From the NCBI GenBank assembly GCA_944325355.1, contig CALUZS010000005.1, positions 1 to 64,000 of the forward strand: a stretch of 64,000 nt of DNA, read 5' to 3'. Below the pieces are notes generated by a model that saw only the letters and a list, made by a program, of their open reading frames with translations, ran no database searches and was not told the origin of the DNA. Each line of letters begins with the position of its first letter. Within the stretch, counting starts at the first letter, position 1. Of the stretch, positions 1 to 64,000 are shown piece after piece. This stretch comes from an uncultured Parabacteroides sp. (lineage in GTDB: Bacteria; Bacteroidota; Bacteroidia; Bacteroidales; Tannerellaceae). The position numbers and the translations under genes were made by a program.

Positions 1-71
1 CTTCCTCTTGGACTTGAACCAAGGACCCTCTGATTAACAGTCAGATGCTCTAACCGACTGAGCTAAGGAAG
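1..71 (-). tRNA. tRNA-Asn (GTT)
   Basis: Read on the minus strand this folds as a full cloverleaf: acceptor CTTCCTT pairs with GAGGAAG (one G-U), the anticodon arm CTGACTGTTAATCAG presents GTT, and the T arm carries TTCAAGTCC. The discriminator base lies just outside the window, so the gene is cut by the edge at its 3' end. A Bacteroides-type promoter lies about 55 nt upstream. Confidence 0.95.
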
Positions 72-127
72 AATTTTATCTTTGCAACCAAAAAGGACGA
101 TGAAACGCCCTTTCTAAAAATGCACTG

Positions 128-159
128 CAAAAGTAGAGGATGTTTTTGAAATATGCAAT
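128..159 (-). promoter_or_regulatory. Promoter of tRNA-Asn
   Basis: On the minus strand TACTTTTG (plus 128-135) matches the TAnnTTTG -7 box and ATTG lies 20 nt upstream as a -33 box. It overlaps the upstream region of the divergent kinase gene. Confidence 0.65.
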
Positions 160-166
160 ATCTTTG
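159..166 (+). promoter_or_regulatory. -7 box for the kinase gene
   Basis: TATCTTTG lies 16 nt before the ATG at 183 and matches TAnnTTTG. No clear -33 box is seen at the expected distance. A second TATCTTTG at 77-84 on the same strand could be an alternative start point. Confidence 0.55.
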
Positions 167-182
167 CGTAAAAAAATAAGAA

Positions 183-1169
183 ATGAATATCATAGGACTG
201 GGAAATGCTTTAATGGACGTATTGTTACGCCTTGAAAATGATTCCGTTTTGCAAGAGTTGGGATTGCCGAAAGGGGTCATGGAAATGATTGATGAAGAAC
301 AGATGCGGGCAATCCGGAAAGCGCAAAGGCACTTGGAGCGCAGCGAAGCCCCCGGAGGCTCGGTATGTAACACGATGCGTGCCATCGCCTTGCTGGGCAC
401 ACCCACCGGGTTCATTGGCAAAATCGGCTCCGACCCCGTAGGCAGGAATTATGAGCAGAAGCTGTTGGAATCAGGGGTAACACCCTATTTCCTTCATTCC
501 GAAGGTATCTCCGGCAGCTGCACAGTCCTTATCTCACCCGACGGCGAGCGTACAATGGGTACATTTCTCGGACCGGCACCCGACATCTCCCCTGAAGAGA
601 TTACCGACGAGATGCTGAGACCCTACCACTGTATTTATATAGAAGGATACCTGCTGGTCAACGCGACATTGGTGAAAGGGGTCATGCAACAAGCCAAACG
701 TTTAGGAATGAAAATAGCCCTCGACCTATCCAATTTCAATATCGTAAACACGTTCCGTGAATTGTTGGACGAAATCGTCCCCGAATATGTGGATATCCTT
801 TTCTCGAACGAGAGCGAAGCAAACGCCTATACGGGCTTGCAGGCAGAAGATGCCGTCAAGGCGTTATCGGAAAAGGTTGAGATTTCATTAGTCACCATCG
901 GGAAAAACGGCATTTTGGTCGGAAGCAAAGGCGAATATTTCCACATTCCGGCAGAAGGCGGCTCCCCAGTCGACACGACCGGTGCCGGTGATCATTTTGC
1001 CGCCGGATTCCTTTACGGTTTGTCCCGAAATGTTTCGTTAAAACAATCGGCACAAATCGGTTCCTTATTGGCAGGCTACATTATTTCCGTAGTCGGCGCA
1101 CAGATTCCGGACAAGTATTGGCAACAAATAAAGTTAAAAGTCAACACAATCTTAACTGAAAAAGATTGA
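183..1169 (+). CDS. PfkB-family carbohydrate/adenosine kinase
   Basis: A 328-residue ribokinase-fold sugar kinase. The N-terminal GLGNALMDV segment is the first PfkB motif, and DTTGAGDHFAAGF near residues 261-273 is the second signature, holding the catalytic Asp and the anion hole. Close relatives in Bacteroidota are usually annotated as adenosine kinase, which phosphorylates adenosine to AMP, but the substrate cannot be read from sequence. It is cytoplasmic, of normal family length and has no signal peptide. The protease gene follows on the same strand with about 60 nt between stop and its likely start, so the two are probably co-transcribed. Confidence 0.85.
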   Translation: MNIIGLGNALMDVLLRLENDSVLQELGLPKGVMEMIDEEQMRAIRKAQRHLERSEAPGGSVCNTMRAIALLGTPTGFIGKIGSDPVGRNYEQKLLESGVTPYFLHSEGISGSCTVLISPDGERTMGTFLGPAPDISPEEITDEMLRPYHCIYIEGYLLVNATLVKGVMQQAKRLGMKIALDLSNFNIVNTFRELLDEIVPEYVDILFSNESEANAYTGLQAEDAVKALSEKVEISLVTIGKNGILVGSKGEYFHIPAEGGSPVDTTGAGDHFAAGFLYGLSRNVSLKQSAQIGSLLAGYIISVVGAQIPDKYWQQIKLKVNTILTEKD

Positions 1170-1228
1170 CGGACGAAGGATATATCTTACTTTTACAACC
1201 GGAAAAAATTCAAATAATTCAGACAACT

Positions 1229-2923
1229 ATGCACAAAAAAATAAAGAAAAGCGGCACAATCATCCTATTAGCTGCTTCACTTTTGGGGAGTTTTAACCTC
1301 CCGGCACAGAAAGATAACCGTTTCGAGGTCAGCAAACAGTTAGACATCTTCAATGCCATCGTAAAGGAAACAGAGATGTTCTATGTAGACTCGTTCGACA
1401 TCGAGAAATCTGTACGCCAGGGTATAGATGCCATGCTCGGCAGCCTTGACCCTTACACGGAATACTTTCCGGAAAACGAGATGGAGACTTTGAAACTGAT
1501 TACGACCGGCGGCGAATACGGAGGTATTGGTTCACTAATCCGCCAACGCGGTATGAAAGGCGGTGTCATGATAGACTCCCCCTACGAGGGATTGCCGGCT
1601 GCCACATCAGGACTGAAACCGGGTGACATCATTCTGAAAGTCGATACGGTAGATGTCTCTGAAGCGCCAAGCTCCAAGGTCAGCGACCTGCTGAAAGGTA
1701 CCATCAACACCAAAGTAAAATTACTCATCAAACGCCCTTTTGCAGATGAGCCGATGGAGATTACTGTTACGCGGAAAAAGATTGTATTCAACACGGTCAT
1801 CTATTCCGGCATATTCAAAGACGATATCGGATATATCTATCTGAAACAATTCACGGACAAAAGCGGGCAAGAAGTGAAAGATGCTGTGCTCGACTTGAAA
1901 AAAAAGCATAACATCAAATCGCTGATATTAGACCTGCGCGGCAATGGTGGCGGCGTATTGGAATCGGCTGTACAGATTTTAGGGTTGTTCGTACCGAAAG
2001 GGAGCCAGGTAATTTCCACCAAGGGGAAAATACCGCAATGGGATCGGGTGTACCGCACGACCATCGAACCAATTGACACGGTTATGCCGCTTGCCGTACT
2101 GATTAACGGCAACTCGGCTTCCGCCTCCGAAATCGTATCGGGTGCTTTGCAGGACATGGATCGTGCAGTCATCATCGGGCAACGCTCTTTCGGTAAAGGC
2201 TTGGTACAGACAACACGCGATCTGCCTTACGACGGAAAACTGAAAGTGACATACAGCAAATACTATATTCCCAGCGGACGTTGCATACAGCAAATGGATT
2301 ATTCACACCGCCGCGAGGACGGTTCGGTGGCTGCAATACCTGACAGCCTGACCTCCATTTTCCATACGGCAAACGGGCGCGAAGTGAGAGACGGTGGAGG
2401 TATCCGCCCCGACATAGAGATAAAAGAGGAGAAAACGCCATCCCTCATGTATTATCTGGCAGTCGATACCGTAACATTTGACTTTGTTACCGACCTTTAT
2501 TACCACAAATACAATCAAATCGGCGCATTGGAGCAGTTTAATGTAACCGATGAGGATTTCGAAGCTTTCAAGAAGTATGCAAAAGAGAAGAACTTCACAT
2601 ACGACCGGCAAACGGCAAAAGTATTGAAGAACCTTCAGGAAATAGCCGAATTTGAAGGCTATTTAGACGGAGACACGACACTGATAAAAGAGTTGGAAGC
2701 AAAATTCACGCCGAACCTGGAGCGCGATTTCGACATCAACAAAGAAGCAATAAAAAAGATGCTGACAGCCGAAATTGTCAAACGCCACTACTATGAGCGC
2801 GGCGAGTGGCAAATCCATTTACGGAATGATGAAACAATGGATAAAACATTTGAAGTGCTGAAAGACAATAGCCAGTATTCAAAAATCCTCTCCGGGGAAA
2901 CAAAGAGTTCAACAGGGAAATAA
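1229..2923 (+). CDS. S41 C-terminal processing peptidase (CtpA/Prc type)
   Basis: A periplasmic serine protease of the tail-specific family, 564 residues from the chosen start. An earlier in-frame start overlaps the kinase stop, but the ATG at 1229 gives a clean signal peptide (MHKKIKK then a hydrophobic run ending LPAQ). A PDZ domain follows at about residues 75-170 (GGIGSLIRQ, GLKPGDIILKVD). The catalytic part contains NGNSASASEIV with the nucleophilic Ser and GQRSFGKGLVQ with the general-base Lys. Such enzymes trim or degrade envelope proteins from the C terminus. The C-terminal 150 residues are charged and family-typical. Confidence 0.88.
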   Translation: MHKKIKKSGTIILLAASLLGSFNLPAQKDNRFEVSKQLDIFNAIVKETEMFYVDSFDIEKSVRQGIDAMLGSLDPYTEYFPENEMETLKLITTGGEYGGIGSLIRQRGMKGGVMIDSPYEGLPAATSGLKPGDIILKVDTVDVSEAPSSKVSDLLKGTINTKVKLLIKRPFADEPMEITVTRKKIVFNTVIYSGIFKDDIGYIYLKQFTDKSGQEVKDAVLDLKKKHNIKSLILDLRGNGGGVLESAVQILGLFVPKGSQVISTKGKIPQWDRVYRTTIEPIDTVMPLAVLINGNSASASEIVSGALQDMDRAVIIGQRSFGKGLVQTTRDLPYDGKLKVTYSKYYIPSGRCIQQMDYSHRREDGSVAAIPDSLTSIFHTANGREVRDGGGIRPDIEIKEEKTPSLMYYLAVDTVTFDFVTDLYYHKYNQIGALEQFNVTDEDFEAFKKYAKEKNFTYDRQTAKVLKNLQEIAEFEGYLDGDTTLIKELEAKFTPNLERDFDINKEAIKKMLTAEIVKRHYYERGEWQIHLRNDETMDKTFEVLKDNSQYSKILSGETKSSTGK

Positions 2924-2926
2924 CAT

Positions 2927-2943
2927 CGGCAAAATCATTGCCG
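2927..2943. terminator. Stem-loop between convergent genes
   Basis: CGGCAA-aatca-TTGCCG is a perfect 6-bp hairpin in the 25-nt gap between the protease stop and the stop of the facing phosphoesterase. There is no strong T-run on either side, so termination is only likely. Confidence 0.4.
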
Positions 2944-2948
2944 TCCTA

Positions 2949-4097
2949 TTAAACCGCCGGTTTACTGTTATTGGAGAGGAACCGGATATGCAGGACCACG
3001 ATTTCCGACACGGTACCGACACGGTACGGAGGTCCTGCAAATCCGGTTCCCGATGAAACATAAAACTGCGTATTTCCTTTCCTGTAATAACCGTACGGAC
3101 ACTCATAGAGAAGCTTCATGACAAGCGGATAGGGCCAAAACTGCCCGTTATGGGTATGCCCGCAAAGTTCAAGGTCGACGCCGTTCAACACACTCTCCGC
3201 AAACGAGTATGGCTGATGGTTAATGACAATTACAGGCTTGGACATATCCAACTCCTCCGTCAACGAATGAAGAGCTTTCCTTCTTTTATTAATAAAATCA
3301 TCCCTGCCAATCAAATAAAAGCTGGAATCGGGAGCAACAACAGAGTCGTTAATCATCGTAATCCCGGCTTTGGCAAACCATTTTTGTTTGGAGTGGTAAT
3401 TGGCACGGTATTCATGGTTCCCGTTAACTCCATATACCCCTAACGGAGCTTTAATCTGCAACAGATAGTCCTCTATATGATTCTCCTCCACAATCCGTGA
3501 CTCATAATCAATCATATCACCAGGCAATAAAACCAAATCCGGATGCTGCGCGTTAGTCAGCTCCACATAACGGCGCGCAAACGATGGTCCAATCATTTCC
3601 CCGAAATGCATGTCGCTCATCACGACCACAGTCAAACTGTCCCTTCCCGGAGCCTGCTTCGGAATGTCAATATACAGATGCTGCACTTTCGGATGACGGA
3701 CTGCATAATTTGCCCGGTACATGATGGCTATATCAGCAAAAAGCACCAGAAAAAAACAGGCAAGTTTCGTCGTTTGCCAATTCCGCGTAACAAACAACGG
3801 CAATATATTGAACTTCTTATGAACGAAACGCACCGCTTCAAGACAAAGCAACATCATCGTTATATAAAGAGATGCGATATACCAGGTATTGCATATATAA
3901 AAAATCGGAATCATCACCTCATCCGGCAAACTGTCCTTGCCGATATATCCGAAAAAGAAAATCCCCAATTCAATAACGAAAAAGAGCAGATAGGGAATAC
4001 GCCAACTCTTTTTGGGAGGGAGCGCCTGATACCCTCGCCAACAAATATAGAGCGACAAAAGCAACTGCCCGTAAATAGACTGGATAAATACCCTCAT
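2949..4097 (-). CDS. Membrane-anchored metallophosphoesterase (YkuE-like), copy 2
   Basis: 382 residues. Four hydrophobic helices fill roughly the first 145 residues, then a calcineurin-like phosphoesterase domain begins with SDMHFGEM and continues with LPGDMIDY, GVNGNHEYR, NHQPYSF and GHTHNGQFWP. These are the five metal-binding motifs of the family (D-x-H, G-D-x2-D, G-N-H-E, H, G-H-x-H). Related proteins include YkuE and YaeI lipid phosphohydrolases, so a membrane lipid phosphate or pyrophosphate is a plausible substrate. It follows its paralogue by 5 nt and is surely in the same transcript. All catalytic residues look intact. Confidence 0.85.
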   Translation of the reverse strand: MRVFIQSIYGQLLLSLYICWRGYQALPPKKSWRIPYLLFFVIELGIFFFGYIGKDSLPDEVMIPIFYICNTWYIASLYITMMLLCLEAVRFVHKKFNILPLFVTRNWQTTKLACFFLVLFADIAIMYRANYAVRHPKVQHLYIDIPKQAPGRDSLTVVVMSDMHFGEMIGPSFARRYVELTNAQHPDLVLLPGDMIDYESRIVEENHIEDYLLQIKAPLGVYGVNGNHEYRANYHSKQKWFAKAGITMINDSVVAPDSSFYLIGRDDFINKRRKALHSLTEELDMSKPVIVINHQPYSFAESVLNGVDLELCGHTHNGQFWPYPLVMKLLYECPYGYYRKGNTQFYVSSGTGFAGPPYRVGTVSEIVVLHIRFLSNNSKPAV

Positions 4098-4102
4098 ACG
4101 GC

Positions 4103-5194
4103 CTATTCTTTAAATGAGATATTGAAAACCACGAACTCGCTTTGGGTCCCGATACGGAAAGGCGGTCCCCACAATCCCAATCCCGAAGATACGTAATAGC
4201 AGGTATTCCCGATTTTCCGGAAACCGTAACTCAACTCAAACAGACGGTCGGTAAGCAATGTCAACGGCCATATCTGCCCGTGATGGGTATGTCCGCTAAA
4301 TTGCAGGTCGATATTGTTACGGGCTGCCACTCCCAAATCTGACGGCTGGTGGTCGAGCAGCACTGTCGGCAACGTGTCGTTAACTTGTTCCACGACACGT
4401 TCAAGCGGAAGACGCCTACGGTTTTGCCGGTCGTCTCGTCCCACAATCTGCAATCCGCAGGGTAGCGTCACGACCTCGTCCCTTAACATCCGGATAGGGG
4501 TATTCTCGTCCATCCATTTCTTGCATTCATCTACATTACTGAAGTATTCATGGTTACCCGGCACGGCATAAATGCCCATCGGAGCCTGCAACCGGTTGAC
4601 AATATCTTCCAGCACGGTATTACGCACCGGCACCAGGCTGTTATCAATCAAATCTCCTCCTATCAGGATTAAATCGGGCTTGCAATCGTTAATCTCATCC
4701 ACCCGTTGCTGTAACCAGTTTTTATAGGAGCCAGAGCCAAGGTGCAAATCACTTAGGGCGACAATTTTCAAGGAAGCCAACCCGTTTTTCAACGGTTTGC
4801 CAATAGTTATATCAATTTCTTCCTTTACCGGATTCCAATACTTATAATAGCCGTACGCCAGTATGGAAAATGTCAACAACAAAGAGACAAAGAAACCATA
4901 GCGAAACTTCCGGAATATCCCGATAATGTCGGTGACGGCAAGCAACAACACCATATATAATGTAAATACCAGCCAACCGTTTCCGAAGCTGTAAATCAAT
5001 CGTGTAAACCACAACGGAAACGCTACATCGCGAAAGAAAAAGGAAATAAAAGTAGACAATACAGCCAGGCACTGAATTATCAGACACGCGGCTTTCACTC
5101 TTTTCGGAAAAGCAGAAAGAGCCGCTTTTCCCCGGAAGAAGATATAAATATTCCCTCCAATATATAATGCTATCAAAATAAAGAATATGTTCAT
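4103..5194 (-). CDS. Membrane-anchored metallophosphoesterase (YkuE-like), copy 1
   Basis: The first gene of the tandem pair, 363 residues from the start at 5194. I prefer that ATG because an upstream ATG lies inside the promoter -7 box. N-terminal membrane helices are followed by SDLHLGSG, IGGDLIDN, AVPGNHEYF, DHQPSDL and GHTHHGQIWP, a complete set of metal ligands. It has the same architecture as the next gene but is clearly diverged, so the duplication is old. Its substrate is unknown; a polyisoprenyl or lipid A phosphate is possible by family analogy. Confidence 0.85.
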   Translation of the reverse strand: MNIFFILIALYIGGNIYIFFRGKAALSAFPKRVKAACLIIQCLAVLSTFISFFFRDVAFPLWFTRLIYSFGNGWLVFTLYMVLLLAVTDIIGIFRKFRYGFFVSLLLTFSILAYGYYKYWNPVKEEIDITIGKPLKNGLASLKIVALSDLHLGSGSYKNWLQQRVDEINDCKPDLILIGGDLIDNSLVPVRNTVLEDIVNRLQAPMGIYAVPGNHEYFSNVDECKKWMDENTPIRMLRDEVVTLPCGLQIVGRDDRQNRRRLPLERVVEQVNDTLPTVLLDHQPSDLGVAARNNIDLQFSGHTHHGQIWPLTLLTDRLFELSYGFRKIGNTCYYVSSGLGLWGPPFRIGTQSEFVVFNISFKE

Positions 5195-5212
5195 AACTAT
5201 CACTTTTGGATG

Positions 5213-5243
5213 CAAAGATAATACGCGCTCTCAGATTTGCCAA
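5213..5243 (-). promoter_or_regulatory. Promoter of the phosphoesterase pair
   Basis: On the minus strand TTGG, a 19-nt spacer and TATCTTTG match the Bacteroides -33/-7 consensus. Initiation a few bases downstream leaves a 5' leader of only about 10-15 nt before the ATG at 5194. Confidence 0.7.
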
Positions 5244-5285
5244 CGGCTCTTCCGGCAGACGACCGCAGAAAGACGGAATACACAT

Positions 5286-5326
5286 AAAAAAAGGAGACCA
5301 CATCAGAAATTCCAATGCCATCTCCT
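5286..5326 (-). terminator. asnS: Terminator of asnS
   Basis: Reading the minus strand, AGGAGA pairs with TCTCCT across a 23-nt loop and is followed by seven T. It lies 35 nt after the asnS stop codon. Confidence 0.6.
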
Positions 5327-5360
5327 CTTTCATTATGCTATGAAACTGAAAATATCCTGC

Positions 5361-6767
5361 TTAAAATTCCGCATTCTTTGGGGTACGGGGGAACGGTATC
5401 ACATCGCGAATATTCGCCATACCGGTTACAAACAGCAACAACCGTTCAAATCCCAAACCGAATCCGGAATGAGGCACCGTCCCGAAACGACGGGTATCCA
5501 AATACCACCACATGTCTTTCATCGGGATATTCAACTCTTGTATGCGGTTCAACAGTTTGTCGTAATTTTCCTCACGCTCAGATCCTCCGATAATCTCTCC
5601 GATTTTCGGGAAAAGAACATCCATTGCACGGACAGTCTTGCCGTCGTCGTTCTGTTTCATGTAGAACGCTTTGATTTCTTTCGGATAATCTGTCAAAATC
5701 ACCGGACGCTTAAAATGCTCTTCCACCAAAAAACGTTCATGCTCCGAAGCCAAATCTACTCCCCAATAAACCGGGAACTCAAACTTATGCCCAGCTTTTA
5801 CCGCTTCTTCCAGAATACGGATTCCTTCCGTATAGGTTAAACGGACAAACGAACCTTCCAATACACCTTGCAAGCGGGCAATCAATTCCTTATCGAACAT
5901 ATCGTTTAAGAATTTAATATCGTCCATGCAATTATCCAATGCCCACTGCACACAATATTTAATAAACTCTTCCGCCAACGCCATGTTGTCGTTGATGTCG
6001 TTGAAAGCAACTTCCGGCTCAATCATCCAAAATTCCGCCAAATGCCGCGGAGTGTTGGAGTTTTCCGCACGGAACGTCGGGCCAAACGTATAAATCTGTC
6101 CCAATGCCGTAGCGGCAAGCTCGCCTTCCAACTGACCGGAAACCGTCAGACTTGCCTGTTTCCCAAAAAAGTCATTGTCGTAAATAATCGAACCGTTTTC
6201 GTCTTTCTTCAAATCATACAAGTTCATCGTTGTGACTTGGAACATCTGTCCTGCGCCTTCGCAGTCGGATGCAGTAATCAACGGTGTATGAAAATAGAAG
6301 AAACCACGGTCATGGAAAAACTTATGGATTGCATAAGCCATGTTGTGACGGATACGGAATACAGCACCGAATGTGTTGGTTCGCGGACGCAGATGAGCTA
6401 TCTCTCGAAGGAATTCCATGGAGTGTCCTTTCTTTTGCAACGGATACACAGCCGGGTCTGCCGTTCCGTATATCTGGATTTCCGTTGCCTGAATCTCCAC
6501 AGACTGCCCCTTTCCCTGCGACTGCACTAATGTACCGTTTACACTCAGGCTGGCACCCGTCGTAATCGGCTTCAAATATTCTTCGCCGAATTTCTCCACA
6601 TCAACGACAATCTGCACATTATTTATCGTAGAACCGTCATTTAAAGCAATAAAACTTACCTGTTTACTTCCTCGCCGGGTGCGGACCCAGCCTTTCACAT
6701 TGACAGTTGTACCATAAGCAGTGCTTTGCAGTACATCAACTATTTTAGTTCTACCAATCAATTCCAT
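5361..6767 (-). CDS. asnS: Asparaginyl-tRNA synthetase
   Basis: Class IIb aminoacyl-tRNA synthetase of 468 residues, charging tRNA-Asn with asparagine in the cytoplasm. The N-terminal OB-fold anticodon-binding domain starts [10 protein letters not shown] and includes [16 protein letters not shown]. Class II motif 2 is [21 protein letters not shown]-like near residue 210, and motif 3 is [10 protein letters not shown] close to the C terminus. The start at 6767 is chosen over an upstream in-frame ATG because the protein then begins MELIGRTKI as in relatives. It lies 16 nt downstream of the pseudouridine synthase gene, so the two are co-transcribed. Its cognate tRNA-Asn gene is only 5 kb away. 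Confidence 0.95.
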
Positions 6768-6783
6768 TATATTTTTTCCCTTT

Positions 6784-8208
6784 TTATTCAAATGCCCCCA
6801 TACGAAGTGCATTTACCTCTTTCTCGTTTAAGTAACGCCATTTACCGCGACTGAGGTTCTTTTTCGTCAATCCGGCAAAATAAACACGATCCAACTTGGT
6901 AACATGATAACCCAGCGATTCAAAAATCCGGCGTACAATTCGGTTTCGTCCGGAATGAATCTCTATACCTACCTGTGCCCTGTCTGTTTCATGTGCATAA
7001 CTGATAGCGTCTGCATGAATTTCACCATCTTCAAGTTCCAAACCGTTCGCTATCTTTTCCATATCCTCCACAGCAACCGGCTTGTCTAACCAAACATGAT
7101 AAATTTTCTTCTTTTTAAATGCGGGATGAGTCAGCTTCGATGCCAAATCCCCATCATTCGTCAGCAGCAATACGCCGGTTGTGTTCCTGTCTAAGCGGCC
7201 TACCGGATAAATTCGTTCGGAACAAGCGTTCTTCACCAAATCCATTACCGTCAAACGTTCCTGAGGATCATCGGATGTCGTAACACAGTTTTTTGGTTTG
7301 TTCAACAAAATATAAACTTTGCTTTCGATATGAACTTCCTTATCCTTGAACGTCACTTTATCCTGACGGGTAATTTTTGTACCCAATTCGGTAATCACTA
7401 CATCATTAACCTTAACATCGCCAGCTTCAATAAAAGCATCTGCTTCACGACGCGAGCATACACCTGCATTTGCCAAGAATTTGTTCAAACGAATCGGTTC
7501 GTTCGGATCCGTCAACATTTCCTTATACTTCAACTGTTTTTGTTTGCTGTATTTCGCATTAGGATTATAGTTGTTTCCTTGTTGCTGCGGACGACGGTTG
7601 TTATTGGGGCGACGGTTATTGAAATTATTTCCGGCTCTTCCCCCGGCGTTGCCATAAGGCTGGCGCATCTGATTATATCCTCCGCCTTGATTCATGCGAC
7701 TGTCACCTACGCGCGGACGGCGTTTTTTCACAGGCGCATCTCCGGACGGGAAACCTTCGCCTGCCGGTGTAGCCGAATAAGCGCGTCCCCCACCATTGTT
7801 ATAATTATTATTGTAACGCTGCGGCGGATAATTGTATCCGTATGATTCATTATCATACTGCGGACGGTTACCGTATCCACGATTACCATATCCACGGTTA
7901 TTTCCATAATAACCGTTATTATTGCTATAACCGCCACCATTGTCGTACTGACGACGGTTATTATTCCTGTCACCACCGCCATAATATTGCCGATTATCGT
8001 TATAACCTCCTCGATTATTATAGCCCCGATTATCCTGAGACTGGCGATTATTATACGGGCGGCGTTCATAATTATTTCCCTCCAATCTACTATATCCCTG
8101 ATTGTAAGGTTTTCTCTCTGCCTCTTGATCTGTGTTTTCTAATTTGACGTTCGGAAGCACTTTCCGAGCACGCGGCTGAATGTCATCTTTTTCTTCAATA
8201 TTACTCAT
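6784..8208 (-). CDS. RluB/RsuA-family pseudouridine synthase with Asn/Gly/Tyr/Arg-rich N-terminal region
   Basis: 474 residues in two parts. Residues about 1-225 are low complexity, dominated by Asn, Gly, Tyr, Arg and Gln. The remainder is a normal RsuA/RluB enzyme: an S4 RNA-binding domain ([18 protein letters not shown]) and the pseudouridine synthase domain with [17 protein letters not shown], where Asp is the catalytic residue. RluB-type enzymes convert a uridine in helix 89 of 23S rRNA to pseudouridine; the exact target here is inferred. The disordered extension probably binds RNA. The gene sits between purB and asnS in one direction, with gaps of 51 and 16 nt. Confidence 0.88.
7560..8130 (-). 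repeat. Low-complexity Asn/Gly/Tyr/Arg-rich coding repeat
   Basis: Within the pseudouridine synthase gene the coding strand is built of imperfect repeats of AAT/AAC, CGT/CGG, TAT and GGC/GGT codons encoding units such as [13 protein letters not shown] and NNRRP. Several long frames on the opposite strand here, rich in His, Tyr or Ile, are by-products of this composition. Confidence 0.8.
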
Positions 8209-8259
8209 AGTTCTTAAAAATTTTCTTTAGATAACCATCCCGGCTATCCCACTTAATAA

Positions 8260-9603
8260 TTAAATTCCTGTATAATTATGTGGCGTTATCGCCAATAGTT
8301 CTTGCTTAATTTTATCACTAACATCCAATGATTGGACAAATTCGTGTATTGACTGTTCGGATATTCCAGAATTACCCCTTGTCAACGCTTTCAACGCTTC
8401 GTAAGGCTTAGGATATCCTTCACGGCGCAAAATTGTCTGAATACCTTCTGCCACAACTGCCCAACAGTTATCCAAATCCCGTTGTAAAGCGGCTTCATTC
8501 AAAAGCAACTTTCCTAAACCTTTCTGCATGCTTTTGAAAGCGATTTCTATATGTCCAAAAGGAACACCCACATTCCGGAGCACGGTTGAATCGGTCAAAT
8601 CCCGTTGCAAACGGGAAATTGGCAACTTCATTCCCAAATGAGTCAATATCGCATTGGCGATTCCCAAATTTCCCTCTGCGTTCTCAAAATCTATTGGATT
8701 CACTTTATGCGGCATCGCAGAAGAGCCAACCTCTCCCGCTTTGATACGCTGTTTAAAATACTCCATCGATATATATTGCCAGAAGTCCCGGTTCAAATCG
8801 ATTAAAATCGTATTGATCCGTTTCATTCCATCAAATAAAGCTGCCAGATTATCGTAATTCGATATCTGAGTTGTCCATTCCTCCCGTTGCAGCCCCAATA
8901 CTTCGTTTACGAAATGATTACCGAATGAGCGCCAATCGTATTCCGGATATGCGACATGATGCGCATTAAAATTACCCGTAGCTCCACCAAATTTGGCAGA
9001 AACAGGAATCGTTTTCAATAAAGCTTCCTGTTGCTCCAAACGATAAACAAATACCATTATCTCTTTTCCTAAACGTGTAGGAGAAGCCGGTTGTCCGTGT
9101 GTTTTAGCAAGCATCGGAATCTCCATCCATTCTTCGGCATATTTTTTCAAAACTGCTATAATTTGATCCAATCCCGGATAATAAATTTCTTCCATTGCTT
9201 CTTTTATCGACAAAGGAACAGAAGTATTGTTTATATCTTGGGAAGTCAATCCGAAATGAATAAATTCATGATACTTTTCAGACAAGAAATGGTTTGTTTT
9301 TTCCTTAATAAAATATTCAACCGCCTTTACATCGTGATTAGTCACACTCTCGATTTCTTTGACACGCAAAGCATCCTTTTCTGTGAAATCCTGATATACT
9401 TTACGAAGCCATGCCTTGACGTCTTCCGTATCTAACTCTCTCAACTGCGGAAGATAGCCCACCAGCGCGATAAAATATTCGATCTCTACGCGCACCCGAT
9501 ACTTTATCAGTGCAAACTCCGAAAAATAAGCAGACAAGTTTTCTGTTTTATTCCTATAACGCCCGTCAACAGGCGATATTGCAGTCAAACTCGACAAATC
9601 CAT
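8260..9603 (-). CDS. purB: Adenylosuccinate lyase
   Basis: 447 residues, a fumarase/aspartase-superfamily lyase acting twice in purine synthesis: SAICAR to AICAR plus fumarate, and adenylosuccinate to AMP plus fumarate. The superfamily signature is seen as GSSAMPHKVNPIDFEN around residues 290-305, with the catalytic Ser in that loop. TSQDINNTS and KTHGQPASPT are the other two active-site segments. The start MDLSSLTAISPVDGRY matches the E. coli-type PurB N terminus. It heads a minus-strand run with the pseudouridine synthase and asnS and has its own promoter. Confidence 0.95.
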   Translation of the reverse strand: MDLSSLTAISPVDGRYRNKTENLSAYFSEFALIKYRVRVEIEYFIALVGYLPQLRELDTEDVKAWLRKVYQDFTEKDALRVKEIESVTNHDVKAVEYFIKEKTNHFLSEKYHEFIHFGLTSQDINNTSVPLSIKEAMEEIYYPGLDQIIAVLKKYAEEWMEIPMLAKTHGQPASPTRLGKEIMVFVYRLEQQEALLKTIPVSAKFGGATGNFNAHHVAYPEYDWRSFGNHFVNEVLGLQREEWTTQISNYDNLAALFDGMKRINTILIDLNRDFWQYISMEYFKQRIKAGEVGSSAMPHKVNPIDFENAEGNLGIANAILTHLGMKLPISRLQRDLTDSTVLRNVGVPFGHIEIAFKSMQKGLGKLLLNEAALQRDLDNCWAVVAEGIQTILRREGYPKPYEALKALTRGNSGISEQSIHEFVQSLDVSDKIKQELLAITPHNYTGI

Positions 9604-9636
9604 ACCTTTGTTTAATACATAAAATTACACGATGTG

Positions 9637-9670
9637 CAAAGGTAAAATTTTCTACTCTATTTTTTACAAT
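9637..9670 (-). promoter_or_regulatory. purB: Promoter of purB
   Basis: On the minus strand TACCTTTG (plus 9637-9644) fits the -7 box, with ATTG about 22 nt upstream, a slightly long spacer. The ATG is at 9603. Confidence 0.6.
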
Positions 9671-9867
9671 TCACCTTCTTATTTTTTCCTAAAGGGCAAA
9701 AATCTGGAATAAAAAGACAAGCATTTACACAAAAACGAATCAAAATCGTCAAAATACATCTAACATCCAACCATTTTATAACGCCCCATAGATGTTCATC
9801 TTCTCACATTATTTCCAACAAATTACAACGATTCAAAAAAACAACAAGAAAAAAATATGGACAATTG

Positions 9868-9899
9868 TTTGCACAATCAAAAAAATAGACCTACTTTTG
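9868..9899 (+). promoter_or_regulatory. Promoter of the CAU tRNA
   Basis: TTTG, a 20-nt spacer and TACTTTTG form an exact match to the Bacteroides consensus. The predicted start is about 20 nt before the tRNA. Confidence 0.75.
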
Positions 9900-9927
9900 C
9901 ACCGTCTTTGAGAAAACAAAAAAAGAC

Positions 9928-10001
9928 GGCGAGATAGCTCAGCTGGTTAGAGCGCATGATTCATAATCATGAGGTCCCCGGTTCAATCCCGGGTCTCGCT
10001 A
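9928..10001 (+). tRNA. tRNA with CAU anticodon (elongator Met, possibly Ile2)
   Basis: A 74-nt cloverleaf: acceptor GGCGAGA pairs with TCTCGCT (one G-U), the D arm is GCTCAGCTGGTTAGAGC, the anticodon arm is CATGATTCATAATCATG and the T arm is CCCGGTTCAATCCCGGG. CCA is not encoded. The anticodon stem lacks the three consecutive G-C pairs of initiator tRNA, so this is an elongator tRNA-Met or a lysidine-modified tRNA-Ile, and sequence alone does not decide which. Confidence 0.93.
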
Positions 10002-10010
10002 CCTACGGCA

Positions 10011-10042
10011 GACCTTCGGATTAAATCCGAAGGTCTTTTCTT
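10011..10042 (+). terminator. Intrinsic terminator after the CAU tRNA
   Basis: GACCTTCGGATT and AATCCGAAGGTC form a near-perfect long stem starting 10 nt after the tRNA, followed by TTTTCTTT. It separates the tRNA from the rimP operon. Confidence 0.85.
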
Positions 10043-10091
10043 TATGAGAAAGAAGGGAGTAAGCTATGTTAACGCAAGCAACACAAAAGAA

Positions 10092-10122
10092 TTTGTAATA
10101 TCCTTAATTAATTATATATTTG
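10092..10122 (+). promoter_or_regulatory. Promoter of the rimP-nusA-infB operon
   Basis: TTTG at 10092, a 19-nt spacer and TATATTTG at 10115-10122 match the -33/-7 consensus. Transcription would start near 10129, about 40 nt before rimP. Confidence 0.7.
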
Positions 10123-10126
10123 CAGT

Positions 10127-10156
10127 TGGCTATATAAATATGTATATAAAAAGCCA
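10127..10156 (+). promoter_or_regulatory. 5'-leader hairpin of rimP
   Basis: TGGCT-ATATA-aatatg-TATAT-aaaa-AGCCA can fold into a bipartite hairpin at or just after the predicted start point, so it would cap the mRNA 5' end. Its role is unknown. Confidence 0.4.
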
Positions 10157-10171
10157 TAGAAACAAATCTGT

Positions 10172-10636
10172 ATGATAGAAAAAAGCGAAATAATACGTTT
10201 AATTGAAGAAAAGTTAGAGAATACGGCAAATTATCTGGTGGATGTAATCATAAAATCCGACAATATAATTGTAGAGATTGACAACGACAAAGGCGTTTGC
10301 ATCAATGATTGCGAAAATTTAAGCCGATATTTAGAAGAGAGACTCGACCTATCGGCAAAAAATTTTGAATTAGAAGTCGGTTCTGCCGGAATAACAAGCC
10401 CTTTCAAAATATTACGCCAATATAAAAAAAACGTAGGAAATGAAGTTGAAGTCCTTCTAAAGGAAGGGAAGAAATTGACTGGAGTTTTAAAAGAAGCCAC
10501 AGAAGAAGGAATTCTGCTCACTGTTGAAAAAAAAATAAAACCCGAAGGTGGCAAACGGAAAATAACAGTTCAAGAAGACATTCCCTATACATTTGATAAT
10601 ATAAAAAGTACAAAATATTTAATTAGATTCAAGTAA
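10172..10636 (+). CDS. rimP: Ribosome maturation factor RimP
   Basis: 154 residues, normal for the family. RimP binds the 30S precursor and is needed for small-subunit assembly. The N-terminal domain includes DVIIKSDNIIVEIDNDKGVCINDCENLSR-like sequence, with the conserved VEVGSAGI-type segment seen as LEVGSAGITSPF near residue 72. The C-terminal SH3-like barrel follows. It lies directly in front of nusA with a 4-nt gap, the conserved order rimP-nusA-infB found across bacteria. Confidence 0.92.
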   Translation: MIEKSEIIRLIEEKLENTANYLVDVIIKSDNIIVEIDNDKGVCINDCENLSRYLEERLDLSAKNFELEVGSAGITSPFKILRQYKKNVGNEVEVLLKEGKKLTGVLKEATEEGILLTVEKKIKPEGGKRKITVQEDIPYTFDNIKSTKYLIRFK

Positions 10637-10640
10637 TATT

Positions 10641-11900
10641 ATGGCAAAAAAAGCTGAAACGACAAGCATGATCGATACTCTTGCCGAATTTAAAGAATTA
10701 AAGAATATCGACAAAGACACGATGATTAGTGTTTTAGAGGACTCTTTCCGGAATGTAATAGCAAAGATGTTCGGAACTGACGAAAATTACGACATAATCA
10801 TCAACCCGGAAAAAGGAGATTTCGAAATATGGCGAAACAGGAAAGTTGTCGCAGACAACGAACTTAAAGACCCAAACACAGAAATCACCTTAAGTGAAGC
10901 CTTAAAAATGGACGATGCTTGTGAAGTAGGCGAGGAAGTGACTGATGAAGTCCACTTTGCAGATTTCGGGCGCCGTGCCATATTAAATCTTCGGCAAACA
11001 TTGTCATCAAAAATACTTGAATTACAAAAAGACAATTTGTATACCCGCTACAAAGACAAAATCGGAACAATTATCGCTGCAGAAGTTTATCAAATTTGGA
11101 AACGAGAAATATTGCTGTTAGACGATGAAGGGAACGAATTGCTTTTGCCTAAACAGGAACAGATTCCTTCCGATTTTTACCGCAAAGGCGAAACCGTACG
11201 TGCAATAGTGCAGCGGGTAGATAATATCAACAACAATCTGAAAATCATATTGTCGCGTACAGACAAATTATTCTTGAAACGTTTGCTTGAATTGGAAGTT
11301 CCCGAAATTAACGATGGATTGATTACGATTAAGGCAATTGCCCGCATTCCTGGAGAACGCGCAAAAATCGCTGTCGAATCGTACGATGACCGAATCGACC
11401 CTGTAGGTGCTTGCGTTGGAATGAAAGGTTCCCGTATACACGGAATCGTACGAGAGCTTTGTAATGAAAATATAGATGTCATAAATTATACAACAAACAC
11501 ATCATTATATATACAACGAGCTTTAAGCCCCGCCAAAATTTCTTCGATCCGAATCTTTGAAAACGAACGCCGCGCAGAAGTTTATCTCCGTCCCGAAGAA
11601 GTATCTTTGGCAATCGGAAAGAATGGCATGAATATCAAGCTGGCTTCAATGCTCACCGAATATGCAATCGATGTATTCAGAGATATTGACGGCACGGATG
11701 AAGAAGATATCTATTTAGACGAATTTGCAGATGAAATAGATATGTGGATTATCGATGCCCTTAAAAATATAGGCTGCTACACCGCCAAAAACGTACTAAA
11801 TATGGACAGGAACGAAATCATTGAACGTGCGGATCTGGAAGAACAAACCGTAGATGAAGTCCTTTCGATATTAGCAGCCGAATTTGAAGAAGACGAATAA
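10641..11900 (+). CDS. nusA: Transcription termination/antitermination factor NusA
   Basis: 419 residues. NusA binds RNA polymerase and nascent RNA and controls pausing, termination and antitermination. The order is visible: N-terminal polymerase-binding domain (residues 1-130), S1 domain (from [13 protein letters not shown]), then KH1 with [18 protein letters not shown] and KH2 with [16 protein letters not shown] short C-terminal segment rich in Asp and Glu ends the protein; the second acidic repeat of E. coli NusA is absent, as is usual in this phylum. The cluster is translated in series with rimP and infB. Confidence 0.95.
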
Positions 11901-11932
11901 AAATAAACAAACGAATTACGACAAAGTTAATT

Positions 11933-14716
11933 ATGCCAATAAAATTAATACAAGTACAACGAAAATTAAATGTGGGAATCAACACAGCTGTTGACTTCCT
12001 GCGTCAAAAGGGATTTTCAGTCGAAGAAAATCCCAATACTCGAATTAGTGATGAACAATATGCTTTGCTCGTAAAAGAGTTTGGACAAAATTTACCGAAA
12101 AAGACTGTTTTGTCTAAGGCAAATGAAACAACGGAGCATACAAAAGGGAATGCTTCTGATGAAAAAAAGTCTCCAGACGAAATAAAAACAGTCATTCCAG
12201 AAGAATTCAAGCCCAAAATAGTGACAAAAGGGAAAATTGATCTGAACGAAAAACATCCGAAAAAAGAAAGCATCAATACTAATGATAGCAATGTACAAAT
12301 TGAAGACAAAGAAGAAGACAAGACATTGAATAAAAAGATTGAAACAAAAATTGAAAATGATAAAGAGAACGTTTCCGAGGATGTAAAGCCGGAACCTGAA
12401 AAAAAACAGGAAGAAAACATCAGCGCTTCTGCATCAGACAACGTTTTCCGTTTAAATCCTCGTATAGAGCCCAACATAAATATCAAAGTCACGGGTAAAA
12501 TAGACTTGAGCACAATCAATCAATCTACCCGTCCAAAAAAGAAAAGCAAAGAGGAAAAACGGAAAGAACGCGATGAACGTCGTGAGAAATTCTCCAAAAC
12601 CATCGCTTCTCCCCTATCAAAAGAAAATCGGGCAAAAGCAAACGATAACGGGATCAGACCGGGTGAAGAAGGAGAAAACAAAAAGAAACGGAAACGGATT
12701 AAGAAAGATCGTGTAGACATCAATAATGTAACAGGCACAAACGCCCGGCCGAAAAAAGAAGAACTAAAAAAGCCGAAGCTGAAAAAGCCAGTGAAAGTTG
12801 AAATCAGTGAAGAAGATGTTCAAAAACAGGTAAAAGAGACATTAGCCCGTTTAACCAATAAGGGAAACAAAGCCAGCAAGAGCGCAAAATACCGCAGAGA
12901 CAAACGTGAAGCTGTACAGAAGCGTGAACATGAGCTGCAAGAAATGGAAGAACAAGAAAGTAAGATTCTTAAACTTACGGAATTTGTTACGGCCAACGAC
13001 CTTGCCAACATGATGGATATCCCTGTAACAAAAGTAATCGAAACCTGCATGAGCATCGGAATCATGGTATCCATAAACCAACGTCTCGATGCAGAAACCA
13101 TCAATATCGTCGCCGAAGAATTTGGATTTAAAACCGAATACGTCAGTGCCGAAGTTATTGAAGCTATCAAGGCAGATGAAGATGAAGACAACGAACTGGA
13201 TTGGGTTCCTCGTCCTCCGATTGTTACCGTAATGGGACACGTCGACCACGGAAAAACTTCATTATTGGATAACATCCGCAATGCAAACGTAATTGCCGGT
13301 GAAGCCGGAGGAATCACCCAGCACATCGGAGCCTACAATGTAACGTTGCCTAACGGACGGCACATAACATTCCTCGACACCCCGGGACACGAAGCTTTTA
13401 CGGCGATGCGTGCCAGAGGTGCAAAAGTGACAGATATCGCTATTATCATTGTTGCTGCTGATGATGCGGTGATGCCCCAGACGGTAGAAGCAATCAATCA
13501 CGCTGCCGCAGCCGGCGTTCCCATCGTTTTTGCAATCAACAAAATAGACAAACCACACGCCAATCCGGACAAGATAAAAGAAGAGCTGGCAAATATGAAC
13601 TATTTGGTAGAGGACTGGGGTGGCAAATACCAATGCCAGGAAATATCTGCCAAGAAAGGCATTGGAGTTGATGAATTGTTGGAAAAAGTTTTGCTTGAAG
13701 CCGATTTATTGGACTTAAAAGCAAACCCTAAACGCCGCGCAGTTGGTTCCATCATCGAATCATCCTTGGACAAAGGGCGTGGATATATTTCTACAGTCTT
13801 GGTCGAAAACGGTACGCTGAAAACGGGAGACATCGTTTTGGCAGGAACACATCACGGCAGAATAAAAGCGATGTTCAACGAACGTAATCAACGAGTAAAG
13901 GAAGCCGGACCATCAGAGCCGGTACTGATTTTAGGATTGAACGGAGCACCCCAAGCCGGTGACACGTTCAATGTATTAGAAACAGAACAAGAAGCACGCG
14001 AGATTGCAAACCGGCGCGAACAGTTGCAACGCGAGTTGGGATTACGTACACAAAAGCTCTTGACTTTGGACGATATCGGTCGCCGTATCGCTGTCGGCAA
14101 TTTCCAAGAACTCAATATCATTGTAAAAGGGGACGTGGATGGTTCCGTAGAGGCATTGTCAGACTCCCTTATCCGTTTATCTACGGAAGAAATACAAGTC
14201 AATGTAATTCATAAAGCGGTAGGGCACATTTCAGAGTCCGATGTCGTGCTAGCTGCAGCTTCAAACGCCATCATCATAGGTTTCCAGGTGCGTCCGGTTC
14301 TCCCGGCACGCCGTCTGGCTGAAAAAGAAGGCGTAGAGATTCGTCTCTATTCTATTATCTATGATGCCATCAATGATGTCAAGGATGCAATGGAAGGTAT
14401 GCTATCCCCTGAGATCAAAGAGGAATTTGCTGCGAACGTTGAAGTAGAACAAGTTTTCAAAATCTCGAAAGTCGGTACTGTTGCCGGATGTATCGTAAAA
14501 GAAGGAAAGATTAAACGGACAAATAAAGTTCGCGTAATCCGCGATGGTATCGTAATACATACCGGAGAACTGGGATCTTTGAAACGGTTCAAAGACGATG
14601 CCAAGGAAGTTGTTTCAGGACAAGAATGCGGTTTGAACATAAACAACTTCAACGATATCCAAGTAGGCGACATTATTGAAGCATACGAAGAAAAAGAAGT
14701 CAAGAAAACCCTATAA
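11933..14716 (+). CDS. infB: Translation initiation factor IF-2
   Basis: 927 residues. The GTPase delivers initiator tRNA to the 30S subunit and promotes subunit joining. An N-terminal winged-helix-like segment ([18 protein letters not shown]) is followed by about 330 residues of Lys/Glu-rich disordered sequence. The G domain then shows G1 GHVDHGKTS near residue 434, G3 DTPGHEAF and G4 NKID. Domains II-IV complete the protein, including the C-terminal tRNA-binding beta-barrel. The A-rich codon usage of the linker differs from the core, as expected for a disordered spacer. Confidence 0.97.
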
Positions 14717-14722
14717 AAAGTC

Positions 14723-15241
14723 ATGAGCTGGTTAGACATTACATTAATGTGTCTGGCAGGGATAGGATTTGTGAAAGGACTGTTTGACGGAATCGTCAAA
14801 CAGGCTATTTCACTTATCGCTTTAGTATTGGGCATTATTTTCTGCTCGAAAGGGGCAAAATGGCTATACCAATACCTAAGCACGTTCGATTACTTCTCGG
14901 AAAACATCACAATGCTGATATGTTACATAGCAGCGTTCCTGCTTATTGCCGGCATTGTGCTTCTGGCTGGAGAAATTGCTTCGAAAATCATCGGAGCAAC
15001 ACCCCTCAGCATCATCAACCACCTGACAGGCGGTTTTTTCGGATTATCCGTCATGGTAATATTTCTGAGTCTCGTCTTAAATATTGCCGATGCAATCGAC
15101 AAAGAATCGCTGCTACTGACGAAATCCGTAAAGGAAGAATCCCGTTTTTTCTATCCGGTAAAAGGGCTGTTGCCGGCAATTTTTCCATCCGAATGGTTTT
15201 CTTTACGAACTTTCAATTCCCACACTCCTGACATCGTATAA
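14723..15241 (+). CDS. CvpA-family inner-membrane protein
   Basis: 172 residues with four hydrophobic stretches (about residues 5-20, 28-48, 65-85 and 105-125), the layout of the colicin V production protein family. Characteristic residues include LDITLMCLAGIGFVKG at the N terminus and the GGFFGL segment in the third helix region. The family's biochemical role is not settled; it affects envelope stress and colicin V export in E. coli. It follows infB by 6 nt and may be translated as the last gene of that operon or the link to the suf genes. Confidence 0.8.
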   Translation: MSWLDITLMCLAGIGFVKGLFDGIVKQAISLIALVLGIIFCSKGAKWLYQYLSTFDYFSENITMLICYIAAFLLIAGIVLLAGEIASKIIGATPLSIINHLTGGFFGLSVMVIFLSLVLNIADAIDKESLLLTKSVKEESRFFYPVKGLLPAIFPSEWFSLRTFNSHTPDIV

Positions 15242-15265
15242 AAATCCAGGAAGTTTTTTTAGATT

Positions 15266-16711
15266 ATGCAAGACTCTAACAACATATTAAAAGAAGTAAC
15301 AGCCGGAGAATATAAGTATGGGTTCGTTTCAAACATTGAAACAGAAACCATCCATCGCGGATTGGATGAAGAGACAGTGCGCATCATTTCCGCAAAGAAA
15401 AACGAACCGGAATGGTTATTGGAGTTCCGTCTCAAAGCTTACCGGCACTGGCTGACAATGGAACAGCCCGACTGGGCTCACCTCAACATTCCCCCGATAG
15501 ATTACCAAGACATCATTTACTATGCAGCTCCAAAAGCAAAGGACAAACCGAAAAGCTTGGATGAAGTGGATCCTGAGCTGTTGAAAACATTCGATAAACT
15601 GGGAATTCCTCTGGAGGAACAAAAAGTGCTGAGCGGTATGGCGGTAGATGCCGTAATGGATAGTGTTTCCGTCAAAACCACGTTCAAAGAGAGCTTGGCC
15701 GAGAAAGGTATCATCTTCTGTTCTTTCAGTGAAGCCGTCCAACATTATCCAGACTTGGTACAAAAATATTTAGGGAAAGTAGTCAACTACCGGGATAATT
15801 TCTTTGCTGCATTAAACTCCGCCGTTTTTTCCGACGGTTCGTTCGTATATATTCCGAAAGGCGTGAGATGCCCAATGGAACTCAGTACCTATTTTCGTAT
15901 CAACACTGCCAACACCGGGCAATTTGAACGGACACTGATTGTCGCGGATGACGATGCTTACGTGAGCTATCTGGAAGGTTGCACGGCCCCGATGCGCGAT
16001 GACAACCAGCTTCATGCGGCAATTGTGGAAATAATAGCCAACGAACGTGCAGAAGTAAAATATTCTACAGTGCAAAACTGGTATCCTGGCGACAAGAACG
16101 GGAAAGGTGGCATCTACAATTTCGTGACAAAACGCGGATTGTGCAAAGGCGACCACAGCAAAATCTCTTGGACACAAGTAGAAACCGGCTCAGCCATCAC
16201 TTGGAAATACCCAAGCTGTATCTTAGCCGGCGACAATTCTGTCGGGGAATTCTATTCGGTGGCAGTAACCAACAACTACCAGCAAGCCGATACCGGAACA
16301 AAAATGATTCATATTGGTCGCAACACCCGCAGTACAATCGTTTCAAAAGGTATATCTGCCGGACATAGCCAAAACAGCTATCGCGGTCTGGTAAAAATAT
16401 CCCCGCAAGCGGAAGGAGCAAGGAATCACAGCCAGTGTGACAGCCTTCTGCTAAGCCAGACTTGCGGAGCACATACATTCCCCTATACCGATATACAAAA
16501 CGAAACAGCGGTAATAGAGCATGAAGCAACAACCAGCAAAATCAGCGAAGAACAACTGTTTTATTGCCAACAACGGGGAATTTCTACCGAAGAAGCGGTC
16601 GGTTTGATTGTAAACGGCTATGCCCGTGAAGTAATGAACAAACTTCCGATGGAGTTTGCTGTTGAAGCGCAAAAATTATTAAACATATCTCTCGAAGGAA
16701 GTGTCGGATAA
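15266..16711 (+). CDS. sufB: Fe-S cluster assembly scaffold SufB
   Basis: 481 residues. SufB forms the SufBC2D scaffold on which Fe-S clusters are built in the cytoplasm. The protein has the SufB-type N-terminal helical region and the right-handed beta-helix core; conserved pieces include [26 protein letters not shown] with its Cys, and the C-terminal [16 protein letters not shown]. The absence of an N-terminal extension and the normal length indicate an intact gene. It is first of sufBCD; neither sufS nor sufE/sufU lies next to it, so the desulfurase is encoded elsewhere. Confidence 0.95.
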
Positions 16712-16730
16712 ATTAAAAAGAAGAAGCAAT

Positions 16731-17486
16731 ATGATGTTAGAAATAAAAAACCTGCACGCCAGCATTAACGGCAAAGAAATACTGAAAGGAATCAACCTCT
16801 CGGTGAAAGAAGGAGAAGTGCATGCCATCATGGGACCCAATGGTTCAGGAAAAAGTACGCTCAGCAGCGTTTTAGTCGGTAACCCGGCATTTACCGTAAC
16901 CGAAGGGGAAGTCACTTTCAACGGGAAAAACCTGCTGGAACTTTCGGCAGAAGATAGAAGCCGCGAAGGGCTGTTCCTAAGTTTCCAATACCCGGTAGAA
17001 ATTCCGGGTGTGAGCATGGTCAATTTCATGAGAGCAGCCGTCAATGCACATCGGCAGTACAAAGGTCTTCCCGCCGTATCGGCAACCGATTTCCTGAAAA
17101 TGATGCGCGAAAAACGCGCTATCGTGGAATTAGACAACAAGCTGGCAAGCCGCAGCGTGAACGAAGGCTTTTCCGGCGGGGAGAAGAAACGGAACGAGAT
17201 ATTCCAAATGGCAATGTTGGAACCGAAACTTTCTATTTTAGACGAGACCGACAGCGGTTTGGATATTGATGCGTTGCGCATCGTTGCCAACGGCGTCAAC
17301 AAATTGAAAACTCCGGAAAATGCCGCAATCGTAATTACCCACTATCAACGTCTTCTCGACTATATCAAACCTGATGTCGTACATGTCCTATATAAAGGAC
17401 GCATCGTAAAAACAGCCGGACCGGAACTCGCGCTGGAATTGGAAGAAAAAGGTTACGATTGGATAAAGAGAGAGATGGGAGACTAA
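16731..17486 (+). CDS. sufC: Fe-S cluster assembly ATPase SufC
   Basis: 251 residues from the chosen start. Two adjacent ATG codons (16731 and 16734) precede LEIKNLHAS, and the first is preceded by a purine-rich AAGAAG; an earlier frame overlapping sufB gives no sensible sequence. It is an ABC-type ATPase: Walker A GPNGSGKST, the signature FSGGEKKRNEI, and Walker B ILDETDSGLDIDAL with the SufC-specific SGLDIDAL. ATP hydrolysis by a SufC dimer reshapes SufBD during cluster assembly. Confidence 0.95.
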   Translation: MMLEIKNLHASINGKEILKGINLSVKEGEVHAIMGPNGSGKSTLSSVLVGNPAFTVTEGEVTFNGKNLLELSAEDRSREGLFLSFQYPVEIPGVSMVNFMRAAVNAHRQYKGLPAVSATDFLKMMREKRAIVELDNKLASRSVNEGFSGGEKKRNEIFQMAMLEPKLSILDETDSGLDIDALRIVANGVNKLKTPENAAIVITHYQRLLDYIKPDVVHVLYKGRIVKTAGPELALELEEKGYDWIKREMGD

Positions 17487-17517
17487 GCGGTTGGCGTTTA
17501 TTTAGAATTATGTTTTT

Positions 17518-18864
17518 ATGAAAACAGAACAACAATATATTGACCTCTTCACTCAATACGAAGATTTGATATGCAAGAACAGCTCCCCGGTTATGAATGC
17601 GCCAAGAGCCGAGGCTTTTGCCGCATTTGAACGGAACGGATTTCCCTCGTTAAAAAGCGAAGACTATAAATACACGGATGTGCAAAAGGCGTTTGCTCCA
17701 GATTATGGATTGAACTTGAACAGGCTTTATATCCCGGTAAACCCTTACGATGTTTTCCGTTGTGATGTTCCAAACCTAAGCACATCCCTCTATTTTATGG
17801 TAAACGACATTTTTTACGACAAAGCCCTACCCAAAGGGCATCTCCCGGAAGGCGTCTATGCTGGGAGCCTGAAAGTCTTTACCGAACGCTATCCGCAAAT
17901 AGCAGCACAGTATTATGCCCATGCAGCACTGCCTGATGCCAACGATCCGATTGTCCCGCTCAACACCATGCTGGCGCAGGATGGCTTCGTCTTATATGTT
18001 CCTAAAAACATTGCTGTGGAGAGAACAATACAACTCGTAAATATCTTCCGGGGTGACAAGGATATGATGGCGAATCGCCGGATTCTCGTTATCATTGAGC
18101 CGGGAGCTACGGCACGGATGCTGGTCTGTGACCATAGCATCGATGACGTCAAGTTCCTCGGAACACAAGTGGTCGAAGCATTCATAGGCGAAGGCGCATC
18201 TTTCGATTACTATGATTTGGAAGAGAGCAACAGTTCTACCATGCGGTTCTCCTCATTCTTCTTAAAACAAGCTGCCAATACCAATGTGGTTGTCAACGGC
18301 ATCACACTGACCAACGGGTTATCTTGCAACAATTATTACGTATCGCTGGATGGAGAAAACGGGGAAATTTCCCTTTGCGGCATGTCGGTTCTCGACAAAG
18401 AGCAGCATCTCGACACACATACACTCATCCAGCATCACGTCCCCCATTGCAAAAGCAACGAACTCTTCAAATATGTATTAAATGACCGGGCAATAGGTGC
18501 TTTCAGCGGACGCATTTGGGTGAAAGAGGGTGCAGACAAAACAGAAGCATACCAAACCAACAGAAACCTGTGTGCGACACGGGAAACTCGGATGTATAGC
18601 AAGCCTCAGCTGGAAATATATGCCGATGACGTGAAATGTTCACACGGAATGACAACCGGGCAACTGGATGAAAACGCAATGTTCTATATGCGCAGCCGGG
18701 GAATCCCTCCCGAGGAAGCACGCATGTTGCTGAGCGTTGCTTTTACTTCAGACGTAATCGAACATATCCGCATTCCCGCTTTAAAAGACCGGCTGCACAA
18801 TCTGGTAGAGAAACGGTTTCGCGGAGAACTTGCAAAATGCGAAGGTTGCCGTATTTGCAAATAA
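17518..18864 (+). CDS. sufD: Fe-S cluster assembly protein SufD
   Basis: 448 residues. SufD pairs with SufB in the scaffold and helps iron entry. The N-terminal helical part (RAEAFAAFERNGFPSLKSEDYKY) is typical. The beta-helix core carries a C-terminal segment with YADDVKCSHGMTTGQLDENAMFYMRSRG-like sequence, in which the conserved His of SufD is seen in CSHGMT near residue 380. The last residues include a CEGCRIC cluster of three Cys, an ending I note as unusual. It begins 31 nt after sufC. Confidence 0.93.
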   Translation: MKTEQQYIDLFTQYEDLICKNSSPVMNAPRAEAFAAFERNGFPSLKSEDYKYTDVQKAFAPDYGLNLNRLYIPVNPYDVFRCDVPNLSTSLYFMVNDIFYDKALPKGHLPEGVYAGSLKVFTERYPQIAAQYYAHAALPDANDPIVPLNTMLAQDGFVLYVPKNIAVERTIQLVNIFRGDKDMMANRRILVIIEPGATARMLVCDHSIDDVKFLGTQVVEAFIGEGASFDYYDLEESNSSTMRFSSFFLKQAANTNVVVNGITLTNGLSCNNYYVSLDGENGEISLCGMSVLDKEQHLDTHTLIQHHVPHCKSNELFKYVLNDRAIGAFSGRIWVKEGADKTEAYQTNRNLCATRETRMYSKPQLEIYADDVKCSHGMTTGQLDENAMFYMRSRGIPPEEARMLLSVAFTSDVIEHIRIPALKDRLHNLVEKRFRGELAKCEGCRICK

Positions 18865-18913
18865 AAACAAACATAAGCCTTTTCATCACAGACATTCCAC
18901 AAGCAAGATATCA

Positions 18914-18950
18914 GGCAGAGGTTTTTCGATATAAAAATAAAACCTCTGCC
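18914..18950 (+). terminator. Stem-loop after the suf genes
   Basis: GGCAGAGGTTTT and AAAACCTCTGCC form a perfect 12-bp stem with a 13-nt loop, 49 nt after sufD. A T-run does not follow directly on the plus strand, so it may stabilise the 3' end or terminate weakly. Confidence 0.6.
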
Positions 18951-18975
18951 GATAGCATTTTATCGCATAATTCAC

Positions 18976-18983
18976 TATTTTTG
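18976..18983 (+). promoter_or_regulatory. -7 box for the coiled-coil protein/rsmI unit
   Basis: TATTTTTG fits the -7 consensus and lies about 30 nt upstream of the ATG at 19014. It supports that start rather than longer in-frame alternatives reaching back into sufD. Confidence 0.55.
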
Positions 18984-19013
18984 CGTATGTTTGCGAATAT
19001 AATAAAATGTACG

Positions 19014-19775
19014 ATGATAAACGGCACTCAGTTTTCGAACTTATTATCTGAAATTTCCCAACTGAAAGAACAGGTTGAGGAGATTCTAAAAAACGGGAAT
19101 ATCTCTATTCCTGCAATCAACCGGGGAATGGAATCGGCTCTGTCCATTGTCGAAACATTCAAGTCGTTACAGGCGGAACAGATTGACAGGCTAAGCCACT
19201 CGATAGCCGACCAGCAAATAGAATTGACACAGCTGAACCGCATTTACGAAAAATACCAGCATTCCATTGAAGAACAAAAAAAGAAAATGGAAGAGTTGCT
19301 GGAACAAATGCAAAACCTCCGGCAACCGATAATTCCGGAATCACCACAGACCATTTTGATAAAAGAAGAAAATAGAGAAGAACCATGTGCCGGTTTTTCG
19401 GAAAAACCGCGCGACATATCCGAAGAAACCGTACAGAGTCTTCCAATTCCATCGGCAGAAGAACCGGAAGAAAGAGAACCTGTTGCCCCTGCCGCATCAG
19501 CAACACATGAACAAGGAACCTATCTGCTCAGTGATTTACTTGAGAAAAAAAATCTCTCGGACTTCAGGAAAGCGTTCAGCTTAAACGACCGTTTCCGCTT
19601 CAAACGGGAACTATTCGGGAATAACGAGGATGCGATGAACACTGTTATTTCGGAGCTGAATGACATTAGGACCTATGAGGAATCAATGAATTATATAGAA
19701 AACAAACTGCAATGGGACAAAGAGCAGGAAGCAGTTTCCGATTTTATTAAATTATTGGAAAAACGTTTTCTTTGA
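19014..19775 (+). CDS. Coiled-coil protein with a conserved C-terminal helical domain, function unknown
   Basis: 253 residues from the start supported by the promoter. Residues about 10-105 are predicted coiled coil (many Leu, Glu and Lys in heptad-like spacing). A Pro/Glu-rich linker follows, and the last 70 residues hold a compact domain starting LSDFRKAFSLNDRFRFKREL with NNEDAMN and a C-terminal acidic-aromatic stretch (LQWDKEQEAVSDFIKLLEKR). I recall this terminal domain as recurrent in Bacteroidota hypothetical proteins but cannot assign a function. It has no signal peptide or membrane segment. The gene overlaps the region just before rsmI, so it is probably co-transcribed with it. Confidence 0.7.
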   Translation: MINGTQFSNLLSEISQLKEQVEEILKNGNISIPAINRGMESALSIVETFKSLQAEQIDRLSHSIADQQIELTQLNRIYEKYQHSIEEQKKKMEELLEQMQNLRQPIIPESPQTILIKEENREEPCAGFSEKPRDISEETVQSLPIPSAEEPEEREPVAPAASATHEQGTYLLSDLLEKKNLSDFRKAFSLNDRFRFKRELFGNNEDAMNTVISELNDIRTYEESMNYIENKLQWDKEQEAVSDFIKLLEKRFL

Positions 19776-19783
19776 AACTAATT

Positions 19784-20482
19784 ATGGGAAAACTGACAAT
19801 TGTACCTACCCCAATAGGGAATCTTGAAGATATGACTTTCAGAGCTATCAAAGCGTTGAAAGAGGCGGATTTAATCCTCGCTGAAGATACGCGGACGACA
19901 AGCGTGCTGCTGAAACACTTCGAGATACAGAACAGGATGCAGTCGCACCACAAATTCAACGAACACCAAACGGTCAAGTCGATTGCAGAACGGATAAAGG
20001 CTGGCGAAAACATCGCATTGGTATCTGATGCAGGAACACCTGCCATTTCCGACCCTGGCTTCATGCTGGTACGCGAATGCGTACAAGCAGGCATCACCGT
20101 CGAATGTTTACCAGGGGCTACTGCATTCGTCCCGGCTTTGGTCGTCTCAGGTTTGCCAAACGAAAAATTCTGTTTCGAAGGATTCCTGCCCCAAAAGAAA
20201 GGCAGGCAGACCCGTCTCAAAGAGCTATCGGCAGAATCTCGTACGATGGTATTCTACGAATCGCCATTCCGTCTGGTAAAAACATTGACACAATTTGCCG
20301 AAGTATTCGGTAACGAACGGCAAGCAAGCGTTTCCCGTGAAATTTCAAAGATATACGAAGAGACCGTGAGAGGAACGTTGAGCGAGCTTATTGCCCATTT
20401 CTCGGAGAACGAACCGAAAGGTGAGATTGTTTTAATCATAGCAGGAGCTAAAAAAGATAGAGAATACAAAAAGGAATGTTAA
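19784..20482 (+). CDS. rsmI: 16S rRNA (cytidine-1402 2'-O)-methyltransferase RsmI
   Basis: 232 residues from the ATG at 19784, starting MGKLTIVPTPIGNLEDMT, the classic RsmI N terminus. It is a SAM-dependent tetrapyrrole-methylase-fold enzyme that methylates the ribose of C1402 in the decoding site. Further motifs are ILAEDTRTTSVLLKHF, SDAGTPAISDPG near residue 85, and ESPFRLVKTL. A TTG codon 12 nt upstream is an unlikely start. It follows the coiled-coil gene at a distance of 8 nt and precedes a lipoprotein gene. Confidence 0.95.
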   Translation: MGKLTIVPTPIGNLEDMTFRAIKALKEADLILAEDTRTTSVLLKHFEIQNRMQSHHKFNEHQTVKSIAERIKAGENIALVSDAGTPAISDPGFMLVRECVQAGITVECLPGATAFVPALVVSGLPNEKFCFEGFLPQKKGRQTRLKELSAESRTMVFYESPFRLVKTLTQFAEVFGNERQASVSREISKIYEETVRGTLSELIAHFSENEPKGEIVLIIAGAKKDREYKKEC

Positions 20483-20501
20483 TCAAACACTTTTAAGAAC
20501 G

Positions 20502-21374
20502 ATGAAACGAGTATTATTAATTTGTACATGCACAGTCTTGCTCGCTTCTTGCGGGCAGCAATCGGCCGACTACAAACGGCTAAAGGCAGAGAACGATTCT
20601 TTGAAAATTGAGAACGAGAAGAATTCTGAAGACTTGAATGAAATGCTATCCATCCTCAACGATGTTGAAACAGATATTCAATCCATCCGTGAAGCAGAGA
20701 ACTTCCTCACTATCCAGCAGCATGCTGGAAGCGAAGAGAATGCCAGCAAAAGGGAACAAATCAAACAAAACATGCAGTTGATTACCGAGACACTGAAAAA
20801 GAACCGGGAACAAATCAACGAATTGCAGGAGAAACTGAAAAAAAGTGGCATCCAGATGAGCGCGTTGAAAAAAACAATCGACCGCTTATCGGCACAACTC
20901 GATGAGAAAAGCAATATGATTGTAGCTCTCCAGGAAGATTTGGAAAAGAAAAATGTCCGCATCCAAGAACTCGACAACATGGTTACTTCGTTAAACGAAG
21001 ATGTTGAGACGTTGGCATCAAAAGCGGAATCTCAATCCAAAACAATCAACAAACAGGACAAAGCGTTACATACGGCTTACTACTGTTTTGGAACTGTCAA
21101 GGAATTAAAAGCACAAAAAATACTCTCCGGTGGAGGTGTCTTCTCAAAAAGCAAAGTCCTTCAGGACGGGTTCAATAAAGATTACTTCATTTCTGTAGAT
21201 ATCCGCGAGGTAAAAGAAATTCCATTATTCGCAACCAAAGCAGAAGTCAAATCGAACCATCCGGCCGATTCTTACGAAATGATTACAGATGAAGACGACA
21301 ACCTGACCCTGCACATTTTGGATGAAAACAGCTTCTGGAGCCTGAGTAAGTATCTTGTAATCGTTGTAAAATAA
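20502..21374 (+). CDS. Coiled-coil lipoprotein, function unknown
   Basis: 290 residues. A lipoprotein signal peptide ends LLASC-GQ, placing the lipid-modified Cys at about residue 17. Residues 25-190 are almost entirely coiled coil (Leu/Glu/Lys/Asn-rich heptads). A C-terminal 90-residue globular part begins with AYYCFGTVKELKAQKIL and contains GGVFSKSKVL. Without acidic residues right after the Cys it probably faces the periplasm. I know similar hypothetical proteins in Bacteroidales but no assigned function. Its stop overlaps nothing, but the next gene starts immediately at 21375, so translation is coupled. Confidence 0.75.
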   Translation: MKRVLLICTCTVLLASCGQQSADYKRLKAENDSLKIENEKNSEDLNEMLSILNDVETDIQSIREAENFLTIQQHAGSEENASKREQIKQNMQLITETLKKNREQINELQEKLKKSGIQMSALKKTIDRLSAQLDEKSNMIVALQEDLEKKNVRIQELDNMVTSLNEDVETLASKAESQSKTINKQDKALHTAYYCFGTVKELKAQKILSGGGVFSKSKVLQDGFNKDYFISVDIREVKEIPLFATKAEVKSNHPADSYEMITDEDDNLTLHILDENSFWSLSKYLVIVVK

Positions 21375-22073
21375 ATGAAATACAAAAACCTGTTCATTGA
21401 TTTGGACGATACGCTATGGGATACTAGCAACAATAATAAGGAATGTCTCAAAGAGATTTATGCTGATTACCCTTTCCATCAACATTATCCCTCCTTTGAG
21501 ACGTTCTTTGATGATTACATGCCCAACAATCTGCAATTATGGGCGCAATACCGCAAGGGAGAAATCAATAAAGAAACATTAATCATCGGACGTTTCCTGA
21601 AAGTCCTCGAACCGCTCGGTATTACCGACAAGGAATATATACTTTCCTTGAACAAAGATTTTTTAAAGAGAACCACATTAAAAACAAAAGTTCTTCCTGG
21701 CACTTTCGAACTGCTCGAATACCTGCGCCCCAGTTTCCGGATGTTCATTTTATCCAACGGATTCCGGGAAGTGCAAGCCTTAAAGTTGAGGAATGCCGGG
21801 CTTGAACCGTATTTCTCAAAAATGATTCTATCGGAAGACGCCTGCTCACAGAAGCCCAACAAGAAGATATTCGATTATGCTTTAATCAATACAAATTCCA
21901 AAAGGACGGAAACACTAATGATAGGCGATTGCTGGGAAGCCGATATTGTTGGGGCAAAAAATGCAAACATCGACCAGATTTGGCTCAACCTGTATGATGA
22001 AAAGGTCCCGGAAAATGAAGAACCTCCCACTTACATGGTACATTCTTTGAAAGAAATAGAATCTATCCTGTAA
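21375..22073 (+). CDS. YjjG-family noncanonical pyrimidine nucleotidase (HAD superfamily)
   Basis: 232 residues. The HAD motifs are intact: motif I DLDDTLWDT at residues 9-17 (nucleophile and acid/base Asp), motif II LSNGF, motif III Lys in SQKPNKKIF, motif IV IGDCWEADIVGA. YjjG-type enzymes dephosphorylate nucleotides such as modified dUMP/dTMP and protect against noncanonical pyrimidines; the exact substrate here is inferred from family resemblance. The start follows the lipoprotein stop directly. The LuxR regulator converges on it 15 nt downstream. Confidence 0.85.
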   Translation: MKYKNLFIDLDDTLWDTSNNNKECLKEIYADYPFHQHYPSFETFFDDYMPNNLQLWAQYRKGEINKETLIIGRFLKVLEPLGITDKEYILSLNKDFLKRTTLKTKVLPGTFELLEYLRPSFRMFILSNGFREVQALKLRNAGLEPYFSKMILSEDACSQKPNKKIFDYALINTNSKRTETLMIGDCWEADIVGAKNANIDQIWLNLYDEKVPENEEPPTYMVHSLKEIESIL

Positions 22074-22088
22074 AAGACAAGTAGTATT

Positions 22089-22712
22089 CTATTTCTCTCC
22101 ATTGACTGATATTTCGCTCAAATCCACTAATTTGTTCACAATAGCATAGATTGTCAGACCACTGGCACTATGTATCTGAAGCTTCCGTGCAATATTTCGT
22201 CGATGGGTAATAACTGTGTGCGTAGAAAGAAACAGTTTGTCTGCAATCTCCCGGTTCGTCATTCCTTTCACTACGCATACCACTATCTCTTTCTCCCGCG
22301 AGCTCAACGTCTGTTGTTCATCATCCGCACCATCCTCCGAGGACATTTCATTACACAACACATCCAATTTCTGCTTTATCGCGTCAGGCGTGTCGTATAT
22401 ACTGATTTGTTCATCATACAAACGAAGCATTTCTGCAGGAACCTGCACCGATAGCAACGCAACATATTTCAAATGCAGTGCATCACATTCATTTTTCAAC
22501 TGCTTTATACCAACCGAGCCGCCTATCATTACCGGATTTACCAAAAGCACATCCGGATGGCAAATATGCAGGCTTTCAGCCAACGACTCACCTTCCCCGA
22601 CTTCCGTCACCTGAATCCGAAGCCCCGTAAGCTGGTGTAAAACAGCTTCCATCCCCAAACGGAGAATGAGCGAAGATTCAGCAATCGCTATTTTCAAATC
22701 CGGACTTATCAT
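22089..22712 (-). CDS. LuxR-type DNA-binding regulator with degenerate receiver domain
   Basis: 207 residues. The C-terminal HTH is clear: LSSREKEIVVCVVKGMTNREIADKL then TVITHRRNIARKL, a NarL/LuxR helix-turn-helix at about residues 135-195. The N-terminal 125 residues look like a response-regulator receiver but lack its chemistry: the first-strand acidic pair is absent (IAIAESSLI) and the expected phospho-acceptor Asp is replaced by Asn (LLVNPVMIGG). So I infer that it does not act as a conventional phosphorylated regulator. The start overlaps the 3' end of the hemerythrin gene by 35 nt, so the two are translated in tandem. Confidence 0.85.
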   Translation of the reverse strand: MISPDLKIAIAESSLILRLGMEAVLHQLTGLRIQVTEVGEGESLAESLHICHPDVLLVNPVMIGGSVGIKQLKNECDALHLKYVALLSVQVPAEMLRLYDEQISIYDTPDAIKQKLDVLCNEMSSEDGADDEQQTLSSREKEIVVCVVKGMTNREIADKLFLSTHTVITHRRNIARKLQIHSASGLTIYAIVNKLVDLSEISVNGEK

Positions 22713-23436
22713 GATGACTATTGGCTATGGATTTTTCTAATAATTGTATTGCCGGGATGAAAATATAGTCTTCAACATATGTATGGGACGCCAAATCGTT
22801 TTCTGTCGCAAAGATATCAAACAAAACACTGTTCAACAGATGGCTTCCCTCTCCCGGATAATATTTGATAAGAATATTTTTCAGTTCCGTAATCTTTGCT
22901 TCCACTTGGTTATGCCGTCGCTTAAAAACTCCAATATTATATTTGGCAGAACCTTGCCCTTTCAGCAGCCCGTGAACATACGGAAAGACATATTTCTCTT
23001 CGTAAGTCATGTGTTGATTCACTTCCGAAGCATATTCATCAAAAAAACGACGGATAACAAATGCCACATCAGCAGGACATGAAGCGATTGCTTCTACCAA
23101 TTTCCTCCGGATATGAGGAAAACGGAAATTCAAGAAATAATCGTGAGCATTATGCAAATATACAATAATGGAATCAAGCGATAATTGAAGCTCCGGTTCG
23201 GGAAGCGGTTCATGACGGTCTTCGGCAAGAAAATTCACTATCGTCAAGAAAGTTTTCACATCCACTCCGTTCTGGCTGCAAACTTCCCCGATATTTTTTT
23301 CTCCAAACCCTAAAGGGATACCGAACCTGCTCATAACTAAAACCATCGGATAGTTATCGCATATCAAATCACTCATTTTGTCCGTTTCTTTATACCGTCT
23401 GTTCTTATACATACATTCGTTGTCTTCTTTACACAT
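22678..23436 (-). CDS. Hemerythrin-domain protein (ScdA/YtfE-like)
   Basis: 252 residues. After an N-terminal region resembling the DUF542 / ScdA helical segment (PMVLVMSRFGIPLGFGEK), the C-terminal two thirds form a hemerythrin four-helix bundle. Candidate di-iron ligands are the His residues in HNAHDYF, VNQHMTYEEKYVFPYVH, RRHNQVEAK and SHTYVEDYIF and the Glu in the HMTYEE motif. Such proteins bind a di-iron centre and repair nitrosatively or oxidatively damaged Fe-S clusters or sense oxygen or NO. It has its own promoter box and is followed by a LuxR regulator overlapping its end. The first of two possible in-frame ATGs is used. Confidence 0.85.
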   Translation of the reverse strand: MCKEDNECMYKNRRYKETDKMSDLICDNYPMVLVMSRFGIPLGFGEKNIGEVCSQNGVDVKTFLTIVNFLAEDRHEPLPEPELQLSLDSIIVYLHNAHDYFLNFRFPHIRRKLVEAIASCPADVAFVIRRFFDEYASEVNQHMTYEEKYVFPYVHGLLKGQGSAKYNIGVFKRRHNQVEAKITELKNILIKYYPGEGSHLLNSVLFDIFATENDLASHTYVEDYIFIPAIQLLEKSIANSHHDKSGFENSDC

Positions 23437-23451
23437 CTTCGTTTACGATAT

Positions 23452-23459
23452 CAAAGTTA
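23452..23459 (-). promoter_or_regulatory. -7 box of the hemerythrin/regulator unit
   Basis: On the minus strand TAACTTTG matches TAnnTTTG and lies 16 nt before the ATG at 23436, in the gap after the Rid-fold gene. No convincing -33 box is seen. Confidence 0.5.
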
Positions 23460-23500
23460 AACCTTTTGTGCCATATATACCTGTTTCTTTCATAAAAATC

Positions 23501-24655
23501 TCATAAAGGCAAGAAACTTGTCTCATTATCGGCAACCAGAGCGATGCATTCCATTTCAATAAGCCAGCCCGGGCGGCAAACAGGCGCATGTACAAGGAGA
23601 TACGGGAAATTAAACCCGCGTTCCTTGAATATTTTCTGCACGTTCCCATAGTCACCAATATCCCGCAAATAGACAATTGCCTGAGACACATCCTGCATCG
23701 TAGCACCACCTTCCGCCAATAAAACAGAAATGTTTTCCAACATCCGCTCTGTCTGCTTTACAATATCTCCCTTATGGACAATTTCCCCTCTGTTGTCGAT
23801 ACTTGCCGTCCCTGATATAAACAACTGACGGCAATCGCCATACTGCACCACCGTCCCACGTTCGAAAGTAACACCATATTCATATGTCGGATTCAAATGG
23901 GTAGGCGCATAAAGAAAACGAACCTGTTCCGATTGGATTCCTTTTATCGAATAAGCGTCCATCTGCACCAATATTGAAGGATCAGCATGACGTCCCTCTA
24001 TCCCCGTACTCGCTATATAATGAGTTTTCTCCGTCAAGCCCTGCGTTACGAACACATCTTTCCTGGCTCTCACGACTCCGCTGTAATTCACATCGATGTT
24101 TTGCACAAAGAACCAGGTACGGATGCAATTTTCCGACAACCGGCACATGCCCTCTGTCAGTTGCATAATATAATCATTCAACAACAGGCGTGTCTGATAT
24201 TCCGAATTAGATGCCCTATTATGGGCACCACCCAACCAGCAATGCGTATATCCATTATGAGAAGCAAGCAAAAGACCATTCTTGTGTGTGTCGACCAACG
24301 CCTTTGTCCGAAACCAGGTCCACATCGCAACCTTGCTCCCGTTCAAAGGAGCTTGCTCCACAATCGACAAGGCGCAAAACGAATTCTCGCATTCCCAAAC
24401 CATCACCAAATCGCTTTGGTTTGCTGCATCGCTCAAAAAATAACGGCGGAACAAAGGAACGGCATCCGTCAGCAGCTCGCTTTTAACAACCTCTTCGTAA
24501 GCTTCCTGTATATGTTCCAACTGCTGGCTAAACATCGCTGTTCCATCCAATACGGTAAACATTGCCTGGTATTCCGTTGTGCCACCACTTCCAGTAAATA
24601 CTGATATCCGCACCCCTACCGCCTTATCAGCATATATCTTTTCTATATAATTCAT
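23501..24655 (-). CDS. Rid-fold (YjgF/UK114-like) protein, chorismatase-like
   Basis: 384 residues. The C-terminal 130 residues show the RidA-type signature: LFISGTASIDNRGEIVHKGDI, then a long helix, DVSQAIVYLRDIGDY, and HAPVCRPGWLIEMECIAL, whose Arg corresponds to the active-site Arg of Rid enzymes. The first 240 residues are another, less clear alpha/beta part. Length and layout resemble the FkbO/Hyg5/XanB2 chorismatase group, in which a Rid-fold acts on chorismate; I cannot verify the active site. It has no signal peptide, so it is cytoplasmic. It is the last gene of the porin-imelysin unit, 22 nt after the cytochrome gene, an odd partner for those envelope genes. Confidence 0.7.
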   Translation of the reverse strand: MNYIEKIYADKAVGVRISVFTGSGGTTEYQAMFTVLDGTAMFSQQLEHIQEAYEEVVKSELLTDAVPLFRRYFLSDAANQSDLVMVWECENSFCALSIVEQAPLNGSKVAMWTWFRTKALVDTHKNGLLLASHNGYTHCWLGGAHNRASNSEYQTRLLLNDYIMQLTEGMCRLSENCIRTWFFVQNIDVNYSGVVRARKDVFVTQGLTEKTHYIASTGIEGRHADPSILVQMDAYSIKGIQSEQVRFLYAPTHLNPTYEYGVTFERGTVVQYGDCRQLFISGTASIDNRGEIVHKGDIVKQTERMLENISVLLAEGGATMQDVSQAIVYLRDIGDYGNVQKIFKERGFNFPYLLVHAPVCRPGWLIEMECIALVADNETSFLPL

Positions 24656-24678
24656 TTTCCTTTATTCATTCTAATGTG

Positions 24679-25392
24679 TTAATTATCTTTTGCTCCATCA
24701 AGAATCCATGCTTCAATCAATCCTAGCACTTCCTCTTTACCGGAGCTGTTAAACATGTCTGCATGATAAGAATGTTCATCCAACACATCCAATAAAAAAC
24801 TATTATCCAAATCTCCGGGAGTCACATAATTTTTCCCCTCTTCCGACAGTGGAGCCTTTACATTCACGAGTGCCTTATACGCAACGTTCTCTTGCAGGTT
24901 AAGCTCTCCTGCCGCTCCAGAAGTAGAGCCTCCATGACATGAAAGACAATTTTCCTCAAATACCTGTTTCTGTATCCGGTCGAATGAGCCCAACTCCAAC
25001 GAACCAACATCAATCGTTATGGCATCCATTGAATCATCTACCGGATAAGAGTAGTAGGAATATATCAACCGCTGACCATTACTTAAAACGACAATTTCTA
25101 TCGTTTGCGTTCCTGGTTCAAGATTATTCAATGTCACCTCCAATACTCTATCCTCTGTTGATGGACGAGAAAGACGCTTTACCAAAGTAGGTTTCTCACT
25201 ATCACTCCCAAATGCAGCCACCGCCAACATATTTTTTCTCGGCCATGCCCTCAATCCCGAAAATGATATAGTTACAGACGCCGTCCGACCAGAATCGACC
25301 GTATTATCCGGGTAAATCTTCCCCTCATCACACCCCAGAAGGAGAAATAATGACAGACAAGCAATACATATATACTCATATTTATAAGCCAT
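24679..25392 (-). CDS. c-type cytochrome lipoprotein
   Basis: 237 residues from the ATG at 25392, which gives the lipoprotein signal MAYKYEYICIACL...LLLGC and a lipid-modified Cys followed by DEG. The first half is a beta-rich domain without recognisable homology. A single heme-binding CLSCH is seen near residue 152, followed by a Gly-rich loop and a helical end. The acidic residues after the Cys resemble a Bacteroidota surface-export signal. I infer an outer-membrane electron carrier. It sits between a porin and the Rid-fold gene. Confidence 0.75.
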   Translation of the reverse strand: MAYKYEYICIACLSLFLLLGCDEGKIYPDNTVDSGRTASVTISFSGLRAWPRKNMLAVAAFGSDSEKPTLVKRLSRPSTEDRVLEVTLNNLEPGTQTIEIVVLSNGQRLIYSYYSYPVDDSMDAITIDVGSLELGSFDRIQKQVFEENCLSCHGGSTSGAAGELNLQENVAYKALVNVKAPLSEEGKNYVTPGDLDNSFLLDVLDEHSYHADMFNSSGKEEVLGLIEAWILDGAKDN

Positions 25393-25506
25393 ACTCTTCC
25401 AATTTAATAAAGATGTTATCTCCTCATTCCTCAAGTGGTATGAAAATTAACGCCAATCCCCATGCCCTTTTCCAAATGGTCCATACAAAATCTTTCAATT
25501 TATCCG

Positions 25507-26742
25507 CTAAAAAGTAAACTGCAGCATTGCCGTAGCGGAATGCCGTGCGATGCCAATACCATCTTCATCGCGGTCGTTCTGTGTGGCATGCCCCGTACGT
25601 CCCATATATTGATACATTACCTGCAATTTCAGATTATTCCTGAAAAAATAGTAATTTAAACCTACGGCAGGCATATTCAGCAAACCGCCTTCATCCGTTG
25701 CATTGCGGTCGAACAAATCGTATCTCAATGCTCCTTGCAGTTTCGGTGTGATAAAATATCCGACTTGCGCATAAGCTCCCCAGAAATTTTTGTCTGGTTT
25801 CTGCATGATTTCAGTGAAGTGCATATTCATATAGTAAGCTTCTGCCGCTACATACCAGCGGTTCTTAATCCAGGCAAACTCGGCACCCACACGAGCATCG
25901 CTGGCGGACAAAAATTCCGCTTCCGCATTATAGGATGCTGAAACAGCAAATAACATTTTATCATCACTCAGATTTTCAGGGGAGCCTTGTGAATTGGGCA
26001 TTTGCCCTTTCGGCATAAAAGCAAGGCGTCCTGAATACAACAAAGCCGGAAGCCATTTATGGTCATCACAATTGGTCTTGGTCGCTGTATTCACGTCAAT
26101 ACCCGTTCCATTGAAAACACCCACTTGGTAATACCATTTGTCTCGGAACAGTCCATGTATCTGAACACCTAAATCAAAACCAGTAGACATGCTGGGAATC
26201 ACATAATTCAAATCATAAGGCAAAATAATCGATTGTGTGGCAGAGAGCGGGAGCACCGGGAACAGCGTCTCTCCCAAAGTACTCAAATAAGCGTGCATAA
26301 ACGGTGTCTTGAATTTGCCGGCACGGATACGGAACGATTCCTTTATCGCAATATCGAACCATGCCTGTTGTAATAAAGCACCCCCACTTTTCGCCGCATT
26401 CAACGAAAGGTTAAAAGTCACTTTACCAAAAGCCTTGCCGGTAAATCCCAGAATCGCGTTCGGGATGGCAAACCCGGAATTGGCAACACTCTTTGCATAG
26501 AGACTTTCGAGTCCTTGCGAATCATAACGATTATAGGTTGCACTTGCCTGCACCAAAGCGTAAGGTTTAAAAAGGAAATCCCCTAATTTGGTACTAAACG
26601 AGATGCCTTTCTTTCCAGCCAAGGATACCACATCGTTCTCTACATATTTGTCATCAATCACTTTTTCATCTTTGTCCTGCGCGTACACAGTTCCTGCCAA
26701 AAAAAATGTGGCAGCCAGTATCATATATAATATTGTCTTCAT
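25507..26742 (-). CDS. Outer-membrane porin, phosphate-selective porin O/P-like, copy 1
   Basis: 411 residues. A signal peptide ends at about residue 21 (AGTVYA-QD). The remainder alternates short amphipathic strands, with KPYALVQASATYNRY, RIRAGKFKTPFMHAYL and GFDLGVQIHG as recognisable OprO/P-type segments, and ends in Phe (LQFTF), the usual beta-barrel terminal residue. It should form a 16-stranded outer-membrane channel. No adjacent phosphate gene supports phosphate as its substrate; the neighbouring heme and imelysin lipoproteins suggest another role. Confidence 0.85.
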   Translation of the reverse strand: MKTILYMILAATFFLAGTVYAQDKDEKVIDDKYVENDVVSLAGKKGISFSTKLGDFLFKPYALVQASATYNRYDSQGLESLYAKSVANSGFAIPNAILGFTGKAFGKVTFNLSLNAAKSGGALLQQAWFDIAIKESFRIRAGKFKTPFMHAYLSTLGETLFPVLPLSATQSIILPYDLNYVIPSMSTGFDLGVQIHGLFRDKWYYQVGVFNGTGIDVNTATKTNCDDHKWLPALLYSGRLAFMPKGQMPNSQGSPENLSDDKMLFAVSASYNAEAEFLSASDARVGAEFAWIKNRWYVAAEAYYMNMHFTEIMQKPDKNFWGAYAQVGYFITPKLQGALRYDLFDRNATDEGGLLNMPAVGLNYYFFRNNLKLQVMYQYMGRTGHATQNDRDEDGIGIARHSATAMLQFTF

Positions 26743-26790
26743 ATACCAATTTTTTCAGCCGTCATCTCCAATAAAAATACAAAACAGATG

Positions 26791-26802
26791 ATGGGTAATA
26801 TT
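26791..26802. promoter_or_regulatory. 12-bp element AATATTACCCAT (copy upstream of porin 1)
   Basis: On the minus strand AATATTACCCAT sits about 50 nt before the porin start. The identical 12-mer occurs, in the opposite orientation, upstream of the operon promoter at 30997-31008. It may be a binding site of a shared regulator. Confidence 0.4.
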
Positions 26803-26832
26803 AATTCTCTTTATTGCCAATAGGCTATGCCG

Positions 26833-28242
26833 TTATAAACTCTGCAAAAATTCAATCAACGCCGCACGCTCCTCTTTCGTCATACGTGAAAAGAGAGTAC
26901 GAGATGCTGCACCTTCCCCTCCGTGCCACATAATAGCTTCAGTCAAGTTACGTGCCCGACCATCGTGCAAATAGTACGAATGCCCGTTCACCACTTCCTG
27001 CAACCCGATTCCCCATAACGGAGTAGTTCGCCATTCGTTACCATTCGCCAATCCGCTCGGATAATCATCACCCAACTCGATGCCCATATCATGAAGCAAG
27101 AAATCTGAATAAGGATGGATAACCTGATTCCCCAACTGGGGCAATTCGGTATTGTTCAGCAAAATCGAACCGCGCGGACGGGTCTTTAAAGTTGTCACAT
27201 GGCACAAATGGCACTTCGCCTGATAAAACAGTTCTTCCCCCTTTTTCACAATCGGATCATTGATATTCCGTCTCGCCGGTACACCCAAAACCTGCATATA
27301 GAGGTCAACATCCTCCATATCTTCGGTAGAAACCTGTACACCTGACATGGCAAATCCCATCATATTACTCTGCCCTTCGCCAACTTCATGCGGGAAACGA
27401 TCGTTTGTCACACCCAAATCGGAAGAAAATCCCAACTGCACCGTCAAGTCTGCATGATTCGCCTTATTCCCGGAAATACCTATCTGGTACTTCCCTTTTT
27501 CAGTCACATAATTAAGGCGTCCGCTAATTCCATATTCAGGATAATTACTCTGTGCTGCAATTTGTTTAAGCAAATCATGATCAAGTGCCATCATTTGCCC
27601 CATGCCTACATGTCTCAAGGGCTGACGGACAGATATACGTAAATCCGACATAGGAATGCTATCGGCATACCATTCCGTAATCTCATAATGGGGAGTCACC
27701 AATTCATAAGGTTCACCGTCCGGGAAAGTATAACGTTGGGTTGTAGTGGTAATTTTCAATCTTCCCTCTGGCTTTACCCCATAAATAGCCTGGTCATGCA
27801 AAACTCGTCCATACTCAGGGAAATATCCCCCACCCTTCCGGGTTATATATATTAACATGGAAGAAAAACCTGTGCCAGACCCTCCATCGGCAATCGAAGG
27901 ACGGGTACGACCTGTGCTTCTATGACAACTACCGCACGAATAACCGGCATACAAAGGACCGAGCCCTCCCCCGGTTACATCGTTATCCACACCACGAGCA
28001 CCGTCATAAAGTCCATCCCCACTGTCAAACCGGTTTTTCAAATCACCCGTTACCCAATCTGATTCCGTATCATATGCACTTGGTGTACTAGAAAAAATCG
28101 TTGATATACCTGCCGACAATTCCTCTGGAGACGCGACCGTCCCATTCGGCTTCAACACTTGCCAATCAGATAAATCTTCCGATTCACAACTACAAAGACA
28201 GCAGCCGACAAATGAACATAGTATAAATGATTTTATCTTCAT
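26833..28242 (-). CDS. Di-heme oxidoreductase lipoprotein (DUF1111 family)
   Basis: 469 residues. A lipoprotein signal ends CLCSC with ESED directly after the Cys, an acidic stretch resembling surface-export signals of this phylum. Two heme-c motifs are present: CGSCH near residue 102 and CHLCH near 344. The family (DUF1111, called thiol oxidoreductase or di-heme oxidoreductase) commonly neighbours imelysin genes. Its enzymatic reaction is not firmly established. It is separated from imelysin by an intergenic hairpin, so its expression may be lower. Confidence 0.85.
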   Translation of the reverse strand: MKIKSFILCSFVGCCLCSCESEDLSDWQVLKPNGTVASPEELSAGISTIFSSTPSAYDTESDWVTGDLKNRFDSGDGLYDGARGVDNDVTGGGLGPLYAGYSCGSCHRSTGRTRPSIADGGSGTGFSSMLIYITRKGGGYFPEYGRVLHDQAIYGVKPEGRLKITTTTQRYTFPDGEPYELVTPHYEITEWYADSIPMSDLRISVRQPLRHVGMGQMMALDHDLLKQIAAQSNYPEYGISGRLNYVTEKGKYQIGISGNKANHADLTVQLGFSSDLGVTNDRFPHEVGEGQSNMMGFAMSGVQVSTEDMEDVDLYMQVLGVPARRNINDPIVKKGEELFYQAKCHLCHVTTLKTRPRGSILLNNTELPQLGNQVIHPYSDFLLHDMGIELGDDYPSGLANGNEWRTTPLWGIGLQEVVNGHSYYLHDGRARNLTEAIMWHGGEGAASRTLFSRMTKEERAALIEFLQSL

Positions 28243-28270
28243 TTTACTGGTTTTTTAATTTCTGGGAATG

Positions 28271-28313
28271 AAAAAGATAGAGAGTCTCTTTATTTTTCAA
28301 GAGATTCCCTATC
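28271..28313 (-). terminator. Internal terminator/attenuator in the imelysin operon
   Basis: On the minus strand a 14-bp stem with one mismatch (GATAGGGAATCTCT / AGAGACTCTCTATC) is followed by TTTTTCATT. It lies between the imelysin stop and the DUF1111 start. No promoter is visible after it, so it probably attenuates rather than ends transcription. Confidence 0.6.
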
Positions 28314-28323
28314 TCAAGCCAAA

Positions 28324-29499
28324 TCAGTTTCCAGCCAACTTATTGCTTACAAGCTCCAAGCCGTCACGCAAATCCGTGCAAGCTTTGGATGCTGCATTAA
28401 TTTCAGTCGCAGCATCCAAATGATCACGGAAAGGAGCCGGAATATTATCGATAGCTTCAATCGTTTTTTCAATCTGTACGATTACCAAGCTATCTAATGT
28501 AGGGTTTACCATTTTTATCATGGATGAGATGCTATTTTCACTTGCCGTTTCAGCGTCTAAATCCCGTCCGCCAAAATAACTGTTTTTTATAGAAATAATA
28601 TTATCATGGAAATCTGTAAGAGAATTCCAACTATACCATGATTCTACTGCCAAAACGCCACCTTCCTGGTCGCCGCCATTCCACAAATTTACCGGATCCA
28701 TAATCTTCGCCGTACCGACTTCGTTTGCTATTCCTGCCATTCCATTATTCCCGTTCAAGATAAGCTCAATTGCTTGCGCAGCACTATTCAAACCTGCATA
28801 ATTGGAAGAGCCATCGTGTGCTTTCATCGCTTCGGCATATGACGAAGGTATCGGGTCTCTGCCCAAACCGTCTTTCCACCCATTGTAAAGTTCTTCTGTA
28901 TCTTTCAGCATCCTTTCCGAAACCAAACGAAGATAGGTTTTCTCATTCGCTGTAAGCTCGGAAGCATTACGCGGATCGCCATTCTCAAACAACAGCATTT
29001 CAGCCGTATGGAATCCACGAAGGTTCTGAGCAACTTCAGAGTCTTCATTGAAGTCGGAAAAATCACCACCGGTTATTACCTGCGTAATGCCATCCCTATC
29101 CAAAGGCCATGTATCAAGGCTTGGGTCATATTGCCCTAAATCAGCTACGCCATATAAGAAAGCCTCACTCTCTTCCCAAGGCACACGGACATTTCTCCAT
29201 GCATCACACGCATTATCCAAATCATTCTGCGAGCCTGACGACAGAAAAACATCTACGGATTGCTTGTAGAGAGTCATCTTATCCAACATGTCTTTATATG
29301 TTGGAAGAACAACATGGTCTACATATTGTGTCACGGTTGCACTCAGCTGTTCTGCTGTCGGCCTGGAACCTGAATCATCAGGAAGATTCGTAAACGACCA
29401 TTCTTCCGGAACAAATTCTTCACCATTATTGTCGCCACAGGCAGCAAATCCCAATGAGCACCCTAACGTCAAGCATAAAAACAATACATTTCTTTTCAT
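28324..29499 (-). CDS. Imelysin (M75) family lipoprotein
   Basis: 391 residues. The lipoprotein signal ends FAAC-GDNNGEE, with an acidic stretch suggesting outer-surface display. The imelysin family GxHxxE motif is seen as GFHTAEMLLFE near residue 161, and the domain continues in two helical bundles. Imelysins, including EfeO and IcmP relatives, are connected with iron uptake and are not convincingly peptidases. Genetic association with DUF1111 is common. It is second in its transcript after a porin and precedes the internal hairpin. Confidence 0.88.
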   Translation of the reverse strand: MKRNVLFLCLTLGCSLGFAACGDNNGEEFVPEEWSFTNLPDDSGSRPTAEQLSATVTQYVDHVVLPTYKDMLDKMTLYKQSVDVFLSSGSQNDLDNACDAWRNVRVPWEESEAFLYGVADLGQYDPSLDTWPLDRDGITQVITGGDFSDFNEDSEVAQNLRGFHTAEMLLFENGDPRNASELTANEKTYLRLVSERMLKDTEELYNGWKDGLGRDPIPSSYAEAMKAHDGSSNYAGLNSAAQAIELILNGNNGMAGIANEVGTAKIMDPVNLWNGGDQEGGVLAVESWYSWNSLTDFHDNIISIKNSYFGGRDLDAETASENSISSMIKMVNPTLDSLVIVQIEKTIEAIDNIPAPFRDHLDAATEINAASKACTDLRDGLELVSNKLAGN

Positions 29500-29567
29500 C
29501 TGTTTTCTTAAATTTTAATATTAAACCTGATTATATAAGAGAAAAACTATCACTTTTGGAATAAGAT

Positions 29568-30908
29568 TTATTTCTTAAAAAACCAACCAACATATGCAGC
29601 TCCCAAAGAGACCATATTTTGGCTGTTATATTTTCCCCGACCGACAATACGATGCGTATAATCGGCTTTGATTACCAAATTGGGCAATGCGTAATAATTA
29701 AATCCGGCAGTTATAACGCTTTTCTGCAAACGGGCATCAGCCAAGCGCGCACTCCCTTTCTCCAATGCCTGCATCGGATTATAATATTCATAGCGGCCAA
29801 ATAAATATAACCGAGGAGTTTTTTTCCCGAAAAACGAGCCAATATTATATCCTGCTTCAGCGGCATAACTTACCGCACGCTCCGCAACCGTAGAAGTAGG
29901 AAAACCGGAAGCCGAAGTCGACTGGCTGTTAATACTAGACAAAGCATCGCTGTCACCCAAACGCCCCCATACGATATTGGCGCGTGCGATTAAATTCCTC
30001 TTCTTGGAAATATACTGACCATCAGCCGTAACAATAGTTACCGGGAATTTATGTCCTGTATTCCGATAAGGCTTACTACCATTCTTTGCTGTCTGGTCAA
30101 AATAAAACGAAGCCCCTAATCGAAGCCCGTCAAATTGCTTTACTCCGTTATAATTGACACGGGCAACAAAAGCCGGACTGGTAAAACGGAACTCTTCAAA
30201 AGGGGCCTGCGTACCTTTCCCTACCCAATTTTCCATTCGGAAAAGCTGAGGATCCAATCCGGAAACAACTTGTAATTCATAATCGAAGTTCCCTAAATCG
30301 CCAAAAAATGCAATACCTGTCTCATGCCAAGTAGACGGTAAAATGGTTGTTTCTCCTTCCGGGCGATAGACTCCGAAGAAGTTTATCGGCTCATGATGGT
30401 CGTTTGTCAAACCAACCGGGACAATCATGTGCCCAAAGCGAACATTAAAATATTTATTCATCAAATAACTGACATGAAACTGTTCCAACGCCACTTCACC
30501 CCCTTTCTCTATGTCTGTTTCATATTCTCCATTTTCTTCTATCCATTCAATTTCTTTAGATGCACCGACACCACCGTATTCAAATTCTATTTCAGCGCCA
30601 AGCACCCATTTTGATGAAAATTTATAATCAAACGCCAATATAAAACGTGGAATAGAGATTGAACCACGATTCAAGTGGGCTGCACCGGTCGGCCTTGCCC
30701 AGTTATAATCATAATCCATGTAACTTGCGGCGATTTCTCCGTAACCACCCATCCGGAATTTTTCATAGGAATCGATATCGGACACAGCTCTTGCCCGTTC
30801 TTCTACTTTAGAACTGCCTGATGTTTCTGCCTGTTCGTCTGCTTTATCAATAGGAAACATTGCCATTGGAACAAACAGCAATGGAATTGTCAATAAAATC
30901 TTCTTCAT
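29568..30908 (-). CDS. Outer-membrane porin, phosphate-selective porin O/P-like, copy 2
   Basis: 446 residues; an ATG two codons upstream is also possible. A signal peptide (MKKILLTIPLLFVPMAM) precedes barrel strands such as MGGYGEIAASYMDYDYN, WVLGAEIEFEYGG and VRFGHMIVPVGLTNDHHEP, typical of OprO/P and FmdC-like barrels. It is the first gene after the operon promoter. The other porin of the unit is distantly related rather than a close duplicate. Confidence 0.85.
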   Translation of the reverse strand: MKKILLTIPLLFVPMAMFPIDKADEQAETSGSSKVEERARAVSDIDSYEKFRMGGYGEIAASYMDYDYNWARPTGAAHLNRGSISIPRFILAFDYKFSSKWVLGAEIEFEYGGVGASKEIEWIEENGEYETDIEKGGEVALEQFHVSYLMNKYFNVRFGHMIVPVGLTNDHHEPINFFGVYRPEGETTILPSTWHETGIAFFGDLGNFDYELQVVSGLDPQLFRMENWVGKGTQAPFEEFRFTSPAFVARVNYNGVKQFDGLRLGASFYFDQTAKNGSKPYRNTGHKFPVTIVTADGQYISKKRNLIARANIVWGRLGDSDALSSINSQSTSASGFPTSTVAERAVSYAAEAGYNIGSFFGKKTPRLYLFGRYEYYNPMQALEKGSARLADARLQKSVITAGFNYYALPNLVIKADYTHRIVGRGKYNSQNMVSLGAAYVGWFFKK

Positions 30909-30939
30909 AACCATCTAACTACTTTTTCATTTTCAGACG

Positions 30940-30971
30940 CAAAAGTAGAGTGGTTAAAAAATGAATGCAAT
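30940..30971 (-). promoter_or_regulatory. Promoter of the porin-imelysin operon
   Basis: On the minus strand ATTG, a 20-nt spacer and TACTTTTG form a well-spaced -33/-7 pair. The start codon of the first porin is about 30 nt downstream. Confidence 0.7.
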
Positions 30972-30996
30972 CACAAAAATTAGGTATATACTATCA

Positions 30997-31018
30997 AATA
31001 TTACCCATTTTTAGGTAA
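30997..31018. promoter_or_regulatory. Candidate operator: 12-mer AATATTACCCAT overlapping a TTACC-N8-GGTAA dyad
   Basis: TTACC at 31001-31005 and GGTAA at 31014-31018 form an inverted repeat with an 8-nt spacer, just upstream of the -33 box, a position expected for an activator. The 12-mer AATATTACCCAT that contains the left half recurs before porin 1 at 26791. Confidence 0.45.
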
Positions 31019-31097
31019 AAAAGAAAGAATAAGGCAATGTATTTACAAGAATACCTAACTATGGGGATAAGATGAAAAAGAATACACATTATAAGGT

Positions 31098-31129
31098 ATT
31101 GTGCAGAAGGTTAAGCAAACATATTTTTG
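31098..31129 (+). promoter_or_regulatory. Divergent plus-strand promoter with no gene downstream
   Basis: ATTG at 31098, a 20-nt spacer and TATTTTTG at 31122-31129 match the consensus. It points away from the porin operon into a stretch without an ORF but with terminator hairpins. Confidence 0.55.
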
Positions 31130-31135
31130 CAATCA

Positions 31136-31286
31136 GAATAAGCCATAAAGCTATTAGTATAAAAGTTACCTGATCTAACACTAAATTACGTAAGCAATAA
31201 GATAATAAAACATCTCTTCCGGGAAGTTTTTATTGGTTATTCCCGGTAAAAAAAGGAATCTCTCTGTGAAGAAAGATTCCTTTTTT
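31136..31286 (+). ncRNA. Candidate small RNA
   Basis: Inferred from a promoter at 31098-31129 and a terminator at 31249-31286, giving about 150 nt. No ATG-initiated small ORF is visible inside. It contains a 7-bp hairpin CCGGGAA/TTCCCGG (31219-31246) and the terminator stem. Expression is not shown. Confidence 0.35.
31249..31286. terminator. Bidirectional terminator between GH20 and the candidate sRNA
   Basis: AAAAAAGGAATCT and AGATTCCTTTTTT pair over 13 bp, with T-runs on both strands. It would end the GH20 transcript on the minus strand and the candidate RNA on the plus strand. Confidence 0.75.
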
Positions 31287-31352
31287 AATTCTATTTCTAA
31301 TAATAAAGCCAAAGTCGACCTTCGGATAAAACAAATTCACCCCAACATCCGA

Positions 31353-33668
31353 CTATTTAACACAAATCTCGTCAACAAACAAAAATGCCTGATTGCCTGC
31401 GCCTACATGTCCTTCAGGCAAAACATCCGGAGTGAGCACGATTTCAACAAAACGCGCCGTCTGTTTTTCAAAAGAGACCTCATTCGAATAGATTCCGGGC
31501 TTGGCATCATTTCCTACACTCGGAATTGTCTCATTATGTATCTCCTTAAACGTCTTGCCATCATCTGAAACCTTGACAACAAATTTCGAAACACCCATTA
31601 TCCAATCGCTAACCGACACATTCGTATCAAAAGAGATTTTATCAATTTCTGTCGGTTCTTTCAAATCAATTACCACATCCAAATCGTTTCCACATACGGC
31701 AATCCATCTGCCATCCCTAAAATTCTGACTGCCTTTCAAACCATTGGTCAACATGCTTCCTCCTTCATACGTATATTCCGGATGCAACTTTGACTTCAGC
31801 TCTACAGGCTTCAATGTAGCTTTATTAAAAACTATCTGTTCAGACAATACGCGTCCTTTTTCCGAAGAACGGATTGCGACTGCTTTCAAATCAGCATCTT
31901 CCGTCAACACGATAGGCTGTTCATATTTATTGGATGCAGTAGTCGGTTCGCTTCCATCCAATGTATAATAAATATCACCGTCCCCATATTGGGTAAGGAC
32001 AGCTGTCAACGTCCCATTGGTCTCGTCCGCTTTAAACTCCGCCCGTACATTAAATATATGTTTTGCAAAATTATATCCAAGCAAACGATACCAATCCGTC
32101 ATACGTATCGCCCGCGAAATAAAATTATTAAAATCCTTTTTACCAGGATTTTCCCACTGTACTTCCGCCAAAGCCGCCATGCGAGGCAACAACATATAAG
32201 TCGCATAATCGAACGTCGAAATATATTCTGTCCACAAATTCGCCTGCACACCTATTATATAGGATTTATATTCATCGGGAATCCCGTCTGTTGGCTCAAA
32301 CCCATACACTTTTTCAATTGGGACGTATCCGCCTATCGCCAAAGGCTCATTCTCGACATCGTCAGTTTGATAATAATCAAAATACATATAAATATTCGGA
32401 GCCATTATTACCTTATGTTCCAGTTTTGCGGCTTCTATGCCTCCAGAGGTTCCCCTCCAACTCATCACTGTCGCATTCGGAGCCAAACCTCCTTGCAAGA
32501 TTTCATCCCAACCGATAATATGGCGGCCTTTGCTTTCCACAAACTTTTCCATACGAGATATGACATAACTCTGCAAATATTCCTCTGCCGAATGTTTCGA
32601 ATCTCCCTTTATTCCAAGTTCCTTTATTTTCGCTTGGCACTTCGGACACTCTTTCCAACGTACTTTCGGACATTCGTCGCCTCCTACATGAATATATTCA
32701 GAGGGGAACAATGCTATTACTTCATCCAATACATCTTCCAGGAAACGCATTGACTTTTCATTTCCCGCACACATCACGTCTTCCGAAACACCCCAGCGTT
32801 TCCATACCTCATACGGTCCGCCCGTGCATCCCAAATCCGGATATGCAGCTAATGCCGAGAGCTGATGACCTGGCATGTCTATTTCCGGGATAATCGTAAT
32901 ATAACGGTCCGCTGCATAATTTATCACCTCCTTTATTTGTTCCTGCGTAAAATATCCGCCATAAGGTATCGTGTCATGCTTATTAAAATCCCGTCCAATT
33001 TGGGAACCTGCACGCTTTGACCCGATTTCTATTAATCTCGGATATTTTTTTATTTCAATCCTCCATCCCTGGTCATCGCTTAAATGCCAGTGCATCCTAT
33101 TTATATTATGCAACGCCAAAATATCTATGTATTGCTTTACTGAATCCAACGTGATAAAATGCCGACAAACATCCAACATACCGCCTCGATAGGCAAAACG
33201 CGGATAGTCGTTTATTTCAACCGACGGAAGCAACACCTCCGAAACACCTGTTTGTGCAGGCACTGCCTTTCGAAGTGTTTGTATACCATAAAAGACTCCG
33301 GCAGGAGATGCTCCGGTTATATCGATTCCCTCTTTCGTTGCAACCAAGCGATAGCCTTCCTTGTTCTCAATACTTTCATCCAACGACAAACGGATATCTC
33401 CATTCCCAGTTACCACCGCCAGTTCTTTTCCTAAAATCGGTTGCAAATAAGATGCTAAAAAATGTGCATTTCGCTCCAAATCCGAATTATTTTCCGGATA
33501 CGAAATCGTAGTCGATGCAGTCAATGAAAAACCATCTGCCCCCTTCTCCGTCATTTCTTGAGGAAGCGGTACAACATGGAAATCACCTCTGACGCTTTTT
33601 TCTTTTTCACATGATGCCATTCCAACCAGAACCGCAACCAATAATACTGCCTTAATTAAGCCTTTCAT
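31353..33668 (-). CDS. Beta-N-acetylhexosaminidase, GH20 lipoprotein
   Basis: 771 residues. A lipoprotein signal ends GMASC-EKEK. The N-terminal GH20b domain precedes the TIM barrel, whose catalytic pair is in HVGGDECPK near residue 327 (Asp-Glu). Downstream are a CHB_HEX_C-like segment (YYTLDGSEPTTA) and a C-terminal galactose-binding-like domain starting SQNFRDGRWIAV. It removes terminal N-acetylhexosamines from host or microbial glycans, exposed at the cell surface or in the periplasm. The MBL-fold gene lies 57 nt upstream on the same strand, and the terminator is bidirectional. Confidence 0.93.
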   Translation of the reverse strand: MKGLIKAVLLVAVLVGMASCEKEKSVRGDFHVVPLPQEMTEKGADGFSLTASTTISYPENNSDLERNAHFLASYLQPILGKELAVVTGNGDIRLSLDESIENKEGYRLVATKEGIDITGASPAGVFYGIQTLRKAVPAQTGVSEVLLPSVEINDYPRFAYRGGMLDVCRHFITLDSVKQYIDILALHNINRMHWHLSDDQGWRIEIKKYPRLIEIGSKRAGSQIGRDFNKHDTIPYGGYFTQEQIKEVINYAADRYITIIPEIDMPGHQLSALAAYPDLGCTGGPYEVWKRWGVSEDVMCAGNEKSMRFLEDVLDEVIALFPSEYIHVGGDECPKVRWKECPKCQAKIKELGIKGDSKHSAEEYLQSYVISRMEKFVESKGRHIIGWDEILQGGLAPNATVMSWRGTSGGIEAAKLEHKVIMAPNIYMYFDYYQTDDVENEPLAIGGYVPIEKVYGFEPTDGIPDEYKSYIIGVQANLWTEYISTFDYATYMLLPRMAALAEVQWENPGKKDFNNFISRAIRMTDWYRLLGYNFAKHIFNVRAEFKADETNGTLTAVLTQYGDGDIYYTLDGSEPTTASNKYEQPIVLTEDADLKAVAIRSSEKGRVLSEQIVFNKATLKPVELKSKLHPEYTYEGGSMLTNGLKGSQNFRDGRWIAVCGNDLDVVIDLKEPTEIDKISFDTNVSVSDWIMGVSKFVVKVSDDGKTFKEIHNETIPSVGNDAKPGIYSNEVSFEKQTARFVEIVLTPDVLPEGHVGAGNQAFLFVDEICVK

Positions 33669-33675
33669 AATTCTC

Positions 33676-33683
33676 CAAATTTA
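33676..33683 (-). promoter_or_regulatory. Possible -7 box for GH20
   Basis: On the minus strand TAAATTTG lies only 7 nt before the GH20 ATG. A -33 box is not obvious, so GH20 may instead be read through from the MBL-fold gene. Confidence 0.3.
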
Positions 33684-33725
33684 ACGCCATACATTAATAT
33701 TATATATTTTCTGATATATCAGCCC

Positions 33726-34553
33726 TTACAAATCCACCAATGAATCCTTCACGTAAAAACTTCCTGCTTTCTTGACTGTACTACTGCGTAAATAAGCATC
33801 ATGGCAATAAATCACGGTTTGGCCCATGCGTACCGCTTCATCCAACAAACGCTTTTTCGCATACCAAGACTTCTGAGGACATTGATCGTATGCAGAAATC
33901 CACTCCAGCGAGAGGTTTGCTGCAAGAGGAAGCACATCTCCCGCAAAAACGACTGTGCCCAATTCCGTCTCAACGTACACAACGATTTGCCCTTCACTAT
34001 GCCCATCCATGAGACACAACCTGACACCGGGACACAATATACAATCTTTTTCTATCAATTGCAACAACCTGGCTTCAGCAACAACATTCAGGTTCTTGTC
34101 AAAAAAAGAATCCTTTTCCAGTGGATGCGGTTCCTGATAATTTTTCCATTGAGAAGCCGAGACCCAATGCCTCGCTTTGGGAAAAGAAATGCCAACTTTC
34201 CCATTCTCAATAAAAGTCGCACTACCGCAATGGTCAAAATGAAGATGGGTAAAGACAACATCCGTTATATCTGTTACGGAAAGAGACCTCGTCTTCAACA
34301 AATCCTTCCACTCCTGCATATCAAAAAAACCATAATATGCGAGTGTTTTCTGATATTTTGAACCGGCGCCAAGATCAATCAAAATAATCCGTTCCCCTGC
34401 ACGAATCAATAATGAATACATGTTCAAGATACAACGGTTATTCTCATCAGAAAAATAACGCCTGCTCCACGAACGCTTAGGGATGGCTCCGAACATTGCT
34501 CCTCCATCAGCATAAAAACATCCTGTTTTCAACAACTCCACTTGTATGTTCAT
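33726..34553 (-). CDS. Metallo-beta-lactamase-fold hydrolase
   Basis: 275 residues from the ATG at 34553. Zinc motifs are complete: THLHFDHCG (H-x-H-x-D-H) near residue 103, DGHSEGQ, AGDVLP and IYCHDAYL. The layout is like the AHL-lactonase/quorum-quenching subgroup and other small lactonase-like enzymes, but the substrate is not readable. No signal peptide, so cytoplasmic. The chosen start lies just 5 nt after a promoter-like TAACTTTG, so the mRNA may be nearly leaderless. It probably leads into the GH20 gene. Confidence 0.85.
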   Translation of the reverse strand: MNIQVELLKTGCFYADGGAMFGAIPKRSWSRRYFSDENNRCILNMYSLLIRAGERIILIDLGAGSKYQKTLAYYGFFDMQEWKDLLKTRSLSVTDITDVVFTHLHFDHCGSATFIENGKVGISFPKARHWVSASQWKNYQEPHPLEKDSFFDKNLNVVAEARLLQLIEKDCILCPGVRLCLMDGHSEGQIVVYVETELGTVVFAGDVLPLAANLSLEWISAYDQCPQKSWYAKKRLLDEAVRMGQTVIYCHDAYLRSSTVKKAGSFYVKDSLVDL

Positions 34554-34558
34554 GTCAA

Positions 34559-34566
34559 CAAAGTTA
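34559..34566 (-). promoter_or_regulatory. -7 box for the MBL-fold gene
   Basis: On the minus strand TAACTTTG precedes the ATG by 5 nt. If used, it would give an almost leaderless mRNA. Confidence 0.45.
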
Positions 34567-34694
34567 ATTTTTCCCCAATAAAAATCCAAATATATGTTTG
34601 AAACTCAAAAATAATACTCGATAATATTTAAGGTTTTACAAATCGCGTCTATTCTTTTATCTCAAAAGAAAAATATTCTTCCGAATAAATATTG

Positions 34695-34702
34695 TACTTT
34701 TG
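34695..34702 (+). promoter_or_regulatory. -7 box of the five-gene plus-strand operon
   Basis: TACTTTTG fits TAnnTTTG and lies 18 nt before the ATG at 34721. It supports that start over the in-frame one at 34700. Confidence 0.6.
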
Positions 34703-34720
34703 CACCGTAAATTTGATACA

Positions 34721-35644
34721 ATGCAAAAAGTTCATATAATATCCGTAGACGAACCTTTGATGTTGAATCTGGCATTGGCCATTCGAGAAAAAGGATACGA
34801 AGTTTCTGTTTCCGGAGAACATCTTGATAACGATATTATATCACAACTTAATATTGCCAAATGCCAACATTTGGAGAGTGGATGGCATCCGGAATTAATT
34901 ACAAAAGATATACGTTTCGTTGTACTGGGGGCAAATGTTCTGACAAACAATCCCGAATTAGAACGCGCACGCGAATTGGGGCTGCTGGTCTTGTCTCTTC
35001 CGGAATTTATCTACCAACGGATGAAAGGGAAGACACGCGTAGTCATTTCCGGAAGTAAGGGAAAACGTGCGATTATCTCGATGATTGCATATACGCTCCA
35101 GAAGCAAAAAATGGATTTCGATTATGCAATCACCAGTCAAGTCCCCGTATTACCCAACCGCATCCGGATGAGCTATGAAGCCAGAATTGCGCTGATTGAA
35201 GGCGATGAGCATGTAACCTCTGCGTTGGAAAAACGTTTCCAATTAGAATTCTACCGTCCACACATCGCCGTGTTGGCTCATCTTGTCTGGTCTGCTGGAA
35301 ATGATCATGAAAGCCCGGAATCTTATTTGAATACATACCAGCTTTTTTCCACATCCATCGAACGGGAAGGAAAACTTATATATTATGGAATGGATCCGGC
35401 TCTTAACCAATTGGCACAAGATGTACGCCCTGACATCACGGCGATTCCCTATACTGAACATTCTTTCATCACAAAAGAAGATGGGAAAACCTATCTGGAT
35501 ACGCGATATGGGGATTATGAAGTACGCATTCCAGACAAATATTTTCTAATCAATCTGAATGCGGCAAGACTCACCTGCCGACAATTGGGGATAAAAGACG
35601 CCGATTTTTATCAGGCAATATCAGAATACAGCCTATCCTTGTAG
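34721..35644 (+). CDS. Mur-ligase-like protein without C-terminal domain
   Basis: 307 residues. The first 100 residues resemble the N-terminal domain of Mpl/MurC (a Rossmann-like nucleotide domain with LNLALAIREKGYEVSVSG and VVLGANVL). The central domain begins VVISGSKGKRAIIS at residues 107-120, a P-loop where the usual GTxGKTTT is GSKGKR. IEGDEHVTSAL corresponds to the EADEYD region of Mpl. It ends where the third, substrate-binding Mur domain would begin. Mpl reattaches murein tripeptide to UDP-MurNAc; this protein may not catalyse that. Its neighbours are of mixed function, and the gene is intact, so a shortened form was probably selected. Confidence 0.7.
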   Translation: MQKVHIISVDEPLMLNLALAIREKGYEVSVSGEHLDNDIISQLNIAKCQHLESGWHPELITKDIRFVVLGANVLTNNPELERARELGLLVLSLPEFIYQRMKGKTRVVISGSKGKRAIISMIAYTLQKQKMDFDYAITSQVPVLPNRIRMSYEARIALIEGDEHVTSALEKRFQLEFYRPHIAVLAHLVWSAGNDHESPESYLNTYQLFSTSIEREGKLIYYGMDPALNQLAQDVRPDITAIPYTEHSFITKEDGKTYLDTRYGDYEVRIPDKYFLINLNAARLTCRQLGIKDADFYQAISEYSLSL

Positions 35645-35655
35645 ATTTTTTAAAT

Positions 35656-36207
35656 ATGATTATAGCCAGACAAAAAAGAAAAGAAAATATTGTCGAATAT
35701 CTGCTGTACATGTGGCAGGTGGAAGACTTGATCCGCGCCAACCACTTCCGTATGGAAGAAATTGAGAAAAACGTCATTGCCCGTTACAATCAAACGGAAA
35801 ACGTAAAAGCAGAAATCAGGCAATGGTATGAGGAACTGCTCGAAATGATGCGGAGTGAAGGCGTAATGGAGAAAGGGCATATCCAACTAAACAAAAACAT
35901 TATCATTAATTTGACAGACCTTCACCTGCGCCTGTTAAAATCACCAAAAGAGATGATTTATAACGCGACGTATTACAAGACACTTCCTTATATTGTCCAG
36001 TTAAGAGCAAAATCGAACGGAGAAGATTTGCCGGAAATAGAAACCTGTATTTCGGCTGTTTACGGATATGTCTTACTGAAAATGCAAGGAAAGGAAATTA
36101 GCAACGGGACTACGGAAGCCATTAAACAAATCAGTTCTTTCCTCGCTTTGCTTGCGGAAAAATACCGGGCTGACATGAACGGAGAATTAAAATTGGAGGA
36201 CGACTAA
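35656..36207 (+). CDS. DUF4924 family protein
   Basis: 183 residues, almost all helical, with the family's start MIIARQKRKENIVEYLLYMWQ-like sequence and conserved AEIRQWYEELLEMM and LNATYYKTLPYIVQL-like segments. I recognise it as DUF4924, a family seen in Bacteroidota with no known function. It has no signal or membrane segment. It is 11 nt after the Mur-ligase-like gene and 2 nt before rfbD, so in the middle of a tightly packed operon. Confidence 0.75.
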   Translation: MIIARQKRKENIVEYLLYMWQVEDLIRANHFRMEEIEKNVIARYNQTENVKAEIRQWYEELLEMMRSEGVMEKGHIQLNKNIIINLTDLHLRLLKSPKEMIYNATYYKTLPYIVQLRAKSNGEDLPEIETCISAVYGYVLLKMQGKEISNGTTEAIKQISSFLALLAEKYRADMNGELKLEDD

Positions 36208-36209
36208 CA

Positions 36210-37085
36210 GTGAAACAAATTCTGATAACTGGAGCTAACGGACAATTGGGCAACTGCATCCGTGATTATGAACAACTGTATCCTGAATGGAAATTCCTAT
36301 ACACCGACATTACAGAATTGGATTTATGCAATTCAGCCGCTATAAATAAGTTCTTTGAATCGCACGAAATCCATTATATCGTCAATTGTGCAGCATTTAC
36401 AGCCGTAGATAAAGCAGAAGAGGAACCGGAACTTTGCCTGAAAATAAATAAGGATGCCGTTTCAGAACTCGGGCATGCAGCAATGGAACATGGTGCTAAA
36501 ATCATCCATATCTCCACAGATTATGTTTTCGACGGGAACAATTGCCGCCCGTATGTCGAAACCGATGAGACTAACCCCATTTCGGTTTACGGAATGACAA
36601 AGTTGGAAGGTGAAAAAGCGTTGTTAAGCGTTTGTCCTCAAGCAATCATCCTGCGGACTGCTTGGCTGTACTCGGAATATGGTCGTAACTTCGTAAAAAC
36701 GATGCGATCATTGGCGAAAGAACGAAAAGAAATCAATGTTGTATTCGACCAAATCGGTACACCTACTTACGCCGGCGATTTGGCAAAAGCAATTCTTTCT
36801 ATCATACAAAGATCCGAAGAAGGAAAATGGAACAACGGAATTTATCATTTCTCCAACGAAGGTGTATGCAGTTGGTACGATTTTGCTTTGAAGATTATAG
36901 AAATCTCTCTTTTACAATGCTCGGTTCATCCGATAGAAAGCAAAGATTATCCCACAAAAGCGGTACGACCCTGCTTTAGCGTATTAAACAAACGGAAAAT
37001 AAAAGAGACCTATCCGGAAATTATTATTCCACATTGGGAAGAGAGCTTAATACATTGTTTGGACAAATTAGAGAAACTAAAATAA
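36210..37085 (+). CDS. rfbD: dTDP-4-dehydrorhamnose reductase
   Basis: 291 residues starting at GTG. An extended [11 protein letters not shown] (NAD(P)-binding) at the N terminus, [20 protein letters not shown], and the catalytic YGMTKLEGE (Tyr-x3-Lys). It makes dTDP-L-rhamnose in the last step for surface polysaccharide. The other rml genes are not near. It sits 2 nt after DUF4924 and overlaps only leader sequence of prfC. Confidence 0.9.
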
Positions 37086-37108
37086 AGAAAACAGAAATAC
37101 AATCATAT

Positions 37109-38689
37109 ATGGGGCTATATTCAAACGAAATTAAACGAAGACGTACCTTTGCAATTATAAGCCATCCTGACGCAGGGAAAACTACACTAACAGAAAAACT
37201 GCTTCTTTTCGGAGGAGCCATCCACGTTGCTGGAGCTGTCAAATCCAATAAAATCAAAAAAACAGCGACATCCGACTGGATGGAAATCGAAAAGCAACGA
37301 GGTATCTCAGTTGCTACGTCCGTTATGGCTTTCGACTATTCCAACTATAAAATAAACATTTTAGATACGCCCGGACACCAAGACTTCGCAGAAGACACGT
37401 TCCGGACATTAACGGCCGTCGACAGCGTAATCATTGTCATCGATATTGCCAAGGGAGTAGAAGCCCAAACAAGAAAACTCATGGAAGTCTGCCGAATGAG
37501 AAAGACTCCTGTGATTGTATTCGTAAACAAACTCGACCGCGAAGGTAAAGATCCTTTCGACCTGCTCGATGAAATAGAAGAAGAACTGCACATAAAGGTT
37601 CGTCCGTTAAGTTGGCCGATTGACATGGGACAACGTTTCCGTGGCGTATATAATATATATGAGCAAAAACTTAATTTATATACTCCCAGCAAACAATATG
37701 TAACGGAGAACATTGAGTTTAAAGACATCAACAGTCCCGAACTGGAAAACTACATAGATCCGGCTCAAGCTGAAAAACTTCGTTCCGATTTAGAGTTAGT
37801 GGAAGGCGTTTATCCCGAACTCGACATAGAATCGTACCTGAAAGGAGATGTTGCTCCGGTATTTTTCGGTTCAGCATTAAACAACTTCGGAGTAAAGGAG
37901 TTGCTCGACTGCTTTATCCGCATAGCCCCCTCTCCCCGTCCGGTACAAGCCATCGAAAGAGTCGTCACGCCGGAAGAAGACAAATTCACAGGATTCGTAT
38001 TCAAAATCCATGCAAATATGGATCCCAACCATCGCAGTTGCATTGCCTTCGTAAAAATATGTTCCGGTAGATTTGAGCGGAATGCCAATTACAAGCATGT
38101 AAGAAACGGGAAAATGATGCGCTTCAGCAGTCCGACTGCCTTTATGGCACAAAAGAAGGAAGTGGTTGATGAAGCATACGCCGGAGACATTGTAGGATTA
38201 CCTGACACCGGTAATTTCAAAATTGGAGATACTTTAACAGAAGGGGAAGAACTACATTTCAAAGGACTTCCAAGTTTCTCTCCGGAGATGTTCAAATATA
38301 TCGAAAACGCCGATCCCATGAAAGCAAAACAGCTGAACAAAGGAATCGAACAATTGATGGATGAAGGTGTCGCCCAATTATTTGTCAACCAGTTCAACGG
38401 AAGAAAAATCATCGGAACAGTCGGACAATTGCAATTTGAAGTCATTCAATACCGTTTACTTCATGAATATGGAGCACAATGCCGATGGGAACCGATTTCT
38501 CTCTACAAAGCTTGCTGGATTGAAAGCGACAATGCAGTAGCCATCGATAACTTCAAACGGAGAAAAGCGCAATATATGGCAGTGGATAAAGAAGGACGAG
38601 ATGTATATCTTGCAGACTCTAATTACGTCCTGATGATGGCTCAGCAAGATTTCCCGGATATTAAATTTCATTTCACCTCTGAATTCTAA
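37109..38689 (+). CDS. prfC: Peptide chain release factor 3
   Basis: 526 residues from ATG 37109. A class II release-factor GTPase that removes RF1/RF2 from the ribosome after termination. G1 is [15 protein letters not shown] near residue 15, G3 DTPGHQDF, G4 NKLDRE, followed by the EF-G-like domain III with [14 protein letters not shown]. An earlier in-frame ATG overlapping rfbD would add an unusual 25-residue extension and is rejected. Operon position is fourth of five. Confidence 0.95.
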
Positions 38690-38697
38690 CAATAAAA

Positions 38698-39753
38698 ATG
38701 AAAAATCTATCATATCTCATCGGTTTTGTCGTAATGGCTGGCATATGTTTCGCCTGTTCTCAACCGGAAACCTACAGGGAAACCTCCGGACAATTACATA
38801 CGTCTTATCATATCAAATACAAATACAACAAAGACTTAACACCGGAAATTGATGAAAAGCTGAAACTTTTCTATCATATCTTTAATGCATTCGACTCAAC
38901 GTCCGTCATTTCCCAAGTGAACCGTAACGAAATTCGGGAAGTAACCGACGATATTTTCCTGAAAGCGCTCCGTACCGCCCAACAAATTGCAGTCTACACA
39001 GAAGGAGCTTACGATATTACCTGCGCCCCGCTAATTAACCTATGGGGATTCGGGTACAACAACCAGGACAGTGTTTCTCCGGAACATATTGACAGCGTAA
39101 AAGCGTTTATCGGTTTCGAAAAACTACAAATTGAAAAAAAACAGATAATAAAAGCCGACCCACGGATGCAATTGAACTGCTCATCATTGGCAGACGGCAC
39201 AGTCTGCGACATGATAGCAGATCTTTTCGACAGCAAAGGAATCAATCACTACATGATTGAATTTGGTGGAGAAATTGCTGCAAAAGGCATAAATCCAAAA
39301 GGTTCAGCCTGGAAAATCGGAATCAATAAACCAAGCGATGACAAAGAAGGGATAAATCAGGAATTGGAATGTATCGTTCAATACCAACCCGAACAGACTC
39401 AAAAAACGGTTCGTTTTGGCATGGCGACCTCCGGCAATTACCGCAATTTCTATATCAAAGACGGTAAACGATATGCCCACACAATCGATCCCAAACTGGG
39501 AGCACCCGTTCAAAAAGACGTTCTTAGCGCAACCATTATCGCACCATCCGGCATGATAGCCGATGCTTGTGCAACAGCCTGCATGGTCTTAGGTTCACAG
39601 GGAGCTGCACAGCTAAAAGAAAAATTGCCGGAAATCGAATATTACCTGATTTGTACAGGAGATTCCATTCAGGAATACCGTATTGTTGAATCCGACGGTT
39701 TCAACCGTTTCAAATACAATTCAGCCCACATATCCTCTGGACAAGCAAATTGA
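38698..39753 (+). CDS. apbE: FAD:protein FMN transferase, ApbE lipoprotein
   Basis: 351 residues. A lipoprotein signal ends GICFAC-SQPE. ApbE attaches FMN covalently to a Thr in envelope flavoproteins such as NqrB/C and RnfG. Characteristic residues: an Asp/Ser-rich start (FNAFDSTSVISQVN), EGAYDITCAPLINLWGFG, GGEIAAKG, and AHTIDPKLGAPV with the catalytic His-Thr. No flavin target is next to it. The lack of acidic residues after the Cys suggests that it faces the periplasm. Confidence 0.92.
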   Translation: MKNLSYLIGFVVMAGICFACSQPETYRETSGQLHTSYHIKYKYNKDLTPEIDEKLKLFYHIFNAFDSTSVISQVNRNEIREVTDDIFLKALRTAQQIAVYTEGAYDITCAPLINLWGFGYNNQDSVSPEHIDSVKAFIGFEKLQIEKKQIIKADPRMQLNCSSLADGTVCDMIADLFDSKGINHYMIEFGGEIAAKGINPKGSAWKIGINKPSDDKEGINQELECIVQYQPEQTQKTVRFGMATSGNYRNFYIKDGKRYAHTIDPKLGAPVQKDVLSATIIAPSGMIADACATACMVLGSQGAAQLKEKLPEIEYYLICTGDSIQEYRIVESDGFNRFKYNSAHISSGQAN

Positions 39754-39758
39754 TACGC

Positions 39759-39797
39759 CAGGTTTCTCTTATGGAGAAGCCTGCGCTATGATTTTTT
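39759..39797 (+). terminator. Terminator of the apbE operon
   Basis: CAGGTTTCTC and GAGAAGCCTG form a 10-bp stem (one G-U) with a 5-nt loop, followed 8 nt later by six T. It lies between apbE and the convergent GH127 gene. Confidence 0.6.
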
Positions 39798-39800
39798 GGG

Positions 39801-42293
39801 CTAATCCACCTTTTCAATAGCAACTTCCAATATGCCTACCGCCGCATTTCTCTGAGGGAAGATGTTCAGCCGAATTTCATCTGTACAAACATCCTCTCCC
39901 GGATGTACCATATTGAACCGGTCGCGTTCCACTCCGTAACTGTCCGTTACATACAAAGGGAATTTCTCCCACTCCCCATCTTTCTTATATTCCAAACTCC
40001 AAGAAACAGGAAGCTTAACTCCGCCATTATCATCATACCAATAGACTGATATGCTTTGTAAAGTCTGTTTTTCTTTCAATGAAATCTCAACCCATTGGGA
40101 TTTTCCGGTCTGCGGCCAGCTCGTCCACCGTATAATCGAAGCATCCGAGGAGCTTTCCGGATAAACATTATCTGCTATTGCCAATACATTATCGCCATCA
40201 AAAGTGAACGAACTCCTTACCTCCTTTATCGATTCCTCTAACCTCGGATACGAACTCTTCGCCAATGCTTCCGTCAAAGGGAACCAGACTATCATCGTCC
40301 CATTTCCACGGTTATTCCAAGCATAATAAGGAAGTAATTTTACATTATTGACATCCTCACAGCCGTCATCCACCGATTTTGCAGGAACAGTAATAAAATC
40401 AATACCTTTCAGCAAGCCATTTTCTTCCATCATCACTTCAACGTCTGTCGAGATTTCCGGAATATAGCTGCCAACCGGAGCTTTATTATCGATACCTTCC
40501 GCACAATAAACCAAAGGTCCCCGTGTAATGCAAACTCGGCTTGTATCGTCTTTCACCTCCGCGATAGCTTCATTGAAATGAACCGGCATCGGTAATTTTA
40601 GTTCCACAACATCGTCTTTCGTCCATTTCCGTTCGATTACGGCAAATCCTTTATTTACTTTTGCATGCACTTTCTTCCCATTAACAAATACAGCCCAATG
40701 CTCACTATTTTTATCGACATACGAATACAATTTTCCTGGCACAAACTGCTTTCCTGTCCAAGTCGGAATACGCAAATAAAGCGAAAATTTCTGATTTTCC
40801 TTTTCTGGCGTGACCTTGAACAATACCGACTCACCGAAAGGATAATCCGTCTTTTGCTGAAGAACAACGGCACCATTAGCCAAAGGAATCACGGTTTTGT
40901 TTCCGCCATACAACGTACAATATATTTTATCATCCGTATGCGCATACATCATTCCGCTGATTTGAGGTATCAACCGCGCAATATTCGACGGGCAACAAGC
41001 CGTACCAAACCATGGCGAGCGGCCATTCGCTCCTTGATTGAATCCAGACCTTCCATCAGCTTCCAACGGATTTACATAAAAGAATCTGTTTCCATCCAAA
41101 TTCACTCCGGCTAACACATTATTATATAATGAGACTTCTGCCACATCGATATACTTCGCATCCTTCTCCGCCAGGAACATCCGATAATTAAAAAAGACAT
41201 TCCCAACAGCAGCGCAGGTTTCGTTATACGCATTCTTATTGGGCAACAGATACTCCGCTCCAAATCCCTCGATGCCATGAATAGCACCCAATCCACCAGT
41301 TATGTGCATCCGGGTATCGACAATATTCGCCCAAATACTATCCAACGCCGGCTTTAACGTAGGATCTTTCGTCAATGCCATCACATCAGCCATTGCCGAA
41401 TAAAGATAAGTTGCACGCACAGCATGACCAATGGCTTCCCGTTGTTCTCGAACCGGCAGATGTTGCTGCGCATACGATGGTGCCATTACTCCTTCCCCAT
41501 CCGGCCGATAAGTCACACCGCGAATATCAATAAACTTCTTTGCCAGGTTCAAATAAAGCGAATCGCCGGTTACACGAAACAGCTTCACCAGCGCCAGCTC
41601 AATCTCCTCATGACCGGGAGCCTGATTTACCGGCTTTCCTCCATTGTATGCAGGATCACCTTCGAAAAACACATGGTTGATATGCCTGGCGCTCTTCTCT
41701 GCCACACGCAACAACTTGTCTTTCCCGGTTGCCTGATAATAGGCAACGGCAGCTTCATACAAATGCCCCATATCATATAATTCATGGCTATGTACAACCC
41801 AGGAATAAGGTTTATCACCCATTCCGCCACCACCCCAATGCTCATGGTTCGCCGAAACGCCGGTTATATGTGCCTCATACAAATACCCGTCTGGTTTCTG
41901 GGCAGCAGCAATAAAATCAATTATACTATCCATCTGTTGCTCTAAAGCTGCATCCCGCTCCAACGCAAGCAAATAGGCTGCACCTTCCATCACTTTATAC
42001 AAATCAGAGGAGACATAACGATGAGGAAAAGGCAAATCATCCTTTATCCCTTTCAGGTAATTGGCTGTTTTCCGCAAATTGTCTACCGCCGGTCGTGTTT
42101 TATCCAACGCAAAAGGAACAAGTACTTCCTTCTGTTTCTTTAAACGCGACAACCAAAAGTCTCCTTCAAGGGCAACTTCCTGGAATGGAACCGGTTCCAA
42201 CAATTCTTCTTCGCCCGCTTTTTCAGGTGAAGAACATGCCGATCCGAATAAACACCCTATACCTAACAATATATATCCTACACTTTTTACCAT
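39801..42293 (-). CDS. GH127 (DUF1680) beta-L-arabinofuranosidase-like enzyme, lipoprotein
   Basis: 830 residues. A lipoprotein signal ends GSAC-SSPE. The (alpha/alpha)6 barrel carries the zinc-site motifs of GH127: NETCAAVGN near residue 358 (Glu and Cys) and a CC pair in FGTACCPSNIARL, of which one Cys acts as nucleophile in the family type member. A beta-sandwich and a C-terminal extra domain follow (from about residue 690, with WTSWPQTGKSQW). Members cleave beta-L-arabinofuranose or related sugars; the substrate here is inferred. It is likely periplasmic or surface-located for plant glycan use. Confidence 0.9.
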   Translation of the reverse strand: MVKSVGYILLGIGCLFGSACSSPEKAGEEELLEPVPFQEVALEGDFWLSRLKKQKEVLVPFALDKTRPAVDNLRKTANYLKGIKDDLPFPHRYVSSDLYKVMEGAAYLLALERDAALEQQMDSIIDFIAAAQKPDGYLYEAHITGVSANHEHWGGGGMGDKPYSWVVHSHELYDMGHLYEAAVAYYQATGKDKLLRVAEKSARHINHVFFEGDPAYNGGKPVNQAPGHEEIELALVKLFRVTGDSLYLNLAKKFIDIRGVTYRPDGEGVMAPSYAQQHLPVREQREAIGHAVRATYLYSAMADVMALTKDPTLKPALDSIWANIVDTRMHITGGLGAIHGIEGFGAEYLLPNKNAYNETCAAVGNVFFNYRMFLAEKDAKYIDVAEVSLYNNVLAGVNLDGNRFFYVNPLEADGRSGFNQGANGRSPWFGTACCPSNIARLIPQISGMMYAHTDDKIYCTLYGGNKTVIPLANGAVVLQQKTDYPFGESVLFKVTPEKENQKFSLYLRIPTWTGKQFVPGKLYSYVDKNSEHWAVFVNGKKVHAKVNKGFAVIERKWTKDDVVELKLPMPVHFNEAIAEVKDDTSRVCITRGPLVYCAEGIDNKAPVGSYIPEISTDVEVMMEENGLLKGIDFITVPAKSVDDGCEDVNNVKLLPYYAWNNRGNGTMIVWFPLTEALAKSSYPRLEESIKEVRSSFTFDGDNVLAIADNVYPESSSDASIIRWTSWPQTGKSQWVEISLKEKQTLQSISVYWYDDNGGVKLPVSWSLEYKKDGEWEKFPLYVTDSYGVERDRFNMVHPGEDVCTDEIRLNIFPQRNAAVGILEVAIEKVD

Positions 42294-42356
42294 ATCTCCC
42301 TATTCCTTTCTTGATGATTTCAAACATACTTTAGCTTGTCATTCGCTTCAAAGAAG

Positions 42357-42364
42357 CAAAAATA
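42357..42364 (-). promoter_or_regulatory. -7 box for GH127
   Basis: On the minus strand TATTTTTG lies 63 nt before the GH127 ATG. The rest of the 42294-42604 region holds the divergent upstream parts of GH127 and the Wzi gene, with no further gene visible. Confidence 0.45.
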
Positions 42365-42604
42365 ACAAAATTCCGACTTCACTGCTGCATGCCATCCGAT
42401 ATTATACCCAATATTTCGAGTCTAATTTTAAGTCTTTTCCAATTAAATCGGCAAACAAACATTGCAGATATCGGGAATTTTTGCGAATATTGCACGCCTA
42501 AAACAATATTGTCCGGAGGCTTTGTCTGCCTGACAGACATAAATCCAAGGCTTTGCTACAAAAGCATCCGTTTTTCAATCAATAAAATTCCGACAAATAA
42601 AGAA

Positions 42605-44083
42605 ATGAAACAAATAAAAAAGAGCGGATTAGCAATCATCGCATTGCTCATGTCGATGGGAGCCACAGCTGAAAACGAAATAACAAACGAAACCGTCTAT
42701 AAAGCAGAAGCATTTGGTTCGGTTGCGACCGACGAAAACACGCCGTTTTGGATGGTAAGCAACCAATACGGGAAAGTACCGTTAAACGCAGGTAACGGTT
42801 ATCTTAATGCAGGTGTATTCCATCATCAGACGTTCGGCAAATTTTACTGGACTGCAGGCATCGATGTAGTTGCATCTTTTCCTCGTTACAAAAACGTTTA
42901 TATACAACAAATTTATGCAGAACTGGGATATAGATGTCTTTTATTAACTATTGGCAGCAAAGAAAGATACACCTCTTTATGGAACAGGAACCTCAGTTCT
43001 GGTGACCTAATCGCATCTCCAAATGCACGCCCCATTCCGGAAATCACATTGAGTATACCCGAATTTCAAGTAATTCCATTCACAGGAGGATGGATTCAAC
43101 TAAAGGGAGAATTTTCTGTTGGAAAATCTTTCGACAACGACTATTTGGAAAAGTTCACACACAATGAATCCTATTACGTAAAAGATGTATTGTGGCATCA
43201 CAAATACGGATTTATCCGTATCAAAGACACAAAAAACGATTTTCCGCTCTCTGTTACAATCGGCGTAAGAGATGTAGCCCAATGGGGCGGTACATCCACA
43301 AATCCGAAATTTGGAGAACAGCCCCATTCATTCAAAGACTTTCTCCGGGTTGTATGCGGGAAAGGTGGCAATGAAGAAGCTTCGATATCCGACCAAATCA
43401 ATGTATTGGGAAACCACGAAATAACGTACGATTTCAAACTCGGTTTTGAAAAAGAAAGCTGGCAACTCTTCGCATACCACCAGCACTACGCATCCGATAA
43501 ATCCGGCCTGAAATTCCAAAACGGGACAGATGGTCTATGGGGAATCGAATTTAACTCGCCATTTCCTTGGATAAAAACAGTGGTAACCGAATTTTACAAA
43601 TCCAGAGACCAAAGCGGATATTTCCACATGCCGATAGATACCGATTTCACTAACCATCCGGGATGCTCTACGGGTGCGGACAATTATTACAACAACGGGA
43701 TCTACACCAACGGGCTATCCTATTTCAACCGAGGTCTCGGTACCCCACTCGTTTCCTCACCCGAGTATAACGAAAACGGGGAGTTAGGATTCAAAAACAA
43801 CCGTATACGGGCATGGCACATAGGATTTGAGGGGAATATCTCTGAACAAGTTTCCTACCGGTTACTGTTTACATTTATGAACAGTTGGGGAACATCAAGA
43901 AAACCTTTCTTAGACAACAAGGCTGGAACATCAACAGTCATCGATATAACTTATCGCCATCCTAAACTAAAAGGATGGAAATTCAGTGGTTCCGTTGCCG
44001 GAGATACCGGCAAATTGTACGGAAAAAATTTAGGATTCTCCCTCCGAGTCTCAAAAGAGGGGATCATCAAGAAATGGAAATAA
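42605..44083 (+). CDS. Capsule assembly Wzi-family outer-membrane protein
   Basis: 492 residues from the ATG at 42605, which gives a proper signal peptide (MKQIKKSGLAIIALLMSMGATA). Wzi proteins are beta-barrels that bind capsular polysaccharide at the cell surface. Recognised segments are TPFWMVSNQYG, GSKERYTSLWNRNLSSG and PEFQVIPF, as in other Bacteroidota Wzi proteins. The upstream 310 nt are a divergent promoter region. No capsule gene cluster is adjacent. Confidence 0.82.
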   Translation: MKQIKKSGLAIIALLMSMGATAENEITNETVYKAEAFGSVATDENTPFWMVSNQYGKVPLNAGNGYLNAGVFHHQTFGKFYWTAGIDVVASFPRYKNVYIQQIYAELGYRCLLLTIGSKERYTSLWNRNLSSGDLIASPNARPIPEITLSIPEFQVIPFTGGWIQLKGEFSVGKSFDNDYLEKFTHNESYYVKDVLWHHKYGFIRIKDTKNDFPLSVTIGVRDVAQWGGTSTNPKFGEQPHSFKDFLRVVCGKGGNEEASISDQINVLGNHEITYDFKLGFEKESWQLFAYHQHYASDKSGLKFQNGTDGLWGIEFNSPFPWIKTVVTEFYKSRDQSGYFHMPIDTDFTNHPGCSTGADNYYNNGIYTNGLSYFNRGLGTPLVSSPEYNENGELGFKNNRIRAWHIGFEGNISEQVSYRLLFTFMNSWGTSRKPFLDNKAGTSTVIDITYRHPKLKGWKFSGSVAGDTGKLYGKNLGFSLRVSKEGIIKKWK

Positions 44084-44092
44084 CCGATTGGT

Positions 44093-44827
44093 TCATTTAT
44101 ACTTTTCCCACAGACCGGAAGAGATAATCTGGTGAGCCTTTTCTGCTACGCTTTGCAAATTTTTCCCTGAAACATCTGCATCATCAACCATGAAAGGTGG
44201 ATGGATAATCATTTCCATCGCATGGCAATGGAGATTTAAACTTCCGATAGGCAGCACGTCAAACGGGCCGTTCAACGTAATAGGGACAACTGGCAAATGC
44301 TGGTCGACTGCCATCTGGAAAGCTCCTTTCTTAAAGCGGTTCATCTTTCCGGTGCTTGTTCTCGAGCCTTCCGGGAAAATGGCTATGGAAGTTCCTTTTT
44401 TCAATTGAAGCTCGGCTTCTTTCACACTTTTCACCGCCGACCTTGCTGTTGAATTATTTACAAAAACAAAACCGGCAGCCCTGCATGCTGCCCCTACAAA
44501 TGGAATTTTTCCGATACCGGCTTTCATCACCCATTTGATAGGCACTCCCAGGAAACCATAAATCATAAATATATCAAATGCGCCTTGATGGTTTGCCACA
44601 AATATATACGACTGACCTTTTCGAATATGTTCCCGTCCTTTCACCTTGACCGGACACAAAGCCAAATAGCACGTCAGCTTCGACCAAATCATGCCTGGAT
44701 AATAAGAAAAGATATGTTCTCCACCCGACATGCATCCCAAGATAGTAATGACTGCCGTAAGGATAGTCAATATTAAAAATATAGGAACAAAGATAATCCA
44801 TACATAAATAAGATACAGTACCCGCAT
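44093..44827 (-). CDS. plsC: 1-acyl-glycerol-3-phosphate acyltransferase (PlsC-like)
   Basis: 244 residues from the ATG at 44827. A hydrophobic helix at the N terminus (VLYLIYVWIIFVPIF) anchors it in the inner membrane. The acyltransferase motifs are NHQGAFDIF (H-x4-D) near residue 74 and FPEGSRTSTGKM (motif III), with PVVPITLNG as motif IV. It converts lysophosphatidate to phosphatidate in membrane lipid synthesis. It converges on the Wzi gene with a 10-nt gap and has its own promoter. Confidence 0.9.
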   Translation of the reverse strand: MRVLYLIYVWIIFVPIFLILTILTAVITILGCMSGGEHIFSYYPGMIWSKLTCYLALCPVKVKGREHIRKGQSYIFVANHQGAFDIFMIYGFLGVPIKWVMKAGIGKIPFVGAACRAAGFVFVNNSTARSAVKSVKEAELQLKKGTSIAIFPEGSRTSTGKMNRFKKGAFQMAVDQHLPVVPITLNGPFDVLPIGSLNLHCHAMEMIIHPPFMVDDADVSGKNLQSVAEKAHQIISSGLWEKYK

Positions 44828-44846
44828 ATTTCTCTTAGTTTTATTG

Positions 44847-44854
44847 CAAAGATA
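44847..44854 (-). promoter_or_regulatory. plsC: -7 box of plsC
   Basis: On the minus strand TATCTTTG precedes the plsC ATG by 19 nt. It supports the start at 44827 because the longer in-frame start lies upstream of it. Confidence 0.55.
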
Positions 44855-44967
44855 GAAGCTAAATTTATTCACATAAACATTTTTCTTGCAAAATATTTTC
44901 TCAATCGGTTTATTATTGCTTTATTTGCAGAAAGAAAATAAAACAATAAACATAAAACTCTATAGCC

Positions 44968-45138
44968 ATGAACGAAATTGTTAAATATGTAGGAGTTATA
45001 TTACTTCTCGTGGGTGTCGTGATTATGCTTATTCCCGCATTTACCCACAATGCGTCGAATGGGTTACTATTAACCGGATTAGCATTGATGGTAATCGGTT
45101 ATATCGGACACATTGTAATCAATAAAAGATTTTGTTAA
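44968..45138 (+). CDS. Small two-helix membrane protein (56 aa)
   Basis: Too short for most annotators but convincing: starts MNEIVKYVGV, has two hydrophobic helices at residues 6-24 and 33-50 separated by a short AFTHNASNG loop, and ends INKRFC. The ATG follows a purine-poor leader; a perfect terminator starts 12 nt after the stop, as expected for a genuine short mRNA. Similar short proteins with a VGVILLxxGxxxL pattern occur throughout Bacteroidota. The function is unknown. Confidence 0.65.
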   Translation: MNEIVKYVGVILLLVGVVIMLIPAFTHNASNGLLLTGLALMVIGYIGHIVINKRFC

Positions 45139-45150
45139 TCCTCTTATTGA

Positions 45151-45196
45151 AAACAGAAAAGGTTGTTCTTAAAAAAAGAACAACCTTTTCTGTTTT
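45151..45196. terminator. Strong bidirectional terminator
   Basis: A perfect 20-bp stem (45151-45170 with 45177-45196) and a six-A loop, with a T-run after it on the plus strand. It ends the small membrane-protein gene and may also stop the facing aminotransferase transcript about 100 nt past that gene's stop. Confidence 0.9.
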
Positions 45197-45291
45197 TATT
45201 CCATCAAGCTACTGCTTACCGATAACAACATTTCATACAGTCTCAATCTTCACCTAGATCCTAAAACACATGGAATAGAACCGTAAAGACC

Positions 45292-46323
45292 TTATGACTG
45301 CATTGCCAACCATTCCCTCATGGCTTCAACCAACAATGCATTTTCATCTGCCCGTTGCGTTGACAGACGGATATATGTCTCATCCAATCCCCGGAAATTC
45401 GAAGCGTCCCGAATCAATATCCCATGATTTTCCAACAAATATTTCTTTAAAGAAGCAGCCGTCCCTTTCTTTAAGCGAACCAAGAAAAATGTTGTTGCCG
45501 TAGGAAGTACTTCAACGCCATCCAATTTTTTCAACTGGTAAATAAGTTCCGATGTCTCCCGCTGCCATTTACGGATAGGGAGCGTAAACTGCGCCGGATG
45601 GATTAAAATGTATTTGCTTGCTTCGATGGCAACGGCATTGACCGACCATGGTATTATATATTTACTTATCTCTTTCACAAGCATCTCATCCGCCACCAAA
45701 TAACCGATACGCAGACCAGGAATATTATACGCTTTGGATATGGACTGCACTATAATCAGATTTTTATACGTCTTCACATCTTTCGCCTTCAGCATATCCT
45801 CCGTTGTAAAGGCAACATACGCCTGGTCGACAACAAATATGGTTTTCGGATTGTCGGAAATTAACGACAACAGTTCCGAACGATGCAACAGCCGTCCATC
45901 CGGATTATTCGGGTTACAAATCCAGCAGAAATCCATTCCTTCCAATGTAATCTCCGATAAATCATCAGATGTGGAGAAAAAAGAAATCTCATGATCATGC
46001 AACGAACAAGCATCCTCATACTCCGAGAACGACGGAATCGCAATCATTGATTTGGAATTGCGCCATGTCTGTGCAATCATGTAAAAAGCGGTGATGGAAC
46101 CATTCGTTACAATTATATTTTTCTCTGAAACCTCATAACGATGTGCCAATATTCGCTTCAAAGTCATAGCATCAGGCTCTGGATAATGTGTCAGTTTAAG
46201 GAACTGTTCTGTCAAAAAATCCTTGATATTCTCCAGATTCGTCCCATGCCAAACATTCGAACTGAAATTTATTTTTACTTCATTCACCGAATTATAAAAA
46301 TCGTCTCCGTGTCCAAATAACAT
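45292..46323 (-). CDS. PLP-dependent class I/II aminotransferase, HisC/CobD-like
   Basis: 343 residues from the ATG at 46323, giving the start MLFGHGDDFYN that resembles the CobD-like group. The fold-type I PLP site is seen in SISKAYNIPGLRIGYL near residue 200 (Lys is the PLP-binding residue), with NPNNPDG as the family's conserved substrate loop and DQAYVAF before it. HisC-type enzymes act on histidinol phosphate and CobD on threonine phosphate; no histidine or cobalamin gene is nearby, so the substrate is open. In-frame ATGs further upstream add 34 residues and begin near the promoter, so the longer form is possible. Confidence 0.8.
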   Translation of the reverse strand: MLFGHGDDFYNSVNEVKINFSSNVWHGTNLENIKDFLTEQFLKLTHYPEPDAMTLKRILAHRYEVSEKNIIVTNGSITAFYMIAQTWRNSKSMIAIPSFSEYEDACSLHDHEISFFSTSDDLSEITLEGMDFCWICNPNNPDGRLLHRSELLSLISDNPKTIFVVDQAYVAFTTEDMLKAKDVKTYKNLIIVQSISKAYNIPGLRIGYLVADEMLVKEISKYIIPWSVNAVAIEASKYILIHPAQFTLPIRKWQRETSELIYQLKKLDGVEVLPTATTFFLVRLKKGTAASLKKYLLENHGILIRDASNFRGLDETYIRLSTQRADENALLVEAMREWLAMQS

Positions 46324-46441
46324 AATCGTACTATATTTTAAATATGAATATTTTCCAAAAACATCATCGCCGGGCAATTTCATCTTCCTCATGATAGAAT
46401 GAAAGCCATACATCTTCTGCTTCATACTCGCAGAACGCGTA

Positions 46442-46449
46442 CAAAGATA
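46442..46449 (-). promoter_or_regulatory. -7 box of the aminotransferase, directly after the GH3 stop
   Basis: TATCTTTG on the minus strand starts right after the TAA of the upstream GH3/beta-lactamase gene. The longest start codon of the aminotransferase is 16 nt downstream. Confidence 0.55.
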
Positions 46450-49449
46450 TTAATCTTTCTTCATAGATTGGTATATGGCATCCTGAATCCTTGTCCGTAT
46501 ATCCATCCGTCCCATGCGATTATTCTCACGCGTAGGATTGACACGGTTGGTAAGAAAGATATAAATCAATCCGTTATCAGGATCAACCCAAAAGCATGTA
46601 CCGGTATAACCGGTATGCCCGAAAACCGACGCCGGTGCCAAAGCGCCACAAGGAGAATAACGCGGATTCGGCATATACGGCTTATCAAAGCCCAATCCTC
46701 GATGGCTGTTCGCACTTTTGCTTGTAGTGAACAGGCGACACGTCTGTTCTGAAAGGAAGCGTTCACCACCATATTCACCGTTGTTCAAATAGAGTTGCAA
46801 CACTTTACATAAATCGTTTGCATTCGAAAAGAGTCCGGCATTCCCCGAAACGCCCCCTTGGAAAGCCGCCGCCTCGTCATGCACATATCCGCGCAGATGC
46901 TGACGACGCAGGAAAGGGTCTTTCTCCGTCGGCGCAATCTTGGAAGTATCCATCTTTTGCAAAGGATTATAAGTCGTGCTATACGCTCCTAACGGATTAA
47001 AGAAATTTTCATCCAACAATCTGTCCATCGGCTGCTGCATGATTTTCTCCAACATCATTTTCAACATGATGAAATTAACGCAACTGTATTTGTATTTTCC
47101 CCGTCGAATAACCTTCGAATCCTTTATTTTCCGCAATATAAGATTATCAAACGTATCACATACATACATCCCGCGAGCAATCTCCCGTTGAAAGCCCTCT
47201 TTTTTCACGGAAGAGACATATTGCGGCAAAAACGCGAAGTCTTTCCTTACATACGTGTTGCGGTCGAAACGGATAGGATGCAGGGCGTCTTTCCGCCCAC
47301 TGAACAACTCCCCTTCATAACTATCCTTATTGATAGCATCTTCATAGAAAAGAATGGTAGGAATAACCCCTGATTCATGATAAAGCAACTCTTTTATCCG
47401 CAAATTTTCCTTATCCGATTGTTTCAGTTCCGGAATAAATTCAGAAATTCGGTCATTCAATTTAAATTTTCCGAAATCGTAAGCCTTCATGACTGAAAGC
47501 AACGTGCCTGTCGCTTTCGAAGCTGACGCTAAATCATATACCGTCTCATCCGAAACACGCTGCTTGTAATTGTAATCCAAATACCCAAACGGTTTCTCAT
47601 AAACGACCATCCCGTCTTTCGCCACAAGCACATAACAACCGGGGTAAGCCTTTGCCTTGATTCCCTCTTCCGCAATGGAGTCTACCAGCGAAAGCTTCTC
47701 TGCATCCAATCCCACTTCTTCCGGACAGTGGTAACCTAAACGACATTTTTCCGTACGGATACCAGTCCCTACCGGATACAATCCGGGGATTGTCACCGGA
47801 AGCGCCCCTTTTGCCGCTATTCCTCCAAAAACAACTTGGGCAGCATACTTCCTTGCCAACGGTGTATCTTCATAACCGATAACAACCGCCCGGGCTTTCT
47901 TTATCGCTCCCTTATAGCTCTCGCAAAAATAGGGTGTCGTAAAAAAGACATAGACCAATTTCGTTTTTTCCGCCAGATTGCCCATTGCCCCGCTAAGGGA
48001 AAAGCGGGCAGTATGGACAGAGCAGATGACGGTATCATAAGCTTCCAGTTTTTTTATAATAGCGTTTCGCTCGCTCTGCGAAGAGTTTACTGTAATCTTA
48101 TAACAATCAATGTTGCCATACTTTGCCAATGTATTCTGGAAATGTCCTCCAAAATCGTCGCCAATGCAAAGAGATGCTATTTTCTGCCGTCCGAGATTCC
48201 GCAGGGGAATCATTCCGTCCGTATTTTTCACAACAGTAATGGCTTCTTCGTTCAGCTTTGCTGCAAGCCATTCCGCATAAGGAGTATTAAGCCGGTTGGC
48301 AAGCCCTTCTTTACAAATCGGCTTGTATTCCGCCAATCCCAAAATATACTTATACCGCAAAATCTTCAAACATTTGGCGTTAATGGCATCCATGCTCAAC
48401 AAGCCTTGTGCTATCGCCGACTTTACGGCTGCGAAATCTTTTTCAGGAGTTGCCATACCCAGCAGAATATCATTCCCTGCCAATAGAGCCATCACAGACG
48501 GATTGGTCTTATAATTAGCTCCTTTCATCGCCAAAGCATCCGTAAAGCAGAGCCCGCGAAAACCCAACGTCTCTTTCAAAAGCCCCTCTATTGTTTTCGA
48601 GGAAAGAGAGGTCGGTATCTCCGACTTTCCATTGATGGCAGGGACAAAAAGATGCCCCGTCATCATTCCACCCAAGCCGGCTTCGATATACTTCTTAAAC
48701 GGATAAAGCTCGATACTGTCCAGCCGCTCTTGCGAATGCCACAATACAGGTAACGTCTTATGGGAATCCCCGGAAGTATCCCCATGACCAGGAAAGTGCT
48801 TAGCCACAGAGAGCACATTCATACTCTCCAAACCTTTCGCATACAACAATCCTTTCCGGGTCACATTCAATTTATCTTCTCCGAAAGAGCGCATTCCTAT
48901 GACAGGATTGTCGGCATTGCTATTGATATCCAAATCCGGTGCGAAATTAATGTGGATACCCAACTCACGACACTGCCTACCGACCTCCTTCCCATATTCC
49001 ACAAGCAAGCTATCGCCTTCGGTTATCGCTCCCAACATCATATTTTTCGGGAAACGGACCGTCCCTTCCAACCGCATCGACAAGCCCCACTCTCCATCCA
49101 ACGAAACCAACAAAGGGAGAGAAGACTCCGCCTGCATCATATTGCACAAATCGGCTTGGTTATATATGGAGCCTTTATGGAACAGAACCCCACCGATATG
49201 CAATTTTCGGACATAACCGGTAAGCTTATTCCGGTTCGGTTCGTTATTCCCCAAATCAGCAATAACCATGAACAACTGCCCGATACGCTCATCATCGGAC
49301 ATGGAGTTAAACACAGAATCCACCCAATGGTCCATCCGCTGCTTGTCGACTGACTTGAAAAGATACGGTTCCTTAACAGTCTCCTGCGCATATCCCTCCG
49401 CCAACAAACCAAAAGAGAGAAGCAATGTATATATAACGTGTTTCATCAT
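46450..49449 (-). CDS. GH3 N-acetyl-glucosaminidase / beta-lactamase-like fusion
   Basis: 999 residues with an N-terminal signal peptide (ending EGYAQ). Residues 30-380 form a NagZ-like GH3 domain with KHFPGHGDTSGDSHKTLP (the catalytic His/Asp loop), and about 390-580 the GH3 C-terminal domain. From about 600 to the end is a serine beta-lactamase/DD-peptidase-like domain with SASK (S-x-x-K). The second motif, usually Y-x-N, reads YSC. Such fusions occur in Bacteroidota and probably act on cell-wall fragments in the periplasm. The aminotransferase gene follows directly. Confidence 0.9.
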   Translation of the reverse strand: MMKHVIYTLLLSFGLLAEGYAQETVKEPYLFKSVDKQRMDHWVDSVFNSMSDDERIGQLFMVIADLGNNEPNRNKLTGYVRKLHIGGVLFHKGSIYNQADLCNMMQAESSLPLLVSLDGEWGLSMRLEGTVRFPKNMMLGAITEGDSLLVEYGKEVGRQCRELGIHINFAPDLDINSNADNPVIGMRSFGEDKLNVTRKGLLYAKGLESMNVLSVAKHFPGHGDTSGDSHKTLPVLWHSQERLDSIELYPFKKYIEAGLGGMMTGHLFVPAINGKSEIPTSLSSKTIEGLLKETLGFRGLCFTDALAMKGANYKTNPSVMALLAGNDILLGMATPEKDFAAVKSAIAQGLLSMDAINAKCLKILRYKYILGLAEYKPICKEGLANRLNTPYAEWLAAKLNEEAITVVKNTDGMIPLRNLGRQKIASLCIGDDFGGHFQNTLAKYGNIDCYKITVNSSQSERNAIIKKLEAYDTVICSVHTARFSLSGAMGNLAEKTKLVYVFFTTPYFCESYKGAIKKARAVVIGYEDTPLARKYAAQVVFGGIAAKGALPVTIPGLYPVGTGIRTEKCRLGYHCPEEVGLDAEKLSLVDSIAEEGIKAKAYPGCYVLVAKDGMVVYEKPFGYLDYNYKQRVSDETVYDLASASKATGTLLSVMKAYDFGKFKLNDRISEFIPELKQSDKENLRIKELLYHESGVIPTILFYEDAINKDSYEGELFSGRKDALHPIRFDRNTYVRKDFAFLPQYVSSVKKEGFQREIARGMYVCDTFDNLILRKIKDSKVIRRGKYKYSCVNFIMLKMMLEKIMQQPMDRLLDENFFNPLGAYSTTYNPLQKMDTSKIAPTEKDPFLRRQHLRGYVHDEAAAFQGGVSGNAGLFSNANDLCKVLQLYLNNGEYGGERFLSEQTCRLFTTSKSANSHRGLGFDKPYMPNPRYSPCGALAPASVFGHTGYTGTCFWVDPDNGLIYIFLTNRVNPTRENNRMGRMDIRTRIQDAIYQSMKKD

Positions 49450-49471
49450 TTCTTTCCTTTCTTATTCTGTT

Positions 49472-49501
49472 CAAAATTAAATATAATAGTTAAACATCCA
49501 A
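49472..49501 (-). promoter_or_regulatory. Promoter of the GH3 fusion gene
   Basis: TTGG, an 18-nt spacer and TAATTTTG on the minus strand, 23 nt before the ATG at 49449. The remainder of 49502-49743 holds no gene that I can see. Confidence 0.5.
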
Positions 49502-49743
49502 TAATAATCTTCCATTTATTCCACTGAAAAGTTATTTACAACAAATACCCGGCAACAAAAACAATATCGGATTTTATATAAAAATCGCCAGGCGGTTTTT
49601 CTGAAAGCGAAACAGAGATTTTTCCGAAAAGCCCCGCAACTCTGGACAAAAACGTCCCCGGCTCTTTTACAGCAAAAGGAATCTGGATAAAGAGCTTGAT
49701 TGCAGTAAAATAACTGCGACAACAAATTATTTTCCGACAGATA

Positions 49744-49775
49744 TTTGACTGTTAAATAAATATTTTGTTACTTTG
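49744..49775 (+). promoter_or_regulatory. rplS: Promoter of rplS
   Basis: TTTG, a 20-nt spacer and TTACTTTG (one mismatch in the -7 box). The predicted start point lies directly before the leader hairpin at 49786. Confidence 0.6.
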
Positions 49776-49785
49776 CAACCGCTTT

Positions 49786-49823
49786 CGTAATCTCTGATGG
49801 GAGAAGTAGCCCATTACATTGCG
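49786..49823 (+). promoter_or_regulatory. rplS 5' leader hairpin
   Basis: The transcript leader can form two stacked stems, CGTAAT with ATTGCG (one G-U) and inside it ATGGG with CCCAT, around an 8-nt loop AGAAGTAG. Ribosomal protein leaders that bind their own product are known for several proteins, L19 among them; whether this fold is one is an inference. Confidence 0.45.
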
Positions 49824-49853
49824 TTAATTAACAACAATTTAAATACAACTAAA

Positions 49854-50201
49854 ATGGATTTAATAAAAGTTGCAGAAGAAGCTTTTGCTGTAAAGAAAGA
49901 GCATCCTTCTTTTAAGAGCGGTGATACTATAACCGTTGCATATCGTATCAAAGAAGGGAACAAGGAACGTATCCAGCAATACCGAGGCGTTGTTATCCGT
50001 ATCTCCGGACATGGTGATAAAAAACGTTTTACGGTTCGTAAAATGTCCGACAACATTGGCGTAGAGAGAATTTTCCCGCTGGAATCTCCGTTCATCGACA
50101 GTATCGTTGTAAATAAAGTTGGTCGCGTTCGTCGTGCAAAACTGTACTATTTACGTGCACTTACTGGAAAGAAAGCGAGAATTAAAGAGAAACGAGTTTA
50201 A
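49854..50201 (+). CDS. rplS: 50S ribosomal protein L19
   Basis: 115 residues from ATG 49854, which gives the usual start MDLIKVAEEAF. It contacts 16S rRNA at the interface with the 30S subunit. Conserved segments include FKSGDTITVAYRIKEGNKERIQ, YRGVVIRI and RVRRAKLYYLRALTGKKARI. An earlier in-frame ATG overlaps the leader hairpin and is unlikely. It stands as a single gene with its own promoter and terminator. Confidence 0.96.
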   Translation: MDLIKVAEEAFAVKKEHPSFKSGDTITVAYRIKEGNKERIQQYRGVVIRISGHGDKKRFTVRKMSDNIGVERIFPLESPFIDSIVVNKVGRVRRAKLYYLRALTGKKARIKEKRV

Positions 50202-50225
50202 TTCCGTTTTTCCAATGACACAAAC

Positions 50226-50277
50226 AAAGCCATCAAAACTACACACAAACGTATTTGCAGATGGCTTTTCTCTTTTT
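50226..50277 (+). terminator. rplS: Terminator of rplS
   Basis: AAAGCCATC pairs with GATGGCTTT across a 25-nt loop, followed by TCTCTTTTT. The stem begins 25 nt after the rplS stop. Confidence 0.65.
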
Positions 50278-50484
50278 AAATGCGTAGACTTTTGAAGCTA
50301 CGTTCTATACAAAAAGAAATTTTAAAGGAAAAAATCATACGTTTTGTCGGAAAAATTACATTTTTTGTCGATTTTTTTTGGCTATGTATGAAAAAAGATG
50401 TTCTTTTGTAACAGGAAAAAGATAAAGAACACACATTCACTCTCTCATAAAAGTGTATTTAAAATTAAACACTCTCATTAAGGG
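50278..50484. other. Intergenic stretch, AT-rich, no gene
   Basis: Between the rplS terminator and the glycosyltransferase 3' end there are about 200 nt of AT-rich sequence. A short hairpin CGTAG/CTACG lies at about 50283. I see no ORF and no clear -7 box. Confidence 0.5.
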
Positions 50485-50511
50485 GAAGCTGGCTAGTGGT
50501 TAGTCGGCTTC
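50485..50511 (+). terminator. Stem-loop overlapping the glycosyltransferase stop codon
   Basis: An 11-bp stem GAAGCTGGCTA/TAGTCGGCTTC (with G-U pairs) around GTGGT, followed on the plus strand by TTCATTTTT. The plus-strand polarity of the T-run means it could end a plus-strand RNA rather than the minus-strand gene it overlaps. Confidence 0.45.
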
Positions 50512-51546
50512 TTCATTTTTATATAAGTCTGAAGGAAGCAAAGTAAAGCGCTTCTTACCTTTCAAATAGTAGTAAAACAGGATACTTCCCCGAAATATAC
50601 CGGAAACAAAATCGGAAACAGCAAATTGCTTTCTCCGGATAAGTGCATATTCCGGTTTCAATTTCCGGAAAGCGCTTCTTGCCTTATAAACAGCCAAAGC
50701 ATTCTTTAACTGTCCGCAAAGGAAAAATTTAAAAGCCGCCAGATAATCTAACCAAAAACGGACAAACAAAACCCGGTCCAACTCTTTTTCCGGAAGATTC
50801 TTATAAAGCATCAACAGATTGTTCCGAAAATTCAACCATGTCTTATGGGGATTATCTGCATTCAACGTACCTCCGCCAAGATGGTAGACAACCGACTTAT
50901 GCGTAAAAAGTATGCGCCATCCGCAGTTTCTGATACGCCAGCACAAATCAATCTCCTCCTGATGGGCAAAAAAAGTAGCATCAAGCCCTCCCATATCCCT
51001 ATATACGTCTGTCCTGACAAAAAGGGAAGCTCCCGACGCCCAGACAATTTCGGCTTCCGAATCGTACTGTCCACAATCGCGTTCAACGGTAGAGAAAATC
51101 CGTCCACGGCAAAAAGGATAACCATACTTGTCGATGAAACCACCAGCCGCCCCTGCATATTCAAAAGAGCCTTTATCACTCCATGAACAGATTTTAGGCT
51201 GTACACAAGCCACATCAGGATGTTTTTCCAACAACTGTAACGGGGCATCCAGCCATCCCTCCGTAACTTCTATATCGCTATTGAGCAACACGGCAAACGG
51301 AGTTTCAATCCGCGACAAGGCTTTGTTGTACCCCTCCGCAAATCCATGATTCTTTTCGAACTGAATAATCCCCACTCCAGGGAACTTTTTCCGAAGCAAA
51401 TCCAATGAGTTATCGGTAGAACCATTATCGGCCACTATCACATCAGCAACCGTTTCCGGAGAATAGCGGATAACAGATGGAAGGAATTGCTCCAGAAGCG
51501 AAGCTCCATTCCAATTTAATATGACGACAGAGATTTTTTTATTCAT
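50500..51546 (-). CDS. Family 2 glycosyltransferase
   Basis: 348 residues from the ATG at 51546. The GT-A fold shows VVILNWNG at the start, IVADNGSTDNSLDLL with the nucleotide-sugar Asp, and LLNSDIEV (DxD-like) near residue 90. The C-terminal half includes the WRIRNCGWRI segment. The sugar and acceptor are unknown; a rhamnosyl-like transferase of polysaccharide or lipopolysaccharide is possible. Start overlaps the lpxL stop as ATGA, so translation is coupled, which links it to lipid A or LPS. Confidence 0.85.
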   Translation of the reverse strand: MNKKISVVILNWNGASLLEQFLPSVIRYSPETVADVIVADNGSTDNSLDLLRKKFPGVGIIQFEKNHGFAEGYNKALSRIETPFAVLLNSDIEVTEGWLDAPLQLLEKHPDVACVQPKICSWSDKGSFEYAGAAGGFIDKYGYPFCRGRIFSTVERDCGQYDSEAEIVWASGASLFVRTDVYRDMGGLDATFFAHQEEIDLCWRIRNCGWRILFTHKSVVYHLGGGTLNADNPHKTWLNFRNNLLMLYKNLPEKELDRVLFVRFWLDYLAAFKFFLCGQLKNALAVYKARSAFRKLKPEYALIRRKQFAVSDFVSGIFRGSILFYYYLKGKKRFTLLPSDLYKNEEAD

Positions 51547-52436
51547 GAACAAATGTGCCTTTTCTTATGCTTCCACCGTTTATGTGTCCATAAATAATAT
51601 GCAGGATCCCGTAAAATACTCCGCTCCATCATACGGGCATATTGCTCCGTTATCCAGAATTCCGGAGTATCTTTAGGATTTTCACTGATAATCTGCAATG
51701 TAGCATCATAATATCCCCGCCGAAGCTGCCGCACATCAAGGTAGATAACCGGGATATTCAACTTTCGGGCAATCCGTTCCGGACCGGTAAGCATCGGCGT
51801 ATCCTGATTCAACCAAGTCGTCCAATAATGCAGGTTCGAAGGACTTGGCGTCTGATCCGCCAAGAAAATCACAAGCGAACGAATCCCTTCACGCTTAAGG
51901 GCAATTATATCGCGCAGCGTATCGTTCTTCTTGATTCCGAAAGAACCGAATTTCGTACGCAAATAAATAAACAGCTTATCAATCGCCTGATTGTTCAACG
52001 GACGGTAAATTTGGTACATCCTACAATCTTTTAGCCGCGTTGTCGAACCGGAAAGCCATTCCCAATTACCGTAATGCCCCATCAACAACATACAACATGA
52101 GTGCCCTTTGTCCAACAAATCGTTAAGTACTTCCGGATTAACAATAAACCCCCTTTGCTGCAACTCCGACAAAGAAATATGCGCCAACTTGATAGTTTCA
52201 ACAATATAATCGGCAAAATGGTGGTAAAAGCGACGCTCGAGCCTGCGTAACTCTATATCCGTCTTCTCAGGAAAGGAATCGGACAAGTTTTTCCGCACAA
52301 CTTTTATCCGATAACCGATAACATAATAAATCAGAAAGTAAAGTATATCCGACAATATATACAATATGCGCATCGGCAACAACGCATGGATTTTTGCCCA
52401 ACTGTAAACAATCGCATAAAGAATCTTATTTCCCAT
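51543..52436 (-). CDS. lpxL: Lipid A acyltransferase, LpxL/HtrB family
   Basis: 297 residues. A hydrophobic N-terminal helix and the acyltransferase motif GHYGNWEW (H-x4-E) near residue 120 mark the LpxL/LpxM family, which adds secondary acyl chains to lipid A on the inner membrane. Further conserved residues include FLADQTPS. It follows mtaB by 11 nt and overlaps the glycosyltransferase by 4 nt. Confidence 0.88.
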   Translation of the reverse strand: MGNKILYAIVYSWAKIHALLPMRILYILSDILYFLIYYVIGYRIKVVRKNLSDSFPEKTDIELRRLERRFYHHFADYIVETIKLAHISLSELQQRGFIVNPEVLNDLLDKGHSCCMLLMGHYGNWEWLSGSTTRLKDCRMYQIYRPLNNQAIDKLFIYLRTKFGSFGIKKNDTLRDIIALKREGIRSLVIFLADQTPSPSNLHYWTTWLNQDTPMLTGPERIARKLNIPVIYLDVRQLRRGYYDATLQIISENPKDTPEFWITEQYARMMERSILRDPAYYLWTHKRWKHKKRHICS

Positions 52437-52447
52437 AAGCCAATTCT

Positions 52448-53761
52448 TTAAATGGTGAGTGCCGTCTTATTGCTGTTCCAATCCGACAACAGCACCTCTT
52501 TCGTCACATTAACCAGTGTTTTGTCGTACGGGCACTCTACTTTTATATAGTTTTCCGTAAAGCCATGCATGGCTCCGCCCCGTTTTGTCTGCTCAAACAG
52601 CACACGGGCTTTACAACCGATGTGCTTTTCATAAAACAGATGCAGTTTCCTTTCTGAAATATCCAGCAACTGCTGACTGCGAGAATGCTTGACCTGCGGC
52701 TCGACCACATAATCGATTTTCAATGCTTGTGTACCCGGACGTTCGGAATAGCTGAACACATGTAACTGGGAAACATCCAAATTCTCAAGAAAATGCTTTG
52801 TTTCCTCGAAATAGTCGTCGGTCTCTCCTCGCGTGCCGACAATCACATCCACACCGATAAAGGCGTGTGGCATTATCTGTTTGATTTTTTCAACTTTATG
52901 TCGGAAAAGAGCCGTATCGTAACGACGGTGCATCAATTTGAGCACCGCATCGCATCCGCTCTGCAAAGGAATATGGAAATGAGGAGCAAACCGTTTGCTT
53001 CCCGCAACAAAGTCGATAGCTTCATCCGTAATCAAGTTCGGTTCGATAGACGATATACGGTAACGTTCTATTCCATCCACCTCATCGAGCGCTTTTATCA
53101 AATCGATAAACGATTCCCTGGTAGATTTGCCGAAATCACCGATGTTCACACCTGTCAGGATAATCTCTTTTCCCCCCGAAGCTGCAACAGCTTCCGCCTG
53201 TTTAACCAAGCTTTCAATTGAGCCATTCCTGCTACGTCCACGGGCAAAAGGAATCGTACAATAAGTACAGAAATAATCACACCCATCCTGTACTTTCAAA
53301 AAATGACGGGTACGGTCTTCCGCCACCGAGCATGACGGGGCAAATGTCTTTATCTGGTTTGTTTTGGAAACAACGACCCGTCCTTTATCCTCTTCATTCT
53401 GCTTCAGACCGAGATATTGCAAGATATCCAATTTATATTCCGCCCCCAACACCAGATCAACTCCTTCAATGGAAGCGACATCATCCGGTTTCAACTGCGC
53501 ATAGCATCCTGTCACTACCGTGAAAGCTCCGGGATGCTGTTTATTGATACGCCGGATTGCCTGCCGACATTTCTTATCGGCAAGCTCAGTGACTGAACAG
53601 GTATTGATAACACACAAATCCGCCTGTTCGCCATTCCGCACTTTCCGGAATCCATGTTTCAACAATAGTTTGCCAATAGCCGAAGTCTCAGCGAAATTCA
53701 ACTTGCAACCTAACGTGTAATAAGCTACTTTTTTATCCTCAAAAACAGCAGAATCAATCAT
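52448..53761 (-). CDS. mtaB: tRNA (t6A37) methylthiotransferase MtaB
   Basis: 437 residues. The N-terminal UPF0004 domain binds the second [4Fe-4S] cluster (Cys residues in TLGCKLN, NTCSVTELADKKC, GCYAQ). The radical SAM core has CDYFCTYC (C-x3-C-x2-C), and a C-terminal TRAM-like segment ends the protein. It adds a methylthio group to t6A at position 37 of ANN-decoding tRNAs. It is first in an operon with lpxL and the glycosyltransferase. Confidence 0.93.
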   Translation of the reverse strand: MIDSAVFEDKKVAYYTLGCKLNFAETSAIGKLLLKHGFRKVRNGEQADLCVINTCSVTELADKKCRQAIRRINKQHPGAFTVVTGCYAQLKPDDVASIEGVDLVLGAEYKLDILQYLGLKQNEEDKGRVVVSKTNQIKTFAPSCSVAEDRTRHFLKVQDGCDYFCTYCTIPFARGRSRNGSIESLVKQAEAVAASGGKEIILTGVNIGDFGKSTRESFIDLIKALDEVDGIERYRISSIEPNLITDEAIDFVAGSKRFAPHFHIPLQSGCDAVLKLMHRRYDTALFRHKVEKIKQIMPHAFIGVDVIVGTRGETDDYFEETKHFLENLDVSQLHVFSYSERPGTQALKIDYVVEPQVKHSRSQQLLDISERKLHLFYEKHIGCKARVLFEQTKRGGAMHGFTENYIKVECPYDKTLVNVTKEVLLSDWNSNKTALTI

Positions 53762-53780
53762 TTATAAACTATTTACCGCA

Positions 53781-53810
53781 CAAAGATACGAGAACTCGCC
53801 CAAATTCAAA
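53781..53810 (-). promoter_or_regulatory. mtaB: Promoter of mtaB
   Basis: On the minus strand TTTG, an 18-nt spacer and TATCTTTG, about 20 nt before the ATG at 53761. The remainder of the gap to phoU carries nothing that I can call a gene. Confidence 0.55.
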
Positions 53811-53915
53811 TGGAATTTGGCGGAATAATGCAAGGAAAAGACCGAGAGTCTATCCTGCCCCAGATGAAGATATTCTTGATTTTGAGGAAGAAAACAGGTT
53901 ACGGCAAGCACCCGG

Positions 53916-54617
53916 CTACTCCATATCGGAATTCTTTTCTTCGGACGAAGGAATCTTTCCTCTGTGCTTAAGTACTTTCGCGTCTATATAGAAGACAATC
54001 TCTTCTGCGATATTGGTCAAGTGGTCTCCGGTACGTTCCAATTTGCGGAAAATACTACCTAAACTCATGCAAAGCCCCATCTCTTCCAGATTCTCTTTCG
54101 CATATTCCACTAAGATTTCGTCGGACGCTTTTTTCAATTCATCCAAACGGTCATCCATTCCAAGCACACCGGTAGCCGCAACAGGGTCTTCTGCAAGAAG
54201 GGCATTCTTTAAGCCTGACATCATCTCCAGTACGACACGGAACATCTCTTCAAGACACAATTTTTCCACCAGCTCGCCATTCAGTTTTATGGAACTGCTA
54301 TCCTTAACCAACTTAGCAATGCCATTGGCATAATCTCCTATACGCTCCAAATCGTTATTGATTTTCAGCATTGCCAAGACAAAGCGCAAATCAACCGCCA
54401 CCGGAGTATATAAAGCAATAAAATCTTCTATTTCACTGTCTATTTTAAGCTCTTCTGCATCTACCCAACGTTCACGCACTACTATCTGCTGCGCCAAATT
54501 ACGATCCAACGAAAGTACGGCTTTACTCGCCAACTCCATCTGGGCATAGACCAAAGTCCACATGTGATTCACCTCTTCCCGGAGATGATTCAATTCTGAT
54601 TCTATAAATTTTACCAT
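53916..54617 (-). CDS. phoU: Phosphate signalling protein PhoU
   Basis: 233 residues of two similar three-helix bundles, with the family's metal-binding E/D motifs seen in IGDYANGIAKLVKD near residue 95 and in the equivalent ERTGDHLTNIAEEI in the second bundle. PhoU connects the Pst transporter to PhoR and represses the Pho regulon when phosphate is plentiful. It is last in the pst operon, 28 nt after pstB. Confidence 0.93.
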   Translation of the reverse strand: MVKFIESELNHLREEVNHMWTLVYAQMELASKAVLSLDRNLAQQIVVRERWVDAEELKIDSEIEDFIALYTPVAVDLRFVLAMLKINNDLERIGDYANGIAKLVKDSSSIKLNGELVEKLCLEEMFRVVLEMMSGLKNALLAEDPVAATGVLGMDDRLDELKKASDEILVEYAKENLEEMGLCMSLGSIFRKLERTGDHLTNIAEEIVFYIDAKVLKHRGKIPSSEEKNSDME

Positions 54618-54645
54618 AACAAACAGATTTTCGAAACAAAAATAG

Positions 54646-55398
54646 TTAACCGAATCTTCCGGTGATATAATTTTGAGTGGCTTCTTTGCGGGGATTCGTA
54701 AAAATCACCTTAGTATCGTCATATTCAACCATCTCACCCATATAAAAGAAAGCTGTTTTGTCGCTTACACGCGCCGCTTGTTGCATATTGTGGGTAACGA
54801 TGATTATAGTCACCTGCTTCCGTAATTCGCTGATAAGTTCCTCTACTTTTGCTGTAGAAATCGGATCTAACGCCGACGCCGGCTCATCCATCAACAAAAT
54901 AGAAGGAGATACCGCCATTGCACGGGCTATACACAACCGTTGCTGCTGGCCTCCCGACAAAGCATAAGCAGAGTCATTAAGCTTGTCTTTCACTTCGTCC
55001 CACAAAGCTGCCCCACGTAATGATTCCTCTACCCGTTCGCTAATGTATTTCTTATCGTTTATTCCGTTAACTCTCAAACCGTATGCTACATTATCGAAAA
55101 TGCTTTTAGGAAAAGGATTCGGACGTTGAAAAACCATTCCCACATTCTTACGTAACTCATCGACTTGTACTCCGGGCGCATAAATATCTTTTCCATTTAT
55201 CAGTATTTGTCCTTGCAGACGACTACCGGGAATAAGGTCGTTCATCCGATTAAACAACCTTAAAAAGGTAGATTTTCCACAACCTGACGGACCGATAAAA
55301 GCAACAACCTGCTTTTCCGGAATATCCATTGAGATACCTTTCAAGGCGTGGAAGTCACCGTAATAAAAATTGACGTCTCTGGCTTCAATTTCTTTCAT
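54646..55398 (-). CDS. pstB: Phosphate ABC transporter ATP-binding protein PstB
   Basis: 250 residues. Walker [10 protein letters not shown] at residues 33-41, signature [14 protein letters not shown], Walker [13 protein letters not shown] and the switch His in IVTHNMQQA. The cytoplasmic ATPase drives phosphate import. It follows pstA by 3 nt. Confidence 0.95.
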
Positions 55399-55401
55399 TG
55401 G

Positions 55402-56289
55402 TTATTTTATTTTTAATCGTTTTTCAAAATACTTTCTCAGCAATCCAGCCAAAAGATTTATGACCAATACTATGACAATCAATACCAACGCCGTTCCATA
55501 AGCAATGGGCTGTTGCGCTTCAATATCCGTTCCGCTCGTGGAAATAACATACAAATGGTAAGGCAAAGCCATACATTGGTCCAATATCGAAGTAGGAAGT
55601 TGAGGGAAAAAGTAGGCAGCGCAAGTGAAAAGGATCGGGGCAGTTTCTCCGGAAACACGACCCAAAGAAAGAATCAATCCGGTGATGATACGGGGCATGC
55701 CCATCGGGAGCACCACTTTCCAAATTGTCTGCAATTTGGTTGCGCCAAGAGCAAGACTTCCCTCCCGGATACCGTCAGGTATATCTTTGAGGGCTTCTTC
55801 TGTTGTTCTGATAATCAACGGAAGCGAGAGCAATCCCAAGGTAAGAGAACCGGCAAGTATGCTATCTCCAAAGCCCAAATATTTAACAAACAGCGCCATC
55901 CCAAAAAGACCGAACACTATTGAAGGCACACCGCTGAGATTGTTTGTCATCAGACGGATGAACTTCACCACCCAGCCCTTTGAAGCATACTCGTTCATAT
56001 ATATACCACTCATAATCCCTATCGGGAAAGAGACAACCGCACTACCAAGCATTAAAAGCAATGTTCCTACGATTGCAGGAAATATACCGCCTGCCGTCAT
56101 GCCATCTTCTGGCGCTTGTGTCAGAAAATCCCAACTAATGACACTGGCCCCTTTATAAAGGATGAATCCCAAGATGACAAAGAAAATAAGGACGATCAAA
56201 TAACTCAAAAGAGTAAACACGAAGAACGCCACGCTTTGTGAACGTCTTTTACGCAAATGCTGACCGACAGGAAATACAGGAGTATTCAT
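55402..56289 (-). CDS. pstA: Phosphate ABC transporter permease PstA
   Basis: 295 residues from the ATG at 56289, which follows the pstC stop by 4 nt. Six membrane segments, and an ABC-permease motif LALGATKLQTIWKVVLP (the EAA loop) near residue 190 that docks onto PstB. An upstream in-frame start would overlap pstC and lacks support. Confidence 0.93.
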   Translation of the reverse strand: MNTPVFPVGQHLRKRRSQSVAFFVFTLLSYLIVLIFFVILGFILYKGASVISWDFLTQAPEDGMTAGGIFPAIVGTLLLMLGSAVVSFPIGIMSGIYMNEYASKGWVVKFIRLMTNNLSGVPSIVFGLFGMALFVKYLGFGDSILAGSLTLGLLSLPLIIRTTEEALKDIPDGIREGSLALGATKLQTIWKVVLPMGMPRIITGLILSLGRVSGETAPILFTCAAYFFPQLPTSILDQCMALPYHLYVISTSGTDIEAQQPIAYGTALVLIVIVLVINLLAGLLRKYFEKRLKIK

Positions 56290-56293
56290 TAGT

Positions 56294-57490
56294 TTATCTG
56301 TTTTTAGCTTTATTTCGCGAAGAGATATACTCCACACAAAGATTTATGAAGAATGTTATAAAGAACAAGATTACACCCAGCATAAACAATGCCTGGTAAT
56401 GAGCGCCACCCGCCGGAGCTTCGCCAAGTTCCGCTGCGATGGTCGCCGGAATCGTCCGAAGTGGTTCAAGTATCGAGTGCGGTATCACGGCGGCATTACC
56501 GGTAACCATAAGCACAGCCATCGTCTCGCCAACCGCACGTCCAATACCAAGTACAATACCGGATGCAATGCTTGACATTGACGAAGGTATCACTACTTTC
56601 GAGACGGTCTGCCATTTCGATGCCCCCAAAGCCAGGCTCGCCTCCCGCAATGAGCGCGGGCAGTTGCGCATAGCGTCTTCCGCAACCGTAACAATCGTAG
56701 GAAGTGCCATAATCGCCAAAACAATGCTCCCGGCCAACCCGCTCTCGCCCACCGGCAGACCGAAAACCTGCTGCAACAACGGAACGATAATCGTCAACCC
56801 GAAAAATCCATAGACCACCGAAGGGATGCCGTTAAGAAGCTCGATAAGCGGCTTAAAAACGTCGCGAACCTTACTCGGCGCAATCTCCGCCATATAAATC
56901 GCAATGCTTAGTCCAAAAGGCAAAGCAAACAATATAGCAAAAAAGCTCACCCACAAAGTACCTGCCAACAACGGCCACATCCCAAACAACGATGAAGGAG
57001 TCGCCGTAGGGAACCATTCCGCACCGACAAATACATCTTTTGGCGAGATATTCGAATCTTCAATAAAATTCAGTTCCGCATTTTCCGGAATCATGCTTTC
57101 CGGTACAAATGCCACCATCCCGGGATTGGCATCCACAAGAGCGGCGATTTTCTCTCCGGCATATTCATATTGAGCCCCCAACTCCTCCTCTGTAAAATAT
57201 TTTTCCACATCTTCCAGTCGGAATGTTGTAATCGCCAAGTCCGGGCCTCCAAGATCTTTCCAGCTAGTCACATCCTCATCAAAAACAGCCTTTATCTGTT
57301 CCGCCGTCATCGTCCGAACCGGATTTTCCTTGTTTAACGCCAACACATACCCTTCTTCGATAATCTTCTTCCGGAAAAGCCCGGCGCCTTCAGTAAACAA
57401 GAACCCGATAATTAACAAAATCACCAAACTTGTAACAAATCCACTAAGCGTCAGAAGCCATTTCACTCCTTTTTCCACCAATTTTCTCAT
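56294..57490 (-). CDS. pstC: Phosphate ABC transporter permease PstC with periplasmic PstS-like insertion
   Basis: 398 residues. TM1 is at residues 12-35; between it and TM2 (about residue 175) lies an extracytoplasmic segment of some 130 residues. It includes NPVRTMTAEQIKAVF and SWKDLGG, which align with NPVKELTRKQLEAIF and NWKDVGG of the PstS encoded next door. After it the ABC permease is normal with EASLALGASKWQTVSKVV as EAA loop. PstC with PstA forms the channel. The insert could present phosphate or fold back to the PstS docking site. The stop overlaps nothing and pstA begins 4 nt later. Confidence 0.9.
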   Translation of the reverse strand: MRKLVEKGVKWLLTLSGFVTSLVILLIIGFLFTEGAGLFRKKIIEEGYVLALNKENPVRTMTAEQIKAVFDEDVTSWKDLGGPDLAITTFRLEDVEKYFTEEELGAQYEYAGEKIAALVDANPGMVAFVPESMIPENAELNFIEDSNISPKDVFVGAEWFPTATPSSLFGMWPLLAGTLWVSFFAILFALPFGLSIAIYMAEIAPSKVRDVFKPLIELLNGIPSVVYGFFGLTIIVPLLQQVFGLPVGESGLAGSIVLAIMALPTIVTVAEDAMRNCPRSLREASLALGASKWQTVSKVVIPSSMSSIASGIVLGIGRAVGETMAVLMVTGNAAVIPHSILEPLRTIPATIAAELGEAPAGGAHYQALFMLGVILFFITFFINLCVEYISSRNKAKNR

Positions 57491-58395
57491 GGCCGTACGA
57501 CCTCCTCTCCGTCAACTTCGCTATTCAAACCGTTTTCCTTCGTAGCTACATTATTCCCGCCAGCCGGTTTCTCTTTTCCAACCGGAATAAAACCCTGCTC
57601 CAACACTGAAGCCTGTCCTTTTGGCGAAAGGATATAGGTTATAAACGAACCCACGAACGGCTCTTTCCGCGAATCGTAATAGTAATACAAAGGCCTTACT
57701 ATCGGATAAAGCCCTTCTGCCGCCGTCTCCACGGAAGGCGCATAAAAAGCCTTGCCATCGTAAGAAACCGACAATGCCTTTACATAAGGATTGAGATAAG
57801 CCAGACCTATATATCCAATAGCACCTTTCGTCTGCCGAACCGACTGGATAATCGCACCGGTAGCCGGCATCGAAAGGATACTGCTCATATAATTTTTATT
57901 TTCCAAAACGCTCTCTTTGAAAAACTCATACGTACCGGAAGATGTCTCCCGGGAATAAACAACAATCTTGCGATCTTCGCCGCCAACATCTTTCCAGTTA
58001 GTAATTTTTCCGCGGAAGATAGCTTCAAGCTGTTTGCGGGTAAGTTCTTTTACCGGATTCGCCGGATTAACCACCACAGCCAAAGCATCGTAAGCCACAA
58101 TGACCTCCTTTATTTCCAACCCGGATTTAGCAAAGCTCATTTTCTCACTAAACTTAACACGTCTGGAAGCCATCGCTATATCGGTTGTATTTTCCATTAA
58201 TGCAGCTATCCCGACACCTGAACCACCGCCGGTGACAATAATGCTGCTATCCCGATATTCCGACAGATACATTTCGGCAAGAGCTTGCGTAAGAGGGAGA
58301 AGTGTATCACTACCTTTTATGCGCTGGGCTTGGATAAAACCGCAGGCAGTCATAATAGCAAATACGGAGATAAGAATCTTTTTACGGTTCACCAT
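57487..58395 (-). CDS. pstS: Phosphate-binding protein PstS
   Basis: 302 residues with a signal peptide (ending GFIQA). Phosphate-binding segments: KGSDTLLPLTQ, TGGGSGVGIAAL near residue 58 and SRETSSGTYEFF near residue 150. It captures phosphate in the periplasm. The stop overlaps the pstC start as ATGA. It is the first gene of the operon. Confidence 0.95.
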   Translation of the reverse strand: MVNRKKILISVFAIMTACGFIQAQRIKGSDTLLPLTQALAEMYLSEYRDSSIIVTGGGSGVGIAALMENTTDIAMASRRVKFSEKMSFAKSGLEIKEVIVAYDALAVVVNPANPVKELTRKQLEAIFRGKITNWKDVGGEDRKIVVYSRETSSGTYEFFKESVLENKNYMSSILSMPATGAIIQSVRQTKGAIGYIGLAYLNPYVKALSVSYDGKAFYAPSVETAAEGLYPIVRPLYYYYDSRKEPFVGSFITYILSPKGQASVLEQGFIPVGKEKPAGGNNVATKENGLNSEVDGEEVVRP

Positions 58396-58449
58396 CTGTA
58401 TTTCTTTATTCTAAATTCAGCTTATACGCCGGACAAATCCGACAACGTG

Positions 58450-58482
58450 CAAAAGTAAATCATGGCTTATATACCATACAAG
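58450..58482 (-). promoter_or_regulatory. Promoter of the pst operon
   Basis: On the minus strand CTTG, a 21-nt spacer and TACTTTTG, about 55 nt before the pstS ATG. I see no clear Pho box. The rest of 58396-58642 holds no gene. Confidence 0.55.
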
Positions 58483-58642
58483 AGCCGAATTGACTTTTAA
58501 TACCCATGAAATGTTTTTTTAACCGTTTTGTAATATCGCACCCATTCTCTTCATTACGCCCCTTAATCCGGAACGTACTCCGCCTTAACAAAACAATCCC
58601 GGAACAAATCAGAATACCGGTTTCCCTACCTATTTGTTTTAC

Positions 58643-60334
58643 TCATTCCCATTCTGGCGGTTCTTGTTTCAACAAATGTTTGACGAAGAAGTCTTGCATT
58701 TTGTGTATTTCAAAATCGCCCCCCAGATTGTGTGTTTTACCCGGCAGGTAAAGTTGGTCAAAATTTTTACCGGCTTTCATCAACGCGCTGATGACTTGCA
58801 AAGTCGATGCCGGGTCAACATTATCATCCAGTTCTCCGTTAATCAGCAACAATTTGCCTTTTAACCGATACGCATTGTCCACATTTGATGAAGCGACATA
58901 AGAGGAATCGACCGGATATCCCATCCATTGCTCGTTCCACCAAATTTTATCCATCCGGTTATCATGGCATCCACAAAATGATACAGCCACTTTATAAAAA
59001 TCGTTATGGAACAACAATGCTCCCATTGCATTCTGTCCGCCTGCCGACCAGCCATAAATACCGACACGTTCCAAATCCATATACCGATATTTTTTACCAG
59101 CCGCTTTTATCCATGCAATACGATCCGGGAAGCCGGCATCTTTCAGATTTTTCCAACAAACATCGTGAAAAGCCTTTGAACGGTTAGCGGTGCCCATTCC
59201 ATCAATTGAAACCACAATAAACCCTAACTCTGTAAGCCGGGAAATCAGATGATGAAATGGCTGAAAATCTTTCACGACATGCGAATCATGAGGACCGGCA
59301 TAAATCATTTCCACTACCGGATAACTACGGGATGGGTCAAAATGCATCGGACGATAAATATTCCCCCAAATATCGGTTTTACCGTCGCGTCCTTTGGCAC
59401 AGAACACTTCCGGCATTAACCAACCCGCAGCTTGCAACTCGCTGACGTCACAATGTTGCAACTCCAAAACGACAGAAGCGTCTTCAGCCCGTTTTAGCAG
59501 GCTTATCGGCGGCAAGTCTGGACGGGAATAGACGTCTGTGAAATAACGCCGGTCAGCAGAGAAGGTAACATGGTGATTACCGGCTTCGGGTGTCATATCC
59601 ACAAAATCGGTTCCGTCTAAACGGATTCGGCAATAATGCAAGTTGTAAGGATCCTCTTTTCGGTTGAAACCTGATGCGGTAAAATAAACAATCCGGTTTG
59701 TTTCGTCTACAAAATCTACCCGACGAACGACCCATTTTCCTTTGGTTATTTGCTGTTTAATTTGTCCGTTACTACCATCAACCAGGTATAGATGACGCCA
59801 ACCGTCCCGTTCAGAAATCCAAAGCAGCTCTTTCCCATCATTCAAATCATATCGGAAATTATTGTTATAGTAAATAAAAGTAGGGCTTTGCTCGTCAACT
59901 AAATGCCGAATCGAGCCATCCGTAGCCGAAACTTCACCAACGATATATCGTTGATGCCCCCGTTGATTGAACTCGAACGTGAAAGCCCGGCTGTCACTCC
60001 TCCAACCGGTCAGATAAAGAGCATATTGGTTTTCATAAAGTGCAGTTTCCAATGGAATCTGTTTTTGTCCTACAACATCGAAAAGAACAGGCAAACAAAT
60101 CGGCAACACATCTCCTGGCTTTGCATAATTACGCCATTGCAAAACAGGTTGCTTTCGGTAATCCGGGCTGGACTCTATCAACGGAATGCGCCGCTCCTCT
60201 GTCTCGCGCACTTTGACAGTTGCCAACTTTCGTGAATCGGGAGACCACGCAAGCGACCGATCGTCATAACGAAACCGTTCTGTACCATCCATTGTCAATG
60301 CAATTTCTCTTCTCCCCTCTTTTTGTAAAGGCAC
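58643..60334 (-). pseudogene. S9 (DPP IV-like) peptidase, 3' part of a split gene
   Basis: Starting at the GTG 60334 it codes 563 residues: the beta-propeller part (AWSPDSRKLATVKVRETEERR onward) and a complete alpha/beta-hydrolase domain with GWSAGGQNAMG (catalytic Ser), a catalytic Asp in NGELDDNVDP and His in GKTHNLGG. The N-terminal signal and first beta strands are in the preceding frame (60334-60765). The two frames are joined at a TA repeat. If unrepaired, this piece would lack a signal peptide and remain in the cytoplasm. Either a broken gene, a phase-variable gene or a sequencing error. Confidence 0.75.
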
Positions 60335-60765
60335 TATATATAATAATCCTTAATATATGTCTCCCAACATTTGTCCGGAGAGACAATTCCTTTCCGTTCT
60401 TCTTCCTTATGATACATTGTTTGCGACCGATGTTTCTCTTTTTGCAGAAAAGATTCAATCTCTGCTCTTTTTTCTTGCGGAAAAAATTTTACCAATCCGG
60501 CTTTGTTGTCTGCTCTATATTTCTCACCCTTCTCTGCATCGACCAAATAAAAAAATTCCCCATCTTTCTCATGATTTTGATACCAGAAATAGTGTAAACT
60601 GTCTATCCATTCCGGCTGAATAGAAGAAGAATAAACCAACCGGGCATAATACGAAACCGTGTCGGCTCGTAAATAATCGGCACGTGTCACCTGAGCCACC
60701 GTATATTCACTCATAACAGACAGCAGCACATAACATAGAGAAATAAAAAAAATCTTTTGTTTCAT
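60334..60765 (-). pseudogene. S9 (DPP IV-like) peptidase, 5' part of the split gene
   Basis: 143 residues from ATG 60765: a signal peptide (MKQKIFFISL to VAQ) and the N-terminal segment seen in Bacteroidota S9 peptidases, with VTRADYLRADTV, FWYQNHEKDGEFFYLVDAEKG and SPDKCWETYIKD. The frame ends in TAG at 60336-60334, exactly where the next frame begins with GTG (TAGTG), so the stop and start overlap. Confidence 0.75.
60335..60342. repeat. (TA)4 dinucleotide repeat at the frame junction
   Basis: Eight bases TATATATA sit at the point where the S9 reading frame shifts. With one TA fewer the two frames fuse into one continuous peptidase (DYY-I-VPLQ). This makes slippage the simplest explanation of the split. 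Confidence 0.75.
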
Positions 60766-60771
60766 TGTCAC

Positions 60772-61163
60772 TAATTTTGAAAAAGCATTACTGTTTCTTC
60801 CATTGGCAAACCGGTGTATGATAATTCCATCTGCTTCTGAACACCTTTCTAAATTTCAAAGTTCCGGATTCTTTCCGCTGAAAACATTATTTTGAGTTTG
60901 AACATTTAAAACAATTATGTATCCGACAAATTCAGAAGAAACAGCGTGGAAAGTTATCATGAAAATCTCGAACCTGCAAGAAAGAGAACGAAAATATGAT
61001 TTGTGTAATACGCCTTTCCTTCATTTAAAATAAGCAGTAAAAAACAAACAATACCGGGCGAATACCGGAAGAACATCCGGATACCATAAACGCGTTAACG
61101 GCAACATCTGCTTACCCTACATTCCCATGGAAAGCATAAATATTTATCGCATGAATACTTTTC
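60772..61163. other. Intergenic region without a clear gene
   Basis: About 390 nt, AT-rich. A frame of 38 codons starting at about 60917 (MYPTNSEETAW) exists but has no clear ribosome-binding context and I do not call it. Short inverted CCGG-containing repeats at 61052-61080 could form weak hairpins. Confidence 0.5.
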
Positions 61164-61195
61164 ATTGATTATATTACACATTTTCACTATTTTTG
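61164..61195 (+). promoter_or_regulatory. Promoter of the acyl-CoA ligase gene
   Basis: ATTG, a 20-nt spacer and TATTTTTG at 61188-61195, 15 nt before the ATG at 61211. Confidence 0.65.
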
Positions 61196-61210
61196 CTTTC
61201 AAAAAAATCT

Positions 61211-62881
61211 ATGATACAAGAGAACTTCATCAAAATCTATGAAAAGAGCTTCAAAGAGAATTGGGATCTTCCGGCGTTAACAGACTATACAAAATCGACA
61301 ACTTTCTCTTTCGGTGAAGTTGCTACAGAGATTGCCCGCATTCATCTGCTTTTTGAAGCTTGCCAAGTCCGGAGAGGCGACAAAATTGCGTTAGTAGGGA
61401 AAGACTCCGCACGTTGGTGTATTGTTTACATGGCTGCCGTGACCTATGGAGCCATCATCGTCCCGATATTGCAAGATTTCAGCCCGAATGACATTCATCA
61501 CATCATCAACCACTCCGAATCCATATTCTTGTTTGTCAGCGACCGCATCTGGGACTCTTTGGAAGAAGACAAAATCGAAGAAGTCCGGGGCGTTTTCTCC
61601 CTGTCAGATTTCCGTTGCCTGCACCAAAGGGACGGTGAAAACATACAAAAACTGATGCGCCAGCTAGATGAACTGATGAAAGAAAAATATCCGTCCGGAT
61701 TCACGGCAAAAGATATCCATTATACCGACTTGGATAATGACAAAGTCGTATTACTCAATTACACATCCGGGACCACGGGCTTCAGCAAAGGCGTCATGCT
61801 TACCGGCAACAACCTGGCAGGGAACGTCACCTATGCAAAAACATTAGACCTGCTGTTCAGGGGAGATCGGGAACTCTGTTTCCTCCCACTGGCACATGCT
61901 TACAGTTGCGCGTTCAACTTTTTGGTGCCCATGGCTGTCGGTGCACATGTATATTTGCTCGGGAAAGTGCCTTCCCCTAAAATATTATTGAAAGCATTCG
62001 AAGAAATCAAGCCGAACCTTATACTTACCGTTCCCTTGATTTTGGAGAAAATCTACAAAAAGATGATTCTCCCCCAGCTTTCCAAGACAACCATGAAGGT
62101 CGCATTAAACATCCCGTTGCTCGACAGCCGGATTTACGCACAGATATGCAAGCATCTGGTAGACGCTTTGGGCGGACGTTTCCGCGAAGTCATTGTCGGT
62201 GGTGCGGCAATGAACCAAGAGGTTACAGACTTTTTATACAAAATCAAGTTCCCGTTCACCATCGGTTATGGAATGACGGAATGCGGCCCGCTAATCAGTT
62301 ACGACAACCATAAGGATTTCGTGCCCGGCTCTTGCGGACAAATACTGAAAGGCATCATGAACGTCCGGATTGATTCCGACGACCCATACAATAAAGTCGG
62401 GGAAATACAGGTTCGTGGCGAGAACGTCATGAAAGGATATTATAAAAACGAAGAAGCTACCCGCAAGGTATTCACTGAAGACGGCTGGCTGAAAACCGGG
62501 GATTTGGGGACAATCGACCACGACAACCGCATATATATCCGTGGACGCAGCAAAACAATGATTCTAAGCACAAGCGGGCAGAACATTTATCCGGAGGAAA
62601 TTGAATCCAAACTGAACAACCTCCCCTTTGTCATGGAAAGTCTCGTCATTGAAAGCAACTCCAAATTGATAGCGTTGGTTTATCCCGATTACGACACGGT
62701 CGACAGCACCGGGGTGTCGCACGAAGACCTGCCAATCATCATGGAACAAAACCGGGTGGAACTGAACAAACTGCTGGCTTCATACGAAACAATTTCTGAA
62801 ATCCAGCTGTATCCTACCGAATTTGAGAAAACCCCGAAAAAGAGCATCAAAAGATATTTATACAGCAATTACACCAAATAA
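61211..62881 (+). CDS. Long-chain fatty acid-CoA ligase (AMP-forming)
   Basis: 556 residues from ATG 61211. AMP-binding family: P-loop-like LLNYTSGTTGFSKGVMLT near residue 185, GYGMTECGPLIS with the adenylation Gly/Thr, and KTGDLGTIDHDNRIYIRGRSKTMILSTSGQNIYPEEIE, of which GDLG and the Lys close to the C terminus are catalytic. It activates fatty acids to acyl-CoA in the cytoplasm or at the membrane. It is a single gene with a promoter and a terminator. Confidence 0.9.
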   Translation: MIQENFIKIYEKSFKENWDLPALTDYTKSTTFSFGEVATEIARIHLLFEACQVRRGDKIALVGKDSARWCIVYMAAVTYGAIIVPILQDFSPNDIHHIINHSESIFLFVSDRIWDSLEEDKIEEVRGVFSLSDFRCLHQRDGENIQKLMRQLDELMKEKYPSGFTAKDIHYTDLDNDKVVLLNYTSGTTGFSKGVMLTGNNLAGNVTYAKTLDLLFRGDRELCFLPLAHAYSCAFNFLVPMAVGAHVYLLGKVPSPKILLKAFEEIKPNLILTVPLILEKIYKKMILPQLSKTTMKVALNIPLLDSRIYAQICKHLVDALGGRFREVIVGGAAMNQEVTDFLYKIKFPFTIGYGMTECGPLISYDNHKDFVPGSCGQILKGIMNVRIDSDDPYNKVGEIQVRGENVMKGYYKNEEATRKVFTEDGWLKTGDLGTIDHDNRIYIRGRSKTMILSTSGQNIYPEEIESKLNNLPFVMESLVIESNSKLIALVYPDYDTVDSTGVSHEDLPIIMEQNRVELNKLLASYETISEIQLYPTEFEKTPKKSIKRYLYSNYTK

Positions 62882-62916
62882 TCATTTAATCCGCACAGTC
62901 ACCAAAGAATAATAGG

Positions 62917-62944
62917 AAGTCAGACATGGCGTCTGGCTTTTCTA
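62917..62944 (+). terminator. Terminator of the acyl-CoA ligase gene
   Basis: AAGTCAGAC and GTCTGGCTT form a 9-bp stem with a 5-nt loop, followed by TTCT. It precedes the glucanotransferase start by about 30 nt. Confidence 0.7.
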
Positions 62945-62974
62945 TTAACCGGACTAAAGAAAAACGACATCAGC

Positions 62975-64000
62975 ATGAAAATAATATTACACATCAAATA
63001 CTATACACAATGGGGGGAATCCATTTGTGTCTTTGGTTCTATTCCGGAACTCGGCAATTGGGAATTAGCAACTTCCAAAGAAATGAGATGCACCGGAGAC
63101 GGTAATTGGGAATTAGAAATTGAATGCAACACAAAATCCACCATTGACTACAAATATGCGCTAAAATGCGGAAACGCTTTTACGCCAGAACCGTGGAACA
63201 AGAGACATACTCTTGCCATCAGTAAAGAAAACAGCGTTTATAATGTATACGACTCCTGGTACCTCATCCCAGACAACAAAGCATTTTTCACGTCAGCCTT
63301 CTCAGAAAGCTGGTACTTACATACGAAAAATAAGGTTTCCTCTGCAAATTTCCAGCACAAACTCACTATCAAAGTTTTTGCTCCGCAGCTTTTGAACGGT
63401 GAAAAACTTATCGTTTGCGGAAACCAGCCAGCGCTGGGCAACTGGAATCCGAAAGCCGCTCCGGCGATGCATTGCCTATCTTTTCCGGAATGGGCTATTA
63501 CATTGGACGGTGAACAACTCCAATATCCCCTTGAATACAAACTGGTGGTGTCCGATCCATCCCAAAAAGAGCCATACCTATGGGAAGAGGGCAATAACCG
63601 TACGTTCGCAGGTAAACCGGAACTCAAAGAAGGCACAACACAAATTTCGGGATTGTCCCTACGCATGAAACAGCCGGAATGGAAATGCGCCGGGACGGTC
63701 ATTCCTTTGTTCTCCCTCCGCTCCGAGAAAAGTTTTGGGATAGGAGACTTTGACGACTTACGCCTATTCGTTGATTGGGCGGCAAAAACCGGGCAACGGC
63801 TTATACAACTCCTGCCGATTAACGATACCCATGCCACTGGGACATGGAGCGACTCCTATCCCTACCGGGCAATCTCCGTATATGCGATTCATCCGATATA
63901 CATCAGTTTGCGTGCACTTCCCCGGCTGAAATCAGCGGAAGCGAACGAAAAATTTGAACAAACCCGGAAAAAATTGAACAACCTTGATGCCGTCGACTAT
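62975..64000 (+). CDS. malQ: 4-alpha-glucanotransferase with tandem CBM20, partial
   Basis: The first 342 codons, open to the window edge. Two starch-binding CBM20 modules come first: residues 1-100 (FGSIPELGNWE) and about 125-220 (CGNQPALGNWNPKAAP), then a linker and the beginning of the GH77 catalytic domain (GTVIPLFSLRSEKSFGIGDFDDL and LLPINDTHATGTWSDSYPYRA). This CBM20-CBM20-GH77 layout is that of plant DPE2-like enzymes and of Bacteroidota MalQ, which transfer glucan segments in glycogen or maltose metabolism. Start chosen as the first ATG after the terminator. Confidence 0.88.
   Translation, partial: MKIILHIKYYTQWGESICVFGSIPELGNWELATSKEMRCTGDGNWELEIECNTKSTIDYKYALKCGNAFTPEPWNKRHTLAISKENSVYNVYDSWYLIPDNKAFFTSAFSESWYLHTKNKVSSANFQHKLTIKVFAPQLLNGEKLIVCGNQPALGNWNPKAAPAMHCLSFPEWAITLDGEQLQYPLEYKLVVSDPSQKEPYLWEEGNNRTFAGKPELKEGTTQISGLSLRMKQPEWKCAGTVIPLFSLRSEKSFGIGDFDDLRLFVDWAAKTGQRLIQLLPINDTHATGTWSDSYPYRAISVYAIHPIYISLRALPRLKSAEANEKFEQTRKKLNNLDAVDY

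Follow-up and report, generated by a model that had tools for sequence, protein, structure and literature searches.

The window, a stretch of 64,000 nucleotides from an uncultured Parabacteroides sp., carries on its minus strand an S9 peptidase gene (58643-60765) that consists of two overlapping frames out of register. What is such a gene? A first-pass annotation of the sequence offered four options: a recent pseudogene, a phase-variable switch, two frames coupled in translation at a stop/start overlap, or an error in the sequence. Recent loss of function is the best supported of the four, since 14 of 14 close orthologues are intact, the nearest sampled species lack the gene, the 3' part remains constrained, and this copy is alone among close orthologues in being split. 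The locus is thus probably a recently frameshifted allele, or incipient pseudogene, of a secreted accessory serine peptidase of family S9 with a DPP IV-like fold. The observed part of this explanation comprises the two frames, the intact orthologues, a narrowly confined shift zone, and the constraint retained in the 3' frame.

Two reading frames and their junction

The layout of the gene is given in Table 1. The 5' ORF, for which a GTG listed at 60771 is merely an upstream extension, starts with a hydrophobic, signal-peptide-like stretch and, in alignment, shares 41-52% identity with intact orthologues over their residues 1-140. Alone, it matched no Pfam or NCBIfam model. Thus, of the earlier description of this frame, the signal-peptide-like start stands, and the "DPP IV-like N terminus" derives solely from the alignment with orthologues. 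The 3' ORF matches both PF00930 (DPPIV_N; E 7e-43, 147.1 bits, cut-off 22) and PF00326 (Peptidase_S9; E 1e-43, 149.6 bits, cut-off 22.6) and is 75-83% identical to Parabacteroides orthologues. The Ser, Asp, and His motifs (GWSAGG, ELDDNV, and KTHNL) are all kept within it, confirming the intact catalytic set that had been noted. Judged by these two domains, the gene can be assigned to peptidase family S9 (the prolyl oligopeptidase family). A full propeller and catalytic domain in one exported chain is not what is found, however, as 143 and 563 residues are encoded in different frames.

Table 1. Features of the split S9 peptidase gene (positions in the window).
Feature	Start	End	Strand	Description
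5' ORF	60334	60765	-	143 aa, ATG at 60765 to TAG at 60336-60334; N terminus resembling a signal peptide, followed by the beginning of the propeller domain
3' ORF	58643	60334	-	563 aa, GTG start at 60334-60332; remaining DPPIV_N-type propeller and S9 catalytic domain
Shift zone	60334	60352	-	limited by the upstream TAA of the 3' frame (60352-60350) and the TAG of the 5' frame (60336-60334)
TATATATA at the junction	60335	60342	-	read from the sequence
TAGTG stop/start overlap	60332	60336	-	read from the sequence

Because the 3' frame is closed by a TAA five codons before its GTG, the change of frame must lie within about 16 nt. The frame positions, the TA repeat, and the TAGTG overlap, in which the 5' stop overlaps the 3' start, were all verified, and the gene is indeed split at the repeat. 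The accompanying statement that one TA fewer restores a single frame survives as only one among several equivalent descriptions, given that alignment with the orthologues yields a net difference of 4 nt. "One TA too many" is therefore an arithmetic description of the shift rather than a demonstrated event.

Orthologues and gene context

The search for orthologues covered 39 Parabacteroides genomes and recovered 14 close ones from other species of the genus, 75-83% identical in the 3' part. Each is an uninterrupted frame of about 700-745 aa, with an N-terminal portion that corresponds to the 5' frame in alignment and a remainder that corresponds to the 3' frame. Since every one of them is a single frame, the split copy here is the broken one. 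In the orthologues, the junction encodes a conserved KDNN(L/I/V)(Y/H) strand. Here, several positions of the junction are different: YY replaces the conserved NN, and the sequence is, by alignment, 4 nt shorter in net terms.

Among the close orthologues, the split is confined to this copy. A check of 90 wider loci turned up one more case, L059 (in the draft genome of Bacteroides rodentium JCM 16496), in which the 3' part is divided between two frames; there the split lies at a different place (about 5213-5306), has no TA repeat, and may be either an independent loss or a draft error. Two further variants were seen among the relatives. In L021 (G018:C142) and L042, an SGNH/GDSL-hydrolase-like sequence precedes the orthologue in the same open frame (~946 aa in total), so that a hydrolase seems to be fused to the S9 peptidase. 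An in-frame TAG occurs in a more distant S9 paralogue (56% identity; G023:C487:10243-11826).

The adjacent gene encodes a PstC-like permease, by which the nearest species are G028, G017, G034, and G011 (about 70%). A close orthologue of the peptidase is absent from all four, the best S9 match in them being about 36%, and in the species that do carry it, the flanking genes are not those found here. This absence from the nearest sampled species, together with the differing neighbours among carriers, marks the S9 peptidase gene as accessory, having been either acquired or repeatedly lost. Being missing from the nearest sampled species, it also looks dispensable.

Selection on the two parts

Codon models were fitted with branch lengths that were shared between the two parts and taken from the 3' part. 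A free-branch fit of the 5' part was dropped because of saturated synonymous changes and a branch length that hit its bound. With synonymous sites near saturation, the values are rough: for the 3' part, omega is 0.071 on this gene's branch versus 0.053 elsewhere, a difference that is not significant, and for the 5' part it is 0.27 versus 0.11 (2dlnL 22), still below 1. Relaxed selection is therefore not seen in the 3' frame, and the 5' frame has evolved faster without reaching neutrality. In a model that allows a late neutral phase, at most ~2% of the branch is neutral for the 3' part (the lnL drops by 1.9 at 0.02), and the best fit for the 5' part lies near 10% of the branch. Given that the 3' frame is still under purifying selection, the break would have to be recent.

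Within the 5' frame, most of the excess change falls in the last ~60 codons (60337-60520, minus strand), where 9 of 18 conserved positions are altered, as against 2 of 24 earlier in the frame. The sequence flanking this segment is normal on both sides. A recombinant origin of the 5' part was considered and ruled out, as its best matches come from the same orthologue group as those of the 3' part and are just more diverged.

This asymmetry between the two parts is not predicted by a simple recent death of the gene. The faster 5' frame was accordingly counted as evidence against a dead gene, as was the fact that both frames are open, so that some product could be made. Divergence of the 5' part probably began before the break. 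The asymmetry, with the 3' frame at the background rate and the 5' frame faster, would also fit a 3' ORF that is now an independent, functional cytoplasmic protein beside a decaying 5' ORF. However, the mature 5' part is not degraded over its first 60 codons, those with the 2 changes in 24, and its frame is open, the 3' ORF begins with a GTG inside the propeller domain, and such a form is seen in no relative. The probability of an independent 3' protein is thus close to negligible.

The TA repeat

The shift zone itself holds a dinucleotide repeat, in which a change in the number of units would alter the frame, and both frames are still open. These features speak for the proposal of a switch, in which slippage of (TA)n would make the peptidase alternate between on and off. 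A dinucleotide repeat at a frame change does recall the contingency loci of Haemophilus, Neisseria, and Campylobacter, which undergo repeat-mediated translational phase variation, but the tract here has just 4 units, is not conserved, and is of a kind that is common elsewhere in the genome. In a survey that took in 864 kb in stretches (roughly one third of the genome, with ORFs of at least 100 aa), there were 74 (TA)/(AT) tracts of at least 4 units; 52 of these fall within ORFs, and six longer tracts (5-6 units) are present inside ORFs that stay open. The (TA)4 at the junction is unremarkable in this genome.

The tract is also too short by published standards. For dinucleotide phase variation, the cut-off in Campylobacter is at least six units (PMC6321876), and that in Haemophilus, whose known TA switch comprises 9-11 units, is at least five (PMC2651432). 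Furthermore, the repeat is present in 0 of the 14 orthologues, and phase variation in Bacteroides and other Bacteroidales is described in a review as based on DNA inversion (PMC11868660). Against this evidence the proposal of a phase-variable switch found no support and is highly improbable; the mutation is most likely an ordinary loss of function.

Elsewhere in the 864 kb examined, the longest simple repeat is a (GA)12 at G000:C1:2199 (L149), outside ORFs of at least 100 aa, which is a better candidate for variation in repeat length than is the junction (TA)4. Another candidate is a (C)11 at G000:C2:187732.

Recoding and re-initiation

Alternatively, ribosomes might slip or re-initiate at the junction, so that a functional product is still made. 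Three features are compatible with this idea: the continuing constraint on the 3' frame; the TAGTG overlap; and the codon ATA, which stands before the stop of the 5' ORF and appears again two bases further on, in the 3' frame. The overlap was evaluated by simulating one-base shifts in the orthologues. About 17% of the simulated frameshifts produce an overlapping stop and start by chance, and the TAGTG is therefore no sign of coupling. At the junction itself, no slippery heptamer was found, and downstream of it no RNA structure was detected above chance (z -0.5). No orthologue shares the arrangement, and a re-initiated product of 563 aa would be made without the signal peptide and the early propeller strands. 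Near the start, promoter-like sites are no more frequent than in shuffled sequences, and no match to a strict Bacteroides-type promoter was found upstream. Recoding or coupling is consequently very hard to credit, and the coupling at the stop/start that had been suggested earlier is unsupported.

More broadly, a split gene that is still productive, either by ribosomes crossing or restarting at the junction or by (TA)n slippage that turns the gene on in some cells, would be a secreted peptidase under new control. We consider this quite improbable. If the allele did switch, or if the junction were translated across, this would be a rare example, in Bacteroidales, of a secreted peptidase controlled by a repeat or by recoding.

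Sequence error

The remaining option is that the gene of the organism is intact and the draft carries a local indel error from sequencing or assembly. The assembly is a 24-contig draft (99.6% completeness, no contamination), and a single change separates two frames that are otherwise constrained, the 3' frame being almost without decay. The lone split of the same gene in another draft genome (L059), although at another place, likewise lends some weight to an error. To gauge how common such splits are, 1065 ORFs from three congeners were compared with 864 kb of this genome. Of the ~180 orthologue-like places that were recovered, only 1, this gene, is in two frames; the other flagged matches read as upstream extensions or shadow ORFs. 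Indel errors are thus uncommon, which rules against an error-ridden assembly. In addition, the site is not a long homopolymer, and it differs from the orthologues by more than one miscalled base, given the change of NN to YY and the net loss of 4 nt. The suggestion of a sequence error accordingly fails as a matter of general error-richness and persists as one local error at this site, which we regard as unlikely but as carrying some weight.

Expected products of the split gene

The fold of an intact orthologue, predicted with confidence from an alignment of 29 rows (pLDDT 85, pTM 0.83), places the junction at early strands, about residues 133-146. By this model, the signal helix and the initial propeller strands would be missing from the 3' ORF, for which a fold from its single sequence was uninformative (pLDDT 38). 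Since the 5' piece has no catalytic residues and the 3' piece has neither the signal peptide nor the first propeller strands, neither would be expected to be an active exported peptidase.

A recent loss of function could be pictured as follows. The gene would have been broken where an AT-rich stretch encodes a strand of the N-terminal beta-propeller, by a small mutation that changed the frame. Translation would end after 143 aa, with a short exported fragment as its product, and the catalytic part could be obtained only through inefficient re-initiation at the GTG. We infer a loss of activity, a recent break, and a mutation in the organism rather than in the assembly. The gene is most likely non-functional, an incipient pseudogene of a dispensable peptidase.

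For annotation, an automatic pipeline would call the locus either a frameshifted pseudogene or two proteins, and the two-protein call would be misleading. Beyond annotation, the significance of the locus is small.

Relation to DPP IV and other S9 peptidases

The gene shares with a Bacteroidota subfamily of "S9 family peptidases" the signal-peptide-like N terminus, the DPPIV_N propeller, and the S9 catalytic domain with its Ser/Asp/His motifs. Orthologues in Parabacteroides and the wider Bacteroidota are 55-83% identical and are single ORFs, unlike the copy here. By sequence, the closest solved relatives of the 3' part are structures of Porphyromonas gingivalis DPP IV (PDB 2d5l and 2z3z; E 3e-55 for 2d5l), and btDPP4 (PDB 7y4f; E 3e-36) is also near. 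A DPP4-like enzyme of P. merdae has been studied (PMC11221189).

The stretch before a conserved WSPD is ~10 residues shorter here and in relatives than in P. gingivalis DPP IV. We take this stretch to be the place of the double-Glu motif with which DPP IV binds the amino terminus of its substrate. The subfamily thus seems, from its sequences, to lack the double-Glu loop altogether, and classical dipeptidyl peptidase activity is doubtful even for the intact orthologues. With its members ~10 residues shorter just where DPP IV has this loop, the name DPP IV is unsuitable for the subfamily. Of 30 relatives checked among the wider orthologues (L039-L117), nearly all have an equally short stretch preceding WSPD.
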